Shown here: positions 1-64,000 of the stretch, one piece after another
How the letters are laid out: each line of letters opens with the position of its first letter
Numbering within the stretch: position 1 is the first letter of the stretch
Notes under the pieces: generated by a model
Told to the model about the DNA's origin: nothing
The model's database searches: none
Seen by the model: the letters and a program-made list of their open reading frames with translations, nothing else
Translations under genes and position numbers: made by a program
Source: Thauera terpenica 58Eu
GTDB lineage: Bacteria; Pseudomonadota; Gammaproteobacteria; Burkholderiales; Rhodocyclaceae
Direction of reading: 5' to 3'
Length of the DNA: 64,000 nucleotides
Assembly: GCF_000443165.1 (NCBI RefSeq)
Contig: NZ_ATJV01000048.1
Span: 248,001-312,000, forward strand

Positions 1-7
1 GTTCCAT
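1..7 (-). CDS. Start of a truncated unknown gene
   Basis: On the minus strand an AGGAG ribosome-binding site (about 13-17) precedes two adjacent ATG codons, at 10 and at 7. The one at 7 has the better spacing. Only the first codons are inside the window, so the product cannot be named. It would be the next gene downstream of the DUF35/thiolase operon, 60 or so bases after the DUF35 stop. Confidence 0.35.
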
Positions 8-72
8 CATTTCTCCTGTCGTCAGTGCTTGCTGGTCGCCTTCGCGGCAAGCGCCGCGACCGCCACCCACGT

Positions 73-498
73 TCAATCCTTGCTGCGTCTGAAGTAAGGC
101 AACCACACCTGGTCGCTGACCTGGGTCAGCACCAACTCGACCGCCATCCCGATCGCCAGCTCACCCGCTGCGCAATCGACCACCCTGCTCAGCATGCGCA
201 CGCCTTCGTCGAGCTCGACGATCACCGGCGCGTAAGGGGCATCTTCGGCGAAAGCCGGATGCAGCGGGCGCACCACATCGGTCCACGAAAACACCATGCC
301 ACGTCCACTGGAGCGTGCCCACACCCATTTGGATGAGGCGCAGTGCGCGCACAGCTCGCGCGGCACGTGGCGGTGGCGCCCGCAGTCCTCACAGCGCTGG
401 AAGCGCAGCTCGCCTTGTGCGCACCAACGATAGAATTCACCCGCCAGCCCCGTCAGCGCGGGCAAGGGTTTGGCGTGATCGGCGCGTGCTGCATTCAT
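73..498 (-). CDS. DUF35 OB-fold / zinc-ribbon acyl-CoA-associated protein
   Basis: The 141-residue protein has a rubredoxin-like zinc ribbon, with cysteines in CEDCG and CAHC about 15 residues apart, followed by an OB-fold segment (GMVFSWTDV... YAPVIVELDEG). This is the DUF35 family, whose members act as obligate small partners of thiolase-like enzymes, for example BbsA with BbsB in benzylsuccinate degradation or ChsH2 with the Ltp2 aldolase in steroid side-chain cleavage. It starts 25 bases after the stop of the thiolase-like gene and reads in the same direction, which supports a two-subunit enzyme. The ATG at 498 is chosen because translation upstream of it runs into the thiolase gene. Confidence 0.85.
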   Translation of the reverse strand: MNAARADHAKPLPALTGLAGEFYRWCAQGELRFQRCEDCGRHRHVPRELCAHCASSKWVWARSSGRGMVFSWTDVVRPLHPAFAEDAPYAPVIVELDEGVRMLSRVVDCAAGELAIGMAVELVLTQVSDQVWLPYFRRSKD

Positions 499-523
499 GT
501 CCGGTTCCTTCTTCACTGCAGGC

Positions 524-1687
524 TCAGCGCCGCAGGATGGCGATGCTGCCATCACCAAAATCGCCCCAGCCGGTGACCACGCCGATCTCGGCATTCGTCA
601 CCTGGCGCGCATCGGCCTGGCCGCGCAACTGGCGCACGGCCTCGACCACATGGCTGATGCCCAGCACATGGGCCTGCGACAACAGGCCGCCGTGGGTGTT
701 GACGGGCAGGCGCCCGCCGAGCTCGATGCCGCCATTCTCGACGAAGGCGCCGCCTTCGCCGCGCGCGCAGAAACCGGCCTCCTCGAGCTGCTGGATGACC
801 TCGAAGGTGAAGCAGTCGTAGATCTGCGCGAAATCGACGTCCTCGGGCTTGACCCCGGCCATGCGAAAGGCCTCGGGTGCGGCGGTGGAGAGGCCGATGC
901 GATGAAAGTCGGGACGGCCGCAGATCTCGTCTGCCGGATAGGGCTGACTGGCGGCCGCGCCCATGATGAACACCGGGTCCTGGCGCAGGTCGCGCGCGCG
1001 CTCGGCGCTGGTGACCACGAAGGCCGCGCCACCGTCGGTCTCCAGGCTGCAATCGAACAGGCGGTAGGGCGAGGAGATCATCGGCGAGGCGAGATATTGC
1101 TCCATCGTCAGCGGCTTGCCATACATGAGCGCGGCCGGGTTGAGCTGGGCATGACGGCGCATCGCGATCGCCACCGCGCCGAGTTGCTCCTCGGTGGTGC
1201 CGAATTCATGCATGTGGCGCCGTGCCATGAGCGCATACCACTGCGGCGGCGCGGTGAGGCCGAAAGGCAGGTAGAAGTCGCGCGCAATGGCGCCACCGGG
1301 GATGGAATTGAGGTCGTTGGCCGCAGTTTCGCGCACGCGCGCGCCGGAATAACCATTCCAGCCCCCGGGCACCAGCACGTAATCCGCCACGCCGCTCGCC
1401 ACCGCCATCGCCGCTGCGCGCAGCGAAGCCACCGGTGCTGCGCCGCCCATGTGCACGGTGGCGGCAAAGCGCAGATTGCTGCAACCCAGCTCGGCGGCAA
1501 AGGCCTCGGATTTGCCGACGTTGGGAAAGGGCAGGATGCCGTCGATCTGGGCCGGCTTGAGGCCGGCGTCCTCGATCGCGGCCAAGGCCGCCTGGAGCTG
1601 GATGCCCATCTCCGACAGGCCGGAACCTGGCTTGCGGCAGAACGGGGTTTCACCGATGCCGACGATGCAGGCCTTGTCGCGCAACAT
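524..1687 (-). CDS. Thiolase-like acyl-CoA enzyme (SCP-x/lipid-transfer type)
   Basis: The 387-residue protein has the thiolase fold, seen as the start CIVGIGETPF, the segment YDCFTFEVIQQLEEAGF and a NTHGGLLSQAH histidine motif. It probably cleaves the C-C bond of a CoA thioester together with the DUF35 partner encoded next. The usual N-terminal nucleophile position reads HMGGAAPVASL with no cysteine, and the C-terminal CxG motif is replaced by GWGDFGDG. Those changes are typical of thiolase-like proteins that act as aldolases (Ltp2 type) or as unusual thiolase subunits (BbsB type), so a retro-aldol reaction is as likely as classical thiolysis. It lies 4 bases after the MenB-like gene. Confidence 0.85.
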   Translation of the reverse strand: MLRDKACIVGIGETPFCRKPGSGLSEMGIQLQAALAAIEDAGLKPAQIDGILPFPNVGKSEAFAAELGCSNLRFAATVHMGGAAPVASLRAAAMAVASGVADYVLVPGGWNGYSGARVRETAANDLNSIPGGAIARDFYLPFGLTAPPQWYALMARRHMHEFGTTEEQLGAVAIAMRRHAQLNPAALMYGKPLTMEQYLASPMISSPYRLFDCSLETDGGAAFVVTSAERARDLRQDPVFIMGAAASQPYPADEICGRPDFHRIGLSTAAPEAFRMAGVKPEDVDFAQIYDCFTFEVIQQLEEAGFCARGEGGAFVENGGIELGGRLPVNTHGGLLSQAHVLGISHVVEAVRQLRGQADARQVTNAEIGVVTGWGDFGDGSIAILRR

Positions 1688-1691
1688 CGTC

Positions 1692-2621
1692 TCAGCTCTC
1701 CTCGTCCTGCGGCTTGCTTTCGGCCTGATAGGCGTCGAGCAGCGCCTGGCGCGCGTCGGCCTCGCGTTCGCGCAGGCGCCAGAACTCGGGCTTGCGCTTG
1801 GCGAGGAAGGCAGCGCCGCCCTCCTTGCCTTCGGGCATGTCGAACCAGTCCGGATACATGGCGGCCGAGGTCACGCAGGATTCGCGATAGCCGTCCATCT
1901 CCTGGTCAAAGGAAGCCTTCAGCACTTCCAGGCAGCCCGGGCTCTTCTCGAGCAGTTCGGCGCACCAGCGTTCGACTTCGGCCTCGAGCTCGTCGAGCGG
2001 CACGACGGTATTGACCAGCCCCATCGCCAGCGCCTGCTCGGCCTTGTACTTGCGGCACAGCATCCACATTTCGCGCGCCTTCTTGGCGCCGACCACCTTG
2101 GTGAGGTAGGGCACGAAGAAGCCATCGGCGGGCGAGGACACGCGCGGCCCGGCCTGGCCGAACACCGCGTTGTCGGCGGCGATGGTGAAATCGCAGCAAT
2201 ACGCCATGTGGTTGTGACCGGCGATGCAGTAGCCCTGCACCTGCGCGATCACCGGCTTGCGTGACAGACGAATGAGGCGGTTGTGCGGGTAGCGGTTGTA
2301 GAAGGCCTCGCGCAGACCCCAGCGCTCCCACTCGACGTCGCCGCCCGCACCAAAGTGCTTGCCCTTGCCGGCGACGATGATGACACCCACCATCGGGTCG
2401 TGATTGGCGTCGTAGAAGGCGCGGAACATCTCATCCACGGTTGCCAGCGTGAGCGTGTTCATGCGCTCGGGCTTGTTGAGCGAGACACGGGCGATGCTGC
2501 CGCCCGAGAGCAGATGCTGCCGCTTCTCGTAGAGGATCTCCACGAAGTCATCCAGCCCCTCGCCCGCTACTTGTACCCACTCGCCCCACTCAGCCATGTC
2601 ACCATCCTCGGTCTTGGTCAT
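1692..2621 (-). CDS. MenB/BadI-like crotonase-fold hydrolase or hydratase
   Basis: The 309-residue protein has the crotonase fold: VGVIIVAGKGKHFGAGGDVEW (oxyanion-hole region), GYCIAGHNHMAYCCDF, and a C-terminal half (VGAKKAREMWMLCRKYKA... MGLVNTVVPLDELE) that closely follows the MenB subfamily. MenB relatives include the ring-opening hydrolase BadI, so cleavage of a cyclic beta-keto acyl-CoA is a reasonable guess. This is inference: simple hydratase activity cannot be excluded. The ATG at 2621 has a GGAAG site 8 bases upstream; ATGs at 2636 and a longer start at 2669 are alternatives. It sits between the CoA-transferase pair and the thiolase. Confidence 0.8.
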   Translation of the reverse strand: MTKTEDGDMAEWGEWVQVAGEGLDDFVEILYEKRQHLLSGGSIARVSLNKPERMNTLTLATVDEMFRAFYDANHDPMVGVIIVAGKGKHFGAGGDVEWERWGLREAFYNRYPHNRLIRLSRKPVIAQVQGYCIAGHNHMAYCCDFTIAADNAVFGQAGPRVSSPADGFFVPYLTKVVGAKKAREMWMLCRKYKAEQALAMGLVNTVVPLDELEAEVERWCAELLEKSPGCLEVLKASFDQEMDGYRESCVTSAAMYPDWFDMPEGKEGGAAFLAKRKPEFWRLREREADARQALLDAYQAESKPQDEES

Positions 2622-2681
2622 CACATCTGCTTCCATTCGTTTGATTTCAGCCGCGCCTTGCGCACGCACGGCGCCGGCCGA

Positions 2682-3890
2682 TCAGGGGATCGCGCCCTTC
2701 GCCTTCAGCGCCTCGATCTCGTCCCACTCGTAGCCGAGCAACTCCATCATCACCAGCTCGGTGTCCTGGCCGAGCTGCGGCCCCAGGCTACGGATCTCAC
2801 CCGGCGTCTTCGACAAGCTGATGGGCAGGCCGCGCACCTCGACCTCGCGCTGAACTTCCTCGCAGAAGGTCTTCATGAAATAGTTATTGCGCCAGGCCTG
2901 CTCGTCGCGGATCACATCGGCGAGATTGTTCACCGGGCTCGCCACCAGGCCTTCGCGCTCGAAAGCCGCCATCAGGCCGGTGTGATCGTGGCGCAGGCAG
3001 TGGGCCTCGATCACCTCGATCAAGGCCTCGTTGTGCTGGCGCCGTCCGGCGGCATCGGCAAAGCGCGCATCAGCGGCCAGCTGCGTATCGCCAAAGGCGC
3101 GGCACAGCGCCGCCCAGCGTGCGTCCTCATTGGGTTCGCACAGATAGACCCACTTCCCGGTGGTGGGGTAGAGATTCCACAGCGGATTGTCGACCTGCTT
3201 GCGCGATTGCTGCAGCGCAGCCGAGCTATCGCCGGCGAGGTAGGACTGCAGGAAGGGCGCGGCCAGAAAGAGCTGGGCACCGTACAGCGAGGCATCCAGG
3301 CACTGACCACGTCCGGTGCGCTTGCGCTGATAGAGCGCGAGCGCGATGCCGAGCGCAGACATGATGCCGCCATAGGCGTCGCCCGAGCCCATGCCCAGAT
3401 AGATCGGCGGTTCGCCCGGCTCGCCCAGGCGCGCCATGATGCCGGTCAGCGCCTGCACCGTCATGTCGAAGGACGGCTTGGTCACGCCGCCCAGACGACC
3501 GTAGCCGGTGTTGGTGGCGTAGATGATGTCGGGCTTGATCTCCTTGAGCTTGTCGTAGGACAAGCCCCAGGCATCGAGCATCGCCGGTGCGAGGTTGGAC
3601 AGGAAGACGTCCGACTCGGCCACCAGGCGATACATGATCTCGCGCCCACCCTCGGTCTTGAGGTCGAGCGCCATGCTTTTCTTGTTGCGGTTGATGACCA
3701 GGAAGTACTGGTTCCAGTCGCCGATCTCGAGCGACTTGATCGAGCGCACACCGCGCGCCTGATCGCCGCCCTGGGGTCGTTCGACCTTGATCACGTCGGC
3801 GCCGAAGTCCGCCAGGTACTGGGCCGCGACCGGCCCCTGGAACCAGACCGTCAGATCGATGACGCGGATGCCGTCCAATGCTCTTGTCAC
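2682..3890 (-). CDS. CaiB/BaiF (class III) CoA-transferase, probable catalytic subunit
   Basis: The 402-residue protein has family III CoA-transferase landmarks: GIRVIDLTVWFQGPVAAQYLADFGADVIKVE at the N-terminus and RKRTGRGQCLDASLYG near residue 200. The family moves CoA between acyl groups through an aspartyl-CoA intermediate, and the expected Asp is present in SGDAYGGIMSALGI. The start is GTG at 3890 with an AAAGGAG site. It directly follows another CaiB gene, and only this one keeps the Asp, so the two may form a heteromeric transferase like BbsE/BbsF that activates a dicarboxylic or aromatic acid with succinyl-CoA or a similar donor. Confidence 0.85.
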   Translation of the reverse strand: MTRALDGIRVIDLTVWFQGPVAAQYLADFGADVIKVERPQGGDQARGVRSIKSLEIGDWNQYFLVINRNKKSMALDLKTEGGREIMYRLVAESDVFLSNLAPAMLDAWGLSYDKLKEIKPDIIYATNTGYGRLGGVTKPSFDMTVQALTGIMARLGEPGEPPIYLGMGSGDAYGGIMSALGIALALYQRKRTGRGQCLDASLYGAQLFLAAPFLQSYLAGDSSAALQQSRKQVDNPLWNLYPTTGKWVYLCEPNEDARWAALCRAFGDTQLAADARFADAAGRRQHNEALIEVIEAHCLRHDHTGLMAAFEREGLVASPVNNLADVIRDEQAWRNNYFMKTFCEEVQREVEVRGLPISLSKTPGEIRSLGPQLGQDTELVMMELLGYEWDEIEALKAKGAIP

Positions 3891-3911
3891 GTCAATCTCC
3901 TTTCGCTGCGT

Positions 3912-5102
3912 TCAGGCCACCACGCCGGCGCTGCGGCAGGCGTGGATGTCATCTTCCGAATAGCCCAGCAGGTCGCGCATGATCTGCGACGTGTGCTGGC
4001 CGCTGCACGGCGCCAGCGCATCCAGACGCGCCGTGCCCTCGCTCATGAAGATCGGGAAGCCCAGGCTCTTCACCGCGCCAAAGCTGGGATGTTCCAGTTC
4101 GACGATGTAGCGATTGATGAGCGCCTGCGGGTCGCTGGCGGGATAGTCGAAACGTTCGATGATGTCGGCCGACATGCCTTTTTCAGAGAACACCTGACGC
4201 CAGTGCTTGCCGGGCTGGGTGACGAAGGCCGCTTCGAGCGCGTGGATGAGCTCGAGGCGGTGGGTCTCGGTGCGCTTGTCGTGGGTGTCGAAGCGCGGAT
4301 CGTCTTCGGCAATGCCCACCGCCGCCGAGAACATCGGCCACCAGCGGTCGGTGTCGGGCATGGTCAGCGTCACCCAGCGCCCGTCCGCGCTCGGATAGAG
4401 CGCACCCGACATCGGGTTCGACACATCCAGACGCGAGATCGGGTTGAGCAGCCGGTCGCCCTTGCCGATGGCGAGGAAGGCCTGCAGGTCGAGCGCCGCG
4501 CCATACATGTTGGCGCCGAACAGCGATACATCCACCGCCTGACCTTCGCCGCTGACAGCGCGATGCAACAAGGCCGTCACCACGCCAAAGGCCAGCATCA
4601 CGCTCGAGTGCATGGCGCCGGCGCCGGTGTACACCGGTGGCTGTCCGGGCTGGGGCAGGATGGGCATCATGCCGGTGCGGGCGGCAGCGAGCTCGTCGAT
4701 TGGCGGCAGCTCGCTGTCCGGGCCCAGCGGTCCGAAGCCGGACAGACGGCCGAAGACGATGTCAGGGCGCAGCACGCTCGCCGCCGGGTAGTCGATGCCC
4801 AGCGCCTCGAGCTCGGGCGCGGTCCAGTCGGTCAGCACCACGTCTGCCTTGGCCACCAGCGCATGCAGCAGCGCCCGGCCCTGCTCGGATTGAACATCGA
4901 GGGCGATGCTCTCCTTGTTGCGGTGGATCAGGTCAGCGTCGTGGTTCCAGACCCCCTCCCCGCCGCCTTCGCGCGGCGCCAGCGGCAAGGGCTCAAGACG
5001 CAACACGCGCGCGCCGAAATCGGCCAGAAAGGTCGCCCCCAGCGAGGCGCAGAACAGTCGCGTCAGGTCGATCACGACTACGTCATCAAGAGGACGGCTC
5101 AT
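3912..5102 (-). CDS. CaiB/BaiF (class III) CoA-transferase, probable non-catalytic subunit
   Basis: The 396-residue family III CoA-transferase begins DDVVVIDLTRLFCASLGATFLADFGARVLRLE and contains SGEGQAVDVSLFGAN. At the site where the catalytic aspartate is expected the sequence reads TGAGAMHSSVMLAFGV, with Ala aligned to the Asp of the downstream paralogue, so it may be a structural or regulatory subunit. It is the first gene of the minus-strand operon running 5102 to 73 and faces the porin operon across a 270-base divergent region that contains a perfect palindrome. Confidence 0.82.
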   Translation of the reverse strand: MSRPLDDVVVIDLTRLFCASLGATFLADFGARVLRLEPLPLAPREGGGEGVWNHDADLIHRNKESIALDVQSEQGRALLHALVAKADVVLTDWTAPELEALGIDYPAASVLRPDIVFGRLSGFGPLGPDSELPPIDELAAARTGMMPILPQPGQPPVYTGAGAMHSSVMLAFGVVTALLHRAVSGEGQAVDVSLFGANMYGAALDLQAFLAIGKGDRLLNPISRLDVSNPMSGALYPSADGRWVTLTMPDTDRWWPMFSAAVGIAEDDPRFDTHDKRTETHRLELIHALEAAFVTQPGKHWRQVFSEKGMSADIIERFDYPASDPQALINRYIVELEHPSFGAVKSLGFPIFMSEGTARLDALAPCSGQHTSQIMRDLLGYSEDDIHACRSAGVVA

Positions 5103-5207
5103 CTCGTTTTCCTCGTTCGATTCGGAACATGCATCCCTTCATTGCGTAGCCGCAGCACATCCGCGGCGCAGCGCAATGTTCGACCTGAGTTTAATGATCG
5201 GTCGCCG

Positions 5208-5223
5208 TCGCAAGGCCTTGCGA
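5208..5223. promoter_or_regulatory. 16-bp perfect palindrome in divergent promoter region
   Basis: TCGCAAGGCCTTGCGA is a perfect 16-base palindrome in the 270-base region between the CoA-transferase operon (start 5102, minus) and the porin operon (start 5373, plus). Its place and symmetry suit an operator for a dimeric repressor, for instance of TetR type, that controls both operons. No regulator gene is adjacent, so the binding protein is unknown. Confidence 0.45.
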
Positions 5224-5372
5224 TTGCCTCAAATACGGCCGTTGGAAGATCAATAACGGACGCCGCGAAAGACCATCCAAATTGATGATGACGCCGCCAC
5301 TTTCAGTTGAGAGTCTGTGCCGCAGGCGCCCCCCTGTCGGCGCCTCTTCACACAACGAAAAAGGGAAAGAAG

Positions 5373-7061
5373 ATGCCCACGATTCAAAGGAAGCGGAGAC
5401 ACGGGTCAACGACAGTAATGGCCTTGTCGCCCCTGGCGCTGGCCATTGGGCTGGCGGTTGCTCCCGCCGTCCATGCCGGCCCCACCATACAGCTTGGCGA
5501 GGACACCAGCCTGGCCTATTCCCTGACGCTGTCGCACACGCTGTCGAGCCGCATCAAGAAAGCGGACAAGGCCTATCTCGCAGATCCCAACTCAGACGAT
5601 GGCACGCGCAACTTCGATCGTGGCAGCCTTTTCACCAACCGTACCAATGCCCTCGGCGAGCTGCGCCTGCGCCACGACAATCTGGGCGCCATGCTGCGCG
5701 CCTCGACCTTCTACGACGCCGCCTACCGCAACTCGAACGACAACAATTCGCCCGCAACCGTCAACAAGATCGGCCCGCACGATGAGTTCACCGCCATCAC
5801 GCGGCGCGACAGCGGGCGCAATTCGCGCATCCTCGACGCCTACGTTTACGGCAACTTCGCCATCGGCGAGGAGCAATACCTGTCGCTCAAGGCCGGTCGC
5901 CACGTGCTGGCCTGGGGCGAGAGCCTGTTCTGGCCCAACATCAGCCAGGGCCAGTCGCCGGCCGATGCGCCGGTGTTCAACGTCCCCGGCACCGAAGCGA
6001 AGGAAGGCTACATGCCGGTCGGCCAGCTGTCGGGCACCTTCACCTTCAACGACAAGCTGAGTGTGACCGGCTTCTACCAGTACAAGTGGGAAAAGACCCG
6101 CCTCAATGCAGTGGGTGACTATTTCGGTTCCGATTTCTTCGGCCCAGGTGCGCAGTTCTATCGGCTGGCACCAGGCGTGATCAGTTCGCTGCCGGACTCT
6201 ACCTTCACTGCAGTCAACTTCGGCGGCGAAATCGAGCCGGGCGACTCCGGACAGTGGGGTGTGGGTGGTCGCTATCAGGTCAGCGACGCGACCGAGATCG
6301 GTCTCTATCACTATCGCTACCACGATCGCGTGGGCGCGATGTTCTTCGACTTCAGTCTCAATGGCGACACCACCTATTCGTCCTTTGCCCGCTTCGGCAG
6401 CCAGGCCTCGCCCGGCAGCGCGCCCTACTTCAAGCTGGCCTACTTCGACGACATCAAGCTGACCGGCATCAGTTTCAGCTCCAAGGTCGGCGACGCCGTG
6501 CAGTACGCCGCTGAACTGAGTTACCGCGACAATGCGCCGGTATATGTAAACACCCCGCTCGGTCCCGCACCTGCGCGCGGCAGCTATTTCCAGGGCAACG
6601 TCAACTTCCTGTACACCCTGGGACCCAACCCGCTCGCGCACCAGACCACCCTGATGGGCGAACTCGTGCACCAGCGCATCCACAAGGTCGATGACCTCAC
6701 GATCACCAGCGGCGGCTTCAACCTGGGCAGTTTCAACGACTACACCTACGACATTGCCAGCGGAGCGCAGACGCGTGGCTCCTCGTTGCTCGGCGTGGGC
6801 GGCATTTTCGACTATCCCAGCGTCTTTCCGGGCTGGGACCTGACGACCAAGGCGATCTGGTCGCAGAACATCGCCGGCAGCGCCTACCAGGGCCTGGGTC
6901 GCGACGAGAAGCGCCTGACCCTGGGTGCCGACTTCAAGTATCTGGGCAACTTCAGCGTCGGTCTCACCTACGTCGACTACCTCGGCTCGGCCAGCGTCAA
7001 GAATGGCCGCAACTTGGCCGACCGCGACTATGTTTCGCTGAACGCCAAGTACACCTTCTAA
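5373..7061 (+). CDS. DUF1302 outer-membrane porin-like protein
   Basis: The 562-residue protein begins with a charged N-terminus, a hydrophobic stretch (ALSPLALAIGLAVAPAVHA) and a likely signal-peptidase cut before GPTIQLGED. The rest is beta-rich with alternating aromatic residues and ends in Tyr-Thr-Phe, typical of an outer-membrane barrel. It matches the DUF1302 family, which is nearly always paired with DUF1329, as here. The pair is common in clusters for hydrophobic carbon sources and is thought to help them cross the outer membrane. The ATG at 5373 is preceded by AAAGAAG; an upstream in-frame start would put 22 non-signal residues first. Confidence 0.85.
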   Translation: MPTIQRKRRHGSTTVMALSPLALAIGLAVAPAVHAGPTIQLGEDTSLAYSLTLSHTLSSRIKKADKAYLADPNSDDGTRNFDRGSLFTNRTNALGELRLRHDNLGAMLRASTFYDAAYRNSNDNNSPATVNKIGPHDEFTAITRRDSGRNSRILDAYVYGNFAIGEEQYLSLKAGRHVLAWGESLFWPNISQGQSPADAPVFNVPGTEAKEGYMPVGQLSGTFTFNDKLSVTGFYQYKWEKTRLNAVGDYFGSDFFGPGAQFYRLAPGVISSLPDSTFTAVNFGGEIEPGDSGQWGVGGRYQVSDATEIGLYHYRYHDRVGAMFFDFSLNGDTTYSSFARFGSQASPGSAPYFKLAYFDDIKLTGISFSSKVGDAVQYAAELSYRDNAPVYVNTPLGPAPARGSYFQGNVNFLYTLGPNPLAHQTTLMGELVHQRIHKVDDLTITSGGFNLGSFNDYTYDIASGAQTRGSSLLGVGGIFDYPSVFPGWDLTTKAIWSQNIAGSAYQGLGRDEKRLTLGADFKYLGNFSVGLTYVDYLGSASVKNGRNLADRDYVSLNAKYTF

Positions 7062-7089
7062 GCCCACGGCACCGAACAAGGAAATCAAC

Positions 7090-8469
7090 ATGAAACCAAG
7101 ACTCATCGGCATGGCCCTCGCAGCAGCGTTCGCGATGCCATTTGCCACGGGCATCGCCCACGCCAAGGCCACGCCCGAAGAGATCGCGCGCCTCAACAAG
7201 GATCTGAACTGCATCGGCGCCGAGAAAGCCGGCAACGCCGACGGCTCGATCCCCGAATGGAGTGGAAAGTGGCTCGGAGTGCCGCCCCACGTCGACTTCA
7301 AGGGCACGGGCAATCACCCCATCGACCCCTACGCCGGCGAAAAGCCGCTGTTCGAGATCACTGCGGCCAACTTCGCCCAATACGCCGACAAGCTCACCGC
7401 AGGCCAGCAGGCGCTGTTCGCGAAGTATCCGCAAACCTACCGCATGCTGATCTACCCGACTCACCGCGACTTCCGCTACCCGGACGCCGTCTGTGAATCG
7501 ACCAAGCGCAACGCCCAGGAAGCCGAGCTGCGCGACGAGGGCATGGGCGTGCATTCCTTCACCAACGGCGTGATGTTCCCCTTCCCCAAGAGCGGCCTCG
7601 AGCTGTTGTGGAACATCACCGTGCCCTATCGTGCGTACACTGAGCAGTTGACCTCGGACAACGCCTACGTGATCGGCGACGGCAGCATCAACTGGGGGCG
7701 GGTGAGGTCGCGCAACATGGGGCCCAGCCACAAGCCCGGAATGATCGAAGCCACCGACGAGCTGGCCGCGTCCTACTACCTGAACGAGACCCTGCTGCCC
7801 GAACGTGACCGCGGCGAAGTCAATACCGGTGTCGAGTTCTACAACTACAAGACCAAGCCGCGCCAGAGCTGGCGCTATGACCCGGGCACGCGCCGGGTGC
7901 GGCAGTCGCCGGGCTACGGCTTCGACATGTCCTTCCCGGGCAGCGGCGGCTCGATCACGGTTGATGAGGTGCGGGTGTGGAACGGCTCGCCCGAACGCTA
8001 CGACTGGAACATCATCGGCAAGCGCGAGATCTACATTCCCTTTCACGCCTACCGCGTGCATTCGCCGGACATCAAGTACGCTGATCTGCTGATGAAGAGT
8101 CACGCCAACCCGGAGTACATGCGTTACGAACTGCGCCGGGTATGGGTGCTCGAGGGCAAGTTGAAGGGGGATTTCCGCCACCTCTACAGCAAGCGCGACA
8201 TGTACATCGACGCCGACACCATGTTCCCGATCATGGCCGACAACTACGATACACGTGGCCAGCTGTGGCGGACTTCGATGATCAACCACTTCTATGCCTA
8301 CGAGATGAACACCTGGCAGGCAGGCGCGGGTTTCTACTACGACCTCAACGCTGGCACCTACCTGGGCTTCAACCTGGTGAACGAGCAACCAAGCGCCTAC
8401 CGGCTCAACGACAGCAACATCTCGGAGCGCGATTTCGGCCCCGAGGCCGCGCGTCGCGTCGGGCAGTAA
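7090..8469 (+). CDS. DUF1329 periplasmic / outer-membrane-associated protein
   Basis: The 459-residue protein has a clear signal peptide (MKPRLIGMALAAAFAMPFATGIAHA, cut before KATPEEI). The mature part has the DUF1329 pattern: LNCIGAEKAGNADGSIPEW near the N-terminus, RAYTEQLTSDNAYVIGDG in the middle and many Trp/Tyr residues. It starts 28 bases after the porin and ends before a strong terminator, so the two form a bicistronic transcript. DUF1329 has a LolB-like fold and is inferred to help hydrophobic molecules reach or leave the outer membrane; the exact function is not established. Confidence 0.85.
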   Translation: MKPRLIGMALAAAFAMPFATGIAHAKATPEEIARLNKDLNCIGAEKAGNADGSIPEWSGKWLGVPPHVDFKGTGNHPIDPYAGEKPLFEITAANFAQYADKLTAGQQALFAKYPQTYRMLIYPTHRDFRYPDAVCESTKRNAQEAELRDEGMGVHSFTNGVMFPFPKSGLELLWNITVPYRAYTEQLTSDNAYVIGDGSINWGRVRSRNMGPSHKPGMIEATDELAASYYLNETLLPERDRGEVNTGVEFYNYKTKPRQSWRYDPGTRRVRQSPGYGFDMSFPGSGGSITVDEVRVWNGSPERYDWNIIGKREIYIPFHAYRVHSPDIKYADLLMKSHANPEYMRYELRRVWVLEGKLKGDFRHLYSKRDMYIDADTMFPIMADNYDTRGQLWRTSMINHFYAYEMNTWQAGAGFYYDLNAGTYLGFNLVNEQPSAYRLNDSNISERDFGPEAARRVGQ

Positions 8470-8520
8470 GCCAAGTTGAGCCTGCGGCACGGCGCCGCGG
8501 GTTCAATGTCTCTCTCTTCT

Positions 8521-8567
8521 GACCTGCAGCCACGGGGGATTCAACTCCGCGGCGCAGGTCTTTTTTT
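8521..8567 (+). terminator. Rho-independent terminator of the porin/DUF1329 operon
   Basis: GACCTGC (8521-8527) pairs with GCAGGTC (8554-8560), and a run of seven T follows at once. It lies about 50 bases after the DUF1329 stop. Confidence 0.75.
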
Positions 8568-8758
8568 GCTTCTGGATGCAGCGCTCCGGGGCTTGATTTC
8601 GGGGTGGGATCGACAAGGCCTTGCCGAGGCCGAACGCGTATGCTGCAGCGGCGCCGGCGCTACAAGCCGATACACGCTGGGTACAGGCTGTGGCGCACAA
8701 TGGGCAGCGTAGGGTCATGCACACGAAGATGCGCGGACTCATTTCGATGGAGTTAACC

Positions 8759-10084
8759 ATGAAGAACATCAAGCTCGCCCTCGCCCTCATCCTCGCCACG
8801 CTCAGCCTGTTGTGGTGGCTGGCCGATCCGCTGCTGATCGAAGGCAACACCTTCTTCGCAATACGCGCACTCGCAGTCCATTACAGCGGTGTGCTTGCAA
8901 TCGGGGCAATGAGCGTGGCAATGATCCTCGCCTTGCGCCCGACCGCGGTCGAGCCCCTGCTTGGCGGCATGGACAAGACCTACCGACTGCACAAATGGCT
9001 GGGCATCGCCGGGCTGTCGGTCGCGACAGTGCATTGGCTTTGGGCCAAGGGCACGAAGTGGGCCGTGGGCTGGGGCTGGCTGGAGCGCCCGCATCGCGGC
9101 CCGCGTCCGGAACAGACGGTGGAGCTGTTCCGCTTCTTTCAGGAACAACGCGGCCTGGCCGAGACGATCGGTGAGTGGGCGTTTTACGCCTTCGCCGTGG
9201 TGGCCGCCATCGCGCTCATCAAGCGCTTTCCCTATCGTCGTTTCGTGCAGACTCACCGCTTGATGGCAGCGCTCTATCTGGCGCTGGTGGTGCACAGCGT
9301 CGTGCTGCTGCCCTTCACCTACTGGAGCACGCCGCTCGGGCTGGTGATGGGCGTGCTGATGGCCGCCGGCAGCTACGCCGCGCTGCAGTCCCTTCGCGGA
9401 CGCATCGGTCGCGGACGCCGCGCACACGGCATTGTGGAGCGCATCGTCCAGTACCCGGACAACCAGGTGCTCGAAGTCAGTCTGCGCCTCGCAACACCCT
9501 GGCCCGGGCACCAGGCCGGCCAGTTCGCTTTCGTCACTTTCGACGAGGACGAAGGCCCACACCCCTTCACCATCTCCTCGGCATGGACGGACGACGGCCG
9601 CATGCGCTTCATGATCAAGCCGCTCGGCGACTACACACGGCGTCTGCCGGAAAGCCTGAAGACGGGTGACCCGGTGCGCATCGAAGGTCCCTACGGCCGC
9701 TTCGACTTCGGTGGCCAGGAACACCAGATATGGGTGGCAGGCGGCATCGGCATCACCCCCTTCGTCGCGCGCATGCAGGCGCGTTTGCACGAGGGTGAAG
9801 ACGCGCCCGTCGACCTCTTCTACAGCACTCGCGCACCGGACGAGGGCTTCATCAAGCAGCTACGCGAGCTCGCGGCTCAGGCGCAGGTGAAGCTGCACGT
9901 ACTCATTTCAGGGCGCAATGCCCGCCTCGACGCCGACGGCATCTGCCAGGCAGTGCCCAACTGGAAGAGCGCCGGAATATGGTTCTGCGGCCCGGCGGCT
10001 TTTGGCGACACGCTGCGCGCCACCCTCGGCGCCCGCGGGTTGGATTCGAGACGCTTCCATCAGGAGCTGTTCGACATGCGCTGA
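8759..10084 (+). CDS. Ferric-reductase-like membrane flavocytochrome oxidoreductase
   Basis: The 441-residue protein has about six N-terminal hydrophobic helices with His residues suited to haem binding (YRLHKWLGIAGLSVATVHWLW, THRLMAALYLALVVHSVVLL). A ferredoxin-reductase-type half follows: HPFTISSAW for FAD binding, GPYGRFDF, and WVAGGIGITPFVARMQ for NAD(P)H binding. It resembles the ferric reductase-like transmembrane family and would carry electrons from NAD(P)H across the inner membrane. No ferredoxin domain is present. The start at 8759 has GGAG six bases upstream. It is a single-gene unit between two terminators; its link to the catabolic pathway is by position only. Confidence 0.8.
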   Translation: MKNIKLALALILATLSLLWWLADPLLIEGNTFFAIRALAVHYSGVLAIGAMSVAMILALRPTAVEPLLGGMDKTYRLHKWLGIAGLSVATVHWLWAKGTKWAVGWGWLERPHRGPRPEQTVELFRFFQEQRGLAETIGEWAFYAFAVVAAIALIKRFPYRRFVQTHRLMAALYLALVVHSVVLLPFTYWSTPLGLVMGVLMAAGSYAALQSLRGRIGRGRRAHGIVERIVQYPDNQVLEVSLRLATPWPGHQAGQFAFVTFDEDEGPHPFTISSAWTDDGRMRFMIKPLGDYTRRLPESLKTGDPVRIEGPYGRFDFGGQEHQIWVAGGIGITPFVARMQARLHEGEDAPVDLFYSTRAPDEGFIKQLRELAAQAQVKLHVLISGRNARLDADGICQAVPNWKSAGIWFCGPAAFGDTLRATLGARGLDSRRFHQELFDMR

Positions 10085-10129
10085 CGCCCTCCGGCATGCG
10101 GTGCCCCAGGGAGCCGGCTGCCGAAAGCG

Positions 10130-10178
10130 AAAGGCCAGAGGCGAGCGACCGTGACCGTCGCTCGCCTCTGGCCTTTTT
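10130..10178. terminator. Strong bidirectional terminator
   Basis: A perfect 20-bp stem (10130-10149 with 10157-10176) encloses a 7-base loop, with A and T runs on the flanks, so it works for either strand. It separates the convergent reductase and dienoyl-CoA-reductase-like genes. Confidence 0.85.
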
Positions 10179-10213
10179 CTACTCCGGCAAGCCTCACCGG
10201 CAGCGCCGTAGCC

Positions 10214-12211
10214 TTACACCAGCATGCCCACGTTGGCGCCGTGGCGGGTGGCTTCGGCCAGACGACGCGGCACCCAGGCCGAACCGGCAAGCCAGACCTT
10301 GGGAATGCTGCCGTCTTCCTGCAGGCGGTAATACAGATCGGGTTGCTGCACCGAGCCATACACCAGCACCACGCTATCGAAGCCTTGCTCGACATAGCGC
10401 TGATCACCCCAGGACGAGACGAACTCGAGCCCGTCCGGCCGCACCGCCTTGAGGATGAGGTTGGGATGCACCTTGACCCCGCACTGCTCCATGCGCTTGA
10501 GCACCATGCCGATCGAGTAGCGCGCAACTTCGGTCGCCAGATGCACCGACTTGTGGAAGATCTCGACTTCCTTGCCCTGCGCGGCGAGGTATTCGGCCAC
10601 GCACGGGGTCTGGTAATAGTCTTCCTGCGACACCAGCGCGACACGCTTGCCGGTGCTCACCTTGCCCAGCATCACGTCCCAGCCCTGCACCACACTGGGC
10701 TGGTCGATGCCTTCCACCTCATCGGGCAGTCGCGGCAGCGCGCCGGTGGCGATGACGACCGCATCGGGCTGGAGCGACTTGATGAAGTCCACATCGGCGT
10801 GCGTCTGCAGACGCACATCGACGCCCAGGCGTTCGAGCGCGTTCTCCTCGAAATACACCTGGTCCTCGAAGGAATCGCGCCCGGGCGCACGCGCCGCGAT
10901 CAGCAACTGTCCACCGAGGCGCTTGCCCTGCTCCAGCAGCGTCACCTTGTGCCCGCGCATGGCGGCCACGCGCGCCGCTTCGCAGCCGGCGGCACCACCG
11001 CCCACGACGACCACATGACCGGGCTTGTCTGCGGGGCGGAAGTTCGCCTCCCAGTCCAGCTCGTTGCCGATCTGCGGGTTGATCGAGCACACCGGCGCAT
11101 AAGGCAGCGTGAGCGGCTCGGAAGCTTCGTCGATGCAGCGCGTACAGGCGATGCAGCGGCGGATTTCGCCCAGCCGGCCTTCGCGTGCCTTGTTGGCAAA
11201 TTCGGGGTCGGCGATACCGGCCCTGACCATGCCCACAAGGTCGCAGAAACCGCCCTTGAGCAGTTCTTCGGCCAGCACCGGATCGTTGATGCGACCGGTA
11301 AACAGCACCGCGATCTTGCGCTCCAGGTCGGCCACATCGGAACGTGCAGCCTTGCCGAACTCGCGGTATTCGGCGTGCGGATGATAGGACGAAGGCACGT
11401 AGGACGGCGCGCCCCAGCAGTGCCCGACGTCGACGTCGAGGAAGTCGAGCAGACCGGTCTCGGCGATGTAGTACACCATCTCGCGCAATTCCATGTTGTC
11501 GTAGCCGCCCTCGCGCGACTCCTGCCCATTGACACGGATGCCGAGCGCGAGCTTGTCACCGACCCGGGCACGGACGTGCTTCAAGGCCTCGATGACAAAG
11601 CGCACGCGCTCCTTCGGCCCGCCGCCCCACTGGTCGGTGCGACGGTTGGTCACCGGCGACAGGAAGCTGTAGCCGATGGTTTCGTGCGCGCAATGGATTT
11701 CCACGCCATCGGCACCGCTCTTGAGCGCGGCCTCGGCGGCGTCGGCGTAACCATCGAACAGGAACTGGATTTCACGTTCACCCAGCACATGGGGCGTGTA
11801 GTCCTGCGCGCCCACCACCGGCACGGCCGACGGCGACCACAGCGCGTTGAGGTGGGTGAGCTGGACCACGACCACCGCGCCACTGGCGTGCATTTCATCG
11901 ACGAAGCGCGTCCAGCCGGCGATGAATTCGGGGTTCTGATAGGCGGCAAAATGGCAGCCGAAGCCGCCGCGCATGGAGACCTCATCGGGCGCGCCGTCCG
12001 GGAAAGGCAGGTTCAGCAACCAGGTCTCGCTGCCGATCCAGCCCGTGCCGCCCTTGGCCTTGGCACCGTGGTGCGCGATGAAGTGTTCGTCGATGAGGCC
12101 AGGCGCACGCGACGAATTGATGGTGTTGGTTGTTTCGCAGATACGGTTGGGCACCCGCATCGGACCCACCTGAAGCGGCGAGAACAGGTGCTCGAACTTC
12201 ACGTTACTCAT
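10214..12211 (-). CDS. Old-yellow-enzyme / 2,4-dienoyl-CoA reductase-like flavoprotein
   Basis: The 665-residue protein has three parts. An FMN TIM barrel lies at about 1-350 (FSPLQVGPMRVPNRI, VVQLTHLNALW, ADGVEIHCAHETIGYSFLSPVTNRRTDQWGG). A CIACTRC cluster with a later Cys probably binds 4Fe-4S. A C-terminal FAD/NAD(P)H half follows (VVVVGGGAAGCEAARVAAMRGHKVTLLE). This is the layout of FadH, trimethylamine dehydrogenase and the bile-acid enzymes BaiCD/BaiH. A role in reducing an unsaturated acyl-CoA or enone is inferred. The ATG at 12211 follows a GGAGGAG site; a longer start at 12250 lacks one. Confidence 0.85.
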   Translation of the reverse strand: MSNVKFEHLFSPLQVGPMRVPNRICETTNTINSSRAPGLIDEHFIAHHGAKAKGGTGWIGSETWLLNLPFPDGAPDEVSMRGGFGCHFAAYQNPEFIAGWTRFVDEMHASGAVVVVQLTHLNALWSPSAVPVVGAQDYTPHVLGEREIQFLFDGYADAAEAALKSGADGVEIHCAHETIGYSFLSPVTNRRTDQWGGGPKERVRFVIEALKHVRARVGDKLALGIRVNGQESREGGYDNMELREMVYYIAETGLLDFLDVDVGHCWGAPSYVPSSYHPHAEYREFGKAARSDVADLERKIAVLFTGRINDPVLAEELLKGGFCDLVGMVRAGIADPEFANKAREGRLGEIRRCIACTRCIDEASEPLTLPYAPVCSINPQIGNELDWEANFRPADKPGHVVVVGGGAAGCEAARVAAMRGHKVTLLEQGKRLGGQLLIAARAPGRDSFEDQVYFEENALERLGVDVRLQTHADVDFIKSLQPDAVVIATGALPRLPDEVEGIDQPSVVQGWDVMLGKVSTGKRVALVSQEDYYQTPCVAEYLAAQGKEVEIFHKSVHLATEVARYSIGMVLKRMEQCGVKVHPNLILKAVRPDGLEFVSSWGDQRYVEQGFDSVVLVYGSVQQPDLYYRLQEDGSIPKVWLAGSAWVPRRLAEATRHGANVGMLV

Positions 12212-12298
12212 GTATGTCTCCTCCAGTTTCTCGGGCGCAGGCCCGGACAATCCCGATTGCAGCCGGGGCTGCGCACCCGCCAGGGCTCAGGCGCCGCG

Positions 12299-12817
12299 TC
12301 AGGCGGACGCGGTCGGCGTCAGGATGACGATGCCGAAGGGGCGGTCGGTTTGAGACTGGAAGTAACCCCAGGTGGGGAACATGGCCACCAGGCGCGGCCA
12401 CAGCGTTGCGCGCTCCTCGGGGCTGGCGTCGCGCGCGATCGCAGGCATGCGCTTGTGATCGCATTGCACCCAGCACTCGGGAGTCGCCATCACATTGAGA
12501 TACCAGGCGGGGGCAGCGTCGTAACCTGCCAGCGAGGCGACGACCACCATGTTGTCACCGTCCTGCAGGAACACCAGGGGCGTGGTGTGCTCCTTGCCTG
12601 ACTTGCGCCCGACCATGGTCAACAGCAGCGTGGGCAGCCCCGAGGGCGAGCCCTTGCCGGTGGACCAGCCTTCCGGATTGGCCAGATAACGCGCGACGTC
12701 GGCCTTGGCATCGCCGCGGATACGCTCGAGCGAGGCCGTGGCGCCCTTCAGGCCTTCCCAATCTTCTTCGGACATGAAGTCCGGCTTCACCATCTGTTCG
12801 CGATCGTTTGTTGCCAT
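12299..12817 (-). CDS. Deazaflavin (F420)-dependent nitroreductase-family protein (DUF385/Ddn type)
   Basis: The 172-residue protein carries the family signature GRKSGKEHTTPLVFLQDGDNMVVVASLAG followed by PAWYLNVMATPECWVQ, which matches the split-beta-barrel F420-binding family that includes mycobacterial Ddn. These enzymes reduce enones, quinones or nitro compounds with reduced F420. A short N-terminal extension precedes the barrel. It lies just downstream of the AraC-type regulator gene and upstream of the OYE-like gene on the same strand. The ATG at 12817 has an AGGGAAA site. With the LLM protein, the F420:NADP oxidoreductase, CofC and FbiC nearby, it is one of several independent signs of an F420 economy. 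Confidence 0.88.
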   Translation of the reverse strand: MATNDREQMVKPDFMSEEDWEGLKGATASLERIRGDAKADVARYLANPEGWSTGKGSPSGLPTLLLTMVGRKSGKEHTTPLVFLQDGDNMVVVASLAGYDAAPAWYLNVMATPECWVQCDHKRMPAIARDASPEERATLWPRLVAMFPTWGYFQSQTDRPFGIVILTPTASA

Positions 12818-12945
12818 GATTTCCCTAGCTCCAGCCAGTTTGAAGAAATGACCCAGCTCACAGTCTAGTGTTGGCCACTGCAAGCCTCAGCCACCAAACA
12901 TTTCCAATCCGGCCTTTGGCATTCCAATTCGGGACATGGGTGGCA

Positions 12946-13956
12946 CTAAGCCATGGCGCTCTCGCCGCGCGCATCGGAGAGCGTCTTCCCGGTCCAACCC
13001 TTGAACGCACGGCGGAAGTTGCTGACGCTGCTGTAGCCGAGCAGAAAGCCGATCTCCTTCGGGGTCAGCGCAGTGTGCTTGAGATATTGGACGGCAAGAT
13101 CCTTGCGCGTCTGGTCGAGGATCTGCTGGTAGCTCATGTCTTCCTCGACCAGGCGCCGGCGCAGGGTGCGTGCGCCCATCTTCAGGTTGCTCGCCATCTC
13201 CTCCAGGGTCGGGAAGCTGCCCGGATTGTTCATGAGGAAATTGGAGATGGTGTCGGTCAGTTCACTGCGCTCGCGGTTCTTTGACGCGAGCAGCTCGCAG
13301 TTGCGCGCGCACAGCTTGAAGACCTCTTCATTGGCCAGGCTGATCGGGTCCTGCAGCCGATTGATGTCGAAGACGACGATGTTGCGCGGCTGATTGAAGT
13401 AGACCGGACAGTTGAAGCGCCGGTTGTAGCGCGAGAGGTCGGCTGGCTGCGCATAGGTGACGTGCAGCTCGAGCACCGGAAAAGGCCGGTTGGTGAGCGC
13501 GGAGGCGAGCTCTATGGTCTGGCTGACGAACTCCTCGATGCCGAAACGCAGCACGTCGCCAAGAAGATGAACATCCTGGATCTCGGAAAACCAGCGTCCA
13601 TTGGCAATGTAGTTGCGCGACAGAAAAACGTGCTGCTCGTGGAGGTCGCGGTAGCGGTCGTAGAGCTCGCGCGAAGCCTTCAGCGTCGGCGCGCTGAGCG
13701 TGGCATAACCGAGAATGCCGAGATCGCTGATCTTGAATTCCTGGCCCAGGCTGATGCCAAGGTAGGGGTCGCGCGTGAGCTCCATCATGTTGAGGATGAT
13801 CTGGCGATACTGCGGCGGGCGTGGGCGCCCATGCGGATCGTCCAGGCGGTCTGCATGGAGACCGGTTCCCTGCAACACCTGAGCGGGCGTGAAGCCGCGT
13901 TGCAGCATGCGTTCAAGATAGAATTCGATCTTGCTCTTGGGCTTTAGGTCACGCAT
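12946..13956 (-). CDS. AraC-family transcriptional regulator
   Basis: The 336-residue protein has an N-terminal ligand-binding region of the type found in OruR/ArgR-like AraC proteins (residues about 1-230) and a C-terminal double helix-turn-helix (FPTLEEMASNLKMGARTLRRRLVEEDMSYQQILDQTR... EIGFLLGYSSVSNFRRAFKGW). It probably activates the surrounding catabolic genes in response to a substrate. The ATG at 13956 is preceded by GGAGGA. It is divergent from xdhC, and the shared 318-base region contains interlocking inverted repeats. Confidence 0.88.
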   Translation of the reverse strand: MRDLKPKSKIEFYLERMLQRGFTPAQVLQGTGLHADRLDDPHGRPRPPQYRQIILNMMELTRDPYLGISLGQEFKISDLGILGYATLSAPTLKASRELYDRYRDLHEQHVFLSRNYIANGRWFSEIQDVHLLGDVLRFGIEEFVSQTIELASALTNRPFPVLELHVTYAQPADLSRYNRRFNCPVYFNQPRNIVVFDINRLQDPISLANEEVFKLCARNCELLASKNRERSELTDTISNFLMNNPGSFPTLEEMASNLKMGARTLRRRLVEEDMSYQQILDQTRKDLAVQYLKHTALTPKEIGFLLGYSSVSNFRRAFKGWTGKTLSDARGESAMA

Positions 13957-14274
13957 GGAATCCTCCGTCGCCGGGCCGGAAGTCGACATCCAGCCCTTGT
14001 CGTTCACCTGTCCACATTTGATCAAAATAATTCGGACAATGCATCATCCGATCGAATTATATGATGCCTCCACAAGCGCAATTGTGTCCGTTGATCAGCA
14101 ATCGCGCACGCGCGGCGCGCTTAGTGCTTTGAGGTGATGCAGGCGCAGGCGCGAGGTGCAATAGTCCTGCCATCAATGCGAATGTCGGCGATGGCTTGAG
14201 CGCCCGGGCTTGAACACCCGCGCTTGACGACCAGGACTTGACGACGACATGCGAGGCGAACGGGGAGTGCAAGC
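13957..14274. promoter_or_regulatory. Divergent regulatory region with interlocking inverted repeats
   Basis: This AT-richer gap between the AraC-type regulator and xdhC contains no gene. ATAATTCG (14027-14034) is the inverse of CGAATTAT (14053-14060), and GCATCAT (14041-14047) is the inverse of ATGATGC (14061-14067), so two perfect dyads overlap. A TTGATCA motif also occurs on both sides (about 14018 and 14091). This looks like an operator/promoter region for the AraC protein or another dimeric regulator. Confidence 0.5.
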
Positions 14275-15498
14275 ATGAATGAGCTGCAGCAGATCACTGA
14301 GGCTTTCAAGGCTGCGCAAGAACGCGGCGAGGCCGTCGCGCTCGCCAGCGTGGTCGCGGTGAGTGGCTCGGCCTATCGTCGGCCGGGGGCACGCATGCTG
14401 ATCTCGGACACGGGTGTGCGCGTGGGCACGGTCAGTGGCGGCTGCCTCGAACGCGACGTGATGCGTCATGCCGGGCGCAGCATCAGCAGTGCAAAAACCG
14501 TGCTGCGCCTCTACGACTCGCTCGACGAGGACTTGTCCGAAGGCTTCGCCCTGGGGTGCAACGGCGCCGTGCTGGTGATGATCGAGCCCGCCGATGCGAA
14601 GGTCGAGCATCACATGCAGTTCCAGGCCGACTGTCTGCGGCAGCGTCGCCGTGGTGTCATCGCCACCGTCCATGGAGTGCCCGGTACCGACGCCAATGCC
14701 GACTGCGCCCCACCGTCCAGCGTCGAGCTCGGTGCACGCGTGTCGCTGATCGAAGGCGGTACGCTGCGCGTCACGGGCATCGCCCCGGGGGCGCTGCGCG
14801 AGGCGCTGTGCGCCGCCGTGGCCGACGCCCTGGTGCAGGGTCGCGGCGGCAGCTGGTCGCGTACGACCGAGACCGGCACCGTCTCGGTGTTGATCGAGCT
14901 CCTCACTCCGCCACTGCGGGTGATGGTGTTCGGCGCGGGCCAGGACGTCGAGCCGCTGGTGAGCTTCGGGCACAGCCTGGGTTGGAGCATGCAGGTGGTG
15001 GCCAACAACGGTGGCTTCGGCACGCGCGCGCGCTTTCCCCGTGCCGACGTCGTGCATCTGGGCTCACCCGCGGACGCGGTGGCCACGCTCAAACCCGATG
15101 GCGACACCGTGGTGCTGTTGATGAGCCACAACTTTCCGCTCGACGTCGCCGCCCTGTGCGCGCTCGCGCCGCTGCAACCGCGCTACATCGGGCTGCTCGG
15201 ACCACGCCACCGCGCGCAGCGCCTGCTCGACGAGGTGAGCGCACGCGGGGTGAGCGTCGACGACGCCTTGCGCGCGCGCATCCATGGCCCGGTCGGGCTC
15301 GACATCGGCGCAGAGACGCCGGCCGAAGTCGCGCTCTCCATCGTCGCCGAGATCAATGCCGTCCTGCGTCAGCGCGCGGGCGGTTGCGCACGCCTGCGCG
15401 AAGGGCCGCTGCATCTGGCTGCAGGCCCCGACCGCCATCTGCGCGCCAGCCATACGCCAGCGCAAGATGTGGTGTGCGGCCTGAGCGCCCACGCCTGA
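14275..15498 (+). CDS. XdhC/CoxI-family molybdenum hydroxylase maturation factor
   Basis: The 407-residue protein has the N-terminal XdhC_CoxI domain (LASVVAVSGSAYRRPGARMLISDTG... GTVSGGCLERDV) and a C-terminal Rossmann-type domain (VMVFGAGQDVEPLVSFGHSLGW... LMSHNFPLD... YIGLLGPRHRAQRLL). XdhC proteins bind molybdenum cofactor and help sulfurate and insert it into xanthine-dehydrogenase-family enzymes. No such enzyme subunit lies in the window, but a MobA-like gene and coxG do, so a molybdenum hydroxylase elsewhere is likely. The ATG at 14275 is preceded by GGGGAG. The C-terminal 40 or so residues past the Rossmann domain are Arg/His-rich and not recognised. Confidence 0.85.
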   Translation: MNELQQITEAFKAAQERGEAVALASVVAVSGSAYRRPGARMLISDTGVRVGTVSGGCLERDVMRHAGRSISSAKTVLRLYDSLDEDLSEGFALGCNGAVLVMIEPADAKVEHHMQFQADCLRQRRRGVIATVHGVPGTDANADCAPPSSVELGARVSLIEGGTLRVTGIAPGALREALCAAVADALVQGRGGSWSRTTETGTVSVLIELLTPPLRVMVFGAGQDVEPLVSFGHSLGWSMQVVANNGGFGTRARFPRADVVHLGSPADAVATLKPDGDTVVLLMSHNFPLDVAALCALAPLQPRYIGLLGPRHRAQRLLDEVSARGVSVDDALRARIHGPVGLDIGAETPAEVALSIVAEINAVLRQRAGGCARLREGPLHLAAGPDRHLRASHTPAQDVVCGLSAHA

Positions 15499-15615
15499 AA
15501 AAACAGGGTTGGCGCCGCGCACCTCAGGCGTAGCGCCCACCCTTGAACATGCTGCCGCCCCAGGCCCCGCATGCAGGGCTTGGGGTTTCAATCTCCGGGC
15601 TTCAATCCCCGAGTG

Positions 15616-16488
15616 TCAGTCCATCAGTGCGATGACTTCGTCGCCGAAACGGCGCACGGCATCGAGCTGGGAAGCGAGGTCCTGGGGGTCCACCTTGGAA
15701 CTCCACGGCACCAGACCGGCATGGGTGAGGCCGATGTCACGCAAGCGGCGGAAATCATCGAGCGTGCGGGCACTGAAGTCGATGCCGTGGATTTCGTAGT
15801 CCTCACGATCCAGCGTACCGAAGTCGGCGCGGAAGGCGTTGAGCTGTTCGATCAGGGCCTTCAGCGTCTCGAAATCGGTGTTTGCCGACGCCCAGCCGTC
15901 ACCCACGCGCGCGGCGCGACGCAAGGCCGGCTTGCTGTGGCCACCGACCAGGATGGGCACAGGTTCGCTCGGCACCGGCTGCATGCGCAGCGGGCCAAAA
16001 TCGAAGTGCTTGCCATGAAACTCGAAGAACTCCCCGCTCAGGGCGCCGCGCACGATCTCGATGCACTCGTCCATGATCTCGCCACGCTTGTCGAAATCAA
16101 CGCCGTTGTAGATGAAGTCTTCCTTCCACGGGCTCAGGCCTGCGCCCAGGCTGATGCGCCCGCCCGACATCACCGCGACCGAGCTCAGCGCCTTGGCCAG
16201 AATCAAGGGCTGGCGCACCGGCACCTTGAGCACACCGGGGTAAAAGCGCAGCCGGGTGGTCACCGCCGCCATTGACGCCATGGCGACGAAGGGCTCGATG
16301 AATTCGGATTGCTCGAGATAGCCCCGAATGGCGTCGGTATCGGCATACGGATAGTCCGACTCGGTCGCACGCGGGAAGAACAGGCTGTCGGGCATGGACA
16401 GGCTGTCCCAGCCGCAGCGCTCTGCCTCGCGCGCCAGGTTCATGTAATTGGTGTAGTGGGTAAAGCCGAGCTGAAGTACGAACTTCAT
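15616..16488 (-). CDS. LLM-class F420-dependent oxidoreductase
   Basis: The 290-residue protein has the luciferase-like TIM barrel: MKFVLQLGFTHYTNYMNLAREAERCGWDSLSMPDSLF at the start, LSSVAVMSGGRISLGAGLSPWKEDFIYNGVDFDKRGEIMDE in the middle, and VPILVGGHSKPALRRAARVGDGW later. That last motif and the lack of a partner flavin reductase favour F420 over FMN as cofactor. It probably transfers hydride to or from a pathway intermediate. The ATG at 16488 follows GGGAG. It shares the strand with the alpha/beta hydrolase gene upstream. Confidence 0.85.
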   Translation of the reverse strand: MKFVLQLGFTHYTNYMNLAREAERCGWDSLSMPDSLFFPRATESDYPYADTDAIRGYLEQSEFIEPFVAMASMAAVTTRLRFYPGVLKVPVRQPLILAKALSSVAVMSGGRISLGAGLSPWKEDFIYNGVDFDKRGEIMDECIEIVRGALSGEFFEFHGKHFDFGPLRMQPVPSEPVPILVGGHSKPALRRAARVGDGWASANTDFETLKALIEQLNAFRADFGTLDREDYEIHGIDFSARTLDDFRRLRDIGLTHAGLVPWSSKVDPQDLASQLDAVRRFGDEVIALMD

Positions 16489-16562
16489 GAGTGTGCTCCC
16501 GGTTGCAGGACTGGAATCAGCGCGGCGGGGGTGCACATGCGCGCTGTTGGGGTAAGAGGGTT

Positions 16563-17495
16563 TCAGGCGCTGGCGGCACGTTCAGCGGCAAGGGCGGCGG
16601 CGCGGTCGGCGGCGCCAAAGAAGGCGAGCAGCTCGGTCGCCACGCCGTGCGCGCAATCGTGTTGCACATTGTGGCCGGAAGCGGGCAGTTCGGCGACGCG
16701 CAAATCGGCAAAGCATGCCAGGCGGCGCAGATAATTCGCATCGTCCGCGCCGAACTGTTCTCGCACATGGCCTTGGTCGGCAATCAGCAACAGGGTCGGC
16801 GCACGCACGCGCCGCCAGTTGGCCATCCACTCATCGACGCTGTAGAGCAGCGGCGAAGGCAATCGGTGCCAGGGATCGCAGGCCATCACCACCCCGCCGC
16901 CGGCAAATTCGAGGGTGAGCTCACGCGCCAGGAAGAGCGCACGTTCGGCATCGAGGCGGGGGTTGGCCTTGCGCAAGCGCTCGGCAAAGGCGGCGGCGTC
17001 ACGATAAGGTTTGGGCTGCGGCGGGTGAGCACAGGCATCGAGCCAGCACCGTAGCTGGGCCGATGCATCAGCCGTAGGTGATGCGAGGCCAAGGAAGTCG
17101 AGTAGCGCGAGGCGGGCAATACGCTCGGGGCGTGCCGCCGCGTAATTCAACGCGATGTTCGCCCCCATGCTGTGTGCAGCCACCCACACCGGCGCATCGC
17201 CAGCGTAGTGCGTGAGCACAGCCTCGAGATCGGCGTAGTAGTCGGCAAACGCGTAAGCTCGCCCCAGCCACTCACTCTGTCCGTAGCCGCGCCAGTCCGG
17301 CGCGATGACGTGGAACGCGTCACCCAGCGCATCGACGACGAACTGGAAGGTGATCGAGCTATCCATCCAGCCGTGCAGCATGAACAGTTTGGGCGCATCA
17401 GCCGGCCCCCAGTGACGCACGTTGTACTCGAGCTCGCGCACACGGATGCGCTCGCAACGTGAAGGGCTAAAGTTCGTTGAAGAGGCAGGTTTCAT
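16563..17495 (-). CDS. Alpha/beta hydrolase
   Basis: The 310-residue protein has the alpha/beta hydrolase core: LFMLHGWMDSSITFQFVVDAL (oxyanion region), HVIAPDWRGYGQS, the nucleophile elbow AHSMGANIAL, and a late His (LPASGHNVQHDC). It could hydrolyse an ester, lactone, thioester or C-C bond. It is strikingly similar to the hydrolase at 52271-53164 in the core region and may have arisen from it by duplication. It starts opposite coxG across a short divergent promoter with a 19-base direct repeat. Confidence 0.85.
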   Translation of the reverse strand: MKPASSTNFSPSRCERIRVRELEYNVRHWGPADAPKLFMLHGWMDSSITFQFVVDALGDAFHVIAPDWRGYGQSEWLGRAYAFADYYADLEAVLTHYAGDAPVWVAAHSMGANIALNYAAARPERIARLALLDFLGLASPTADASAQLRCWLDACAHPPQPKPYRDAAAFAERLRKANPRLDAERALFLARELTLEFAGGGVVMACDPWHRLPSPLLYSVDEWMANWRRVRAPTLLLIADQGHVREQFGADDANYLRRLACFADLRVAELPASGHNVQHDCAHGVATELLAFFGAADRAAALAAERAASA

Positions 17496-17530
17496 GGGAA
17501 CCGATGCTAGCGTCGAAATCCGATCCAGCC

Positions 17531-17573
17531 CTCATCCATGTGAGTGATGTGGTTCTCATTCATGTGAGTGATG
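17531..17573. promoter_or_regulatory. Two 19-base direct repeats in a divergent promoter
   Basis: CTCATNCATGTGAGTGATG occurs at 17531-17549 and 17555-17573, with one mismatch and a 24-base period. Each copy also holds a small dyad, CTCA-N6-TGAG. The repeats lie in the 141 bases between the hydrolase (minus) and coxG (plus) starts. Direct repeats about two helical turns apart suit an AraC-type activator, and such a gene is present at 12946-13956. Confidence 0.55.
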
Positions 17574-17636
17574 CGCCCCAGGACTCACCCTGTTAACGTT
17601 AGTCAAGCAGTCAAACCAGGACAAGGGGAGCCGAAG

Positions 17637-18296
17637 ATGGCCCTGGATATCAAGGAAAGTTTCGAAGTAGGTGCACCCATCGACGCAGTGTGGGCGTTCC
17701 TCAACGACCCGCAGAACGTCGTCGCCTGCATGCCGGGCGCAAGCCTCAACGAGATCGTCGACGACAAGCAGTTCATCGGTTCGGTGAAGCTCAAGATCGG
17801 CGCGGTCAGCGCCCAATATCAGGGCACGATCACCTACACCGAGCGCGACACCAGCAACTACATCGTCAAGATGCTGGCCGCGGGCAACGAGCGCGGCGGC
17901 GGCACCGTCAGCGGCACCATCGTCACTCAGCTCGAGTCCCTGGCGGGCGGCAGCGCGACTCGCGTGGTGTGCGAATCGAGCATAGACCTCACCGGCAAGA
18001 TCATCCAGGTCGGGCGCGGCATGATCGAGGGTGTTTCGGCGCAGATCATCAAGAAGTACGTCGGCAACGTGCGCAAGCTGCTGGAAGCGCCGGCCGCGCA
18101 GGCCACCGCAGATGCTGCGCTTGCGGCTGAAGCCAGCGCCAACGGCACAAGCACCGACGCCGGCACGACCAGCGCCCCACCGCCGCGCCCGCCCATGCCG
18201 GAGAAGGAAGACTCCATCAATGTTCTCGCCGTCGTCTTCAAGGTCATTTCCGATCGCATCAAGGCCTTCTTTCGCCGCCTCTTCGGACGTGCCTGA
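17637..18296 (+). CDS. coxG: CoxG-like SRPBCC-domain protein
   Basis: The 219-residue protein opens with the CoxG-type START/SRPBCC fold: MALDIKESFEVGAPIDAVWAFLNDPQNVVACMPGASLNEI, KLKIGAVSAQYQGTITYTERD, and SSIDLTGKIIQVGRGMIEGVSAQIIKKYV. A Pro/Ala-rich linker and a C-terminal amphipathic or membrane-binding helix (INVLAVVFKVISDRIKAFFRRLFGRA) follow. CoxG is known to help anchor or mature CO-dehydrogenase-type molybdenum enzymes at the membrane. None is encoded here. The ATG at 17637 has GGGGAG upstream. Confidence 0.8.
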   Translation: MALDIKESFEVGAPIDAVWAFLNDPQNVVACMPGASLNEIVDDKQFIGSVKLKIGAVSAQYQGTITYTERDTSNYIVKMLAAGNERGGGTVSGTIVTQLESLAGGSATRVVCESSIDLTGKIIQVGRGMIEGVSAQIIKKYVGNVRKLLEAPAAQATADAALAAEASANGTSTDAGTTSAPPPRPPMPEKEDSINVLAVVFKVISDRIKAFFRRLFGRA

Positions 18297-18341
18297 ACAA
18301 CAGCCAGGGGCCCTGCCCTGCACGCAGGCAGGATCACGCAG

Positions 18342-19376
18342 ATGAACCCCGACACTCAGCCCGCCCGCACCGAGGCGCTGACCCAGGATAGCCTGGCCGG
18401 ACATGCCCTAGAATCAGCCTATTCGAGCCTGCGCTCGCCCTTCGATGCGCAGCCCTACCTGCTCATCGATCTCGATGCCGGCACCACCTGCGCGCCTGCG
18501 CAGCTGAGACTGCTGGCGCGCTGGCTCGAAGCCCAGGCCTGTCCGGTGATCGGCATCGGCAGCCGGACAAGAGGCATAGGCGAGGCCTGCGACCTCGTCC
18601 TCAGTGACGACGCTGGTCTGGGCGGCGTGATCGACAACATCGTGCGCGCGCCCCTTGCCGCGATGACCCTGGTGCAGGTGCTGCGCGCGACCACGCGCAT
18701 GGCACTGGCGCGCGCGCTGAGCGTCGAGTCGCTGGCCTACTCGACGCTGCAGGCGGGTCCGGAGTTTCAACGCTGGTCCGCCGCCAACCCCCCTGCCCCC
18801 GAGAGCATCGCCAGCGACGACGGCCCCGCCGTGCTCATCGAACGCAGCGAGGACAGGCTGCAATTGCGCCTGAACCGCCCATCCAGCCGCAACGCCATGA
18901 GCGTCGAGATGCGTGATGCGCTGGTCGAGGCCTTCGAGCTCGCGGCGATGGACAACAGCATCGCCCACGTCGATGTGAGCGCGCTGGGGGCCTGCTTTTC
19001 AGCCGGCGGGGCACTGCAGGAGTTCGGCACCGCGGGCGATGCCGCCAGCTCACACGCGGTGCGCAGCCTGCGCCTGCCCGCCGCCACCTTGCTGCGCTGC
19101 GAGGCGATCGTTAACGTGCACGTGCACGGCGCCTGCATCGGCTCGGGCATCGAATTGCCAGCCTTCGCCGACCGCCTCACGGCCAGCCCGGCAAGCTTCT
19201 TTCAGCTCCCCGAGATCCGCTTCGGCCTCATCCCCGGCGCCGGCGGCTGCATCAGCATCCCGCGCCGGATCGGCCGCCAGCGCACCGCCTATCTGGCCCT
19301 GTCGGCACGCCGCATCAACGCCGCCACCGCACTCGATTGGGGCCTGGTCGACGAGATCGTGACCACGGCCGACTGA
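18342..19376 (+). CDS. Enoyl-CoA hydratase/isomerase-family protein with N-terminal extension
   Basis: The C-terminal 200 residues are a crotonase domain: RLQLRLNRPSSRNAMSVEMRDAL, GACFSAGGALQEFGTAG, GACIGSGIELPAFADRLTAS and PEIRFGLIPGAGGCISIPRRIGR. Both glutamates usual in hydratases seem present. The first 130 or so residues are extra; they contain PVIGIGSRTRGIGEACDLVLSDD, which reads like a degenerate second crotonase half. It starts 45 bases after coxG and is probably cotranscribed. Substrate unknown. Confidence 0.78.
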   Translation: MNPDTQPARTEALTQDSLAGHALESAYSSLRSPFDAQPYLLIDLDAGTTCAPAQLRLLARWLEAQACPVIGIGSRTRGIGEACDLVLSDDAGLGGVIDNIVRAPLAAMTLVQVLRATTRMALARALSVESLAYSTLQAGPEFQRWSAANPPAPESIASDDGPAVLIERSEDRLQLRLNRPSSRNAMSVEMRDALVEAFELAAMDNSIAHVDVSALGACFSAGGALQEFGTAGDAASSHAVRSLRLPAATLLRCEAIVNVHVHGACIGSGIELPAFADRLTASPASFFQLPEIRFGLIPGAGGCISIPRRIGRQRTAYLALSARRINAATALDWGLVDEIVTTAD

Positions 19377-19453
19377 GCCAGCGCTCAGAGCCAGCTCTTT
19401 TTCCCCGCTTGCGTTTGAACCCAGCGCGCTTGAAGCAGACGCACCCCGCCGCA

Positions 19454-20854
19454 CTAGGCCGCGTGCAGCACCCGGCCACGGCCCAGGGTGAGGCGTACGC
19501 GCACCGCAGCGAGATCCTCGAGCACGGCGTCCCATGAGCGGTCGAGCACACACAGGTCGGCCGTCGCACCCACCTGCAGCTGACGGCATTCGCCCCCCGG
19601 GTCTTGCGCGCTGGAGCCATACAGACGCAGCAAGGCCGCCGTCGCATCGAGACACTCACCGGCGCCCAGCCTGCGTCCGCCCCGAGTCAGGCGCTGCTGC
19701 GCGGCCGCCATCGAGCGCCATGGATCGGCGTCGCCATAGGGCGCATCCGAGCCGGCGCCGAGCGCCACCCCGGCACTGACGAAGCTGCGCGCCCGATAAA
19801 GCCCCGCAAGCTCGTCTGTGGCCAGCGCCGACAGGTAGGCGTCACCGCGTTCGAAGACAAAATGAGGCTGGGTGACGACGGCCAGCCCGGCATCGCGCAC
19901 CAGGGCCACGGCCTCGGGCGTGCTCAGTGCGGCATGTTCCAGGCGGTCTCCCGCACGCACACCCGCGGCCTGCAAGGCCCCCAGCGCAAACATCAGCTCG
20001 GCCAGCGTCACGCAGTGCACCGCCACCGGTCGACCCGTCCGATGGCTATGCACGATGCGCGCGCAAGTCGCATCAAAGTCGGGCAGATCGGACTCGCGCA
20101 GGTGGATCTTGGTCGCGCCCACCGCGAGCCCGGGTTGACGCCATGCGGGGTCGAGCGCCGCGCTGCCCATCATCAGCACCTCCTGGCGCAGCGCGCCGCG
20201 CGCCGCTTCGGCGGCGAAATGAAGAAATTCGTCGCGCGCGTTGCTCGGGCTGGCGTCAGTGACGCCGGTAATGCCAAAGCCCGCCAGCCGCCGGCTGACC
20301 TCGTCCAGCGCCGGCATGCGCCCGCCCAGGCGCTCACGCAGCCAGGCGTCGCCGGCGTAAAGCCGGCCGCTGGCCACGCCCGCATGACGCTCGAACGGGT
20401 CATCACCCGTCACCCCGTCCCGAACGCCCAGCTGTCGCAGCCCGGCAGAATTGAAGATCCACAATTGCCCGCTGCGGTGCTGGATGCGCAGCGGGCGCTC
20501 GGGCACGGCGCAGTCTAGCCAGGCACGGTCGATATCGCCTGCAACCGATTCATGGTAGCCGACACCACGCATCCAGCCAGTGCCTGCGCCATGCCTGGCG
20601 AGGGTGTTGAAAAGCGCTGCCGCATCGCTGAGCTGAGGCGGGCCACAGGGCACGGATTCGAGCGCCGCGGCATACGCCAGCAGATGGATGTGGTGATCGT
20701 GCAGGCCGGGCAGCACCGCAGCAGCGGCGGCATCGAAGACCTCCTCGCCCGCGCGTGGGCGCAGGCCGGGCGCCAGCTCGACGATGCGCTCGCCCTCGAC
20801 GCGCAGCGCCACGCAGGCCTGGCCGGCGTACAGGCGTGCGTTGATGATCAGCAT
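19454..20854 (-). CDS. Amidohydrolase family 3 (YtcJ-like) metal-dependent hydrolase
   Basis: The 466-residue protein begins MLIINARLYAGQACVALRVEGERIVELAPG and has the metal motif GLHDHHIHLLAYAA, with later His and Asp residues (PVAVHCVTLAEL, GAGSDAPYGDADPW). This pattern fits the amidohydrolase 3 family, which hydrolyses amides or ring C-N/C-O bonds. The ATG at 20854 overlaps the last codons of the upstream CaiB gene, showing translational coupling. The ORF could extend further upstream, but that part is in the CaiB gene. Confidence 0.8.
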   Translation of the reverse strand: MLIINARLYAGQACVALRVEGERIVELAPGLRPRAGEEVFDAAAAAVLPGLHDHHIHLLAYAAALESVPCGPPQLSDAAALFNTLARHGAGTGWMRGVGYHESVAGDIDRAWLDCAVPERPLRIQHRSGQLWIFNSAGLRQLGVRDGVTGDDPFERHAGVASGRLYAGDAWLRERLGGRMPALDEVSRRLAGFGITGVTDASPSNARDEFLHFAAEAARGALRQEVLMMGSAALDPAWRQPGLAVGATKIHLRESDLPDFDATCARIVHSHRTGRPVAVHCVTLAELMFALGALQAAGVRAGDRLEHAALSTPEAVALVRDAGLAVVTQPHFVFERGDAYLSALATDELAGLYRARSFVSAGVALGAGSDAPYGDADPWRSMAAAQQRLTRGGRRLGAGECLDATAALLRLYGSSAQDPGGECRQLQVGATADLCVLDRSWDAVLEDLAAVRVRLTLGRGRVLHAA

Positions 20855-22407
20855 GCCAGCAGCGCGTCGAGCGCGGCATTGTCCGCACCCTGCGGCCGCG
20901 CCGGCGGCGCAGCAGGGGGGAGCTGGGGCCGGCAATCGCCCAGCCCTGCGTGCACGGCCTGCGCGTGCCAGCGCTGGGCACGCGCACGCAGCGCCACGTC
21001 GAGTTCGGAGTGTTCTTCGCTACCGTGTCCGGCGCTCAGTGCGGGGCGTTCCCAGCTCGCGCAGTGGGCAACGACATCGCGCATCGCCAGCGCCACCACA
21101 CAGCCACCTCCGGCCAGGTGGGTGCTCCAGGCCGCGAGCGCGGCATGCAGGCCGGTGAGCGGATCCGCGATGGCGTCACCGCAAAAAGCATAGTCACCGC
21201 CGCTGCGCGCGAGCAGCGCCGACAGACCACCGGCCACACCGGCATCGTCGCCGAAAGCCACCCAGTTGGCCGCGGGCTCATCGCGGCCGTAACCGGTGAT
21301 GCTGATCCAGCTCAGGCCGGGCTGTGTGCCGACAAGTTCGTCGGCGTCGATGCCGAGCTGGCGCAGCGCGCGCGGGCGCGAGGCGTCGATGACGATGTCC
21401 GCCCAGCGGATCAGCCGGCGCAGGCGCTCAATGCCCGCCGCGCTGGCAAAGTCCACCGCAACGCAGTGCTTGCCCGCATTGAGCACATTGAAGAAGGCCG
21501 CATTGCCGGCGCGTGCGCCATCGGCGCGGCGAGTGCTCTCGACCTTGATCACCTGCGCGCCAAGCTGATGCAGGAGCTGCCCGCACAAGGGACCGGCCCA
21601 CAGGGAAGACAGATCAAGCACGCGTGGCGCCCGTGCCGCGCGCGCAGCATTTGCGCGCACGCCGTGGCGACGAATGCGACACCAGGGTGGCGAAAAATGA
21701 GTAAAGCCGGGTTCGGGAAAGTCCGCTGCGGCAACCGGCAGGCCGATCAGGCGCGCGCGCTCAAGCACGGCATCCACCGACTGGCCTTGCAGCGCCTCGG
21801 CAAGGCTGTCCCAGTCGCTCACTGCGCGCCCTTCTAGCCAGGCCGGCAGCAGCGTCCAGTCCTCGCTGCGCGCCAGGTTCACCGCCAGCATGCCGTCGGC
21901 GGCGGGCAGCAGACGACAGCTGCCGCCTGCCGCTACCCGCCCCTGGCGGCGCAGGCCAAGCAGTGCCGCGCGTTGCGCAAGCACATCCGCGCCCCGCCGC
22001 CAGGGCGGGGGCAAGCGCACGCCGTAGGCTTCGATCGCCTGCAGCACGCCATTGGCACACGCCGCCAGCGGTGCCGGCAGCATGCGTCCCGGCGCATGCG
22101 CAGCGCCGGTCAGCCACATCAAGCCGCTGCCCGCCCAGGCGATGGCCGGGTGCGTGTCTTCAGGTCCGTCCTCGACCTTCACCCCTGCGCCCAGCGCCGA
22201 CAGCAGCGCCGCCGCATAGCGGCTGGCACTGCCCTCCCCGGCAAGCACCAGACGGCGCCCGTTTACAAGACTGCACCCCCGCAGGGGCGCGTCGCCAAAG
22301 GTGGACGGCGCCACACTGACGCTCGCGGCGGGTGCTGCCTTGTTCACGGCGGCGGGCACCCGGCTGCGCGGAGCAAGTGCCCCAGCTCCGCAGAGAAGGG
22401 TGCCCAC
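20848..22407 (-). CDS. Long CaiB/BaiF-family CoA-transferase (fused, N-terminal half degenerate)
   Basis: The 519-residue protein has a recognisable CaiB segment from about residue 262: RVLDLSSLWAGPLCGQLLHQLGAQVIKVESTRRADGAR, FFNVLNAGKHCVAVDF, WISITGYGRDEP and GDAIADPLTGLHAALAAW, which holds an Asp near the catalytic position. The first 230 residues (SLVNGRRLVLAGEGSASRYAAALLSALGAGVKVEDG...) look like a second, degenerate CaiB-type half, so this may be a fused pair. The start is uncertain: GTG at 22407 gives the full length, another GTG at 22347 is possible, and no strong ribosome-binding site is seen. It lies 17 bases after the acyl-CoA ligase. Confidence 0.7.
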   Translation of the reverse strand: MGTLLCGAGALAPRSRVPAAVNKAAPAASVSVAPSTFGDAPLRGCSLVNGRRLVLAGEGSASRYAAALLSALGAGVKVEDGPEDTHPAIAWAGSGLMWLTGAAHAPGRMLPAPLAACANGVLQAIEAYGVRLPPPWRRGADVLAQRAALLGLRRQGRVAAGGSCRLLPAADGMLAVNLARSEDWTLLPAWLEGRAVSDWDSLAEALQGQSVDAVLERARLIGLPVAAADFPEPGFTHFSPPWCRIRRHGVRANAARAARAPRVLDLSSLWAGPLCGQLLHQLGAQVIKVESTRRADGARAGNAAFFNVLNAGKHCVAVDFASAAGIERLRRLIRWADIVIDASRPRALRQLGIDADELVGTQPGLSWISITGYGRDEPAANWVAFGDDAGVAGGLSALLARSGGDYAFCGDAIADPLTGLHAALAAWSTHLAGGGCVVALAMRDVVAHCASWERPALSAGHGSEEHSELDVALRARAQRWHAQAVHAGLGDCRPQLPPAAPPARPQGADNAALDALLAC

Positions 22408-22424
22408 GCCCGCGCCATGTCGAA

Positions 22425-23945
22425 TCAGAGCGCGGCCGACAGCTCGTCGCGCAACACGCGGCGCAGGATCTTGCCCATCTCGTTATAGGGCAGCTGCTCG
22501 CGGAAGCTGATCACCGCCGGCACGCGTGAGGAACGCAGGCGCTCGCGCACCCAGGTCTGCAGCTCGGCGCGCAGCGCGGCCTCGTCGATCTTCACCCCCG
22601 GCTGGGTCACCACCGCGGCGCCCACGCACTCACCCCATTCTTCGTCGGGGAGGGCCACCACCGCGACATCGACCACCGCCGGGTGCTGGCGCAGCACGTC
22701 CTCGATCTCGCCCGGGGAGATGTTCTCGCCACCGCGAACGATGACATCGTCGGCACGACCGTCGAGGTAGAGGAAGCCGTATTTGTCCTGGTAACCGCGG
22801 TCACGGGTGGGGAACCAGCCGTTTGCGTCCAGCAGGCTGCCGATGCCCAGGTATTCACCCGCCACCTGGCCTCCGCGCACGTAGACATCGCCCACGGCAT
22901 CGACGGGCAGGGGCTTGCCGTCCTCGTCGCGGATCTCGATCTCCACCGCGTCGATCGGACGGCCCACCGAATGCAGGCGCTTGCGCACCTCGGGGTCGGT
23001 GCTGTTGAAGCCTTCACGGTGACCCTCGGGGTCGAGCAGCGCGATCGTGGAGCTGGTTTCGGTGAGGCCGTAGGCGTTGGTGAAGTCCACCGCAGGCCAC
23101 AGCTGCATCGCCCGCTCGATCACCGGCGCCGGCATCTTGCCGCCGCCATAGGCCAGCGCGCGCAGCGCCGGCAGGCTGGCATCAGCACCCGACGCATCGA
23201 TGTACTCGATCACGCGTGACAACATCGTCGGCACCACGAAGGCGTTGCTCACCTTCTCGCGCTGGCAGGTCTCGAGCCAGCTCTGGCCATCGAAGTTGGG
23301 CAGCTGGACCATGCGCCGGCAGGCGTAGGTCGAGCTCAGCACCGCGGAGATACCGGCAATGTGGTAGGGCGGCACGGCGACGAGGACGGCATCGTGCTCG
23401 TCGGCAGCGCCGAACTCCACCGTGCCGAGGATGTAGCTCATCAGGTTTTCATGGCGCAACACGGCGGCCTTGGGCGCACCGGTGGTGCCGCTGGTGAACA
23501 GCTGCACCGCCACCGTGCTGGGCTCAGCCTGCACGGCCTCCGGGTCGGCACCCACGCCATCGAGCGCATCCTGCAGGAACTGATCGCGATCCACCACCGT
23601 GAACCCGGCCGGCACCTCCACGCCTTCGAGCAGCTGCGGGTCGGCGATGAGCCAGGCCGGGGCGATGCGCTCGAGCAGGGCCTGGATTTCGGGCTTGGTG
23701 AGACGGTAGTTCATGGGCACATAGGACAGCCCGGCGCAGGCCGCCGCATACAGCGCAACCGGTGCCGCCAGACTGTTGATGTCGAGCAGCCCGACGTGGC
23801 GGCAGCCGCTGGCGCGAATCTGCGCGCCAGCGTGTCGCGCCGCCCTGAGCATCTCGGCGTAGCTGATCGAGCGCTCGCCACAGGCCGCGGCGATGCGATC
23901 AGGATGGCATTCCGCTGCCATCTCAAGCGTCATCAGAACATTCAT
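22425..23945 (-). CDS. AMP-forming acyl-CoA synthetase
   Basis: The 506-residue protein is a complete ANL-superfamily enzyme. It has the P-loop-like motif LFTSGTTGAPKAAVLRHENL, the adenylate motif FTNAYGLTETSSTIAL, and the C-terminal hinge and lysine region (YLDGRADDVIVRGGENISPGEIEDVL... LPYNEMGKILRRVLRDEL). It would activate a carboxylic acid to its CoA thioester with ATP and so feed the CoA-dependent steps in the cluster. The ATG at 23945 lies 4 bases after the stop of a small upstream gene; longer starts would run inside that gene. Confidence 0.88.
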   Translation of the reverse strand: MNVLMTLEMAAECHPDRIAAACGERSISYAEMLRAARHAGAQIRASGCRHVGLLDINSLAAPVALYAAACAGLSYVPMNYRLTKPEIQALLERIAPAWLIADPQLLEGVEVPAGFTVVDRDQFLQDALDGVGADPEAVQAEPSTVAVQLFTSGTTGAPKAAVLRHENLMSYILGTVEFGAADEHDAVLVAVPPYHIAGISAVLSSTYACRRMVQLPNFDGQSWLETCQREKVSNAFVVPTMLSRVIEYIDASGADASLPALRALAYGGGKMPAPVIERAMQLWPAVDFTNAYGLTETSSTIALLDPEGHREGFNSTDPEVRKRLHSVGRPIDAVEIEIRDEDGKPLPVDAVGDVYVRGGQVAGEYLGIGSLLDANGWFPTRDRGYQDKYGFLYLDGRADDVIVRGGENISPGEIEDVLRQHPAVVDVAVVALPDEEWGECVGAAVVTQPGVKIDEAALRAELQTWVRERLRSSRVPAVISFREQLPYNEMGKILRRVLRDELSAAL

Positions 23946-23949
23946 GAGA

Positions 23950-24261
23950 TCAATCCGATGAAGGCAATGCCTTGGCCTGCTTGACGACCAGCAGCACGCC
24001 ATCGATCGCCAGGCTGCCCTTGCCGCCCTTGGTGCACAGGAACTCGAAGCGCTCATCGGCATCGGTGTAGCGCTTGCCCACCAGGGTGCCTTGCGCGAAG
24101 GCCTCGTGCGCCGCCGCGCCTGCCGGCTTTTCGCTGGCCAGCGCCAGCATGACCGCGCCGCCGCATTCCAGGCTCACATCATCCGCGGTGGCACGCACCA
24201 CCATCACCTCGGTGTCGCACACCGCACTCTTCAGTCGCGATCCCGCCTTCAATGTCGTCAT
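23950..24261 (-). CDS. Small conserved-looking protein upstream of the acyl-CoA ligase
   Basis: The 103-residue protein starts MTTLKAGSRLKSAVCDTEVMVVRATADDVSLECGGAVML and has three cysteines (AVCD, LECGG, FLCTKGG). There is no signal peptide or membrane helix. It is the first gene of the minus-strand operon and lies 4 bases upstream of the ligase, so its function is probably tied to CoA activation. I do not recognise a characterised family. The opening recalls small proteins next to actinobacterial acyl-CoA ligases, but I cannot confirm this. Confidence 0.65.
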   Translation of the reverse strand: MTTLKAGSRLKSAVCDTEVMVVRATADDVSLECGGAVMLALASEKPAGAAAHEAFAQGTLVGKRYTDADERFEFLCTKGGKGSLAIDGVLLVVKQAKALPSSD

Positions 24262-24579
24262 TTCTGCATCCTCGAATGGTCAAGCGTTAATTGGAACTGC
24301 TGCGGCAACCAACGCGCAGAGGCTTCGTCGGCGGCACCCATGAGCGAATTCTGGTCGATGCAAGTCCATGGTTTCAACGGCTATCGCGGCACTGACCTGA
24401 ATTGCGCTCGAATAGGCCGGATCAGACCTTTGCCATCCTCCCGGGGCAGCGCGTTTTTTTTTATCTTGACCTCGGAGCCTTGCGTCGCTGAGGGTCGGCA
24501 TGCGCTCCGGATGCGTACCCGCGCGCCGTCACAGCCCCTCTCATAGCCACCGTTGCCACTCCCGGAAACGAGACAAGAC
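24262..24579. promoter_or_regulatory. 318-base divergent region without a gene
   Basis: This gap separates the ligase operon (minus) from a CaiB gene (plus). It must hold both promoters. A run of nine T at about 24455 is followed by TTGACC, which could be a -35 element, but no convincing -10 box follows. No clear dyad or repeat was seen. Confidence 0.3.
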
Positions 24580-25815
24580 ATGACGAATCAGACACTTCCT
24601 CCGCTCTCCAGCCTGCGCGTGATCGAGAGCTCCATCCTCGGCCCCGCAGCGATCACCACCGCCCTGGGTGACCTGGGTGCCGACATCATCAAGGTTGAAG
24701 CGCCCTCTGGCGACTACATCCGCGAAATGACCTGGCCGATCATCGAGGGCGTCTCCTTGATGCACTACCACCTCAACCGCGGCAAGAAGAGCATCACCCT
24801 CGACCTCAAGAATGAGGCGGCGCGCGAGATCTACCGCGAACTGGTGCGCGGCGCCGACGTCGTCATCGAGGCTTCGAAGCCGGGCGCCCTGGCGCGCTAT
24901 GGCCTGGGCTACGAGGACCTGCGCAAGATCAACCCGAAGATCGTGTTCTGCACCGTTTCGGGCTACGGCATGACCGGCCCCTACAAGGACATGCCCTCAC
25001 ACGGCATCGCCTATGACACCTGGTGCGGCGTGGTCAAGCCGGCCTACGACGACGAAGGCTTCTGCTACATCCCCGAGCACGTGGGCATCGGTATCAACGC
25101 CGCGCCGCTGTTCGGCGGGCTGGCGGTGCTGGCCGGCGTCATCCGCGCCCGTGAAACCGGCGAGGGCTGCTTCATGGAGCTGGCACAGAGCGACGCGGCC
25201 GCGGCATTCGACTGGTACCGCAGCGAGAGCCACATGGCCTATGCACGCCCGGAAGACGTCGTCACCGGCAACAAGGCGGACGGCTACGTGCGCCGCCCCG
25301 TGGCCACCGCCGGCATGAAGGAAGGCGTGCGTTACCAGCTCTACGACAGCGCTGACGGCCACGTGCTGTTCATGGCCTCGGAGCAGGCGTTCTGGAAGAA
25401 CTTCTGCGCGGGCCTCGACCGCATCGACCTGTTCGACAAGTGGCCGGGGTCGAAATATGCCGACCACGCGCGCGGCAACCGCGAGCTGCAGGCCATCCTG
25501 CGCGACATCTTCCGCTCGCGCAAGACACAGGAATGGATAGACTTCGGCGTCAAGTTCAACACCCCGATCGCGCCGGTCAATACGCCAGCCAACATCGTGG
25601 ACGACCCCCAGTTCAAGGACCGCTTCAAGGTCTTGCCGCATGACAAGCACGGCGCCGACATGCTCGGCTTTCCGGTCAAGTTCATCGGCGAGCCCGAGGC
25701 CGATCCAAGCCGTGCGCCGACCGTGGGAGAGCACACCGATGCGGTGCTGGAGCAGGTCCTTGGCTACGACGCGGCCCGCATCGCCGCGGTGCGCGCACAG
25801 GGTGCGCTGGGCTGA
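24580..25815 (+). CDS. CaiB/BaiF (class III) CoA-transferase
   Basis: The 411-residue protein has the family start LSSLRVIESSILGPAAITTALGDLGADIIKVEAPSGDYIREM, the segment YHLNRGKKSITLDLKNEAAREIYRELVRGADVVIEASKPGALARYGLGYEDL, and ARETGEGCFMELAQSD. At the expected site of the catalytic Asp it reads VGIGINAAPLFGGLAVLAG, with no obvious Asp, so activity is uncertain or it needs a partner. It opens the plus-strand run leading to the flavoprotein, small protein and ETF genes. Confidence 0.83.
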   Translation: MTNQTLPPLSSLRVIESSILGPAAITTALGDLGADIIKVEAPSGDYIREMTWPIIEGVSLMHYHLNRGKKSITLDLKNEAAREIYRELVRGADVVIEASKPGALARYGLGYEDLRKINPKIVFCTVSGYGMTGPYKDMPSHGIAYDTWCGVVKPAYDDEGFCYIPEHVGIGINAAPLFGGLAVLAGVIRARETGEGCFMELAQSDAAAAFDWYRSESHMAYARPEDVVTGNKADGYVRRPVATAGMKEGVRYQLYDSADGHVLFMASEQAFWKNFCAGLDRIDLFDKWPGSKYADHARGNRELQAILRDIFRSRKTQEWIDFGVKFNTPIAPVNTPANIVDDPQFKDRFKVLPHDKHGADMLGFPVKFIGEPEADPSRAPTVGEHTDAVLEQVLGYDAARIAAVRAQGALG

Positions 25816-25860
25816 ACCTGAGCGCCGCCTGCGGTGTTCGGCAGGCAATGAAACACGAGC

Positions 25861-25904
25861 GGCCGGATCGGATACTGCGCGGCAGCAGCGCATCCGATCC
25901 GGCC
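25861..25904. terminator. Large hairpin, possible attenuator or terminator
   Basis: GGCCGGATCGGAT (25861-25873) pairs perfectly with 25892-25904, and an inner TGCGC/GCGCA pair continues the stem. No T run follows, so it may be a factor-assisted terminator or an mRNA-stabilising element between the CoA-transferase and the flavoprotein gene. Confidence 0.45.
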
Positions 25905-25986
25905 ACCTAAAATCGAAGACGTAATGGCGGCGGGCTCCTGGCCCTCATGCCGAACCGAAGAACCCAGACGCCGGAGGCATCGACCC

Positions 25987-27081
25987 ATGAACAGTCCCCT
26001 TCACACCCCGCTCTGCGACAAGCTCGGCATCGAGTATCCGGTCGTGGCCTTCACCCACTGCAAGGACGTCGCCGTCGCGGTGATCAACTCCGGCGGCTTT
26101 GCCGTGCTCGGCGAAGCCCTGCACACGCCCGACGAGATCGCCGCCGACATCAAGTGGATCCGCGAGCGCATCGGCGGCAAGCCCTTCGGCATCGACCTCG
26201 TCCTGCCCTCATCCGTGCCGGCCGAGAAGAGCGTGGCCGAACTGCTGGCGATGATCCCGCAGGAACAGCGCGACTTCGAGCAGCACATCAAGCAAAAGTA
26301 CAACGTGCCTGACCCCAAGATCGCCCCCAACATCCACGTCTGGGGCGGGCTGGACCAGAAACGTGCGATGGACCAACTCGAGGTGGTCTTCGACGAGCGC
26401 GTGCCGGTGTTCGCCTCCGGTCTGGGCTCACCCGCCTTTCTTCTGAAGCGCGCACATGAACTCGGCATCCAGGTCTGGGGCTTGGTGGGCAAACCGCGTC
26501 AGGCCAAGCGCCAGATCGAGGCCGGCACCGATGTCATCATCGCCCAGGGCTTCGATGCGGCGGGCCATACCGGCAACATCGGCACTTTCTCCATCGTCCC
26601 GCAGGTGGTCGATGCCGCGCGCGGCACGGGTGTGCCGGTGATCGCAGCCGGGGGCGTGACCACCGGTCGCCATCTGGCCGCTGCCCTCGCCCTGGGCGCC
26701 GATGGCGTATGGACCGGCTCGCTGTGGCTGACCTCGCGCGAATCCGACCTCAACATGCCGCTCAAGGAGCGCCTGCTCGAGGCCGAAACCGAAGACACGA
26801 TGTATTCCGATTGCATTTCCGGCTACACCATGCGCACCACGCGCAGCCCGTGGCACGACGAGTGGATGAGCGATGCCGCACCCGAAGTGCTCAAGCCGCC
26901 ACTGCAGATGATCCTGTCGTCCAACTACATCCAAGGTTCGCTGGACTATCAGCGCAAGGACCTGATGACCGAAGCCGCCGGCCAGGGCATTCACTACATC
27001 AAGGAAATGAAGCCGGCACGTCAGATCCTGTCCGACATTGTCGAGGAGGCACTCGATGTCTTCGACCGCTTCGCTGGGTGA
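25987..27081 (+). CDS. Nitronate monooxygenase-like FMN oxidoreductase (IpdC-like)
   Basis: The 364-residue protein is an FMN TIM barrel of the nitronate monooxygenase/NAD(P)H:flavin oxidoreductase family: PLCDKLGIEYPVVAF at the start, GTDVIIAQGFDAAGHTGNIGTFSIVPQVVDAA, and PVIAAGGVTTGRHLAAALALGADGVWTGSLWL. Its size and C-terminal extension recall the steroid-degradation enzyme IpdC, which processes a ring-derived CoA thioester, but this comparison is by memory only. It overlaps the next small gene by 26 bases. Confidence 0.82.
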   Translation: MNSPLHTPLCDKLGIEYPVVAFTHCKDVAVAVINSGGFAVLGEALHTPDEIAADIKWIRERIGGKPFGIDLVLPSSVPAEKSVAELLAMIPQEQRDFEQHIKQKYNVPDPKIAPNIHVWGGLDQKRAMDQLEVVFDERVPVFASGLGSPAFLLKRAHELGIQVWGLVGKPRQAKRQIEAGTDVIIAQGFDAAGHTGNIGTFSIVPQVVDAARGTGVPVIAAGGVTTGRHLAAALALGADGVWTGSLWLTSRESDLNMPLKERLLEAETEDTMYSDCISGYTMRTTRSPWHDEWMSDAAPEVLKPPLQMILSSNYIQGSLDYQRKDLMTEAAGQGIHYIKEMKPARQILSDIVEEALDVFDRFAG

Positions 27082-27385
27082 CGCGCCTTTGGGTCAAGCC
27101 CCCTTTCGCAGCGGCTTCGACGCCGCCCTCACCGGGCTCGAAGCCGAATGCGACGGCGGCGGGCCGCTCGAGGGCACGCACTTTGCCGGGCGACAGTATT
27201 TCACCGGCCGGCTGACCGGACACTACCGTGACTTTGGCCCCTACCCGTGGCGCTGGTATCTGCTGGATTCGCTCACCCGCAAACCCGACGGATTCACCCA
27301 CGACTCGGTGTGGTGCGATGGCGAAAGCCTGTACCCCGTGTCCGACCCGGCCAAGTCGATCGAACAATATTGCAAAACGGAGTAA
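27056..27385 (+). CDS. Small uncharacterised protein coupled to the flavoprotein and ETF genes
   Basis: The 109-residue protein starts at an ATG inside the end of the flavoprotein gene, with GAGGAGG upstream, and stops 3 bases before the ETF beta gene. The tight packing supports real translation. It is rich in aromatic residues (RQYFTGRLTGHYRDFGPYPWRWYLLDSL) with no signal or membrane helix. I do not recognise a family. A small subunit or electron-transfer partner of the flavoprotein is a guess from position. Confidence 0.65.
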   Translation: MSSTASLGDAPLGQAPFRSGFDAALTGLEAECDGGGPLEGTHFAGRQYFTGRLTGHYRDFGPYPWRWYLLDSLTRKPDGFTHDSVWCDGESLYPVSDPAKSIEQYCKTE

Positions 27386-27388
27386 GCC

Positions 27389-28177
27389 ATGCGAATCGTG
27401 GTGTGTGTGAAGGAAGTACTGGACCCGGCCGCAGTCAATAACTACGCGCTGTCCGGCGGACTCGCGATGAGCGCGGACGGCCGCCATCCCGAGGTCGCCG
27501 CCATCCCGCGCCTGATCAACGGTTACGACGAACAAGCGCTCGAAGCCGCACTGCGCCTGCGTGACGCCGGCCTGGACTGCCGCATCGTGGTGGTCACCAT
27601 CGCCACCGAGGCGGCGAGCATGCTCAAGCAGTGCGCGGCACTGGGCGCGGACGAAATCGTCGCCATCGACCCCGGCAGTCGCGAGCTCGACGCGCCCGGC
27701 ATCGCCACTGTGCTCGCCGCCTGGGTGCGCAGCAGCGGCGGTGCGGATCTGATCCTGTGTGGCCGTCAGGCCTCGGACGACGACCAGGGCGTGGTGCCGC
27801 TGCTGCTGGCCGAAAACCTGGGCCACGCCGTGACCACCCTGGCACGCGAAGTGAGCCTTGCCGACGGCGCCCTCAGCGTGACGCGTGCAACGCCCGAGGG
27901 CGACGAAGTGGTGCGGGGCAAGCTGCCGGCAGTGGTGACGGTCAGCAATGAGCTCGGCGCGCCGCGCTTTCCGACCGCAAAAGCCAAGATGGCAGCGCGC
28001 AAGATGAGCGCCGAAGTGGTGGCTATCGACAGCCTAGGCATCGACGCCGCCGCGCTCACGCCCAGCATCACCCTTCAACGTCAGTTCGTGCCGCAGATCC
28101 AGGGCAACTGCGAGTTCCTGAGCGGCTCACCGGCAGAAATCGCCAAGGCCTTGATGGAGCGCATCCGCGCCGCCTGA
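27389..28177 (+). CDS. Electron transfer flavoprotein beta subunit
   Basis: The 262-residue protein has the ETF beta/FixA pattern: MRIVVCVKEVLDPAAVNNY, INGYDEQALEAALRLRDAG, ALGADEIVAIDPGS, GADLILCGRQASDDDQGVVPLLLAENLGHAVTTLA and LPAVVTVSNELGAPRFPTAKAKMAARK. ETF normally works as an alpha-beta pair, passing electrons from acyl-CoA dehydrogenases to the quinone pool. No alpha gene follows; a strong terminator ends the transcript 45 bases after the stop. It must pair with an alpha subunit encoded elsewhere or serve a special partner. Confidence 0.87.
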   Translation: MRIVVCVKEVLDPAAVNNYALSGGLAMSADGRHPEVAAIPRLINGYDEQALEAALRLRDAGLDCRIVVVTIATEAASMLKQCAALGADEIVAIDPGSRELDAPGIATVLAAWVRSSGGADLILCGRQASDDDQGVVPLLLAENLGHAVTTLAREVSLADGALSVTRATPEGDEVVRGKLPAVVTVSNELGAPRFPTAKAKMAARKMSAEVVAIDSLGIDAAALTPSITLQRQFVPQIQGNCEFLSGSPAEIAKALMERIRAA

Positions 28178-28220
28178 GTGCCATCTTGGCGCCGCCTGAG
28201 CGCGCCTGCGCCAGACAAGC

Positions 28221-28260
28221 AAGTGGGGAAGTCGCAGTGACTGCGACTTCCCCACTTTTT
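28221..28260. terminator. Strong bidirectional terminator after ETF beta
   Basis: A perfect 17-bp stem (28221-28237 with 28241-28257) with a 3-base loop is followed by a T run. It lies between the convergent ETF beta and LuxR-type genes. Confidence 0.85.
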
Positions 28261-28282
28261 CGTCCACTGCGCCCTGATACGC

Positions 28283-29443
28283 TCAGGCCAGCGGCGCCAC
28301 CCCGTTGAGCAGCAGGCGCATGAGTTCGGTCTGGCGCGTGACGCCAGTCTTGGCAAAGATGCCGCGCAACTGGCAGCGCACCGTGTTGCGGCTGATGTGC
28401 AGCTGCGCCGAGGCCTCATCCACGGTCAGGCCTTCGAGCAGCTTCAACACCAGGGCCGATTCGGCCGGCGTCAGACCATACAGGCGCTTGAGAATGCTCT
28501 GCGAAGCCTGCAGCTTTTGCTCGACGTCGCGAATGATGACGATCACCGCCGGACGCTCGGGGGACTCGGACCACTCGGTGAGCGGTGCGGTGCGGACCAC
28601 GATGCCCAGATTCGGCCGACCCGAGGTGCGGGTCACCGACATGCCCGACGCCAGCTGCGGCCTGAGCGAGGCTTCGCCCTTGATCGCGCCATCAATGAGG
28701 CCGTGCAGCTCTCTGTTCTCGGTGCTGAACACCGCCTGTAGAAAGCCATTGACCGCACTGAGGCCGTCGCGCTCGGCGAGGATCGCCTCTGCGGCATGGT
28801 TGGTGCGCAGAATCTTGCCCTTCTTGTCGAGGATGACCGCGCCCACCGCCAGGCGTTCGAGCGTGCCCGCGTAGAGGGAACGCTCCGCCTCGGCGACGTC
28901 GATGAGACTGCGCAGCTTCACCGCGCTGGTGATGTGGGGCAGCATCAGCTGGCACAGCGCACGCTCGCGCTTGCCGAAGTTGCCGGCCTGCGCCTTGCGG
29001 CTGACGCGAAAGCGGCAACTCGGCTGATCACCATCACCGATGTCGGCGCCCAGGTAATAGCGCACCGACAGGGGCGACAGGAACTCCTGATAGATCCCGC
29101 TGCGTAGCCAGTCCTCTTCCTTGACCACCTCCTCCACCGTCATCACCCGGTTCATCGGCAGATTGACGAAGGGATCAACGGCATAGAAGAAGGTGTTGTA
29201 GGTCTCAGCGATCTCGGGCTGGGCTTCGCCGGAAAACGTGACCTGCCACGAATGCTCGGACGAGGGCTGGCGCAGGATCATGGTGACGTAGTTGGCGTCC
29301 AGCTTTTCGCGCAACTTGCCGAGAAAAGCCTTCCACGGTGTGGGCTCGCCGGTGCCGTCGTAGATCGAATGCACAAGCTCGTCGTACTCACCCATGCCCA
29401 GAGCGGACACACGCAACAAGGTTTCGAAATCAGCGTCGATCAT
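28283..29443 (-). CDS. LuxR-family transcriptional regulator
   Basis: The 386-residue protein ends in a LuxR helix-turn-helix (LYGLTPAESALVLKLLEGLTVDEASAQLHISRNTVRCQLRGIFAKTGVTRQTELMRLLL). A PAS-like segment precedes it at about 195-310 (RLAVGAVILDKKGKILRTNHAAEAILAERDGL), and the N-terminal 190 residues are a sensor-like region. There is no receiver domain, so it probably binds a ligand directly. It is transcribed toward the ETF gene, with the SDR gene behind it on the same strand. A role in controlling the catabolic operons is inferred from location. Confidence 0.85.
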   Translation of the reverse strand: MIDADFETLLRVSALGMGEYDELVHSIYDGTGEPTPWKAFLGKLREKLDANYVTMILRQPSSEHSWQVTFSGEAQPEIAETYNTFFYAVDPFVNLPMNRVMTVEEVVKEEDWLRSGIYQEFLSPLSVRYYLGADIGDGDQPSCRFRVSRKAQAGNFGKRERALCQLMLPHITSAVKLRSLIDVAEAERSLYAGTLERLAVGAVILDKKGKILRTNHAAEAILAERDGLSAVNGFLQAVFSTENRELHGLIDGAIKGEASLRPQLASGMSVTRTSGRPNLGIVVRTAPLTEWSESPERPAVIVIIRDVEQKLQASQSILKRLYGLTPAESALVLKLLEGLTVDEASAQLHISRNTVRCQLRGIFAKTGVTRQTELMRLLLNGVAPLA

Positions 29444-29666
29444 GGCTACGCTCCGCGCTCATGGTTGGCTTGCTCGACCACGGACTGCCAAGCGGATCCG
29501 GTCGCGTGGACAGCTTTGACGACAGGCTCCTCCTCGGACCAAGCCCGCACCGTAAGCGCTCGGCTCCCGGGACACCTTGATCTGAGGCAAAAGTTGGATG
29601 GTGCAGCGCCCACGGTCTGCTGCGGCGATATCCTGCACCCTCCGTCCGGCTAGCGCGCCGGCTCCC

Positions 29667-30401
29667 TCACAGGAAGCTCATGCCGCCATTGACCGCCATG
29701 TTCTGCCCGGTAATGTAGGCTGCATCATCACTCGCGAGGAAGGTCGCGAGGCGGGCGATGTCCTCCGGCTCGCCGACACGACCCAGCGGAATCGCCTGGA
29801 TCATGGCCTGCATCCACTGCTCCGGGATTCCCGCCAGCATCGGCGTATTGGTGGCGCCGGGGACGATCGTGTTGATGCGGATGCCGCTCGCTGCCACCTC
29901 GCGCGCAATGCTGCGGGTCAGCCCAATGACGCCGGCCTTGGTGGCAATGTAGGGCACAGGCCCTTCACCTGTGAACGCACCGGTGCTGGAGACGTTGATC
30001 AGGGCGCCCTTGATGCCATGCTTCTGCATCAGCCGCACGCCCTCGCGACAGCACAGAAAAGTGCCGGTCAGGTTCACACCGATCACCCGCGTCCAGTTAT
30101 CGTCGGAAATATCGGGAAACCCGGACGCCGCGCCGATGCCTGCCGAATTGACCACCACGTCAACGCCACCGAAGCGCGCCTCCACCTCTGCAAACGCCTG
30201 CCTGACCGCTTCGGCATCAGCGACGTTGCAAGCCAGCGCGAGCCCGCGCTCGCCCAGATCGGCAATCGTTTCTGCGGCGGCTTCAAGCTTGATGTCAACC
30301 GCCACCACCTTTGCACCGAATTCGCCAAAGCGGCGGCAGATCGCCCTGCCCATGCCTTGCGCCGCCCCGGTGACGAACACCACCTTGTTTTCGAAATTCA
30401 T
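29667..30401 (-). CDS. Short-chain dehydrogenase/reductase
   Basis: The 244-residue classical SDR has the cofactor motif VTGAAQGMGRAI, an NSAGIG motif, the catalytic Ser in LINVSSTGAF, Tyr and Lys in PYIATKAG, and a C-terminal GQNMAVNGGMSFL. The Asp at the end of the second strand (VVAVDIK) favours NAD(H). It would oxidise a hydroxyacyl-CoA or alcohol intermediate. The ATG at 30401 is the natural start of the fold; the ORF extends 17 residues further without support. Confidence 0.85.
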   Translation of the reverse strand: MNFENKVVFVTGAAQGMGRAICRRFGEFGAKVVAVDIKLEAAAETIADLGERGLALACNVADAEAVRQAFAEVEARFGGVDVVVNSAGIGAASGFPDISDDNWTRVIGVNLTGTFLCCREGVRLMQKHGIKGALINVSSTGAFTGEGPVPYIATKAGVIGLTRSIAREVAASGIRINTIVPGATNTPMLAGIPEQWMQAMIQAIPLGRVGEPEDIARLATFLASDDAAYITGQNMAVNGGMSFL

Positions 30402-30770
30402 TGTCGTCTCCTCATTTTCGTCTCCATCTCCTCTTGCTGCAGCGTTCTGCAAAGCCTACTGAGCCGCACTCGACACTGTGCCAAATGCGGCTGCGCGCGG
30501 GCACCACCAGCGCGCTCGGTGACAGGCAAGGCATGCCTTTTGGCCGTGATTGCTATCGAACTCTGCACGCGCACCGAGGTCTGTCCACCGAACCCGGCGA
30601 TCGAGAGGAACCGGCACGCGCCCTTGGCCACATTTGACTTCGCTTTATCACCCAATCGAGGGATGCCGCTTTCTGCATGCAGGCATAACGTGTCCTCAAG
30701 GGCGGAGGCAGGACCACATACGACAGCCGCCGCCATCTCACCTGGATCTACAGAGCGGAGCACATACATC
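30402..30770. promoter_or_regulatory. 369-base divergent region without a gene
   Basis: This gap lies between the SDR and the F420:NADP oxidoreductase genes. AGCCGCA (30462-30468) pairs with TGCGGCT (30486-30492) and could be an operator or leader hairpin of the SDR gene. No other clear signal or coding frame was found. Confidence 0.35.
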
Positions 30771-31442
30771 ATGAAACAAACCATCGCTGTCGTCGGCGGC
30801 ACAGGTAATCTTGGCGCAGCCCTCGCCCGTCGCTGGGCAAAGGCCGGCAGGGACGTGATCATCGGCTCGCGCACTGCGGACAAGGCGCGTGAGGCGGCGG
30901 ACCGCCTCGGCGGCGAACTCGGCATCCACATCCGCGCCGCATCCAATCTGGAAGCTGCACAGGCCGCCGACATCGTCGTCATCACCGTCCCCTTCGCCTC
31001 CCAGCGTGGTGTACTGGAGGACATCCGCCCCGCGCTGGCGGGCAAGATCGTGATCGACACCACCGTGCCACTGATGCCGCCCAAGGTGGCGCGCGTGCAG
31101 CTGCCAGCCGAAGGCAGCGCCGCGCAATGCGCGCACAACCTGCTGGGCGAGGACGTGCGTCTGGTGTCCGCGTTTCATAACGTGGCGGCGCACAAACTCG
31201 CAACCGACCAGGTCGTCGAGTGTGACGTACTGGTGTTTGGCGATGACAAGCAGGCCCGCGCCGTTGCGGTGGAGTTGGCGGACTGCGCCGGCCTGCGTGG
31301 CCTGCATGCAGGCGTGCTGGGAAATGCCGCCGCCGCCGAGGCACTGACGTCGATCCTGATCTTCATCAACAAGAACTACAAGGTCGACGGCGCCGGCATC
31401 CGCATCACCGGCGCACTCGACTTCAGCGCTGCGGCGGACTGA
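30771..31442 (+). CDS. F420:NADP oxidoreductase (NADPH-dependent F420 reductase)
   Basis: The 223-residue protein matches the Fno/NpdG family along its whole length: IAVVGGTGNLGAALARRWAKAGRDVIIGSR (NADP site with GGTGNLG at 9-15), VVITVPFASQR, KIVIDTTVPLMPP, LVSAFHNVAAHKL, CDVLVFGDD and ILIFINKNYKVDGAGIRITGAL. It moves hydride between NADPH and F420 and so supplies reduced F420 to the Ddn- and LLM-type enzymes. It is followed by cofC and fbiC on the same strand. This is the clearest sign that F420 is regenerated as well as made. Confidence 0.93.
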   Translation: MKQTIAVVGGTGNLGAALARRWAKAGRDVIIGSRTADKAREAADRLGGELGIHIRAASNLEAAQAADIVVITVPFASQRGVLEDIRPALAGKIVIDTTVPLMPPKVARVQLPAEGSAAQCAHNLLGEDVRLVSAFHNVAAHKLATDQVVECDVLVFGDDKQARAVAVELADCAGLRGLHAGVLGNAAAAEALTSILIFINKNYKVDGAGIRITGALDFSAAAD

Positions 31443-31524
31443 AGATGTTCTCCCCGGTCAGGCTCAGCGCGCTGCCGGGGTTTTGCATTCGCGCTGCGAA
31501 CGTCCCCACCTCGGGAGGCTGATC

Positions 31525-32232
31525 GTGACCTGCTGGGCACTGCTTGCTGTCAAACCCCCGCACCTGGGCAAGAGCCGGCTGGCCAGCGTCTTGTCGGGCG
31601 CACAGCGTGAGCGCTTGATTCGCGTGATGCTCGCGCGCGTGCTCGATGCACTCGATGCGGCCGAAGAGATCGACCAGATCGCGGTGGTGACACCGGCGAC
31701 CGAGCTGCTGCCGCGTGGCGTCATTGCCCTCGACGACCCTGGTGGCGGCCTCAACCACGCGCTCGGCGCGGGGCGTCGCGCGCTGATTGCACGGGGCGCC
31801 GACGAGGTGCTCGTCCTCCATGCCGACCTGCCCAGCCTGAGCGCGAGCGAAATCGACAGCTTCGTGCGTCAGGGCCGGCACACCGGTCTGGCGCTCGCGC
31901 CAGACCGCCACGGTCATGGCACCAACGCGGTGTTCCTCGCTGGAGACGGTGACTTCAGCTTTCGCTTCGGCACGTCGAGCTTCACGCGCCATATGGACGA
32001 GGCCGCGGCACGGGCGCGGGAAGCGACCGTCATCAATCTGCCCGGCTTTGCCATGGATATCGACGAACCAGCAGATCTACAGCATTTTCTCGGCACCGAG
32101 GGCAGCCTGCTTGAGTCGGCTCTTGGCACCGAGGGCAGCTTGCTTGAGTCGCCCCTCACACCCAGGAGTAGCACGCGATGGACACCACGCCCACGGAACT
32201 TCTCGCTCTTGCACGCAGTGGAGCACGGCTGA
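31525..32232 (+). CDS. cofC: CofC-like guanylyltransferase for F420 synthesis
   Basis: The 235-residue protein has the CofC pattern: WALLAVKPPHLGKSRLASVLSGAQRERLIRVMLARVLDAL, VLVLHADLPSLSASEID and LAPDRHGHGTNAVFLAGD. CofC/FbiD makes the activated phospho-acid (from 2-phospholactate, PEP or 3-phosphoglycerate) that CofD joins to the deazaflavin. The GTG at 31525 has GGGAGG six bases upstream and fits the family start. Past the usual end (DIDEPADLQHFL) it carries about 38 extra residues, including an 11-residue tandem repeat, GTEGSLLES twice, and its end overlaps fbiC by 55 bases. Confidence 0.85.
   Translation: MTCWALLAVKPPHLGKSRLASVLSGAQRERLIRVMLARVLDALDAAEEIDQIAVVTPATELLPRGVIALDDPGGGLNHALGAGRRALIARGADEVLVLHADLPSLSASEIDSFVRQGRHTGLALAPDRHGHGTNAVFLAGDGDFSFRFGTSSFTRHMDEAAARAREATVINLPGFAMDIDEPADLQHFLGTEGSLLESALGTEGSLLESPLTPRSSTRWTPRPRNFSLLHAVEHG
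32092..32151 (+). repeat. 33-base tandem repeat at the cofC 3' end
   Basis: A 27-base unit starting GGCACCGAGGGCAGC occurs at 32092-32118 and 32125-32151, one base different, with a 33-base period. It encodes the duplicated GTEGSLLES and keeps the cofC frame. Confidence 0.85.
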
Positions 32233-34580
32233 GTGACGCGCAGCTGCGCGCGCTGGCGACAGCGAGCACGGCTGCACCCACACCGGCGCTGCTCGACTGC
32301 GCCCGCGCGCTGACCCTGGCCGGCCACGGACATCTGGTGGGCCATTCGCGCAAGGTGTTCATCCCCGTCACCCGCCTGTGTCGCAATGTGTGCGGCTACT
32401 GCAGCTTCGCGAGCTCGCCGCAGGCGCTGCCGCAAGCCTTCCTGAGCGTCGATGAGGTGCTGCAGATCGCGCACGCAGGCGCTGCCGCCGGTTGCCGCGA
32501 GGCCTTGTTCACGCTGGGCGAGAAGCCCGAACTGCGCTACCGCGCGGCACGCGAGGCCTTGCACGCGCTCGGCCACGAAACCACGGTGGACTACGTCGCC
32601 GCCCTCGCCGAGCGCGTATTCAGCGAAACCGGCCTGCTGCCGCACATCAACGCGGGCAACCTCACGGTAGCCGAGTTCGCCCATCTGCGCCCGCATGCGG
32701 CATCGATGGGCATCATGCTCGAGAGCGCGGCCAGCCGTCTGAGCGAGCGCGGGCAGGCGCACTGGAACTGCCCCGACAAGGAGCCCGCCGCACGCCTGGC
32801 GACGCTGGCCGCCGCAGGACAGGCCGGCGTCGCCATGACCAGCGGCATCCTGATCGGCATTGGCGAGACGCCCGCAGAGCGCGTGGAGGCTTTGCTCGCC
32901 CTGCGCGCCATCCACGAGCGCCACGGCAACCTGCAGGAAGTGATCGTGCAGAACTTTCGCGCCAAGGCCCGCACCCCGATGGCCCATGCCAGCGAGCCCA
33001 CCCTGGCCGAGCACGCGTGGACGATCGCGATGGCGCGCCTGGTGTTTGGCGCCAGCATGTCCATCCAGGCGCCGCCCAATCTGCGCGCGGGTGAGCTGCA
33101 GACCCTGATCGACGCTGGCGTGAACGATTGGGGCGGCATCTCGCCCGTCACCATAGACCACGTCAACCCCGAAGCTGCCTGGCCCGAACTCGAGCAACTG
33201 GCGAACGAAACCCGCGCCTGCGGGGGTGAGCTGGTCGAACGCCTGGCACTGGCGCCCGCCTTTGCACGCGAGGCCGGACGCTGGACCGAGGGCGAGATGC
33301 GCAAGGCTGTGCTGCGCAGCTGCGATGCTGCGGGCTGGGCGCGCGAAGACAGCTGGCTGGCTGGTGCAGACATGAAGCCCGCGCCAGCACAGGCGCAGTG
33401 GGTGCTCAGCGCCACGCACCCTGCACCCAGCGCCGGGATAGCCGACATCCTCGCCCGCGCTGCCGGCGGTGAGGTGCTGGACGAACACGCGATTGCAGCC
33501 CTGTTCACCGCGCGCGCTGCGGACTTCGCCGCGGTCGTGCATGCCGCCGACCGCCTGCGTGTACGCCTTGTCGGCGACAGCGTGTCCTATGTGCGCAACT
33601 GCAACATCAACTACACCAACATCTGCACGCATCGCTGTGGCTTCTGCGCCTTTGCCAAGAGCCACGCCGCCAGCACCTTGCGCGGCCCTGCCTACGTGCT
33701 CGATGCCGACGCCGTGGCCGAGCGCGCGCACGAGGCCTGGCAGCGCGGCGCACGCGAAGTGTGCATGCAGGGCGGCATCCACCCGCACTACGACGGCAAC
33801 ACCTATCTGGGGCTGACGCGCGCAGTGAAGGCGATTGCACCGGACATGCACATCCACGCCTTCTCGCCGCTCGAAGTGCTGCATGGCGCGCGCACCCTGG
33901 GCCTGTCGATCGACGACTATGTGCTGCGCCTGCGCGAGGCGGGCCTGGGCACGCTGCCCGGCACCGCCGCCGAGATCCTCGACGACGAGGTGCGCGCGCT
34001 GATCTGCGCGGACAAGCTCAACACCCAGGAGTGGCTCGAGGTGATGCGCGCCGCTCACCGCGCCGGCATCCGCAGCACGGCGACCATCATGTTCGGCCAT
34101 GTCGACACGCCCCTGCACTGGGCTCGGCACCTGCTGCACGTACGCGCGCTGCAGGCGGAGACGGGTGGCTTCACCGAGTTCGTGCCGCTGCCATTCGTGC
34201 ATATGGAGTCGCCGCTGTGGCACAAGGGCCTGGCGCGCTCGGGGCCGACGCTGCGTGAATCCATCCTTATGCATGCGGTGGCGCGCATCGTGTTTGGCGA
34301 GCTGATCCCCAACATCCAGACCTCGTGGGTGAAGATGGGCCGCGAAGGCGCGGCATTGTGTCTGCGTGCCGGCGCCAACGATCTGGGCGGCACGCTGATG
34401 TATGAGTCGATCACCCGCGCCGCGGGCGGCAGCCATGGCGGGCTGATGGACGACGACGACATGCGCGCCATTGCCGCCAGCGCCGGTCGCCCCTTGCGCC
34501 GGCGCACCACGACCTATGCCTACCTGAGCGATGATCAGCCGCGCGCTGCAAACCCGGCCCCGGCGCTGCTCGCAAGCTGA
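32178..34580 (+). CDS. fbiC: FbiC: fused CofG-CofH deazaflavin (FO) synthase
   Basis: The 800-residue protein has two radical-SAM domains. The N-terminal CofG-like half has CRNVCGYC (Cys 68, 72, 75), and the C-terminal CofH-like half has CTHRCGFC (Cys 483, 487, 490), both CX3CX2C. Together they make 7,8-didemethyl-8-hydroxy-5-deazariboflavin (FO), the chromophore of F420, from tyrosine and 5-amino-6-ribitylaminouracil. The fused form is typical of actinobacteria; archaea have separate proteins. Both halves look complete (YVRNCNINYTNICTH, NNPTLRES-like regions and MYESITRAAGGSHGG at the end). The ATG at 32178 lies inside the cofC 3' end, implying coupled translation. Confidence 0.93.
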   Translation: MDTTPTELLALARSGARLSDAQLRALATASTAAPTPALLDCARALTLAGHGHLVGHSRKVFIPVTRLCRNVCGYCSFASSPQALPQAFLSVDEVLQIAHAGAAAGCREALFTLGEKPELRYRAAREALHALGHETTVDYVAALAERVFSETGLLPHINAGNLTVAEFAHLRPHAASMGIMLESAASRLSERGQAHWNCPDKEPAARLATLAAAGQAGVAMTSGILIGIGETPAERVEALLALRAIHERHGNLQEVIVQNFRAKARTPMAHASEPTLAEHAWTIAMARLVFGASMSIQAPPNLRAGELQTLIDAGVNDWGGISPVTIDHVNPEAAWPELEQLANETRACGGELVERLALAPAFAREAGRWTEGEMRKAVLRSCDAAGWAREDSWLAGADMKPAPAQAQWVLSATHPAPSAGIADILARAAGGEVLDEHAIAALFTARAADFAAVVHAADRLRVRLVGDSVSYVRNCNINYTNICTHRCGFCAFAKSHAASTLRGPAYVLDADAVAERAHEAWQRGAREVCMQGGIHPHYDGNTYLGLTRAVKAIAPDMHIHAFSPLEVLHGARTLGLSIDDYVLRLREAGLGTLPGTAAEILDDEVRALICADKLNTQEWLEVMRAAHRAGIRSTATIMFGHVDTPLHWARHLLHVRALQAETGGFTEFVPLPFVHMESPLWHKGLARSGPTLRESILMHAVARIVFGELIPNIQTSWVKMGREGAALCLRAGANDLGGTLMYESITRAAGGSHGGLMDDDDMRAIAASAGRPLRRRTTTYAYLSDDQPRAANPAPALLAS

Positions 34581-34589
34581 GCGGGAACC

Positions 34590-34614
34590 AGGGTGAAGTA
34601 CGTGCGCTCACCCT
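34590..34614. other. Hairpin between fbiC and the MobA-like gene
   Basis: AGGGTGA (34590-34596) pairs with TCACCCT (34608-34614) in the 53-base gap. No T run follows, so it is not a simple terminator; a processing or stability element is possible. Confidence 0.3.
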
Positions 34615-34633
34615 CTCTACCGGCAGCGTCCTG

Positions 34634-35290
34634 ATGAGCGCGGACACCCTGGCCCCGGACACCACGACCCCGAGCGCGATCATCCTCGCCGCCGGTGAAG
34701 GTCGCCGGCTGGGTGGCCGCGCGAAGGCGAGCCTGCGCATTGACGGCTCCAGCCTGCTGCAGCGACTCGGCAGCGCCTTGCGCGGCGCCGGCATCCACGA
34801 GCTCGGCGTCGTCATCGGCCCCTACCGCGATCAGCTCCTGCCCCTGGCACGCACGTGCGGTGCCCAGGTTCTCCAACACCCGCGGGCGGGTGCCACACTG
34901 ATCGACTCACAGCGCCTCGCGCTCGACCATCACCTGGCTCAACAAGGCGAAACCGACCTCTTGCTGGTGCTGGCCGACCTGCCCTTTCTCACCGCGGCGC
35001 ACATCCAGGCGCTGCTCGAACGCTGGCGCCAGCGTGCCCCCAGCGTGGATGCGCAGATGCCCGTGGTCGCAGGCGTTCGCGGCCACCCCTTGATCCTGTC
35101 ACGGCGCGCGGCCGAGGCCATTGCGGCGACGCCGCGCGAGCTGGGCATTCGCGACTGGCTTGCACGCCACCCGGAGCGCGTGCTGGCGGTGAATGCCTCG
35201 CAGCCGGCCTATGTGAGCGACATTGACACCGAGGCCGATGTCGAGGCCCTGAGGGCAGCGCTGGCGCCGCACATCGTGAGCTGGCCATAG
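34634..35290 (+). CDS. MobA-like (MocA-type) nucleotidyltransferase
   Basis: The 218-residue protein has the nucleotidyltransferase start AIILAAGEGRRLGGRAKASLRIDGSSLLQRL and the metal site LLLVLADLPFLTAAHI. This is the MobA/MocA family, which adds GMP or CMP to molybdopterin; the MocA branch serves xanthine-dehydrogenase-type enzymes and often goes with XdhC, which is present at 14275. Because it follows cofC and fbiC, a second CofC-like role in F420 synthesis is an alternative, but the sequence is closer to MobA-like proteins. Confidence 0.75.
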   Translation: MSADTLAPDTTTPSAIILAAGEGRRLGGRAKASLRIDGSSLLQRLGSALRGAGIHELGVVIGPYRDQLLPLARTCGAQVLQHPRAGATLIDSQRLALDHHLAQQGETDLLLVLADLPFLTAAHIQALLERWRQRAPSVDAQMPVVAGVRGHPLILSRRAAEAIAATPRELGIRDWLARHPERVLAVNASQPAYVSDIDTEADVEALRAALAPHIVSWP

Positions 35291-35485
35291 CTCCAGGCCC
35301 GGCACCTCGTCCTGAGCCCTGATGCACACGCTGGTGCTCAAGGCCGGGGGCAGGACATGACATCAGCGTGAAACCCGTTCGCCGTCAAGGCATTGGCGGA
35401 ATTCGCAGGATTTATGGCCTAAGCGACACTGTGCTTGAAGCCCCGGCTTGGCTACGATGGCTTACCTTACATTGCGAGGACCGTC

Positions 35486-35947
35486 ATGAAAGCCTTCCAG
35501 GACTACTACCCCGAGAACGTGGCGCATTGCTACGGCTGCGGCGCACTCAATGAACTGGGTCATCAGATCAAGACCTACTGGGACGGCGACGATACGCTGA
35601 CGAAATACAATCCGCGTGCGGAGCACACCGCGATTCCCGGCTTCGTCTACGGTGGCCTGATCGCGTCACTGATCGACTGCCACTGCACCGGCACCGCTGC
35701 CGCGGCAATGTACCGCTCGGAAAACCGCCCCATGGACAGCGAGCCGCCGTTCCGCTTCGTCACCGGCTCCCTGCATGTGGATTACCTGAAGCCGACGCCG
35801 ATGGGCGTGGAACTCGAGATCCGCGGCCGGGTGAAGGAAATCCGTGGCCGCAAGGTCATCGTTGAAGCCGAAGTGTCGGCCAATGGCGTGATCACCGCGC
35901 GCGGCGAGCTGGTGGCGGTGCAGATGCCGGACACGTTCAAGGCCTGA
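35486..35947 (+). CDS. PaaI-like hotdog-fold thioesterase
   Basis: The 153-residue protein has the 4HBT hotdog pattern, with HCYGCGALNELGHQIK near the start, AIPGFVYGGLIASLIDCHCTGTAAAA in the central helix and GSLHVDYLKPTPMGVELEIRGRV. It probably hydrolyses acyl-CoA thioesters, freeing CoA from dead-end intermediates. The CYGCG pair and CHC may only be structural. The ATG at 35486 has GAGGA upstream; the ORF start at 35435 does not. It stands alone between the MobA-like gene and the alcohol dehydrogenase. Confidence 0.78.
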   Translation: MKAFQDYYPENVAHCYGCGALNELGHQIKTYWDGDDTLTKYNPRAEHTAIPGFVYGGLIASLIDCHCTGTAAAAMYRSENRPMDSEPPFRFVTGSLHVDYLKPTPMGVELEIRGRVKEIRGRKVIVEAEVSANGVITARGELVAVQMPDTFKA

Positions 35948-36135
35948 ACGGCCAATACTGTTCAGCGCCTGATCACAGGCCGCAGCTCCACGCCTTCCTG
36001 CGAGAGGCTACTCGGGCAGGGCGGAAATCGGCACAATCGGCCATTTCCAGCCCTGCGCGCCGCGCACACAGGCGCTCAGACTCCCAGTCTGGCGCCTACT
36101 CGCGGTGACGGAAAATTGCGCACTAAGGAGCTCGC

Positions 36136-37293
36136 ATGCTGAATTTCACCTACTACAATCCGACCCGAATCGTCTTTGGCGCGGGCAGTATCGCGCGCCT
36201 GGACGTGCTCGTCCCCGCCGACGCGCGCATCCTCATCCTCTACGGCGGCGGCAGTGCTGAGCGCAACGGCACGCTGGCCGAGGTCGAAGCAGCGCTGGGC
36301 GCACGCACGGTGCAGCGTTTTGGCGGTATCGAACCCAACCCGAGCTACGAAACCTTGATGAAGGCGGTGGAGCTCGTGCGTCGCGAGAAGCTGGATTTTC
36401 TGCTCGCGGTGGGCGGCGGCTCGGTGATCGATGGCAGCAAGTTCGTCGCCGCAGCGGTCGACTACGACGGCGAGCCCTGGCACATCCTGGAAACCTACGG
36501 CAAGCACATCACCCGCGCCGTGGCGCTGGGCTGTGTGCTCACCCTGCCCGCCACCGGCTCGGAAGCGAATTGCGCCGGTGTGGTCACGCGCAAATCGATC
36601 AAGGCCAAGCTCGGCTTTGGCAGCAGCCACGTATATCCCCGCTTCGCGGTGCTTGATCCGGAAAAGACTTACTCCCTGCCGCCACGTCAGATTGCCAACG
36701 GCGTGGTCGACGCCTTCGTGCATGTCATGGAGCAGTACGTGACTTATCCGGTGCACGCCGCCGTGCAGGATCGCTACGCCGAGAGCCTGCTGCAGGTCCT
36801 GATCGAAGTCGGTCCACAGGCCCTGGCGACACCACAGGACTACGAGGTGCGCGCCAACCTGATGTGGGCCGCCACTCAGGCCTTGCACGGGGTCGTTGGC
36901 GCTGGCGTGCCGCAGGACTGGGCCACGCACAAGATCGGTCATGAGCTCACCGCCTTGCACGGCCTGGACCACGCCCAGACGCTCGCCATCGTGCTGCCCA
37001 ACCTGCTGCAGCTGCGCCGCGACGTGAAGCACGACAAACTGCTGCAATACGCCAGCCGGGTGTGGAAGCTTGACAGCGGCACAGCAGAGGCACGCATCGA
37101 CGCCGCAATCGCACGAACCCGCGCCTTCTTCGAGTCGCTCGGGGTGAGGACGCGCCTGAGCGACTACGGCATCGGCGCCGACGCCATCGACGAGGTCGTC
37201 ACCCAGCTGGCGGCCCATGGCATGACTGCCATCGGAGAAGACAAAGGGATGGACCTTGAATTCAGTCGTCGCATCCTGCACGCCTGCCTGTGA
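36136..37293 (+). CDS. Iron-containing alcohol dehydrogenase (YqhD/BDH-like)
   Basis: The 385-residue protein starts LNFTYYNPTRIVFGAGSIARL and has the NADP-binding GGGSVIDGSKFVAAA, the segment VLTLPATGSEANCAGVVT, and metal ligands in ANGVVDAFVHVMEQY and HKIGHELTALHGLDHAQTLAIVLP. It matches the YqhD/butanol-dehydrogenase group of type III alcohol dehydrogenases, which reduce aldehydes with NADPH. It has its own promoter region, 188 bases after the thioesterase. Whether it belongs to the pathway or is general aldehyde defence is open. Confidence 0.85.
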   Translation: MLNFTYYNPTRIVFGAGSIARLDVLVPADARILILYGGGSAERNGTLAEVEAALGARTVQRFGGIEPNPSYETLMKAVELVRREKLDFLLAVGGGSVIDGSKFVAAAVDYDGEPWHILETYGKHITRAVALGCVLTLPATGSEANCAGVVTRKSIKAKLGFGSSHVYPRFAVLDPEKTYSLPPRQIANGVVDAFVHVMEQYVTYPVHAAVQDRYAESLLQVLIEVGPQALATPQDYEVRANLMWAATQALHGVVGAGVPQDWATHKIGHELTALHGLDHAQTLAIVLPNLLQLRRDVKHDKLLQYASRVWKLDSGTAEARIDAAIARTRAFFESLGVRTRLSDYGIGADAIDEVVTQLAAHGMTAIGEDKGMDLEFSRRILHACL

Positions 37294-37404
37294 ACAAGCC
37301 CTTGATGCAGACGGAAGTGAAGCCTCTGCAAAGCAAGAATCAGCTACAGCGTCGACGTCATCAGGGACAGGACAAGAATTACTTTTAACCGGATAAAATA
37401 ATTT

Positions 37405-37517
37405 GCTCTGTGGAATTATTGCATTGCACAAACCGATTCACTATCATTCATTTGTCTCCTCCACCCTCCTCCTTTGGTGTGGATTTAAGCCCGGACACGC
37501 AAGTGTTCGGGCTTTTT
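37405..37517 (+). ncRNA. Candidate small RNA with two CTCCTCC anti-Shine-Dalgarno motifs
   Basis: A possible -10 box TAAAAT (37394-37399, weak -35) is followed by about 110 bases with no ORF that end in a Rho-independent terminator. CTCCTCC occurs twice (37456-37462 and 37466-37472); the second lies in the loop of a small imperfect hairpin (TCCACC... GGTGTGGA). Unpaired CUCCUCC can pair with GGAGG ribosome-binding sites, as in many Hfq-linked bacterial sRNAs. The alternative is that this is only the 3' end of the upstream transcript. Confidence 0.35.
37487..37517 (+). terminator. Rho-independent terminator upstream of dksA
   Basis: AAGCCCGGACAC (37487-37498) pairs with 37503-37514 (one G-U pair) around a GCAA tetraloop, then a T-rich run follows. 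Confidence 0.8.
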
Positions 37518-37745
37518 CTTGCGCGTGTGAACGCCCTCGCAACAGACGCCGATGCACGCACTTCGCCACGGACATTCATTGATCGAAGAGTGTCAGCACA
37601 CACCGCATGTGGTGAGCGTTTCGCGCGCCGAACGCGCCCTTCAAGTCACATCGAGCACACCCGAGCGCGCACTACGGCTTGCCGTAAAGCAGCGACTCTG
37701 CTATTAAGACGCCTCTATCATCCACCAAACTACGGAAGTTGATTA

Positions 37746-38171
37746 ATGGCTGACGATACCCTGCACAAGCAGTTCCTGCCCTATGCTCCCGCCGCCGGCG
37801 AGGAATACATGAGCGAGAAGCAGATCGCCCACTTCCGCGAGATCCTGAGCTCGCTGAAGGGTGAGTTGATGGAGGACATCGAGCGTACTGTGCACACCAT
37901 GCAGGACGAGGCGACGGCTTTCGCCGACCCCAATGACCGCGCCAGTCAGGAGTCTGATATCGCGCTCGAACTGCGCAACCGTGACCGCGAGCGCAAGCTG
38001 ATCAAGAAGATAGACGAAGCGCTGGGTAGGCTGGAAGCCGGTGAATATGGCTATTGCGACAGCTGCGGCGTCGAGATCGGCCTCAAGCGCCTGGAGGCCC
38101 GCCCCACGGCCACGATGTGCATCGACTGCAAGACGCTCGAAGAGATACGCGAGCGCCAGATCGCGCGCTGA
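37746..38171 (+). CDS. dksA: RNA polymerase-binding transcription factor DksA
   Basis: The 141-residue protein has the DksA coiled coil (FREILSSLKGELMEDIERTVHTMQDEATAFADPNDRASQESDIALELRNRDRERKLIKKIDEAL), with Asp residues at the tip (DPNDRAS), and the C4 zinc finger YCDSCG... CIDC. It binds the RNA polymerase secondary channel and, with ppGpp, adjusts rRNA and amino-acid promoter activity. The length is slightly below the E. coli 151 residues. It is monocistronic and ends in a terminator. Confidence 0.95.
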   Translation: MADDTLHKQFLPYAPAAGEEYMSEKQIAHFREILSSLKGELMEDIERTVHTMQDEATAFADPNDRASQESDIALELRNRDRERKLIKKIDEALGRLEAGEYGYCDSCGVEIGLKRLEARPTATMCIDCKTLEEIRERQIAR

Positions 38172-38210
38172 ACTTGTTCCAGCTCTCCGCCCTCAGGGGC
38201 AGCCATTGCG

Positions 38211-38234
38211 AGGGACGCCGCGGCGTCCCTTTTT
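38211..38234 (+). terminator. dksA terminator (first of a twin pair)
   Basis: AGGGACGCCGCGGCGTCCCT (38211-38230) is a perfect 20-base palindrome followed by TTTT, 40 bases after the dksA stop. Confidence 0.85.
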
Positions 38235-38270
38235 GTTGGGGAGCGCACGCCAACGCCGTCTGACACGCCA

Positions 38271-38300
38271 CAAAAAAGGACGCCGTGGCGTCCTTTTTTG
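38271..38300. terminator. Bidirectional terminator between dksA and pnp (second of the pair)
   Basis: CAAAAAAGGACGCC (38271-38284) pairs perfectly with 38287-38300. A and T tracts on the two arms let it serve both dksA and pnp. Its core GGACGCCGNGGCGTCC is nearly the same as that of the hairpin 40 bases upstream. Confidence 0.85.
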
Positions 38301-38338
38301 TCATTGCACATGCAGCGGACCAAGGCCCGCCACACTCA

Positions 38339-40438
38339 TCAGCTGGCGTTTTCGCTCAACAAAGCCTTCATGCTCAAGCGAATCTTGCCGCGTTCGTCGG
38401 TCTCGAGCACCTTGACGCGTACCACCTGGCCTTCCTTGACGTAGTCGGCGACGTTATTGACGCGCTCGTTGGCGATCTGCGACACATGCAGCAAGCCATC
38501 ACGGCCCGGCATGATGTTCACGATGGCACCAAAGTCGAGCAGACGCACGACCGGGCCTTCGTAGATCTTGCCCACTTCCACTTCGGCGGTGATCGCTTCG
38601 ATCCTGGCCTTTGCCGCCTGGGCACCCTCAGCACTCACCGAGGAGATCGTGATCTGGCCATCGTCCTCGATCTCGATGATGGTGCCGGTTTCTTCCTGCA
38701 GCGCGCGAATCACCGCGCCACCCTTGCCGATCACGTCGCGGATCTTCTCCGGATTGATCTTGATGTTGATCATGCGCGGAGCGTACTCGGACACTTCGCC
38801 GCGCGAGGTGTTGAGCGACTCCTTCATGATGCCGAGGATGTGCAGACGCCCGGTCCTGGCCTGATCCAGCGCAGCCTGCATGATGTCCCTGGTGATGCCC
38901 TGGATCTTGATGTCCATCTGCAGACCGGTGACGCCGTTCTCGGTGCCCGCGACCTTGAAGTCCATGTCGCCGAGGTGGTCCTCGTCGCCCAGGATGTCGG
39001 ACAGAACGGCGAAGCGGCCACCGTCCTTGATCAGACCCATCGCGATACCGGCGACGTGGTCCTTGAGCGGCACGCCCGCGTCCATCATCGCCAGCGAGCC
39101 GCCACACACCGAAGCCATCGACGAGGAACCGTTGGACTCGGTGATCTCGGACACCACGCGCACGGTGTAGGAGAAGTCCTCGGCCTTCGGCAGCACGGCA
39201 ATCAGCGAACGCTTGGCAAGGCGGCCATGGCCCACTTCGCGACGCTTGGTGATGCCGAAGCGGCCGGTCTCACCGGTGCAGAAGGGCGGGAAGTTGTAAT
39301 GGAGCAGGAAGCGCTCCTTGTACTCACCGGCGATGGCGTCGATCATCTGCTCGTCACGGCCTGTGCCCAGCGTGGCCACGACCAGCGCCTGGGTTTCACC
39401 GCGCGTGAACAATGCCGAACCATGGGTGCGCGGCAGCACGCCGGTGCGGATCGTGATCGGGCGCACGGTGCGGGTGTCGCGGCCATCGATGCGTGGCTCG
39501 CCGTTGAGGATGCGGCTGCGGACGATGCCCGACTCGATGTTGAAGAAGATGTCCTTCAGCTCGGTGGCCGAGGGCGGCACTTCGGAAGTTTCGCTCAGGG
39601 TGGTCGACACGCGGCGACGAATCTCACCCAGACGGGCCGAGCGTTCCTGCTTGCTGGTGATGCTGAAGGCCGCTTCCATGTCGGCCTTGGCGAGCTCGGT
39701 GACACGGGCGATGAGCGCGTCGTTGGCCGGCGCAGGCTGCCAGTCCCACTCGGGCTTGCCCGCCACTTCGACCAGGCTGTTGATGGCGTTGATCGCCACC
39801 TGCATCTGCTCGTGACCGAACATCACTGCGCCCAGCATGACCTGCTCGGACAGCTCCTTCGCTTCGGATTCGACCATCAGCACGGCCGCCTGGGTGCCGG
39901 CAACGACCAGGTTCATGTCGCTGGTCTGGAGCTGGGAAACGGTCGGGTTGACGATGTACTGGCCATCGACGTAAGCGACGCGCGCAGCACCGATCGGGCC
40001 GTCAAACGGAATGCCGGAGATGGCCAGCGCGGCAGACGCGCCGATCAGCGCCGGGATGTCGGCATCGACTTCCGGATTGAGCGACAGCACGGTGACGATG
40101 ACCTGGACTTCATTCATGAAGCCTTCGGGGAAGAGCGGGCGGATGGGACGATCGATCAGCCGGGAGGTGAGGATTTCCTTTTCCGACGGACGGCCTTCGC
40201 GCTTGAAGAAGCCACCCGGGATACGACCGGCAGCGTAGAACTTCTCGACATAATCAACCGTGAGCGGGAAGAAGTCCTGCCCCGGACGGGCTTCCTTGGC
40301 GGCGACCACAGTCGCCAGCACCACGGTTTCTTCCATGTTCACGATGACGGCGCCGCCGGCCTGGCGAGCAATCTCACCGGTTTCGAGCGTGACGGAATGA
40401 GCACCGTAAGTAAAAGTTGTCTTGTTAGCGTTCAGCAA
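38339..40438 (-). CDS. pnp: Polyribonucleotide nucleotidyltransferase (PNPase)
   Basis: The 699-residue protein has two RNase PH domains ([55 protein letters not shown]), a KH domain ([25 protein letters not shown]) and an S1 domain ([28 protein letters not shown]). It degrades RNA 3' to 5' by phosphorolysis in the degradosome. The start appears to be TTG at 40438 with AAAGGAA upstream; no ATG fits the family's N-terminus. It follows rpsO, as in most proteobacteria. Confidence 0.95.
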
Positions 40439-40550
40439 GGGAATTCCTTTAAGAATGAATGCAGCGAACCACAACTGCGCTTGGCCCGAGGGTCGAGCGA
40501 CCCCGGACCACAAACCGACAAACCCGCCATCCGCGGGGCTGAAACGGCAC

Positions 40551-40586
40551 AAAGCCGGCCGTGCCGCAGGGGCACGCACCGGCTTT
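40551..40586 (-). terminator. rpsO-pnp intergenic hairpin (attenuator)
   Basis: AAAGCCGG (40551-40558) pairs with CCGGCTTT (40579-40586), and an inner GTGCC/GGCAC pair extends it. It lies between rpsO and pnp, the usual place of the partial terminator or RNase III processing site. Confidence 0.65.
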
Positions 40587-40636
40587 GATCACCTACTTCG
40601 CCCTGATCGGCGCGGTCGGGCTGGTCACGGACGCAA

Positions 40637-40906
40637 TTACTTGCGCAAGCCCAGACGCTCGATGAGTTTGCGATAGCTATCGGCATTGCTGCCCTTCAGG
40701 TAGTCCAGCAGCTTGCGGCGCTGGCTGACCATCTTCAGCAAACCACGGCGCGAGTGGTGATCCTTGCCGTTAGCCTTGAAGTGAGGAGCGAGCCCGTTGA
40801 TGCGGGCGGTCAGAAGCGCAACCTGGACTTCCGGCGAACCGGTGTCGCCTTGGGCGCGCTGGAAGTCGGAGACGATCTGCGACTTGGATGCGGTGTCAAG
40901 AGCCAT
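40637..40906 (-). CDS. rpsO: 30S ribosomal protein S15
   Basis: The 89-residue protein is a full S15: [39 protein letters not shown], then [22 protein letters not shown]. It binds 16S rRNA in the central domain of the small subunit. The ATG at 40906 fits the family length of 89; the ORF extends 24 residues upstream without support. Confidence 0.96.
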
Positions 40907-40984
40907 GTATGTCTTTACTCGTGTTTTTCTGCCAATCAGAAGCGGTGGATTATACCCAAAGCCGCACCAAAAACTCAATCTATA

Positions 40985-41962
40985 TCATGCGGATGCGTCG
41001 AGCACACCCCCATCGGTGGCAATCAACCGGCGTGCAGCCAGCTTGTCACCGTCCTGCCACTGCCCCAGACCAAGAAAACCCTTGGGTCCATAGACACGCA
41101 CCAGTCCTTCCCCACCGGCCCCTGCCAGACTCAGCACACGGCCCTGCAACAAGCCCTGCGCCTGTTCGCCGTCAAGCACAATGCGCGCATGGACTGCAAG
41201 CAGCGCATCGACCGGAGCCAGCATGGCGGCGCGTGCCTCGAACTCACAAGCTTCGAGTGCCGCCAGTGTAACCGCCGCGTCAAGCTCGAACGCACCTATG
41301 CGGGTACGCCTCAGCCCACACAGATGGGCACCGCAACCCAGGGCGGCACCGATGTCCATCGCCAGGCTGCGCACGTAGGTGCCCTTGCTGCAGGACACAC
41401 GTAGCGTGAAACGGTCGCCGCTGAAATCGAGCAGCTCGAGCGCGTGAATCGTGACCTTGCGCGCTTCGCGCTCGACCTCGATACCCGCGCGCGCGTATTC
41501 ATAGAGCGGCTTGCCGTCGCGCTTGAGCGCCGAATACATCGGCGGCACCTGCTCGATCTCGCCACGGAAACCTTCGAGCACGGCTTCAAGCTGGCGCCGA
41601 TCGACCACAACCGGATGCGTGGCCAGCACCGCGCCGTCCGCATCACCACTATCGGTTTCCACACCCAGCTGCACGACCGCTTCGTAACACTTGTCGGCAT
41701 CGAGCAGGACCTGCGAAAACTTGGTCGCTTCGCCGAAGGTCAGCGGCAACAAACCGCTTGCCATCGGGTCCAGCGTGCCGGTGTGTCCGCCCTTGGCGGC
41801 ATTGAGCAGATGGCGTGCGCCCTGCAGGGCGGCGTTGGACGTCATGCCCTGCGGTTTGTCCAGGAACAGCACGCCATCGATGATCCGACGCACGATCTTG
41901 CGCTGTGGCCGCTTCGCCCGCCGTGGGCGCGCCTCAAGCTCAGCCCTTGCTGCGGCCGTCAT
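40985..41962 (-). CDS. truB: tRNA pseudouridine(55) synthase
   Basis: The 325-residue protein has the TruB core: GVLFLDKPQGMTSNAALQGARHLLNAAKGGHTGTLDPMASGLLPL, with the catalytic Asp in GTLDP, then VPPMYSALKRDGKPLYEYAR and CSKGTYVRSLAMDIG. It makes pseudouridine 55 in the T loop of tRNAs. The start at 41962 overlaps rbfA by 23 bases, as is usual in this operon. A basic N-terminal extension of about 28 residues precedes the domain. Confidence 0.94.
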   Translation of the reverse strand: MTAAARAELEARPRRAKRPQRKIVRRIIDGVLFLDKPQGMTSNAALQGARHLLNAAKGGHTGTLDPMASGLLPLTFGEATKFSQVLLDADKCYEAVVQLGVETDSGDADGAVLATHPVVVDRRQLEAVLEGFRGEIEQVPPMYSALKRDGKPLYEYARAGIEVEREARKVTIHALELLDFSGDRFTLRVSCSKGTYVRSLAMDIGAALGCGAHLCGLRRTRIGAFELDAAVTLAALEACEFEARAAMLAPVDALLAVHARIVLDGEQAQGLLQGRVLSLAGAGGEGLVRVYGPKGFLGLGQWQDGDKLAARRLIATDGGVLDASA

Positions 41963-42386
41963 CGTCTGCCGGACTGTTGTCCTCGCCTTCGCCGTGCTCG
42001 CGTTCCGCTTCGGCATCGTTGCCTTGCCGCGCCGCGTCGTCGCGCACCACGTCATCGATCAGACGCGAAAGACGTGCGCCCTCCTCGACCGAGCGGTCGT
42101 AGTGGAAATGCAGCTCCGGAATGGTGTGGATGCGCATCCGACGGCCCAGTTCGCGCCGCAGGAAGCCGCCCGCGCGGCGCAGCCCCTGCAGGATCTCAGG
42201 CACCTCAGCCTCGCCGGTCATCGAGGTGAAGAACACCTTCGCGTGTGCGTAGTCGGGGGTGATCTCAACACCGGAAATGGTGATGAAGCCGACGCGAGGA
42301 TCTTTCACCTCGAGCCGGATCATCTCCGCCAACTCGCGGTGGATCTGCTCCACCACGCGCTGGCTGCGGGAATACTCCTTTGGCAT
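41940..42386 (-). CDS. rbfA: Ribosome-binding factor A
   Basis: The 148-residue protein has the KH-like RbfA fold (RSQRVVEQIHRELAEMIRLEVKDPRVGFITISGVEITPDYAHAKVFF) and the family end FHYDRSVEEGARLSRLIDDVV. An acidic tail of about 30 residues follows. It helps mature the 5' end of 16S rRNA. It begins 3 bases after the infB stop. Confidence 0.95.
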   Translation of the reverse strand: MPKEYSRSQRVVEQIHRELAEMIRLEVKDPRVGFITISGVEITPDYAHAKVFFTSMTGEAEVPEILQGLRRAGGFLRRELGRRMRIHTIPELHFHYDRSVEEGARLSRLIDDVVRDDAARQGNDAEAEREHGEGEDNSPADDDGRSKG

Positions 42387-42389
42387 CGC

Positions 42390-45284
42390 TTACAGGGTCC
42401 TCGCCACTTCCTTGATCTCGAACACCTCGAGCTGGTCACCTTCCTGGATGTCGTTGTAGTTACGCAACTGCAGACCGCACTCGTAACCGAACTTGACTTC
42501 CTTGACGTCGTCCTTGAAGCGCTTGAGCGATTCGAGCTCTCCCGTCCACACCACGGTGTGGTTGCGCAGCAGGCGCACATGCGAGCCGCGCTTGACCACG
42601 CCTTCGAGCACATAGCAACCCGCAATCGAACCCACCCTCGAGACCGTGAATACCTGACGAATCTCCACCAGGCCGATGATCTCTTCACGCTTCTCGGGCG
42701 CCAGCATGCCGGACAGCGCTGCCCTCACCTCATCGACTGCGTCGTAGATGATGTTGTAGTAGCGGATATCGACGCCGAAGGTCTCGGCCAACTTGCGCGC
42801 ACCGGCATCGGCACGCGTGTTGAAGCCAATGACCACCGCGCTCGAAGCCTGCGCCAGGTTGATGTCGGATTCGGAAATCGCGCCAACCGCAGAGTGGATG
42901 ACGTTGACCCTGACCTCGTCGGTGGAGAGCTTCTGCAGCGACTGCACCAGCGCTTCCTGCGAACCCTGTACGTCCGCCTTGATGATCAGCGCCAGGGTCT
43001 TGACCTCGCCCTCGGACATCTGATCCATCAGGGTCTCGAGCTTGGCGGCCTGCTGCTTGGCAAGCTTGACGTCGCGGTACTTGCCCTGACGGAATTGCGC
43101 GATCTCACGTGCCTTCTTCTCGTCGGCGAGCGCGATGGCTTCGTCTCCGGCAGCCGGAACGTCCGAAAGGCCAAGAATCTCGACCGGAATCGAAGGCCCG
43201 GCAACATCGATCTGCTTGCCGTTCTCGTCGAGCATGGCGCGGATGCGGCCAAAGGTGGCGCCCGCCAGCAGGACATCGCCCTTGCGCAACGTACCCGACA
43301 GCACCAGCAAGGAGGCAACCGGACCGCGACCCTTGTCGAGACGGGCTTCGATGATCAGGCCTTTGGCTGGGGCTTCGACCGGAGCGGTGAGCTCCAGCAC
43401 TTCGGCCTGCAGCAGCACTGCCTCGAGCAGTTCATCGATGCCCGTACCCTTCTTCGCCGATACCGGAACGAACATGACGTCACCGCCATACTCTTCAGGA
43501 ATGACGCTCTCGGCGATCAACTCCTGCTTGACGCGATCGGGGTTGGCCTCGGGCTTGTCGATCTTGTTGATCGCCACCACCAGCGGCACGCCGGCGGCCT
43601 TGGCGTGGTGAATGGCTTCCCGCGTCTGCGGCATCACGCCGTCGTCCGCAGCCACCACCAGGATGACGATGTCGGTCGCCCTCGCACCACGCGCACGCAT
43701 GGCCGTGAAGGCCTCGTGACCCGGGGTGTCGAGAAAGGTCACCATGCCGCGTGAGGTCTTCACGCTATAGGCGCCGATGTGCTGCGTAATGCCGCCGAAC
43801 TCACCCGAAGCCACCTTGGCAAGACGGATGTAGTCAAGCAGCGAGGTCTTGCCGTGGTCGACGTGGCCCATGACGGTGACCACCGGCGCACGCGGCAGGA
43901 CTTCCACGTCCTTGTGCTCGTCGTGCTCGACGAGGAAGGCATCGGGATCATCCAGCTTCGCCGCAACCGCGACGTGGCCCATTTCCTCGACGATGATCAT
44001 CGCCGTGTCCTGGTCCAGCACCTGGTTGATGGTGACCATCGTGCCCATCTTCATCAGGACCTTGATCACCTCGGCCGCCTTGACCGCCATCTTGTGGGCG
44101 AGATCAGCCACGGTGATGGTTTCGGGCACGTGCACCTCGCGCACGATCGGCTCACTGGGCGCCTGGAAATTGGTGCGATCGTCCTGCTGGTGGCGGCCAT
44201 GACGACCGCCGCCCCTGCCCGCACCACGCCAGTTGCTGCTGGTCGTGGCACCGACCTCGCCGCGGGTCTTCAAGCCGCCCCGGCGCTTGGCGCCATCGGC
44301 CTCGCGTGCGGGCGCCGCAGCGCCGCGCTTGGCCTCTTTCGCCGCCGGCTTGGCATCCTTCGCCGCCGGCTTGTCGGCGGCCTTCGCTGGCCTATGCAGC
44401 GTACCGGTGACGGGCTTGGCTGCCGCCGGCTTCGCCGGCTCTTCCTTCTTCTTCAACTCTGCCGCAACCCGCGCCTCTTCATCGGCGCGGCGATTGTCGG
44501 CAGCGGCACGGGCCGCCGCCTCGCGCTCATTGCGTGCGCGCAGATCCGCAGCCTGGCGGTCCCTGAGCGCGCGCAGACGCTCTTCGTCACGCTTGCGCGC
44601 AGCAATCTCTTCATCGCTCAGAAGTTCGCTGATCGCCAGCGGCTTGGAGTGCACGAGCGTGGTCGTCGTCTTCGCCGGCGCGGGCCTGGCTGCGGCGGCT
44701 GGAGCGGGCTCAGGCTTGGCTGTGGCGGACGCGACTGCTTCCACCGCGGCATCAGGCTTTGGCTCGACCGCCTTCACAGGCTCGGGTTCGGGCTCGGACT
44801 TGGGCTCGGGCGCAGCAACGGCTGCTGGCTCGCTCACCACGGGCTCGGCCGCCACAGGCGGCTCGATCACTTCCGGCGCAGAGGGGGTGATGGAGGCAAT
44901 CGCCTCGGCTGCAACAGGCGCCTCGAGCGCCACTGCGTCCTCGGCAGGCTCCACCACGTCGGAGCTGGCGGCCTCGGCAAGCACTTCATCACGCTTGACG
45001 AAAGTGCGCTTCTTGCGCACTTCGACCTGCACGGTGCGCGCACGCCCGGTGGAGTCGGTCGCGCGGATCTCGCTCGTCTGCTTGCGCGTCAGGGTGATCT
45101 TGCCCTTGGGCTCGGTATCGCCATGGGCACGTCGCAAGTAATCGAGCAAACGCGCCTTGTCCTGTTCGGTGAGCAGATCGGCGGCGCCGGATTTTTCCAC
45201 GCCCGCACGCTTCAACTGCTCGAGCAGCAACGCCGCCGGCATTTTCAGTTCGCCGGCAAACTGGGTCACGCTCATGTTTTCCAT
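42390..45284 (-). CDS. infB: Translation initiation factor IF-2
   Basis: The 964-residue protein has the N-terminal IF2 domain ([26 protein letters not shown]), a long Ala/Pro/Glu/Lys-rich linker, a GTPase domain near residue 470 ([36 protein letters not shown]), and the C-terminal fMet-tRNA-binding domains. It delivers initiator tRNA to the 30S subunit. The ATG at 45284 has GGGAGGG upstream and lies 13 bases after nusA. A second, internal ATG two codons on is also possible. Confidence 0.96.
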
Positions 45285-45297
45285 TACTGCCCTCCCA

Positions 45298-46773
45298 TCA
45301 TTCTTCGAACCAATGGGCGCGCGCAACGGAAATCAGCGCCTTGGCTCTTTCTTCGTCGATCCCGGCCAGTTCAACCAATTCGTCGACCGCAAGGTCGGCG
45401 AGGTCTTCACGGGTGCGCACACCCTGCTGGGCCAGTTTGGCGGCAAGGGACTTCTCCATGCCGTCGAGATTGAGCAGATCGTCGGAGACATTCTCCAGCT
45501 GCTCTTCGGTCACGATCGCCTCGGTCAGCAACACATTGCGTGCGCGATTGCGCAGCTCGTTGACCGTATCCTCGTCGAATGCCTCGATTTCGAGCATCTC
45601 GGTCAAGGGCACATAGGCGACTTCTTCCAGGGAGGAGAACCCCTCCTCGATCAGGATGTCGGCGATTTCTTCGTCGACATCCAGTTTTTCCATGAACAGC
45701 CCACGCAGGCCTTGCTGCTCCTCGGCGTTCTTCTCGGCCGACTCCTGCTCGCTCATCAGGTTGATCGCCCAGCCCGCCAGCTCTGATGCGAGCTTGACGT
45801 TCTGGCCATTGCGACCGATGGCAATGGCGAGGTTGTTTTCATCAACCACCACTTCCATGGCGTGCGAGTCTTCGTCCACCACGATGGAAACCACTTCGGC
45901 GGGCTGCAGCGCCGCGACCACGAACTGCGCCGGATCGGCCGCCCACACGATGATGTCGATCTGCTCGCCACCGATCTCATTGCGCACGGCAGTGACGCGC
46001 GAGCCGCGCAGGCCGACACAGGTGCCGATCGGATCGATGCGGGGGTCGTTGGACTTCACCGCGATCTTTGCGCGCAAGCCGGGATCACGGGCGCAAGCCT
46101 TGATCTCCAGCAGCCCGTCCTCGATCTCGGGCACCTCGAGCTCGAACAGCTTCATCAGGAATTCCGGCGCAGTACGCGACAGAATCAGCTGCGGGCCACG
46201 CACGCCGCGATCAACCCGCAGCAGGTAGGCCTTGATGCGATCACCGACGCGCAGGTTCTCGCGCGGGATCTGCTGATCACGCGGCACCACCGCCTCCATG
46301 CGCCCCACCTCGATGATCGCGTTGCCGCGCTCCATACGCTTGATGGCGCCGGAGACGAGGAAGTCCTTGCGCTCGAGAAAGTCGTTGAGCACCTGCTCGC
46401 GCTCGGCGTCGCGAATCTTCTGCAGGATGACCTGCTTCGCAGCCTGGGCGCCGATGCGACCAAAATCAATCGGCTCCAGCTCCTCGGTGATGTACTCACC
46501 AAGCTGAATGCCGGCCTCGAGCTCACGCGCGTCGATGATGCCCATCTCCGCTTCGTCGTTCGTCACCTCCTCATCGAGCATGACGATCCAGCGCCGGCAC
46601 GAAGTGTAGTCGCCGGTCTCACGATCGATCACAACCGACACGTCGGCATCATCATGGATACGCTTTTTGGTTGCGGAGGCCAGCGCGGACTCCAGCGCGG
46701 CAAAAACGATGTCCTTGGCGACGTTTTTTTCACGCGCCAATGCATCAACAAGCAGCAGAATCTCGCGGCTCAT
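45298..46773 (-). CDS. nusA: Transcription termination/antitermination factor NusA
   Basis: The 491-residue protein has the N-terminal polymerase-binding domain ([37 protein letters not shown]), the S1 domain, two KH domains ([43 protein letters not shown]), and two C-terminal acidic repeats (from about residue 365), as in proteobacterial NusA. It controls pausing, termination and rRNA antitermination. It sits between rimP and infB. Confidence 0.96.
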
Positions 46774-46800
46774 TTCAGGAAAACCTCCACATCCAAAGTC

Positions 46801-47235
46801 TTAGAATTTAGGTACAAGGCGCGCCTTTTCAATGTCCTGGAAAGGCAGCAAGTGCTCGCCCTTCTCGGTTTCGAGCACCACGGCGCCATCGCGCACACCG
46901 CCCAGCACCCCGACAAAATTTCGTTGATTACCGATCGGCAATGACAGCCGAAGCTGGGCATTTTCGCCCACGAAGCGCTCGAAATCGGCCAATTTCTTGA
47001 GCGGCCTGTCGAGGCCCGGAGAAGAAATCTCGAGGCGATCGTAGTCGACGTTCTCGACCTCGAACACACGCTGCAGCTGGTTGCTCACCGTGGCGCAGTC
47101 ATCAACGGTGATGCCGCGCTCGATGTCGAGAAACACGCGCAGCAAGCGCCCACGCGGCGAAAACTCGATATCCACGAGTTCATAGCCGAGGCCGCTCACC
47201 ACCTGTTCAATCAGATTCTCGATGCCTGCTCGCAT
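46801..47235 (-). CDS. rimP: Ribosome maturation factor RimP
   Basis: The 144-residue protein has the RimP N-terminal domain (MRAGIENLIEQVVSGLGYELVDIEFSPRGRLLRVFLDIERG... DDCATVSNQL... YDRLEISSPGLDRPLKK) and a C-terminal Sm-like barrel. It aids 30S assembly. It is the first gene of the rimP-to-pnp operon; the ATG at 47235 matches the family N-terminus. Confidence 0.94.
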   Translation of the reverse strand: MRAGIENLIEQVVSGLGYELVDIEFSPRGRLLRVFLDIERGITVDDCATVSNQLQRVFEVENVDYDRLEISSPGLDRPLKKLADFERFVGENAQLRLSLPIGNQRNFVGVLGGVRDGAVVLETEKGEHLLPFQDIEKARLVPKF

Positions 47236-47274
47236 GCTTCTCTTCCACCACACGCAAAATCGTCGCGCACAAAT

Positions 47275-47317
47275 AAAAAATGGGCCTAATGCCCATCATC
47301 CATGGGCCTGATGCCCA
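47275..47317 (-). terminator. Duplicated hairpin and T run after rluB
   Basis: TGGGCCTAATGCCCA (47281-47295) and TGGGCCTGATGCCCA (47303-47317) are two near-identical hairpins. Read on the minus strand, the second is followed at once by TTTTTT, giving a terminator for the scpA-scpB-rluB transcript just before rimP. Confidence 0.65.
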
Positions 47318-47519
47318 CCATTCACTCGCCCTCTCAGAAGCACGCTGCGGGCCACAACCGAAGGACGGAAAAGCCCGGCGCATGCACTGAAGCTGCCGCC
47401 GGGCAGAAGCCATCTACCAAAGCCTTGAGATTATAGCGTCAAAAACAACGGCGGGGCAAACTGCTGCCATTGAGCAATTGCCCCCCGTGGCTCGCCAAAG
47501 GGGGCGACCGAGAGTGCAC

Positions 47520-48662
47520 TCAGCGCGTTGTCGGCGTCGTCCGATGCATCTTTGGCGGACGCTTGGCGCGCTCGTCCTTGGGCACCTCGCGCACGGGCGC
47601 GGGCAGGCCGGCGAGCTGGCAGGCCTCGGCCTCGGGCATCTCCATCCACATGCCGCGCTTCAGGCGTGCCGGCAACTCGACCGTACCGTAGCGCACGCGC
47701 ATCAGCCGACTGACGGTCAGACCGATGGCCTCGAACATGCGCCGCACCTCGCGGTTGCGGCCTTCGGAGATCGTCACCCGATACCAATGATTGACGCCCT
47801 CTCCACCCTCGTTACGCAAGCTGTTGAAGCGGGCCGGGCCGTCAGCGAGCTGCAAGCCCTCGACCAGCGACTTCGCCTGCTCCTCGTTGAGCTCACCGAG
47901 CACGCGCACCGCGTACTCACGCTCCATTTCATAGCGTGGGTGCATGAGGCGATTGGCAAGATCACCATCGTTGGTAAACAAGAGCAGGCCTGAAGTGTTG
48001 AAGTCCAGACGCCCCACCGCAAGCCAGCGCCCCTTGCGCAAGATGGGCAAGCGTTCGAAGACCGTGGGGCGGCCGTCCGGATCGTCCCGTGACACGATCT
48101 CGCCTTCAGGCTTGTGATAGATCAGCACGCGCGGCGAACGCTGAGAGAACCTGAGCGGCACGAGCTTACCGTTGACCTTGACCCGGTCTCCCGGACCGAT
48201 CTTCTGACCGAGCGCGGCCGGCAAGCCGTTGACCGAGATGCGGCCTGCAAGCACCCACTCCTCGATTTCACGGCGCGAACCCACGCCGGCCTGTGCCAGC
48301 ACCTTCTGCAGGCGCTCGGGCTCGGAGAGCGCGCCCGCGGCATTGCGTCTGCCACCCTGGCCCTGTGCAGTGCGCGCACGCGCGCCGCGCTCACTGCCGT
48401 CGGGCTGACCCAGCGCCGATTTGTGGGCGTCGGGCCGACGCGCGGGATCACCACCTTGACGCACACCCGCTTGCCCACCCCGTGGCGAGCGCACCCCGCG
48501 CGGGTCGGCATTGAGATGGGCGTTCGGATCCTTGGGCTGCGCATCATCAGCGTGCACATCCTCGCGCCGGGCGCGCGGCGCGCGGCCGAATCGATCGGAA
48601 TTGTCGACCGGATCAGACTTCTTCTGGGGGGGCCGCAGCGGGCTGTTCGGTTTGCGAGACAT
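47520..48662 (-). CDS. rluB: 23S rRNA pseudouridine(2605) synthase RluB-like
   Basis: The 380-residue protein has an S4 domain ([31 protein letters not shown]) and a RsuA/RluB catalytic domain ([27 protein letters not shown]... [32 protein letters not shown], with the Asp in GRLDFNTSG). The first 120 or so residues are a low-complexity Arg/Gly/Asp-rich extension, common in betaproteobacteria. It overlaps scpB by 50 bases, so the start at 48662 is inside scpB. Confidence 0.92.
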
Positions 48663-49212
48663 CAACGAGGTCCATGATTTTTTCGATTTCAATGAGCGCC
48701 GGCAGTTCACTCAGACTGCGCAGGCTCATGTCATCGAGAAAGCGCCGGGTAGTGGCGAAAAGTTCCGGGCGGCCTGGAGTATCGCGGTGACCGACAACAT
48801 CAATCCAGCCGCGCGACTCCAGCGTTTTCAATATATTGGGTGACACCGTGACGCCGCGCACATCCTCGATGTCACCACGCGTCACCGGCTGCCGGTAGGC
48901 GATGATTGCCAGTGTCTCCATCACCGCCCGCGAATAGCGCGGCGGCTTCTCCTCCTTGAGCCGGTCCAGATAACACTGGTACTCGGCGCGGGTCTGAAAG
49001 CGCCAGCCGCTGGCGAGTTGCACGAGTTCGACGCCACGCTCAGCTGCAGACCATTGCGCGCGCAACTCTTCGAGCAGCTTGCGAACCAGATCGTTTCCGG
49101 GGTCCTCGTCGAACAGGCGACGCAGCTCCATCACCGTCAAGGGCGCCTGGGTGGCCAGCAAGGCCGCCTCGATGACACGCAACCAGGCTTCAGGTGTGGT
49201 CGCGGGATGCAT
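48613..49212 (-). CDS. scpB: Segregation and condensation protein B
   Basis: The 199-residue protein has the two winged-helix ScpB domains ([88 protein letters not shown]). It joins ScpA and SMC in chromosome condensation. The ATG at 49212 overlaps scpA by 23 bases. Confidence 0.94.
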
Positions 49213-50020
49213 CGGCCAGCCTGACGTAGATCGGCGCAAAGGCCTCGTTCTGGCTCACTTCCACCAATCTTTCCTTCACCAGTTCCAGCACGGCGAGAAA
49301 ACTCACCACCAGTCCCGCCGCCCCGAGCTTCACATCGAACAGCGCGTCGAACACCACGAAATCACCGTCTCCGAGCTTGCGCAGGATGGCGGTCATGTGC
49401 TCACGCACCGAGAGCTGCTCACGCCCGACCCGGTGGCTCTGCGTCAGACGGGCATGTTTCATGATGCGCAGCCAGGCGAGCTGGAGGTCGTGCAGGCTGA
49501 GCTCAGGCAGGCGCGCGCTCACTTTCTCGGCGACAAACACGCCCGCCCACTCAAAATCACGTTCGACACGCGGCAGCATGTCCAGCCTCGCGGCGGCCAG
49601 CTTCATGCGCTCATATTCAAGCAAACGCCGCACCAACTCTGCGCGCGGGTCGTCTTCGATCACACTCTCGCGCGCCGGCCGTGGCAGCAGCATGCGTGAC
49701 TTGATCTCGAGCAACATCGCCGCCATCAACAGATACTCGGCCGCGAGCTCGAGGTTCGTCTCCCGCATCGCTTCGACGTAAGCCAGATACTGCGCCGTGA
49801 GCGGCGCCATCGGCACGTCCAGCACGTCAAGATTGGCCTTGCGGATCAGGTACAACAGCAGATCGAGCGGCCCTTCGAAGGCGTCGAGGAACACTTCCAG
49901 CGCGTCGGGCGGAATATACAGGTCTTTCGGCAGTTCGAGCAGCGGTTCGCCATAGATACGCGCCACATGCTCAAGCACCATGGGCGCATCCATCGGCGCC
50001 AGGTCAAGCGGCAGACTCAT
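49190..50020 (-). CDS. scpA: Segregation and condensation protein A
   Basis: The 276-residue protein has the kleisin N-terminal motif [36 protein letters not shown] and [22 protein letters not shown], and a C-terminal winged helix. It bridges the SMC heads. It lies 12 bases after the M50 protease gene. Confidence 0.94.
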
Positions 50021-50032
50021 GTGCGCATCGCC

Positions 50033-50692
50033 TCAGATGCCGATCAGGGCACCGAGCACAAAGCGGAAGCCGGCAATCAGCGGCCACAGGATGGCGCCAA
50101 GCACGCCGGTAAACAAGAGCACGAGCAGAATCGGAAAACCATAGGGTTCGAGGCGGGCGAATCTCCACGCCAGATGGTGTGGCAGCAAGCTGACGGCAAT
50201 GCGCCCACCATCCAGCGGCGGCAGGGGCAGCAGGTTGAGCACCATCAGCACGGCATTGATCTGCATGCCGGCATCGGCCATCTTCAGCAGCGGCAGGGTA
50301 TAGGCGCCGGGCTCACCGACCAGCGCGATGCGGAACAGGATCGCCCAGCCCAGCGCCATGATCAGGTTTGTGAACGGTCCCGCTGCGGCGACCCACAACA
50401 TGTCGGCCTTGGGGTTGCGCAGACGACTGAAATTGACCGGCACCGGCTTCGCCCAGCCAAACAAGATGCCGCCCGCCCCGAACAGCGAGCTCAAAGCGAG
50501 GATGCTCGCCGGCACCAGCAAGGTACCCACCGGATCGATGTGGCGCAGCGGGTTGAGCGTTATGCGCCCGGCCAGGTCGGCGGTGGGGTCGCCAAAGTGC
50601 CTTGCCACATAGCCGTGCGCGGCCTCGTGCAGGGTGATGGCGAGCAACACAGGCAAAGCCCAGATTGCCAGCGCCGAGATCAATGAGTCCAT
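50033..50692 (-). CDS. Site-2 protease (M50) family membrane protein
   Basis: The 219-residue protein has the zinc site HEAAHGYVARHFGD in the first helix and the second metal motif LNLLPLPPLDGGRI, with NPLRHIDPVGTLLVP between them. Five or six hydrophobic helices are visible. This is the rhomboid-independent intramembrane protease group of the FtsH-like/YwhC type, whose substrate is unknown here. It is linked to scpA downstream and the YciO gene upstream, a common betaproteobacterial order. Confidence 0.88.
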   Translation of the reverse strand: MDSLISALAIWALPVLLAITLHEAAHGYVARHFGDPTADLAGRITLNPLRHIDPVGTLLVPASILALSSLFGAGGILFGWAKPVPVNFSRLRNPKADMLWVAAAGPFTNLIMALGWAILFRIALVGEPGAYTLPLLKMADAGMQINAVLMVLNLLPLPPLDGGRIAVSLLPHHLAWRFARLEPYGFPILLVLLFTGVLGAILWPLIAGFRFVLGALIGI

Positions 50693-50740
50693 GGACGCGT
50701 CAACGATAAAGGCTGCATTCTAACAGAGCGCCAATGGGCC

Positions 50741-51367
50741 TCAGCCGAGGCCGAAGGGCGCGAGTGCGCCGCGCCCTTCGCGCACGAGCTGTGGCGTGCC
50801 CGAGCTCAGATCGATCACCGTGGTCGCCTGCGCACCGCAGGGGCCGGCCTCGATCACGAGATCCACCAACTTCTCCATGCGTTCGCGGATCTCCTCGGGG
50901 TCGGTCAACGGCAGCTCTTCTCCGGGCAAGAGCAGCGTCGAGGTCAGCAAGGGTCCTTCCAGCTCGGCGAGCAACGCCAGGACGACCGCATGCTCAGGCA
51001 CGCGCAGGCCAATGGTCTTGCGCTTGGGGTGGAGCAGACGTCGCGGCAACTCCTTCGTGCCCTCAAGGATGAAGGTGTAAGGACCCGGCGTGGTGGCCTT
51101 GAGCAGACGGTACTGGCTGTTGTCCACCCGCGCGTAGGTGCCGATTTCGGACAGATCGCGACACATCAGGGTGAAATGATGACGATCATCGACGCCACGA
51201 ATCTTGCGGATGCGATCAAGCAGACTGGCGTCGCCGGTGGAGCACACCAGGGCGTAAGCCGAATCGGTGGGCAGCACCACCAACCCGCCAGTACGGATGA
51301 TCTCGGCAGCCTGGCGAACGAGCCGCGGCTGGGGCTGCTCAGGGTGTAGGGAAAAGAATTGGGCCAT
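50741..51367 (-). CDS. YciO/YrdC (Sua5-like) family protein
   Basis: The 208-residue protein has the YrdC fold: IRTGGLVVLPTDSAYALVCSTGDASLLDRIRKIRG, HHFTLMCRDLSEIGTYARVDN, ATTPGPYTFILEGTKELPRRLLHPKRKTIGLRVPEH. The family relative TsaC makes threonylcarbamoyl-AMP for tRNA modification; YciO proteins are related but their role is less clear. The ATG at 51367 is chosen because the 77 residues upstream look non-coding. Confidence 0.85.
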   Translation of the reverse strand: MAQFFSLHPEQPQPRLVRQAAEIIRTGGLVVLPTDSAYALVCSTGDASLLDRIRKIRGVDDRHHFTLMCRDLSEIGTYARVDNSQYRLLKATTPGPYTFILEGTKELPRRLLHPKRKTIGLRVPEHAVVLALLAELEGPLLTSTLLLPGEELPLTDPEEIRERMEKLVDLVIEAGPCGAQATTVIDLSSGTPQLVREGRGALAPFGLG

Positions 51368-51380
51368 GATCGGTTTGTTC

Positions 51381-52274
51381 TCAAATGAAGCGTGACCACA
51401 CTGGCATGAGGTCAGGCGGAAGGGGTTTGCAACGTCCGAGGTCGGTCGGACTCTCTTGTTCGCCGTGAAAGTCGGAGGCGCGCGAGGCGAGCAGGCCGCG
51501 CTGACGGGCAACCGTGGCGAAGCGGCGCATCTCGTCCTCACTGTGCGCACCTGAAACCACCTCGATGGCATCGCCACCTGCAGCGACGAAACGGTCAAGC
51601 AGTTGGGTCATGCCGGCCGCCGACAGGCGGTAACGCGCTGGATGCGCAAGCACCGCAACACCGCCCGCGGCCACGATCCAGCCCACGGCGTCCTCCAGCG
51701 ATGCCCAGGTATGCTCGACGAAACCGGGCTTGCCGCGTACCAGGTAATGATCGAACACCGTTTTCACGTCCGGCATGATGCCACTGGCAACGAGATGGCG
51801 GGCAAAGTGGGCGCGGCTGACGAGTGCAGGATTGCGCGCAAATTGATGGGCGCCTTCGAGTGCACCCTGGATGCCGACCTCGGCCAGCGCCGCTGCGATG
51901 CGCTGCGCGCGGGCCTCACGCCCGGCCCTGAGCTGTTGCAGGCCGGTGACGATCGCGGGCGCGCAGGGGTCGATGGCCAAGCCCACGATATGCACGCTGT
52001 CATTGGCGAAGGACACCGAAATCTCCACCCCGGGCACGAACCCGACCCCCAACTCGGCCGCCGTCCGCGCGGCGACGTCGAGCCCACTCAACTCATCGTG
52101 ATCGGTGAGCGCAAGCAGTTCCACGCCGTTCGCCTGCGCACGCCGCACCACGTCGGCTGGATCGAGCCAGCCGTCGGACACGGTGGAGTGGCAGTGAAGG
52201 TCGGCGTTGAGCAAGTGCATGCGGGCAAGTTCCTGCAAAGAAGTGGTAAAACGAGCAGTCATACGAGTTGTCAT
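51381..52274 (-). CDS. PHP-domain phosphoesterase (RNase AM/YciV-like)
   Basis: The 297-residue protein has the PHP metal motifs NADLHCHSTVSDG, ALTDHDELSGL, GVEISVSFANDSVHIVGLAID, VLAHPARYRLSA and SDFHGE. In E. coli the family member trims RNA 5' ends and nucleotides. The ATG at 52274 overlaps the stop of the upstream hydrolase (ATGA), implying coupling; an ATG at 52220 just before the domain is possible. Confidence 0.86.
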   Translation of the reverse strand: MTTRMTARFTTSLQELARMHLLNADLHCHSTVSDGWLDPADVVRRAQANGVELLALTDHDELSGLDVAARTAAELGVGFVPGVEISVSFANDSVHIVGLAIDPCAPAIVTGLQQLRAGREARAQRIAAALAEVGIQGALEGAHQFARNPALVSRAHFARHLVASGIMPDVKTVFDHYLVRGKPGFVEHTWASLEDAVGWIVAAGGVAVLAHPARYRLSAAGMTQLLDRFVAAGGDAIEVVSGAHSEDEMRRFATVARQRGLLASRASDFHGEQESPTDLGRCKPLPPDLMPVWSRFI

Positions 52275-53164
52275 GGACCGTCTGACAAGAAGAACGCTTC
52301 AATGATCCCGGCAATCTGCTCGGGCTGATCGTGATGCAGGTTGTGTCCGGCATCGGCGAGCGTGAGCAAGCGCAGCGCGCCAAAGCAGGCCAGAGCCGCA
52401 GCGTGATCGGCGTCGCTGATACCGATCCGCGCACGCAAATGATCTGTCCCGGGCTCCGCGCCGGGCTCGACCACCAGCACCGGAGCGGTGATTCGCTGCC
52501 AGCAGGCTTGCGCCTCGGCGCGTCGGTAAAGCACCGGATTGACGCGACGGTGCGCGGGATCGCCCGCGATGCGCCAGCCTTCGCCTTCAGCCTCGGCCAG
52601 GGCGTGCGCCAGCCAGGTCGCACGCGCCGAACTCAGGCGCGGATTGTCCTGCCGCAGACGTGCGGCGATCGCATCGTGGCTGGGGTAGGCACGCGGTCGC
52701 GGCCTTACGGTCAAGCTCGCCAACCATTTCTGGTAACGCCCGGGCGCCTCGGCTGCAGGCCGATCCGGCAAACCAAAGGCGTCGAGCGCAAGCACACCCG
52801 CCACACGCGCAGGACGAATGCCGGCATACATGAGCGCGACATTGCCGCCCATGCTGTGGCCGACGAGACGCACAGGGGCATCGTCATTGCCCTCGCAAAG
52901 TCGCAGGATCGCATCGAGGTCGGCAAAATAGTCCGGAAACCAGTACCCATCCCCGCCGCACCATGCGCTGCGACCAAAGCCACGCCAGTCCGGGGCGATC
53001 ACATGCCAGTCGTGGGCAAGCGCATCGACGACGAACTGGAAGGACGGCGACGCGTCCATCCAGCCATGCAGCAGGTAGAGCCGTGGCAAGCCTTCCTCGC
53101 CCCATTCGCGCAGATGGAGGCGCAAACCGCGGACGTCAGCAAAGCGGGAACGGGAAATTTCCAT
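52271..53164 (-). CDS. Alpha/beta hydrolase
   Basis: The 297-residue protein has LYLLHGWMDASPSFQFVVDAL, HVIAPDWRGFGRS, the nucleophile elbow GHSMGGNVALMYAG and a late His (LADAGHNLHHDQPEQ). It is closely similar along its length to the hydrolase at 16563-17495. Substrate unknown. The start at 53164 is the last ATG before the fold; the ORF reaches 53257. Confidence 0.85.
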   Translation of the reverse strand: MEISRSRFADVRGLRLHLREWGEEGLPRLYLLHGWMDASPSFQFVVDALAHDWHVIAPDWRGFGRSAWCGGDGYWFPDYFADLDAILRLCEGNDDAPVRLVGHSMGGNVALMYAGIRPARVAGVLALDAFGLPDRPAAEAPGRYQKWLASLTVRPRPRAYPSHDAIAARLRQDNPRLSSARATWLAHALAEAEGEGWRIAGDPAHRRVNPVLYRRAEAQACWQRITAPVLVVEPGAEPGTDHLRARIGISDADHAAALACFGALRLLTLADAGHNLHHDQPEQIAGIIEAFFLSDGP

Positions 53165-53387
53165 CGCCGCATCATAACAAAGCACCCGCGCCGCCATGCC
53201 GCCGCCTGAGCGCTCGAAGACCTCGCCTACGCCGCCCGCAAAAGCTCGACATGACACACGGAGCGTCCCGCCCGACCGACCATGAAGCGGCTTCGATCAG
53301 CGTTTGAAAGCGCTCGAACCCTCTCGAACCCCATGCGCGGCCCTACGGACACCACACCACGCATGCACAAGTCCGCAAAAGCAAAAC

Positions 53388-53411
53388 GCCAACCCCGAAG
53401 GATTGGCGTAA
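53388..53411 (-). terminator. Terminator of the original tRNA-Thr transcript
   Basis: On the minus strand ACGCCAATCC pairs with GGGTTGGCGT (one G-U) around a short TTCG loop, then TTTTG follows. It lies just downstream of the tRNA 3' end and shows that this side is native chromosome. Confidence 0.7.
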
Positions 53412-53426
53412 GTGCTTGATTCTATG

Positions 53427-53472
53427 GTGCCGGCAATAGGAATCGAACCCACGACCTTCTGATTACAAATTT
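53427..53472 (-). other. 3' half of tRNA-Thr(UGU): attachment-site copy
   Basis: Read on the minus strand, 46 bases run from the anticodon loop (TTTGTAA, anticodon TGT) through the variable region and T arm (GGGTTCGATTCC) to the acceptor strand TGCCGGC, A and CCA. Past 53472 the sequence no longer fits the 5' anticodon stem, D arm or acceptor, so the gene is incomplete. A 3' tRNA fragment beside a tyrosine integrase is the classic mark of element insertion. Confidence 0.82.
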
Positions 53473-53589
53473 GCAAAAGACGGTGTTTTTCGGGGTTGAA
53501 CTACATGCACAAAAACGCTCAAGGCCATTGAAAAACAAAGGCAAGTTTATTTTTCGCATTGCTCGGCGTTGAGCCGGATTGCTAGAATA

Positions 53590-53627
53590 TGGCTACATGG
53601 TGGCTACATGGAATCGCCGTGTAGCCA
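53590..53627. promoter_or_regulatory. TGGCTACA direct and inverted repeats before the integrase
   Basis: TGGCTACA occurs at 53590-53597 and 53601-53608 and inverted as TGTAGCCA at 53620-53627, ending 22 bases before the integrase ATG. These may be binding sites for the integrase arm domain or an excisionase that also represses the gene. Confidence 0.5.
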
Positions 53628-53648
53628 ACCCAAGCTGGAGCCGACACC

Positions 53649-55037
53649 ATGCAACGCGAGCGACTGACCCCTGACCGCATCCGCCGCTTCACCATCCCGA
53701 CCGACAAGACCCAAGCCTTCCTGTGGGACACTGAAGCGCCCCGCCTTGCCGTGCGCGCGACCGCTGGCGCGAAGGCGTACATCTTCGAGTCCAAGCTGAA
53801 CCGCCGCACCCTGCGCGTGACCATCGGGGATGTGCGCGCCTGGAACCTTGATGACGCCCGCGCCGAGGCTCGCCGCCTGCAAACACTTGTCGACCAGGGC
53901 ATCGACCCCCGCGAACAGAAAGCCGAGCGCATCGCCGCATCCGAAGCCAAGCGCGAGGAAGCCCGCCGCATCGAAGCGCCCGCCCTGGACGCCTGGAACG
54001 CCTACATCGAGGCCCGCGCCGCCCGGTGGAGTCCGCGCACCCTGCTGGAGCATCAGCGCGCCATCGCCCCCGGCGGAAAGCCCAAGACTCGAGGCCGCAA
54101 GAAAGGCGAAGGCGACACGACGCAGCCCGGCATCCTGCTGGCCCTGCTCGAGCGCCCCCTATCGGAGATTGACGCCGCCGCCGTTCGCGCCATCCTGAGG
54201 GACGAAAGCGAGCGCCGGGCGACCATGGCCCGCAACGCCTTCGCCTACCTGCGCGCCTTCCTGAACTGGTGCGCCGACCGCCCCGAGTACCAGGGGCAGA
54301 TTCACGCCGACGCCTGCGCCGGCCGCATCGCCCGCGACGAACTGCCCAAGCGCCAAGCGAAGGACGACTGTTTGCAGCGCGAGATGCTGCGCCCGTGGTT
54401 CGAGCAGGTGCGCGCCATCACCAATCCGGTGCAGTCCGCTTACCTGCAAGTGGCCCTGCTGACCGGAGCCCGCCGGGAAGAAGTGGCCGGCCTGCGGTGG
54501 GAGGACGTGGATTTCAAGTGGAAGGCCCTGACCATCCGGGACAAGGTGGAAGGAGAGCGCACCATCCCGTTGACGCCCTATGTAGCCGGCCTGCTGCACG
54601 ACCTGAAGCGCCGCAACGACACGCCGCCGCCCGAGTACCGCATCCTGCACGGCAAGCGCATCAAGAACGACCTCGAAGCTTGGGAGCCTTCGCCGTGGGT
54701 ATTCAGCAGCCCGAGCGCCGCATCCGGCCGCCTGCAAGAACCGCGCATCGCGCACAAGCGTGCCATCACCGCCGCCGGCCTGCCGGATGACCTGACGATT
54801 CACGGCCTGCGCCGGAGCTTCGGCACCTTGGCCGAGTGGTGCGAAGTGCCCGCCGGAGTGGTGGCGCAGATTCAGGGGCACGCACCGAGCGCCATTGCTG
54901 AAAAGCACTACCGCCGCCGCCCCCTCGACCTGCTGCGCATGTGGCACGAGCGCATCGAGGCGTGGATTCTGGCCGAGGCCGGCATCGAGCCGCCGACCGA
55001 GCAAGAGGCCGCCCCCGCCCTGCGCGCGGTGGCCTGA
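53649..55037 (+). CDS. Tyrosine-type site-specific integrase
   Basis: The 462-residue protein has an N-terminal DUF4102-like arm domain (LTPDRIRRFTIPTDKTQAFLWDTEAPRLAVRATAGAKAYIFE), a core-binding domain, and a catalytic domain with Arg in GARREEVAGLRWEDV (about 275), HGLRR (His 385, Arg 388), GHAPSAIAEKHY with His and the nucleophile Tyr 421. It is of the P4-like group that inserts into tRNA 3' ends, which fits the adjacent tRNA-Thr fragment. It is transcribed away from the att site. Confidence 0.92.
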   Translation: MQRERLTPDRIRRFTIPTDKTQAFLWDTEAPRLAVRATAGAKAYIFESKLNRRTLRVTIGDVRAWNLDDARAEARRLQTLVDQGIDPREQKAERIAASEAKREEARRIEAPALDAWNAYIEARAARWSPRTLLEHQRAIAPGGKPKTRGRKKGEGDTTQPGILLALLERPLSEIDAAAVRAILRDESERRATMARNAFAYLRAFLNWCADRPEYQGQIHADACAGRIARDELPKRQAKDDCLQREMLRPWFEQVRAITNPVQSAYLQVALLTGARREEVAGLRWEDVDFKWKALTIRDKVEGERTIPLTPYVAGLLHDLKRRNDTPPPEYRILHGKRIKNDLEAWEPSPWVFSSPSAASGRLQEPRIAHKRAITAAGLPDDLTIHGLRRSFGTLAEWCEVPAGVVAQIQGHAPSAIAEKHYRRRPLDLLRMWHERIEAWILAEAGIEPPTEQEAAPALRAVA

Positions 55038-55136
55038 CCGAGCAATGCCGCCCCTACCTCGACGGAGGGAAAAGCCGGACACCTTCACCCGGCTGGCGCG
55101 GCACCCAAACGAAGGAGCGTATCGAAGGAGCACGCA

Positions 55137-55829
55137 ATGCACGACGACGACATTCCGACCGCCGAGGCCGCCGAGTTCGCGAGGGCGTTTGATTTGTATG
55201 TGAAGCTCGACGAGGTGAAAGCGACCGCCGGGCGCCTGCGAGCCGCCGCAGACCGCACGACCGGCTTGGAGTTCGAGGCCAACATCCGGCAGGCCAAAGA
55301 GGCCGAGGTGGAGGTGGCACGCGTTGAAGCCGCATTGCGTGGTGAGGAACTGACCGAAGCGATTCCGAGCGCCGCCGGCTTGCCGGGTGGGCTGCGCGAA
55401 GGCGACGTGGCCCGGGAGCAGCCGATACCGGAGTCACAAACCGACGAAGGGCACCGCAAGCGCCGCATCGAGCTTATCGAGGAGGGGGAACGTGCCCGCC
55501 TCCGCGTGCGCGATGAATGGCAGCGGGAACGGCAGGGAACGGTGGGCGAGGCGGACCAGGACAGCCGGCCCGAGCTGACCCCCATGAAGCGCAAGGCCAT
55601 CATCGAGCGCCTGGGGCGCAGATACCCCGCGTTGGCGTCTGCCGTGGACCGGCCCGAAGAGTGGGCGAAGGCATGCCGCGTGCCGAAGGAAGCAAGCCCT
55701 GACGGCAAGCAAGGCTGGTACTACCTGGAGCGCATCGAGGCCGAATGCCGCACCCGGTATGGCGGAGCCGCGCCAACGCCCGCCGCCGACCTGAGCCTCG
55801 CCGGGCAATTGCACGACATCAACCGGTAA
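55137..55829 (+). CDS. Uncharacterised element protein
   Basis: The 230-residue protein is highly charged and mostly helical by look (LYVKLDEVKATAGRLRAAADRTTGLEFEANIRQAKEAEVEVARVEAAL), with an Arg-rich centre and a short C-terminal domain (MKRKAIIERLGRRYPALASAVDRPEEWAKACRVPKEASPDGKQGWYYLERIEAECRTRYG). That last part resembles small DNA-binding or regulatory segments in phages, but I cannot name it. The ATG has GAAGGAG upstream. It lies 100 bases after the integrase. Confidence 0.65.
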   Translation: MHDDDIPTAEAAEFARAFDLYVKLDEVKATAGRLRAAADRTTGLEFEANIRQAKEAEVEVARVEAALRGEELTEAIPSAAGLPGGLREGDVAREQPIPESQTDEGHRKRRIELIEEGERARLRVRDEWQRERQGTVGEADQDSRPELTPMKRKAIIERLGRRYPALASAVDRPEEWAKACRVPKEASPDGKQGWYYLERIEAECRTRYGGAAPTPAADLSLAGQLHDINR

Positions 55830-55830
55830 A

Positions 55831-55886
55831 CCCCCAATTCCCCCAGAAATCCCCCGGAAATTCCCCGGATTTTCCCGCTTTTCCCC
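55831..55886 (-). repeat. Six phased G tracts (minus strand): G-quadruplex-forming candidate
   Basis: C tracts begin at 55831, 55840, 55851, 55863, 55874 and 55883, so spacings are 9-12 bases, close to one helical turn. On the minus strand this gives six runs of 3-5 G with loops of 4-7 bases, which meets the usual G-quadruplex rule. It lies in the 113-base gap before the small HTH gene and replication block. Confidence 0.6.
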
Positions 55887-55942
55887 ATCTCGTTGAACTG
55901 CATCCCATGCCGCGCAAGCGGAGTGATTGAGGTTCAACGAAA

Positions 55943-56137
55943 ATGCAATCCAACACCCAGACCAAATACAGCACCGAGCAGGCCGCCGCCGCGCTGGGTA
56001 TTCGCCCGCAAACGCTGCGCGCCGCCCTTTGCCGCGATGGGCATTACTTCGGCATCCGCCCGGTAAAGCTGCCGAATCGCATGCTGCGCTGGCCCGGCGA
56101 GGCCATCGACCGCCTACTGACCGGCGAGGTGGCCTAA
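55943..56137 (+). CDS. Small helix-turn-helix (AlpA/excisionase-like) protein
   Basis: The 64-residue protein contains YSTEQAAAALGIRPQTLRAALCRDGHYFGIRPVKLPNRMLRWPGEAIDRLL, a MerR/AlpA-style winged helix that reads like those in phage excisionases and regulators. It may control integrase expression or direct excision. The next gene starts right after its stop. Confidence 0.7.
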   Translation: MQSNTQTKYSTEQAAAALGIRPQTLRAALCRDGHYFGIRPVKLPNRMLRWPGEAIDRLLTGEVA

Positions 56138-56323
56138 ATGGACATCACGCTCTATAGCCACATCGACGGCGACGGCTGCATCGAATACGAGCGCGGCACT
56201 ATCCTCGTAACGAACGAGGTTGATGTGACCGCCGCGAAGGTTGTCATCGGCACCGCCGGACTTCGCAGCCTGGGCAAGAAATTGGTCGCTCTTGCGGATC
56301 TGTTGGAAGGGGGCGCGCAATGA
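56138..56323 (+). CDS. Small uncharacterised element protein
   Basis: The 61-residue protein (MDITLYSHIDGDGCIEYERG... GLRSLGKKLVALADLLEGGAQ) starts at the base after the previous stop and overlaps the next start (ATGA). The tight packing supports expression. No family recognised. Confidence 0.55.
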   Translation: MDITLYSHIDGDGCIEYERGTILVTNEVDVTAAKVVIGTAGLRSLGKKLVALADLLEGGAQ

Positions 56324-56712
56324 AAAACGCCCCCGACCGCAAAGCAGCCGAGAGCGCCATTGAGCAGCGCGGATTCTACACCGACAACCCCCGCCACCAG
56401 CGTGCTCTAGCCCTGCTGCTTCAACGCCCCGCCCGACGCGAGGAAATCGACCGCGCCGCTGGATGTAGCAATGCGCCCGACTTGATTGGCGAGCTTCGTC
56501 GGCGTGGCCTGGAACTTCCCTGTGAGCGCGTGGAAGCACTGGACCGCGACGGTCGCCCTTGTCGTCCTGGCGTGTATCACGCCACCGCGGCCGACCGCCG
56601 CAAGGTGTCTGCATGGTTGCGCCACCGTGGTGCTGGCTTCATCGCGCCTGAGCTGTTGGGCTGGGTCGCCCTGGCTGCGGTCGTCGGCCTGATGCTTGCG
56701 GGAGGTGTCTGA
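56320..56712 (+). CDS. Small element protein with winged-helix part and C-terminal membrane helix
   Basis: The 130-residue protein has a helix-turn-helix-like stretch (RALALLLQRPARREEIDRAAGCSNAPDLIGELRRRGLELPCERVEALDRDGRPCRPGVYHATAADRRKV) similar to phage proteins that process ORF-adjacent regulation, then a single hydrophobic helix (LLGWVALAAVVGLMLAGGV) at the very end. It overlaps both neighbours by 1-4 bases. Role unknown. Confidence 0.6.
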   Translation: MKNAPDRKAAESAIEQRGFYTDNPRHQRALALLLQRPARREEIDRAAGCSNAPDLIGELRRRGLELPCERVEALDRDGRPCRPGVYHATAADRRKVSAWLRHRGAGFIAPELLGWVALAAVVGLMLAGGV

Positions 56713-57293
56713 TGCGCCGCTACGCGCCCCGCACGCCCTACCGATTCACTATCGAGCTTCCCGCGCACATCGCGGACACGGTGCACCTGAGCGCCGAGGA
56801 ACACGGCTGCTACATGCGCCTGCTGTTCAGCTACTGGCGCTCCGGCCCACCGAAAGACGATGACCGCGTGCTGGCCCGCATCGTCGGCTCGTCGGTCGAA
56901 GAGTGGGCTGAGGTCCGGCCGATGGTGGAGCCGTTTTTCGAGGTCTTGCATGGGCAGTGGCTGCACTGGCGGACCGATGACGAGTTGCAGGCCGCCTATG
57001 AGTCCATCGAGAAGTCATCGCGCGCCGGCAAGGCCGCTGCAAAAGCCCGGTGGGACAAGGAGAAAGGCCGCACCGCCGACAATGACAAATGCGAAGCCGA
57101 TGCGGTCGCAATGCGGTCGCAGTGCGGTCGCAATACGAATCGCAGTTCCAATAGAAATATAGCGAGCGAGCACCAAGCGAAGGAGCCAACCCCAACCCAA
57201 ACCCCCCGAGCCAAGGCGAAGCAGCCTTTGGGCGACTTCGATGAGGACGTGGCCCTTGCAGAGCGCGACCTGGGCATCGGGAGGCCGGCATGA
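56712..57293 (+). CDS. DUF1376 (YdaU-like) phage replication-associated protein
   Basis: The 193-residue protein has the DUF1376 pattern: FTIELPAHIADTVHLSAEEHGCYMRLLFSYWRSGPPKDDDRVLARIVG... WAEVRPMVEPFFE... WLHWRTDDELQAAYE, then a basic linker (SSRAGKAAAKARWDKEK) and a variable tail. The family is found in prophages beside replication genes. Its ATG overlaps the previous stop, and its end overlaps the helicase start. Confidence 0.8.
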   Translation: MRRYAPRTPYRFTIELPAHIADTVHLSAEEHGCYMRLLFSYWRSGPPKDDDRVLARIVGSSVEEWAEVRPMVEPFFEVLHGQWLHWRTDDELQAAYESIEKSSRAGKAAAKARWDKEKGRTADNDKCEADAVAMRSQCGRNTNRSSNRNIASEHQAKEPTPTQTPRAKAKQPLGDFDEDVALAERDLGIGRPA

Positions 57294-58843
57294 CGACGAA
57301 TCATTCCGCCCTGGCTGGGGAAATCATCAGCCTGCGCCCGTACCAGTCGAATGTCGTCGACGCCACCCGCGCCGCCCTGCGCGCCGGTAAGCGCCGCGTG
57401 CTGACCTACCTGCCCACAGGGGGGGGCAAGACCCGCGTGGCGACCGCCATCACGCAAATGACGCTCGCCAAGTCATCCGGCCGCGTCATCGTCCTGGCGA
57501 ATCGCAAGCAACTCGTCCACCAGTTCGCCGCCGCCTTGCGCGCTGCTGGTCTTGATGTGGGCATCGCCCAAGGCGAGAACACAGCCGGCCTGCATCATCG
57601 CGTGGTCGTGTGCAGCATCGACACCATTCACGCCCGGAACTACACGTTCGACGACGTGGCGCTGTTCATCATCGACGAGGCGCACGCGGTCGCCGGCAGC
57701 GAGAAGTACCGCCGCCTGCTGTTCCGCTTCAACAAGGTTCCGGTTATCGGACTGAGCGCGACGCCGTTTGCCCGTGGTCTGGGCAAGCACTACGACGAGC
57801 TGCATGGTGCGCTGTTCGAGGAACTTGTCGTCGGTGCAACGGTGCAGCAGTTGGTCGACGACGGGTTCCTGACGGACCTGGAAATCTACGCGCCCAGCAA
57901 GCCCGACATGGCGGGCGCGAAGCTGACCCGCACGCCCGAGGGGGAACAGGACTACCGGCAAGCCGACATCGACGAGGCCACCGACCGGCCCGAGCTGGTG
58001 GGCGACATCATCCGGCACTGGCTGAAGCTGGCAGCAGGCCGCAAGACCATCGTATTCGCGTCGAGCATCGCGCACAGCAAGCACATCGTCGGGCAGTTCC
58101 AGGCCGCCGGGGTGACGGCCGAGCACCTTGACTGCTACATGGACGACGACACCCGCGCCGACATTCTCGGGAAGTTCGAGCGTGGCGACTTCACGGTGCT
58201 GTCGAACGTGGCGCTGCTGTCCGAGGGCTTCGACCTGCCGAACACTTTCTGCATGATTCTGGCGAGGCCCACAAGGTCGCTGACGAGGTTCCTGCAAATG
58301 GTGGGCAGGATCTTGAGGCCGGCCCCCGGCAAGACTCACGCCCTGCTGCTGGACCACTCGGGCAGTGTGCAGCGCATCGGCCATCCGTTCGATGACTTGC
58401 CGCTGGATCTGGACGACGGCAGCCCGAACAAGTCAGGCTGCCAAGAGCGCGAGAAGCCCGAGCCCAAGCCCTGCCCGAGCTGCAAGTTCGTCAAGCCGGC
58501 CGGCACCCGCAAGTGTCCGAAATGCAGCTTCGAGCCCGAGCGCCAGAACGACATCGAGGTCATCGACGGTGAGCTGGAGCGATTCGACCGCAAGGCCAAG
58601 AAGCCGGCGACGCCCGACCGCAAGCAGCACGTCTATTCGCAGTTGCTTCAGGTCGCGCGCAACAAGGGCTATTCACCCGGTTGGGTGGCGCACAAGTACC
58701 GCGCCATGTTCGACGTGTGGCCGCGCAACATGCGTGACGTGACGGCCACACCGACCGGCGAACTGCTGTCCTGGCTGAAGTCGCAAGAGATTCGCTTCGC
58801 CAAAGGCCGCGAGAAGCATCAGGAGGGCCGTAGCCATGTCTGA
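57290..58843 (+). CDS. DEAD/DEAH-box (superfamily 2) helicase
   Basis: The 517-residue protein has Walker A PTGGGKT (about 41-47), DEAH (about 129-132), SATPFARG, and the C-terminal helicase motifs TVLSNVALLSEGFDLPN and RFLQMVGRILRPAPGKTHALLLDH. A C-terminal zinc ribbon (CPSCKFVKPAGTRKCPKCSF) follows at about residue 400. Phage helicases of this type unwind DNA for element replication. It overlaps the downstream primase gene by 8 bases. Confidence 0.9.
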   Translation: MTTNHSALAGEIISLRPYQSNVVDATRAALRAGKRRVLTYLPTGGGKTRVATAITQMTLAKSSGRVIVLANRKQLVHQFAAALRAAGLDVGIAQGENTAGLHHRVVVCSIDTIHARNYTFDDVALFIIDEAHAVAGSEKYRRLLFRFNKVPVIGLSATPFARGLGKHYDELHGALFEELVVGATVQQLVDDGFLTDLEIYAPSKPDMAGAKLTRTPEGEQDYRQADIDEATDRPELVGDIIRHWLKLAAGRKTIVFASSIAHSKHIVGQFQAAGVTAEHLDCYMDDDTRADILGKFERGDFTVLSNVALLSEGFDLPNTFCMILARPTRSLTRFLQMVGRILRPAPGKTHALLLDHSGSVQRIGHPFDDLPLDLDDGSPNKSGCQEREKPEPKPCPSCKFVKPAGTRKCPKCSFEPERQNDIEVIDGELERFDRKAKKPATPDRKQHVYSQLLQVARNKGYSPGWVAHKYRAMFDVWPRNMRDVTATPTGELLSWLKSQEIRFAKGREKHQEGRSHV

Positions 58844-59771
58844 TCGCCTGGATGTTCGCCACATCGCACAAGGCCGCTGGCGGTCGATTCTGACGGTCCT
58901 AGGCATGGATGAGCGCGCCCTGTCCGGCAAGCACGGCCCCTGTCCGATGTGCGGAGGCCGCGACCGCTTCCGGTTCGATGACAAGGACGGACGCGGGACC
59001 TACTTCTGTTCCGGCTGTGGCGCAGGCGACGGTGTGCAGCTGGCAATGGGCATCACCGGCCTGTCGTTCCGCGATGTGGCCGCCGAGGTCGAGCGCATTG
59101 CCGGCAAGATCAAGCCGACCGCCACCAGGACCGAGCGCACCGACGACGACAAGCTGCATGCATTGCGCCGCGCCTTCAAGGAGTCCAGGCCGATTCAGCG
59201 CGAGGACGAGGCATATCGCTACTTGGCTGGGCGAGGGCTGCGCCTGCACGACCTGCCCGAGAGCATCCGCACGCACCCCGGCATGGCGTACCTGGACGAC
59301 GGCAAGATGCTGGGCACGCTCCCGGCGATGCTGGCGACCGTGACCGATGCGACAGGCCGCGCGGTATCGATGCACAGGACCTATGTCGAGGACGGTCAAA
59401 AGGCGGCTGTACCAGCCCCGAGAAAGATGATGCAGGGATTGCCCCTTGCTGGCGCTGCAATTCGCCTGACGCCGGTTTCGAGAAGCCTGGGGATGGCCGA
59501 GGGCATCGAGACCGCCCTTGCCGCCGCCGAGCTGTTCGAGGTGCCGACCTGGAGTTGCATCAGCACCAGTGGGATCGAGTCATTCGAGCCGCCGGCCGGC
59601 GTGGGGCACGTCATCATCTTCGCGGACAACGACGCCAACTTCGCCGGGCAGGCCGCAGCCTACCGAGCAGCGCACCGGCTGGCGCTGCGCAGCATTGAGG
59701 CTGAAGTCGTGATCCCTCCCCAAGTTGGGGACTGGCTCGATGAACTGAATCGACGGCGACCGCCGACTTGA
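58836..59771 (+). CDS. Zinc-finger/Toprim primase-like protein
   Basis: The 311-residue protein has a P4-alpha/DnaG-type zinc ribbon (Cys 36, 39, 58 and 61, CPMCGG... CSGCG) and a Toprim domain (LGMAEGIETALAAAELFEVPTWSCIST; GVGHVIIFADNDANFAGQAAAYRAAHRL). It lacks the full P4 helicase half, so it probably primes replication with the helicase next door. A terminator follows. Confidence 0.88.
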   Translation: MSDRLDVRHIAQGRWRSILTVLGMDERALSGKHGPCPMCGGRDRFRFDDKDGRGTYFCSGCGAGDGVQLAMGITGLSFRDVAAEVERIAGKIKPTATRTERTDDDKLHALRRAFKESRPIQREDEAYRYLAGRGLRLHDLPESIRTHPGMAYLDDGKMLGTLPAMLATVTDATGRAVSMHRTYVEDGQKAAVPAPRKMMQGLPLAGAAIRLTPVSRSLGMAEGIETALAAAELFEVPTWSCISTSGIESFEPPAGVGHVIIFADNDANFAGQAAAYRAAHRLALRSIEAEVVIPPQVGDWLDELNRRRPPT

Positions 59772-59780
59772 CCGCCACCC

Positions 59781-59804
59781 ACCCGGCCCCGAGCCGGGTT
59801 TCTT
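59781..59804 (+). terminator. Terminator of the replication operon
   Basis: ACCCGGC (59781-59787) pairs with GCCGGGT (59793-59799), followed by a TTTCTT tract, 10 bases after the primase stop. Confidence 0.65.
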
Positions 59805-59899
59805 ACGAACGACGTTACGAGCGACGCAATGCGTAATCGGCGCTCCACCTCAACGAAATGTCCGCATCAAGCATCTCTGATCATGACTTAAGCCTCACC

Positions 59900-60115
59900 T
59901 TAAGCGAGCGCGGCCAAGGTGATAACGCCCAAGGTAAGTGCGACATTTCCTTTGAGCTTTCCAGCATTGCGTTCCCGGTCCGCGAAATCGGCAGCATCGC
60001 CTGATAGCCCTCGGTGTAGGGCACTCATGTAATGGCTATCAGCCTTGGCCCGCACCCAAAAGCCTGAGGCGATGAGGGCGCCACCGATGAACGCAACGAG
60101 AATATCTTCATTCAT
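59900..60115 (-). CDS. Small membrane protein
   Basis: The 71-residue protein has one hydrophobic helix at the start (ILVAFIGGALIASGFWV) and another at the end (VALTLGVITLAALA), with a charged middle. It lies 9 bases after the lipoprotein stop on the same strand. No family recognised. Confidence 0.55.
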   Translation of the reverse strand: MNEDILVAFIGGALIASGFWVRAKADSHYMSALHRGLSGDAADFADRERNAGKLKGNVALTLGVITLAALA

Positions 60116-60124
60116 TTCGCGATG

Positions 60125-60499
60125 TCAGTATTGCGTGCACTGCACGTCATCACCGAGTCGAGTGCAGTGAGTGCGCTTCGGGGGTGGTGGGGGCTGTATT
60201 ACCGGTGCTTGGCGCTGACTGTTCGTCATCATGGACATGCCTGCGTTGAACTGGGCCTGCTTTCGGGTTTCCGCGGCGGCGATATGCGGCCCGCAGTCTA
60301 TGCCTCGGCGCGCAATTTCCTCGTCCATCATTCGGTTCGAATACATCGAAGCAGATGCGCGGCAGAGGTTGTAGTTGCTCTGCTGTGTAAGTTCATCTGC
60401 ACTCGCAAAGCCTAGCCTAGCCGGTGACCCTGCGCAGCCCACAAGCAGCAGGCTCGCCAAGCAGGCGCTTACTGAGATCACCGTACGCTGCGGAGACAT
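60125..60499 (-). CDS. Small lipoprotein
   Basis: The 124-residue protein has a short signal peptide with the lipobox LLVGC, so lipid attachment at that Cys is likely. The mature part has three further cysteine-containing regions (NLCRASASMYSNRMMDEEIARRGIDCGPHI; HCTRLGDDVQCTQY) and a proline run. It may be a surface-exclusion, lysis-like or moron protein of the element. It is divergent from the repressor gene across a region with a three-half-site operator. Confidence 0.7.
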   Translation of the reverse strand: MSPQRTVISVSACLASLLLVGCAGSPARLGFASADELTQQSNYNLCRASASMYSNRMMDEEIARRGIDCGPHIAAAETRKQAQFNAGMSMMTNSQRQAPVIQPPPPPKRTHCTRLGDDVQCTQY

Positions 60500-60583
60500 T
60501 TGAAACCTCTTCGTAATGAATTGATAAGACGGGGATCGAGAGCCCGCATACTTGCATCTGTGACGACCGCAACGTGATGCCGG

Positions 60584-60617
60584 GTAACTTGCTCAGAAGT
60601 TACGTTATCACGTAACT
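60584..60617. promoter_or_regulatory. Three alternating half-sites forming two overlapping palindromes
   Basis: GTAACTT (60584-60590), AAGTTAC/AGTTACG (60597-60604) and CGTAACT (60611-60617) are separated by 6 bases. The first and second form one perfect dyad, the second and third another. The site lies in the 170-base gap between the divergent lipoprotein and regulator genes and is a strong candidate operator for that regulator. Confidence 0.7.
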
Positions 60618-60669
60618 ATGCTTATGAGGTAGTCAAACTGCGATCCTGTGGCTGCACTACGTTCCTGGA

Positions 60670-61077
60670 ATGGAAAATGCGAAACGTCACTTCGCCACCC
60701 GATTGCGTGAAGCGATGCAACTGGCGGGGTATGACCCGAAGCCCGCCGTCTTGGAGCGCGAGTTCAATTTGCGCTGGCACGGAAAGCCGATGACGCTCCA
60801 CGGCGTGAGGCGCTGGCTTCTCGGCGAAGCGATCCCTGGGCAGGACAAAATCGTCACTCTGGCCGAGTGGCTCGGGGTCTCGCCTCAGAGCCTGCGGTAC
60901 GGAGGCGAGGCGGAGCGGCGCGTCGAGGAGCGAACAAGCTGGTGGGATGAAGTGTTTCGGAGCCAGGAGCGCGATGTAGTGGCTGCCTACTTGGAGCTTC
61001 CGCAGGAGCAGCGTCAGGCGCTCAGAAAAATCATCCTGGCGCTCGCAGATAGGAAGGAAGAGGAGGTTGGTGCGTAG
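60670..61077 (+). CDS. Repressor-like helix-turn-helix regulator
   Basis: The 135-residue protein has an N-terminal HTH (FATRLREAMQLAGYDPKPAVLEREFNLRWHGKPMTLHGVRRWLLGEAIPGQDKIVTLAEWLGVSPQSLRYG), similar to phage CI/Cro-type regulators, and a short C-terminal helix pair (QERDVVAAYLELPQEQRQALRKIILALAD). It lacks a peptidase domain, so it is not a self-cleaving LexA-type repressor. It probably binds the operator upstream and controls the divergent genes. Confidence 0.78.
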   Translation: MENAKRHFATRLREAMQLAGYDPKPAVLEREFNLRWHGKPMTLHGVRRWLLGEAIPGQDKIVTLAEWLGVSPQSLRYGGEAERRVEERTSWWDEVFRSQERDVVAAYLELPQEQRQALRKIILALADRKEEEVGA

Positions 61078-61377
61078 GTATCGAATCCGTTTCAGGATGC
61101 AGTTCAGCACCGGATCGCAAGGGCTTATCGTGCTCACTGAAGGGGTTTCGGCGAGTGAACGCCATAGCGGGAGCCAGGAAATCAGTCGCTATCCATCGGA
61201 TGCGCTCCTTTGCGAATCGGCGGTCAATCGGCGCTCCGGCCGGCGGCACATAGAGGCGGAATCCGCACGCCAAAGCGCACAACAAAGCGCACGTCAAAAG
61301 CCGGATTTCCGGCTATGCAGGTAAGGCATCGCGTGATCAGCGCGGGAATCCGCACGGAATCCGCGCAGGCTGAGGCC
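61078..61377. other. 300-base gap with short tandem repeats
   Basis: A possible TTG- or GTG-started frame (61067-61324) with a good ribosome-binding site runs through it, but the predicted 85 residues look unstructured and I do not call it. CAAAGCGCAC is repeated near 61270, and GGAATCCGC occurs at 61258, 61345 and 61356, the last two in tandem with an 11-base period. Confidence 0.4.
61345..61366. repeat. 11-base tandem repeat
   Basis: GGAATCCGCAC is followed directly by GGAATCCGCGC (61345-61366); a third copy lies at 61258-61268. It could be a protein-binding iteron or chance in GC-rich DNA. Confidence 0.45.
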
Positions 61378-61617
61378 CTAGTCCTCACCCGCGTAGCTGA
61401 TGGCCAAGCGCAGCCACAACTCGCTGCCACGCCTCTTTTCCTTCTCCGCGTAGAAGGGTATTGACGAGAGCCGCGCGCGCAAGCGTCGAGCTTCCGCCAC
61501 GATGGCTCGCACCCTGTCTGGCGGGAAGCCCTTGAGATACGTCACGGCGACATCATCTAGGTCGTCGCCTTGGTCCTGCATGCTTGGCTCTGTTGGATTC
61601 ATCGCGGCGTCAGTCAT
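61378..61617 (-). CDS. Small uncharacterised protein
   Basis: The 79-residue protein (MTDAAMNPTEPSMQDQGDDLDDVAVTYLKGFPPDRVRAIVAEARRLRARLSSI... LWLRLAISYAGED) starts at an ATG that overlaps the stop of the upstream gene (ATGACTGA), which supports coupled translation. It has an acidic start and a basic helix. Function unknown. Confidence 0.55.
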   Translation of the reverse strand: MTDAAMNPTEPSMQDQGDDLDDVAVTYLKGFPPDRVRAIVAEARRLRARLSSIPFYAEKEKRRGSELWLRLAISYAGED

Positions 61618-61828
61618 CGCTTCCCGCGATGTGTCGCGGCAAGGGATGGACTTCCGTCCAACTTCCCTTGAAACGGCAGTCGGTGTCAGTGCCGGGGTCT
61701 GCCGTGCCACGCAGAAACGGTGGAATCTCAATCTCCGGCTTGCGCCGACGTTTCCTAAGTCGATACAGGACGACGAGCGCGATGACCGCCGCCGCCACGA
61801 CCAGCGCAAAGTCAATCTCGGGGATCAT
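61610..61828 (-). CDS. Small single-pass membrane protein
   Basis: The 72-residue protein has an N-terminal hydrophobic helix (IDFALVVAAAVIALVVLYRL) followed by a very basic stretch (RKRRRKPEIEI), so the N-terminus is probably outside and the tail cytoplasmic. It precedes and overlaps the 79-residue gene. Together they might be a small membrane accessory unit beside the restriction system, but nothing in the sequence proves this. Confidence 0.5.
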   Translation of the reverse strand: MIPEIDFALVVAAAVIALVVLYRLRKRRRKPEIEIPPFLRGTADPGTDTDCRFKGSWTEVHPLPRHIAGSDD

Positions 61829-62085
61829 GGGTGCGTTCCTAGCCGGTGATGGTGACCGGGATTGTGCGGGCTCTTGTTGCCTTTGTCATCCCGGGCGTCG
61901 TCGGAATCGGCCAGTGGAATCATCCTGGTAATCGGCCACAAAAACCCGCCACGCACCGGGTCTGGCGGTTGGCGTTGCGTGTGCCGCAGGTGGCCGGCAG
62001 CCTTTGGGGCGAGGATCTGTTCTGCGCGCGAGACTGCTATGCTCATGCGTTGCCCCTACCCAGCATCGCTGCAAGCAACGCGCCC
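61829..62085. promoter_or_regulatory. Divergent region upstream of the restriction-modification gene
   Basis: This 257-base gap should hold promoters for the small membrane gene and the Type IIL enzyme. A minus-strand frame (61825-62046) overlaps the next start by ATGA but looks unstructured. No C-protein box-like repeat was noticed. Confidence 0.35.
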
Positions 62086-64000
62086 ATGACCCCAGCCCAG
62101 CTCATCGCCAAGTGGAAGAACAACCCGCTCTCCGAGCGCGCCGGCTCTCAGCCCTTCTTCCTCGACCTCTGCAGCATGCTCGGCGTGGATCCGCCGAACG
62201 ATCCGGACAGCTACTGTTTCGAGCGCGGCGCCACCCGCACCGGCGCCGGCCACGGCTGGGCCGACGTGTGGAAGCGCAGCCACTTCGGCTGGGAGAACAA
62301 AGGCCCCGGCGGTGACCTGTCGGGGGCCCTGCGCCAGCTTATGACTTACGCGCTCGCGCTGGACAACCCGCCGCTGCTTGTTGTCAGCAATCGCGAGATC
62401 ACCCAGATCCACACCCACTTCACCGGCACCCCGAGCGAGACCTATACGATCCGCCTCGAGGACGTCGGCACGCCGGAGAACCTGCAGCGCCTGCGCTGGC
62501 TGTTCACCGATCCCGAGAAGTTCCGGCCCGGCCGCACGGTGCTCGACATCACTAAGGATGCCGCCGGCCGCTTCGCCGACATCGCGCAGTCCATGACCGA
62601 GCGTGGCCACGATCCCGCGAAGGTGGCGCACTTCCTAATCCAGTCCTTGTTCTGCATGTTCGCCGAGGACATCGGTCTGCTTCCGAAGAAGCTTTTCGAG
62701 CGCGTCATCGCCAAGCGCCAGGGCGACCCAGCCAAGCTCGCAGTGTCGCTGGCGGAGATGTTCCAGGCGATGCGCACCGGTGGCGACTTTCTCCTCGAGG
62801 ACATCGCCTACTTCAACGGCGGGCTGTTCGAGCACGTGGAAGTCCTCGAGCTGATCCCCGGCGAGATAGAAGCCCTGCTGGCTGCCAGCCGCATGGACTG
62901 GAGCGCAATCGAACCGTCGATCCTCGGCACCCTGTTCGAACGTGGCCTGGATCCGAAGATCCGCGCCCCGCTCGGTGCGAACTACACCGACCCCGGCACG
63001 ATCATGAAGCTGGTCCGCCCAGTCGTCGTCGAGCCGCTTGAGCGCGAATGGGAGGCTGCCAAGGGCAGGATCGCCCCGTTGGTCGAGAAGTACCATGCTG
63101 GTGGGAAGGGCTCCCAGAAGGCCGGCCAGGATGCGCAAGCCCTGTTCCTGGGCTACCTCGAGCGCCTCAAGAACTTCCGCGTCCTCGACCCCGCATGCGG
63201 CTCCGGCAACTTCCTGTACCTTGCCCTGCGCGCGCTGAAGGACCTCGAGCACCGCGCGAACCTGGATGCCGAAGCGCTCGGCCTGCATCGCCAGCTCACA
63301 ATTGAGACCAGCCCTGACAACGTGCGCGGAATCGAGATCAACGCCTACGCTGCCGAGCTCGCCCGGGTGACGGTCTGGATCGGCGAGATTCAGTGGATGC
63401 TCAAGCACGGCTACGACTGCCGGCGAAACCCTATCCTCGCGCGCCTCGACCACATCGAGAACCGGGATGCGCTGCTGAACGCGGACTGCACCGAGGCGGA
63501 ATGGCCGGTGGTCGACGTGATCGTAGGCAACCCCCCGTTCCTTGGCGACAAGCGCATGCGCAGCGAGCTCGGCGCCGAGATGACCGCCAAGATCCGCGCC
63601 TGCTACGAGGGCCGGGTCCCTGGCGGCGCAGACCTCGTGCTCTACTGGTTCGAGAAGGCTCGAGATCAAATCAAGGCCAAGCGCTGTGAGGCAGCCGGCC
63701 TCGTCGCGACAAACTCGATCCGCGGTGGAGCAAACCGAAAGGTGCTGGACCGCATCGTCGAGAGCACCCGCATCTTCGAGGCGTGGAGCGACGAGCCGTG
63801 GGTCAACGAAGGCGCTGCCGTGCGCGTGTCGCTCGTGTGCTTTGGAGGGCGCGCCGGCGCAGCGCTCGACGGGCGCTGTGTGCGGGAGGTTCATGCGGAC
63901 CTAACAGCAGCCGATGGCGGGCAACCCTCGTCTGGAGACCTAACCACCGCCAAAGCTCTCACCGAGAATGAAGGTACAGCGTTCCTCGGGATCCAGAAAA
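62086..64000 (+). CDS. Type IIL (MmeI-like) restriction-modification enzyme, C-terminus beyond window
   Basis: The first 638 codons are visible. The N-terminus has a nuclease motif D60-X9-E70-X-K72 (in GWADVWKRSHFGWENKGPGG), the same spacing as the MmeI nuclease. A helical connector follows, then a methyltransferase with DPACGSGNF (about 368-376) for AdoMet and NPPF (482-485) for adenine-N6 methylation. One protein thus cuts and methylates DNA; the target-recognition domain should lie past the window end. The frame is open to the edge. The ATG at 62086 is the first reasonable start. It is cargo that could protect the host from other phages. Confidence 0.9.
   Translation, partial: MTPAQLIAKWKNNPLSERAGSQPFFLDLCSMLGVDPPNDPDSYCFERGATRTGAGHGWADVWKRSHFGWENKGPGGDLSGALRQLMTYALALDNPPLLVVSNREITQIHTHFTGTPSETYTIRLEDVGTPENLQRLRWLFTDPEKFRPGRTVLDITKDAAGRFADIAQSMTERGHDPAKVAHFLIQSLFCMFAEDIGLLPKKLFERVIAKRQGDPAKLAVSLAEMFQAMRTGGDFLLEDIAYFNGGLFEHVEVLELIPGEIEALLAASRMDWSAIEPSILGTLFERGLDPKIRAPLGANYTDPGTIMKLVRPVVVEPLEREWEAAKGRIAPLVEKYHAGGKGSQKAGQDAQALFLGYLERLKNFRVLDPACGSGNFLYLALRALKDLEHRANLDAEALGLHRQLTIETSPDNVRGIEINAYAAELARVTVWIGEIQWMLKHGYDCRRNPILARLDHIENRDALLNADCTEAEWPVVDVIVGNPPFLGDKRMRSELGAEMTAKIRACYEGRVPGGADLVLYWFEKARDQIKAKRCEAAGLVATNSIRGGANRKVLDRIVESTRIFEAWSDEPWVNEGAAVRVSLVCFGGRAGAALDGRCVREVHADLTAADGGQPSSGDLTTAKALTENEGTAFLGIQK

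Follow-up and report, generated by a model that had tools for sequence, protein, structure and literature searches.

An integrative element in tRNA-Thr(UGU) of Thauera terpenica 58Eu, its chromosomal flank, and the tRNA targets of its integrase clade

Why does the 3' half of a tRNA-Thr(UGU) gene lie beside an intact tyrosine integrase gene in Thauera terpenica 58Eu, and does it mark one end of an integrated element? We addressed this question in a stretch of 64,000 nt (hereafter the window; C48:248001-312000 of a 4.15-Mb draft genome in 135 contigs), in which the tRNA half lies antisense to the integrase gene, whose ATG is found 178 bp beyond it (Table 1). The initial annotation had recognized this 46-base fragment, although at 53427-53472, two bases too high, and predicted that the right end would hold an intact tRNA-Thr(UGU) and that the 46 bases would form a direct repeat. 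Both predictions were borne out. A search of the same genome with positions 53400-55040 returned a second match at C48:313725-313794, with a second 46-nt copy at C48:313749-313794 (65749-65794 in the window frame, past position 64000 on the same contig), which is part of an intact tRNA-Thr with anticodon TGT called by ARAGORN on the minus strand (C48:313749-313824). A distance of 12,324 bp separates the two copies. Because they match at 46 of 46 positions, and because the match corresponds to the 3' half of an entire tRNA gene, chance can be excluded. Inside the 64,000-nt window, ARAGORN called no tRNA-Thr; one of its calls there, a tRNA-Arg(gcg) at 4644-4739, has an unusual length (96 nt) and may be false.

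Identity between the copies runs to tRNA-Thr base 31, with which the 5' strand of the anticodon stem ends, and thus one base past the anticodon loop in which the fragment had been thought to end. While this end of the identity block is exact, strand exchange may lie anywhere within the block. Outside the tRNA, the repeat copies are 90% alike for 48-49 bp more, through the terminator at both ends (93.7% over 95 columns in all), so that the crossover is not fixed to the base and the initial claim of a left boundary defined to the base had to be given up. Comparison with the integrase family places the predicted exchange in the anticodon arm. The element is bounded by an intact tRNA and a same-orientation 3' fragment and holds an intact tyrosine integrase gene, as is characteristic of tRNA-gene islands, and its identity block extends into the anticodon arm but no further, as in the anticodon-site class. 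We conclude with high confidence that an integrative element of 12.3 kb, one end of which is in this region, was inserted into tRNA-Thr(UGU) by attP × tRNA recombination in the anticodon arm. This kind of element is well known, and insertion into tRNA genes is a common route; the interesting aspects are the retargeting within the integrase clade and the probable inversion at the element's edge, both described below.

Table 1. Features of the element and its left flank, in window coordinates.
Feature	Position	Strand	Remarks
Alpha/beta-hydrolase-like gene, chromosomal flank	52271..53257	-	Not the tRNA-Thr neighbour in relatives
Junction stretch between hydrolase and terminator, probable inversion breakpoint region	53184..53376	.	
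Intrinsic terminator behind the tRNA half	53377..53424	-	90% similar copy at the element's right end
Displaced tRNA-Thr(UGU) 3' half, 46 nt, left direct-repeat copy	53425..53470	-	46/46 against intact tRNA-Thr, C48:313749-313824
Integrated element, part inside the window	53425..64000	.	Repeat unit of 12,324 bp, ending at window-frame 65748 before the right copy (65749-65794)
Candidate integrase arm-type sites	53590..53628	.	GGCTACA twice in direct orientation, 11 bp apart, and once inverted; 21-bp word recurs at window-frame 65673-65693
Tyrosine integrase, 462 aa	53649..55037	+	Arm-DNA-bind_3 and Phage_integrase; catalytic residues present
230-aa ORF	55137..55829	+	Present also in G005 and G012 elements
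HTH_17 protein, candidate excisionase/regulator	55943..56137	+	PF12728; recurs in relatives
Small ORF, 61 aa	56138..56323	+	Without family match
ORF, 130 aa	56320..56712	+	Conserved in part of the family, matches 12/101 loci
DUF1376 protein, primosomal-type	56712..57293	+	Phage-family match
DEAD/ResIII-type helicase, phage type	57290..58843	+	phrog_16
DNA primase	58836..59771	+	Zinc ribbon, DUF7146, Toprim; phrog_510
Repressor-like protein, 135 aa, weak	60670..61077	+	phrog_4, E 5e-6
Type IIG restriction enzyme-methyltransferase (MmeI-like)	62086..64000, on to window-frame 64938	+	PADLOC PDLC03627, 936 bits; Pfam MmeI domains

The terminator behind the tRNA half was initially read as the tRNA's own, on the chromosomal side. 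It is a real terminator (-21.7 kcal/mol on the tRNA-sense strand, z -5.6), but a copy, weaker at -12.7 kcal/mol (z -3.6), is also found at the right end, and such a terminator is rare behind tRNA-Thr in the genus: among 26 other genus loci (in two of which the trailer has at most 35 bases), we detected it only in G005, G010, and G017, each of which has an element or a 9-kb insertion at tRNA-Thr. A left copy is not expected from one-step insertion into a site like that of the relatives, and we infer that an earlier element had brought it to this tRNA-Thr. A 42-bp terminator motif (window 53377-53419; C44:52455-52495) is found genus-wide behind several tRNA isotypes, with and without elements. 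We rejected this motif as a signature of the element itself, given that it also follows tRNA-Met of G009, G003, and G002 in stretches without an integrase match; rather, it serves as a tRNA terminator throughout the genus and is carried by elements too.

From the left, the element encodes the integrase, the 230-aa ORF, the HTH_17 protein, two small ORFs, the DUF1376 protein, the helicase, the primase, small ORFs including the weak repressor-like one, and the type IIG enzyme. Integrase residues R275, K299, H385, R388, H411, and Y421, which we take to be the catalytic residues from general knowledge of tyrosine recombinases, were invariant in 14 of 14 aligned integrases. The word TGGCTACATGGTGGCTACATG is located directly before the integrase gene and again just within the right end. 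Family searches covered 10 element proteins, small minus-strand ORFs being left out. Among these 10, we recognized no head, tail, or terminase gene as expected of a complete prophage, no relaxase or type IV secretion gene (Pfam) as expected of an integrative conjugative element, and no packaging, capsid, or capsid-interference gene as expected of a phage-inducible satellite (PICI). A primase/replication module, another PICI trait, was present, and in Pfam one of the 10 proteins matched HTH_17 (PF12728) while none matched Phage_AlpA.

As a mechanism, we propose that an attP carrying the tRNA 3' half and the terminator recombined, by means of the integrase, with the chromosomal tRNA-Thr(UGU) inside the anticodon arm, with the exchange probably within the 7-bp anticodon loop. 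A complete tRNA would have been rebuilt at the right end from the host 5' part and the 3' half of the element, while the original 3' half of the host would have remained next to the integrase gene, at the left end. The HTH_17 protein may aid excision. The integrase promoter could overlap the arm sites and hence be self-repressed: the intF promoter of Escherichia coli is reported to be repressed approximately 23-fold by IntF (PMC2951348), and the same would be expected for the window's integrase. Self-repression is here proposed by analogy with IntF, since promoter scanning upstream of the integrase gene gave no consensus promoter.

Does this layout hold beyond one genome? A protein search of 101 genomes found integrase matches in 51, and a scan of a species-genome collection gave at least 557 related stretches, of which the best 80 were kept. 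Together with the 21 strongest loci of the 101-genome search, these best 80 of at least 557 made up the family sample, reduced to 98 loci by three shared contigs. A tRNA 3' half (at least 80% identity, antisense to the integrase, 100-340 bp upstream) was present in 85 of the 98, compared to 0 of 89 control windows 1.6 kb downstream. Of the 13 loci that missed this threshold, L218, L220, L222, L231, and L233 (0.77-0.79), L230 (0.68), and L186 (0.61, tRNA-like by eye) fell below it, L161 had too short an upstream stretch, and L042, L044, L210, L213, and L214 had no visible tRNA half. Given these last five loci, insertion in this clade is not restricted to tRNA genes. L042 and L044 (genomes G023 and G027) have similar non-tRNA sequence upstream in place of a tRNA half, and therefore probably use another target.

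Two-ended cases numbered 35 (40 rows minus four neighbours or self-matches of the fragment and the duplicate L158). All 35 had an intact tRNA at the far end, antisense to the integrase, and an identity that ended within the anticodon arm, a count that cannot reveal other layouts because the fragment was sought only beside the integrase. Identity ended 2-7 bases 5' of the anticodon in 33 of the 35; in L165 and L205 it ended within or just 3' of the anticodon, with no base shared 5' of it. L046, whose fragment contains undetermined bases (N), is a 36th two-ended element. The word before the integrase recurred inside the right end in 32 of these 36 elements, a pass being a match equalled in no more than 5% of windows drawn at random from that element (L050, L054, L162, and L217 failed). 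Arm-type words varied between elements (GGCTACA, CTTACA, GTTCCCC, and others). A separate element with an 80% identical integrase and the same layout resides in tRNA-Thr of G005. On contig C65 of G010 (L156, L157), a different integrase, 34% identical, adjoins a tRNA-Thr half with an intact tRNA-Thr about 23 kb off; tRNA-Thr is thus used also by a distantly related element.

What kind of element, then, is it? Our preferred reading, held tentatively and just short of even confidence, is that the primase and helicase encoded by the element serve its replication, that it is spread with the aid of a helper phage, and that the type IIG enzyme protects its host. Alternatively, a larger phage in tRNA-Thr could have decayed, losing its structural genes and keeping integrase, replication, and restriction genes. 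Such decay, which we consider rather unlikely, would fit the helicase, primase, and DUF1376 protein matching phage families and the 39 integrase-clade loci in the viral collection IMG/VR, but the integrase gene is intact and has weak matches in the phage collection (10 records, below 30% identity, at most 37% covered). Size divides the both-ended relatives unevenly on this point: four of them (L039, L041, L047, and L051) reach 22-49 kb, as a larger ancestor would predict, whereas the other 32 of 36 span 3.7-12.3 kb, indicating that small size is the rule.

A defence island unconnected with phages, spread by conjugation or natural uptake and existing for its restriction gene, is less probable again. 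The type IIG gene at the right end is full-length, a similar one occurs in one relative (L179, 56%), and L224 has an OLD/AAA-type protein, all of which agree with such an island; no relaxase or secretion gene appeared among the 10 proteins scanned, however, and in pooled ORFs from relatives each listed PADLOC family was matched by 1 of 114, whereas replication genes recurred. On that same count, defence genes as a general cargo of the family were not supported. The 114 ORFs scanned came nearly all from 201 of at least 105 aa and were weighted to the tRNA-proximal half; among the first 25 of their 168 families, replication families recurred, with at least three matches to major head proteins and at least two to small terminases. 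Pfam gave no match for 10 larger proteins of relatives, and L043 encoded a tape-measure-like protein. HTH_17 matched 66 of 101 loci, counting duplicates and three cases in which the match is at least 30 kb away from the integrase, while the helicase and the primase of the window's element matched six loci each and its type IIG enzyme two. In 33 called elements, the commonest clusters were integrase (32), HTH_17 (18), and primase/helicase (16). L038 (a tRNA-Met element in genome G028) and L171 (a tRNA-Thr element in Aromatoleum tolulyticum) are 8-9 kb long, and each has one HK97-type major head protein gene close to its tRNA end, a hint that some satellites encode a capsid protein of their own.

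The left flank had initially been described as chromosomal, which it is, but it is not the neighbour seen in relatives, and a synteny check against them led us to reject it as native. The gene next to the junction is presumably an alpha/beta hydrolase, judging by a sequence motif. The 177 bp between this gene and the terminator gave short weak matches only in the 101 genomes (best E 4e-4 outside its own genome). In the genus, tRNA-Met follows tRNA-Thr within 72-546 bp at 15 of 27 loci, and these represent the site in its empty form. The other 12 comprise four with an element or insertion (G005, G010, G017, and the present genome, G000), three whose sequence ends within 0-593 bp of tRNA-Thr (G016, G026, G013), and five with no tRNA-Met within 1.5 kb of it (G001, G003, G007, G021, G028), so that the tRNA-Thr/tRNA-Met pair is common, not universal. 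An insertion without an integrase match was seen at G017:C1:351,900-360,900 (L116, L242), where about 9 kb with an element-type terminator separates tRNA-Thr from tRNA-Met; this stretch is perhaps a decayed element.

The genes left of the element (51300 to ~53190) adjoin a gene, here called Y, in the four relatives examined (G002, G014, G017, G018). In T. terpenica, Y (match ending at 35176) is instead next to tRNA-Met (match 35334-35430) on contig C13. Two reciprocal junctions are thus apparent, hydrolase with the tRNA-Thr element at window 53184-53376 and Y with tRNA-Met at C13:35176-35334 (L144). Given this reciprocal exchange of hydrolase/Y and tRNA-Thr/tRNA-Met neighbours, one inversion is probable, and it would have joined the outer end of the element to the hydrolase gene after insertion. 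In G017, whose genome is a single contig, 1.19 Mb separates the two corresponding sites. Apart from 8-16 bp words, no direct repeat is common to the junctions; one inverted 95-bp match (70.5%) pairs tRNA half with tRNA half outside the breakpoints. That there was no insertion, and that a partial tRNA-Thr duplication or an assembly join brought the tRNA half beside an unrelated integrase, might be read from this foreign flank and the 135-contig draft but is scarcely credible: the tRNA half terminates within the anticodon arm, just as it does in 35 of 35 two-ended relatives, the arm-type word has a partner at the opposite end, the intact tRNA is correctly placed and oriented, and the rearranged junctions have no direct repeat in common.

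On an integrase tree of the quick kind, with one-ended loci labelled from the fragment alone, 80 labelled rows required 31 changes of tRNA isotype, and the 33 both-ended rows required 18. In the 80-row set, L173 and L182 were relabelled (anticodon TGT) and the doubtful L165, L183, L205, and L207 were dropped; with the first labels, 84 integrases gave 35 changes vs. 51.5 for shuffled labels, indicating that close relatives often have a target in common. Nine tRNA isotypes serve as targets in the clade, with the caveat that class Met may include Ile(CAT) genes, which ARAGORN does not separate. Sublocation preference is a subject on which Williams reportedly wrote in 2002.

Of the 3919 islands reported in the Islander survey, 3760 have a 3' fragment and 2083 an anticodon-centred site (PMC4383910). 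An archaeal integrase lineage is known to retarget among tRNA genes (PMC8371274), and in phage Ms6 vectors a change in the attP core redirected integration to other tRNA-Ala genes at lower efficiency (PMC1762012). For satellite integrases, the account in PMC10111431 states one attB site per integrase clade; by contrast with that rule, many target changes under a steady layout are less usual, and so is an inversion at the edge of an element. In the open-licence literature, we found no paper on this integrase clade in Thauera or its kin.

One explanation, possible if somewhat doubtful, is that the protein reads anticodon stems and the anticodon inside the strand-exchange segment is checked only by homology between attP and attB, so that a new tRNA could be reached by a change in attP alone; successive elements at tRNA-Thr/tRNA-Met would then swap terminators and leave breakpoints for chromosomal inversion, such as those in T. 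terpenica. If true, a homology-only check would explain 31 isotype changes among 80 integrases with constant sublocation and layout. The clade offers a natural series on target change, in which the sublocation is constant, the tRNA is often changed, and arm words differ between elements yet agree at both ends. A one-ended guess has become a two-ended, mapped element in a large, mostly betaproteobacterial integrase clade with a steady layout, for which CP4-6 can be named as a studied relative. It is also an example of a small element with a type IIG restriction system and a case of an element flank that differs from the original neighbour.

Among known systems, the islands of Islander (PMC4383910) have a regenerated tRNA at one end, a displaced 3' fragment at the other, and a tyrosine integrase inside, and as described there they show no difference in kind from the present element. 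Archaeal pT26-2-type integrases, with 14 tRNA genes, are alike in that one lineage switches among tRNA genes, but are described as suicidal, with the att site encoded in their own gene (PMC8371274). Gram-negative PICI satellites, according to PMC10111431, are also small and share the order of integrase, HTH_17/AlpA-type protein, replication genes, and a variable late end, and a few relatives of the window's element do have head-protein or terminase matches. The element itself differs from PICIs in that no Phage_AlpA, terminase, or capsid protein was recognized in it and its tRNA fragment is undamaged.

The closest studied counterpart is E. coli K-12 CP4-6 in thrW (tRNA-Thr CGU), whose integrase IntF is 49.7% identical over 455 aa; E. 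coli plasmid matches to the window's integrase are likewise annotated as intF or integrase family protein. CP4-6 has a 70-bp repeat of the thrW 3' half (95.7%) 107-176 bp upstream of intF and an intact thrW at the far end, and thus the same layout, with its annotated start at base 28 of the tRNA. It differs in being 34 kb long, in carrying IS elements and metabolic genes with no type IIG enzyme among those listed, and in its anticodon, CGU rather than UGU. The ptwF-intF pair is classed as having the opposite-divergent layout, and the two rare layouts together make up less than 8% of 1273 pairs (PMC2951348). As in the IntF lineage, the window's integrase gene adjoins its displaced tRNA fragment and diverges from it.
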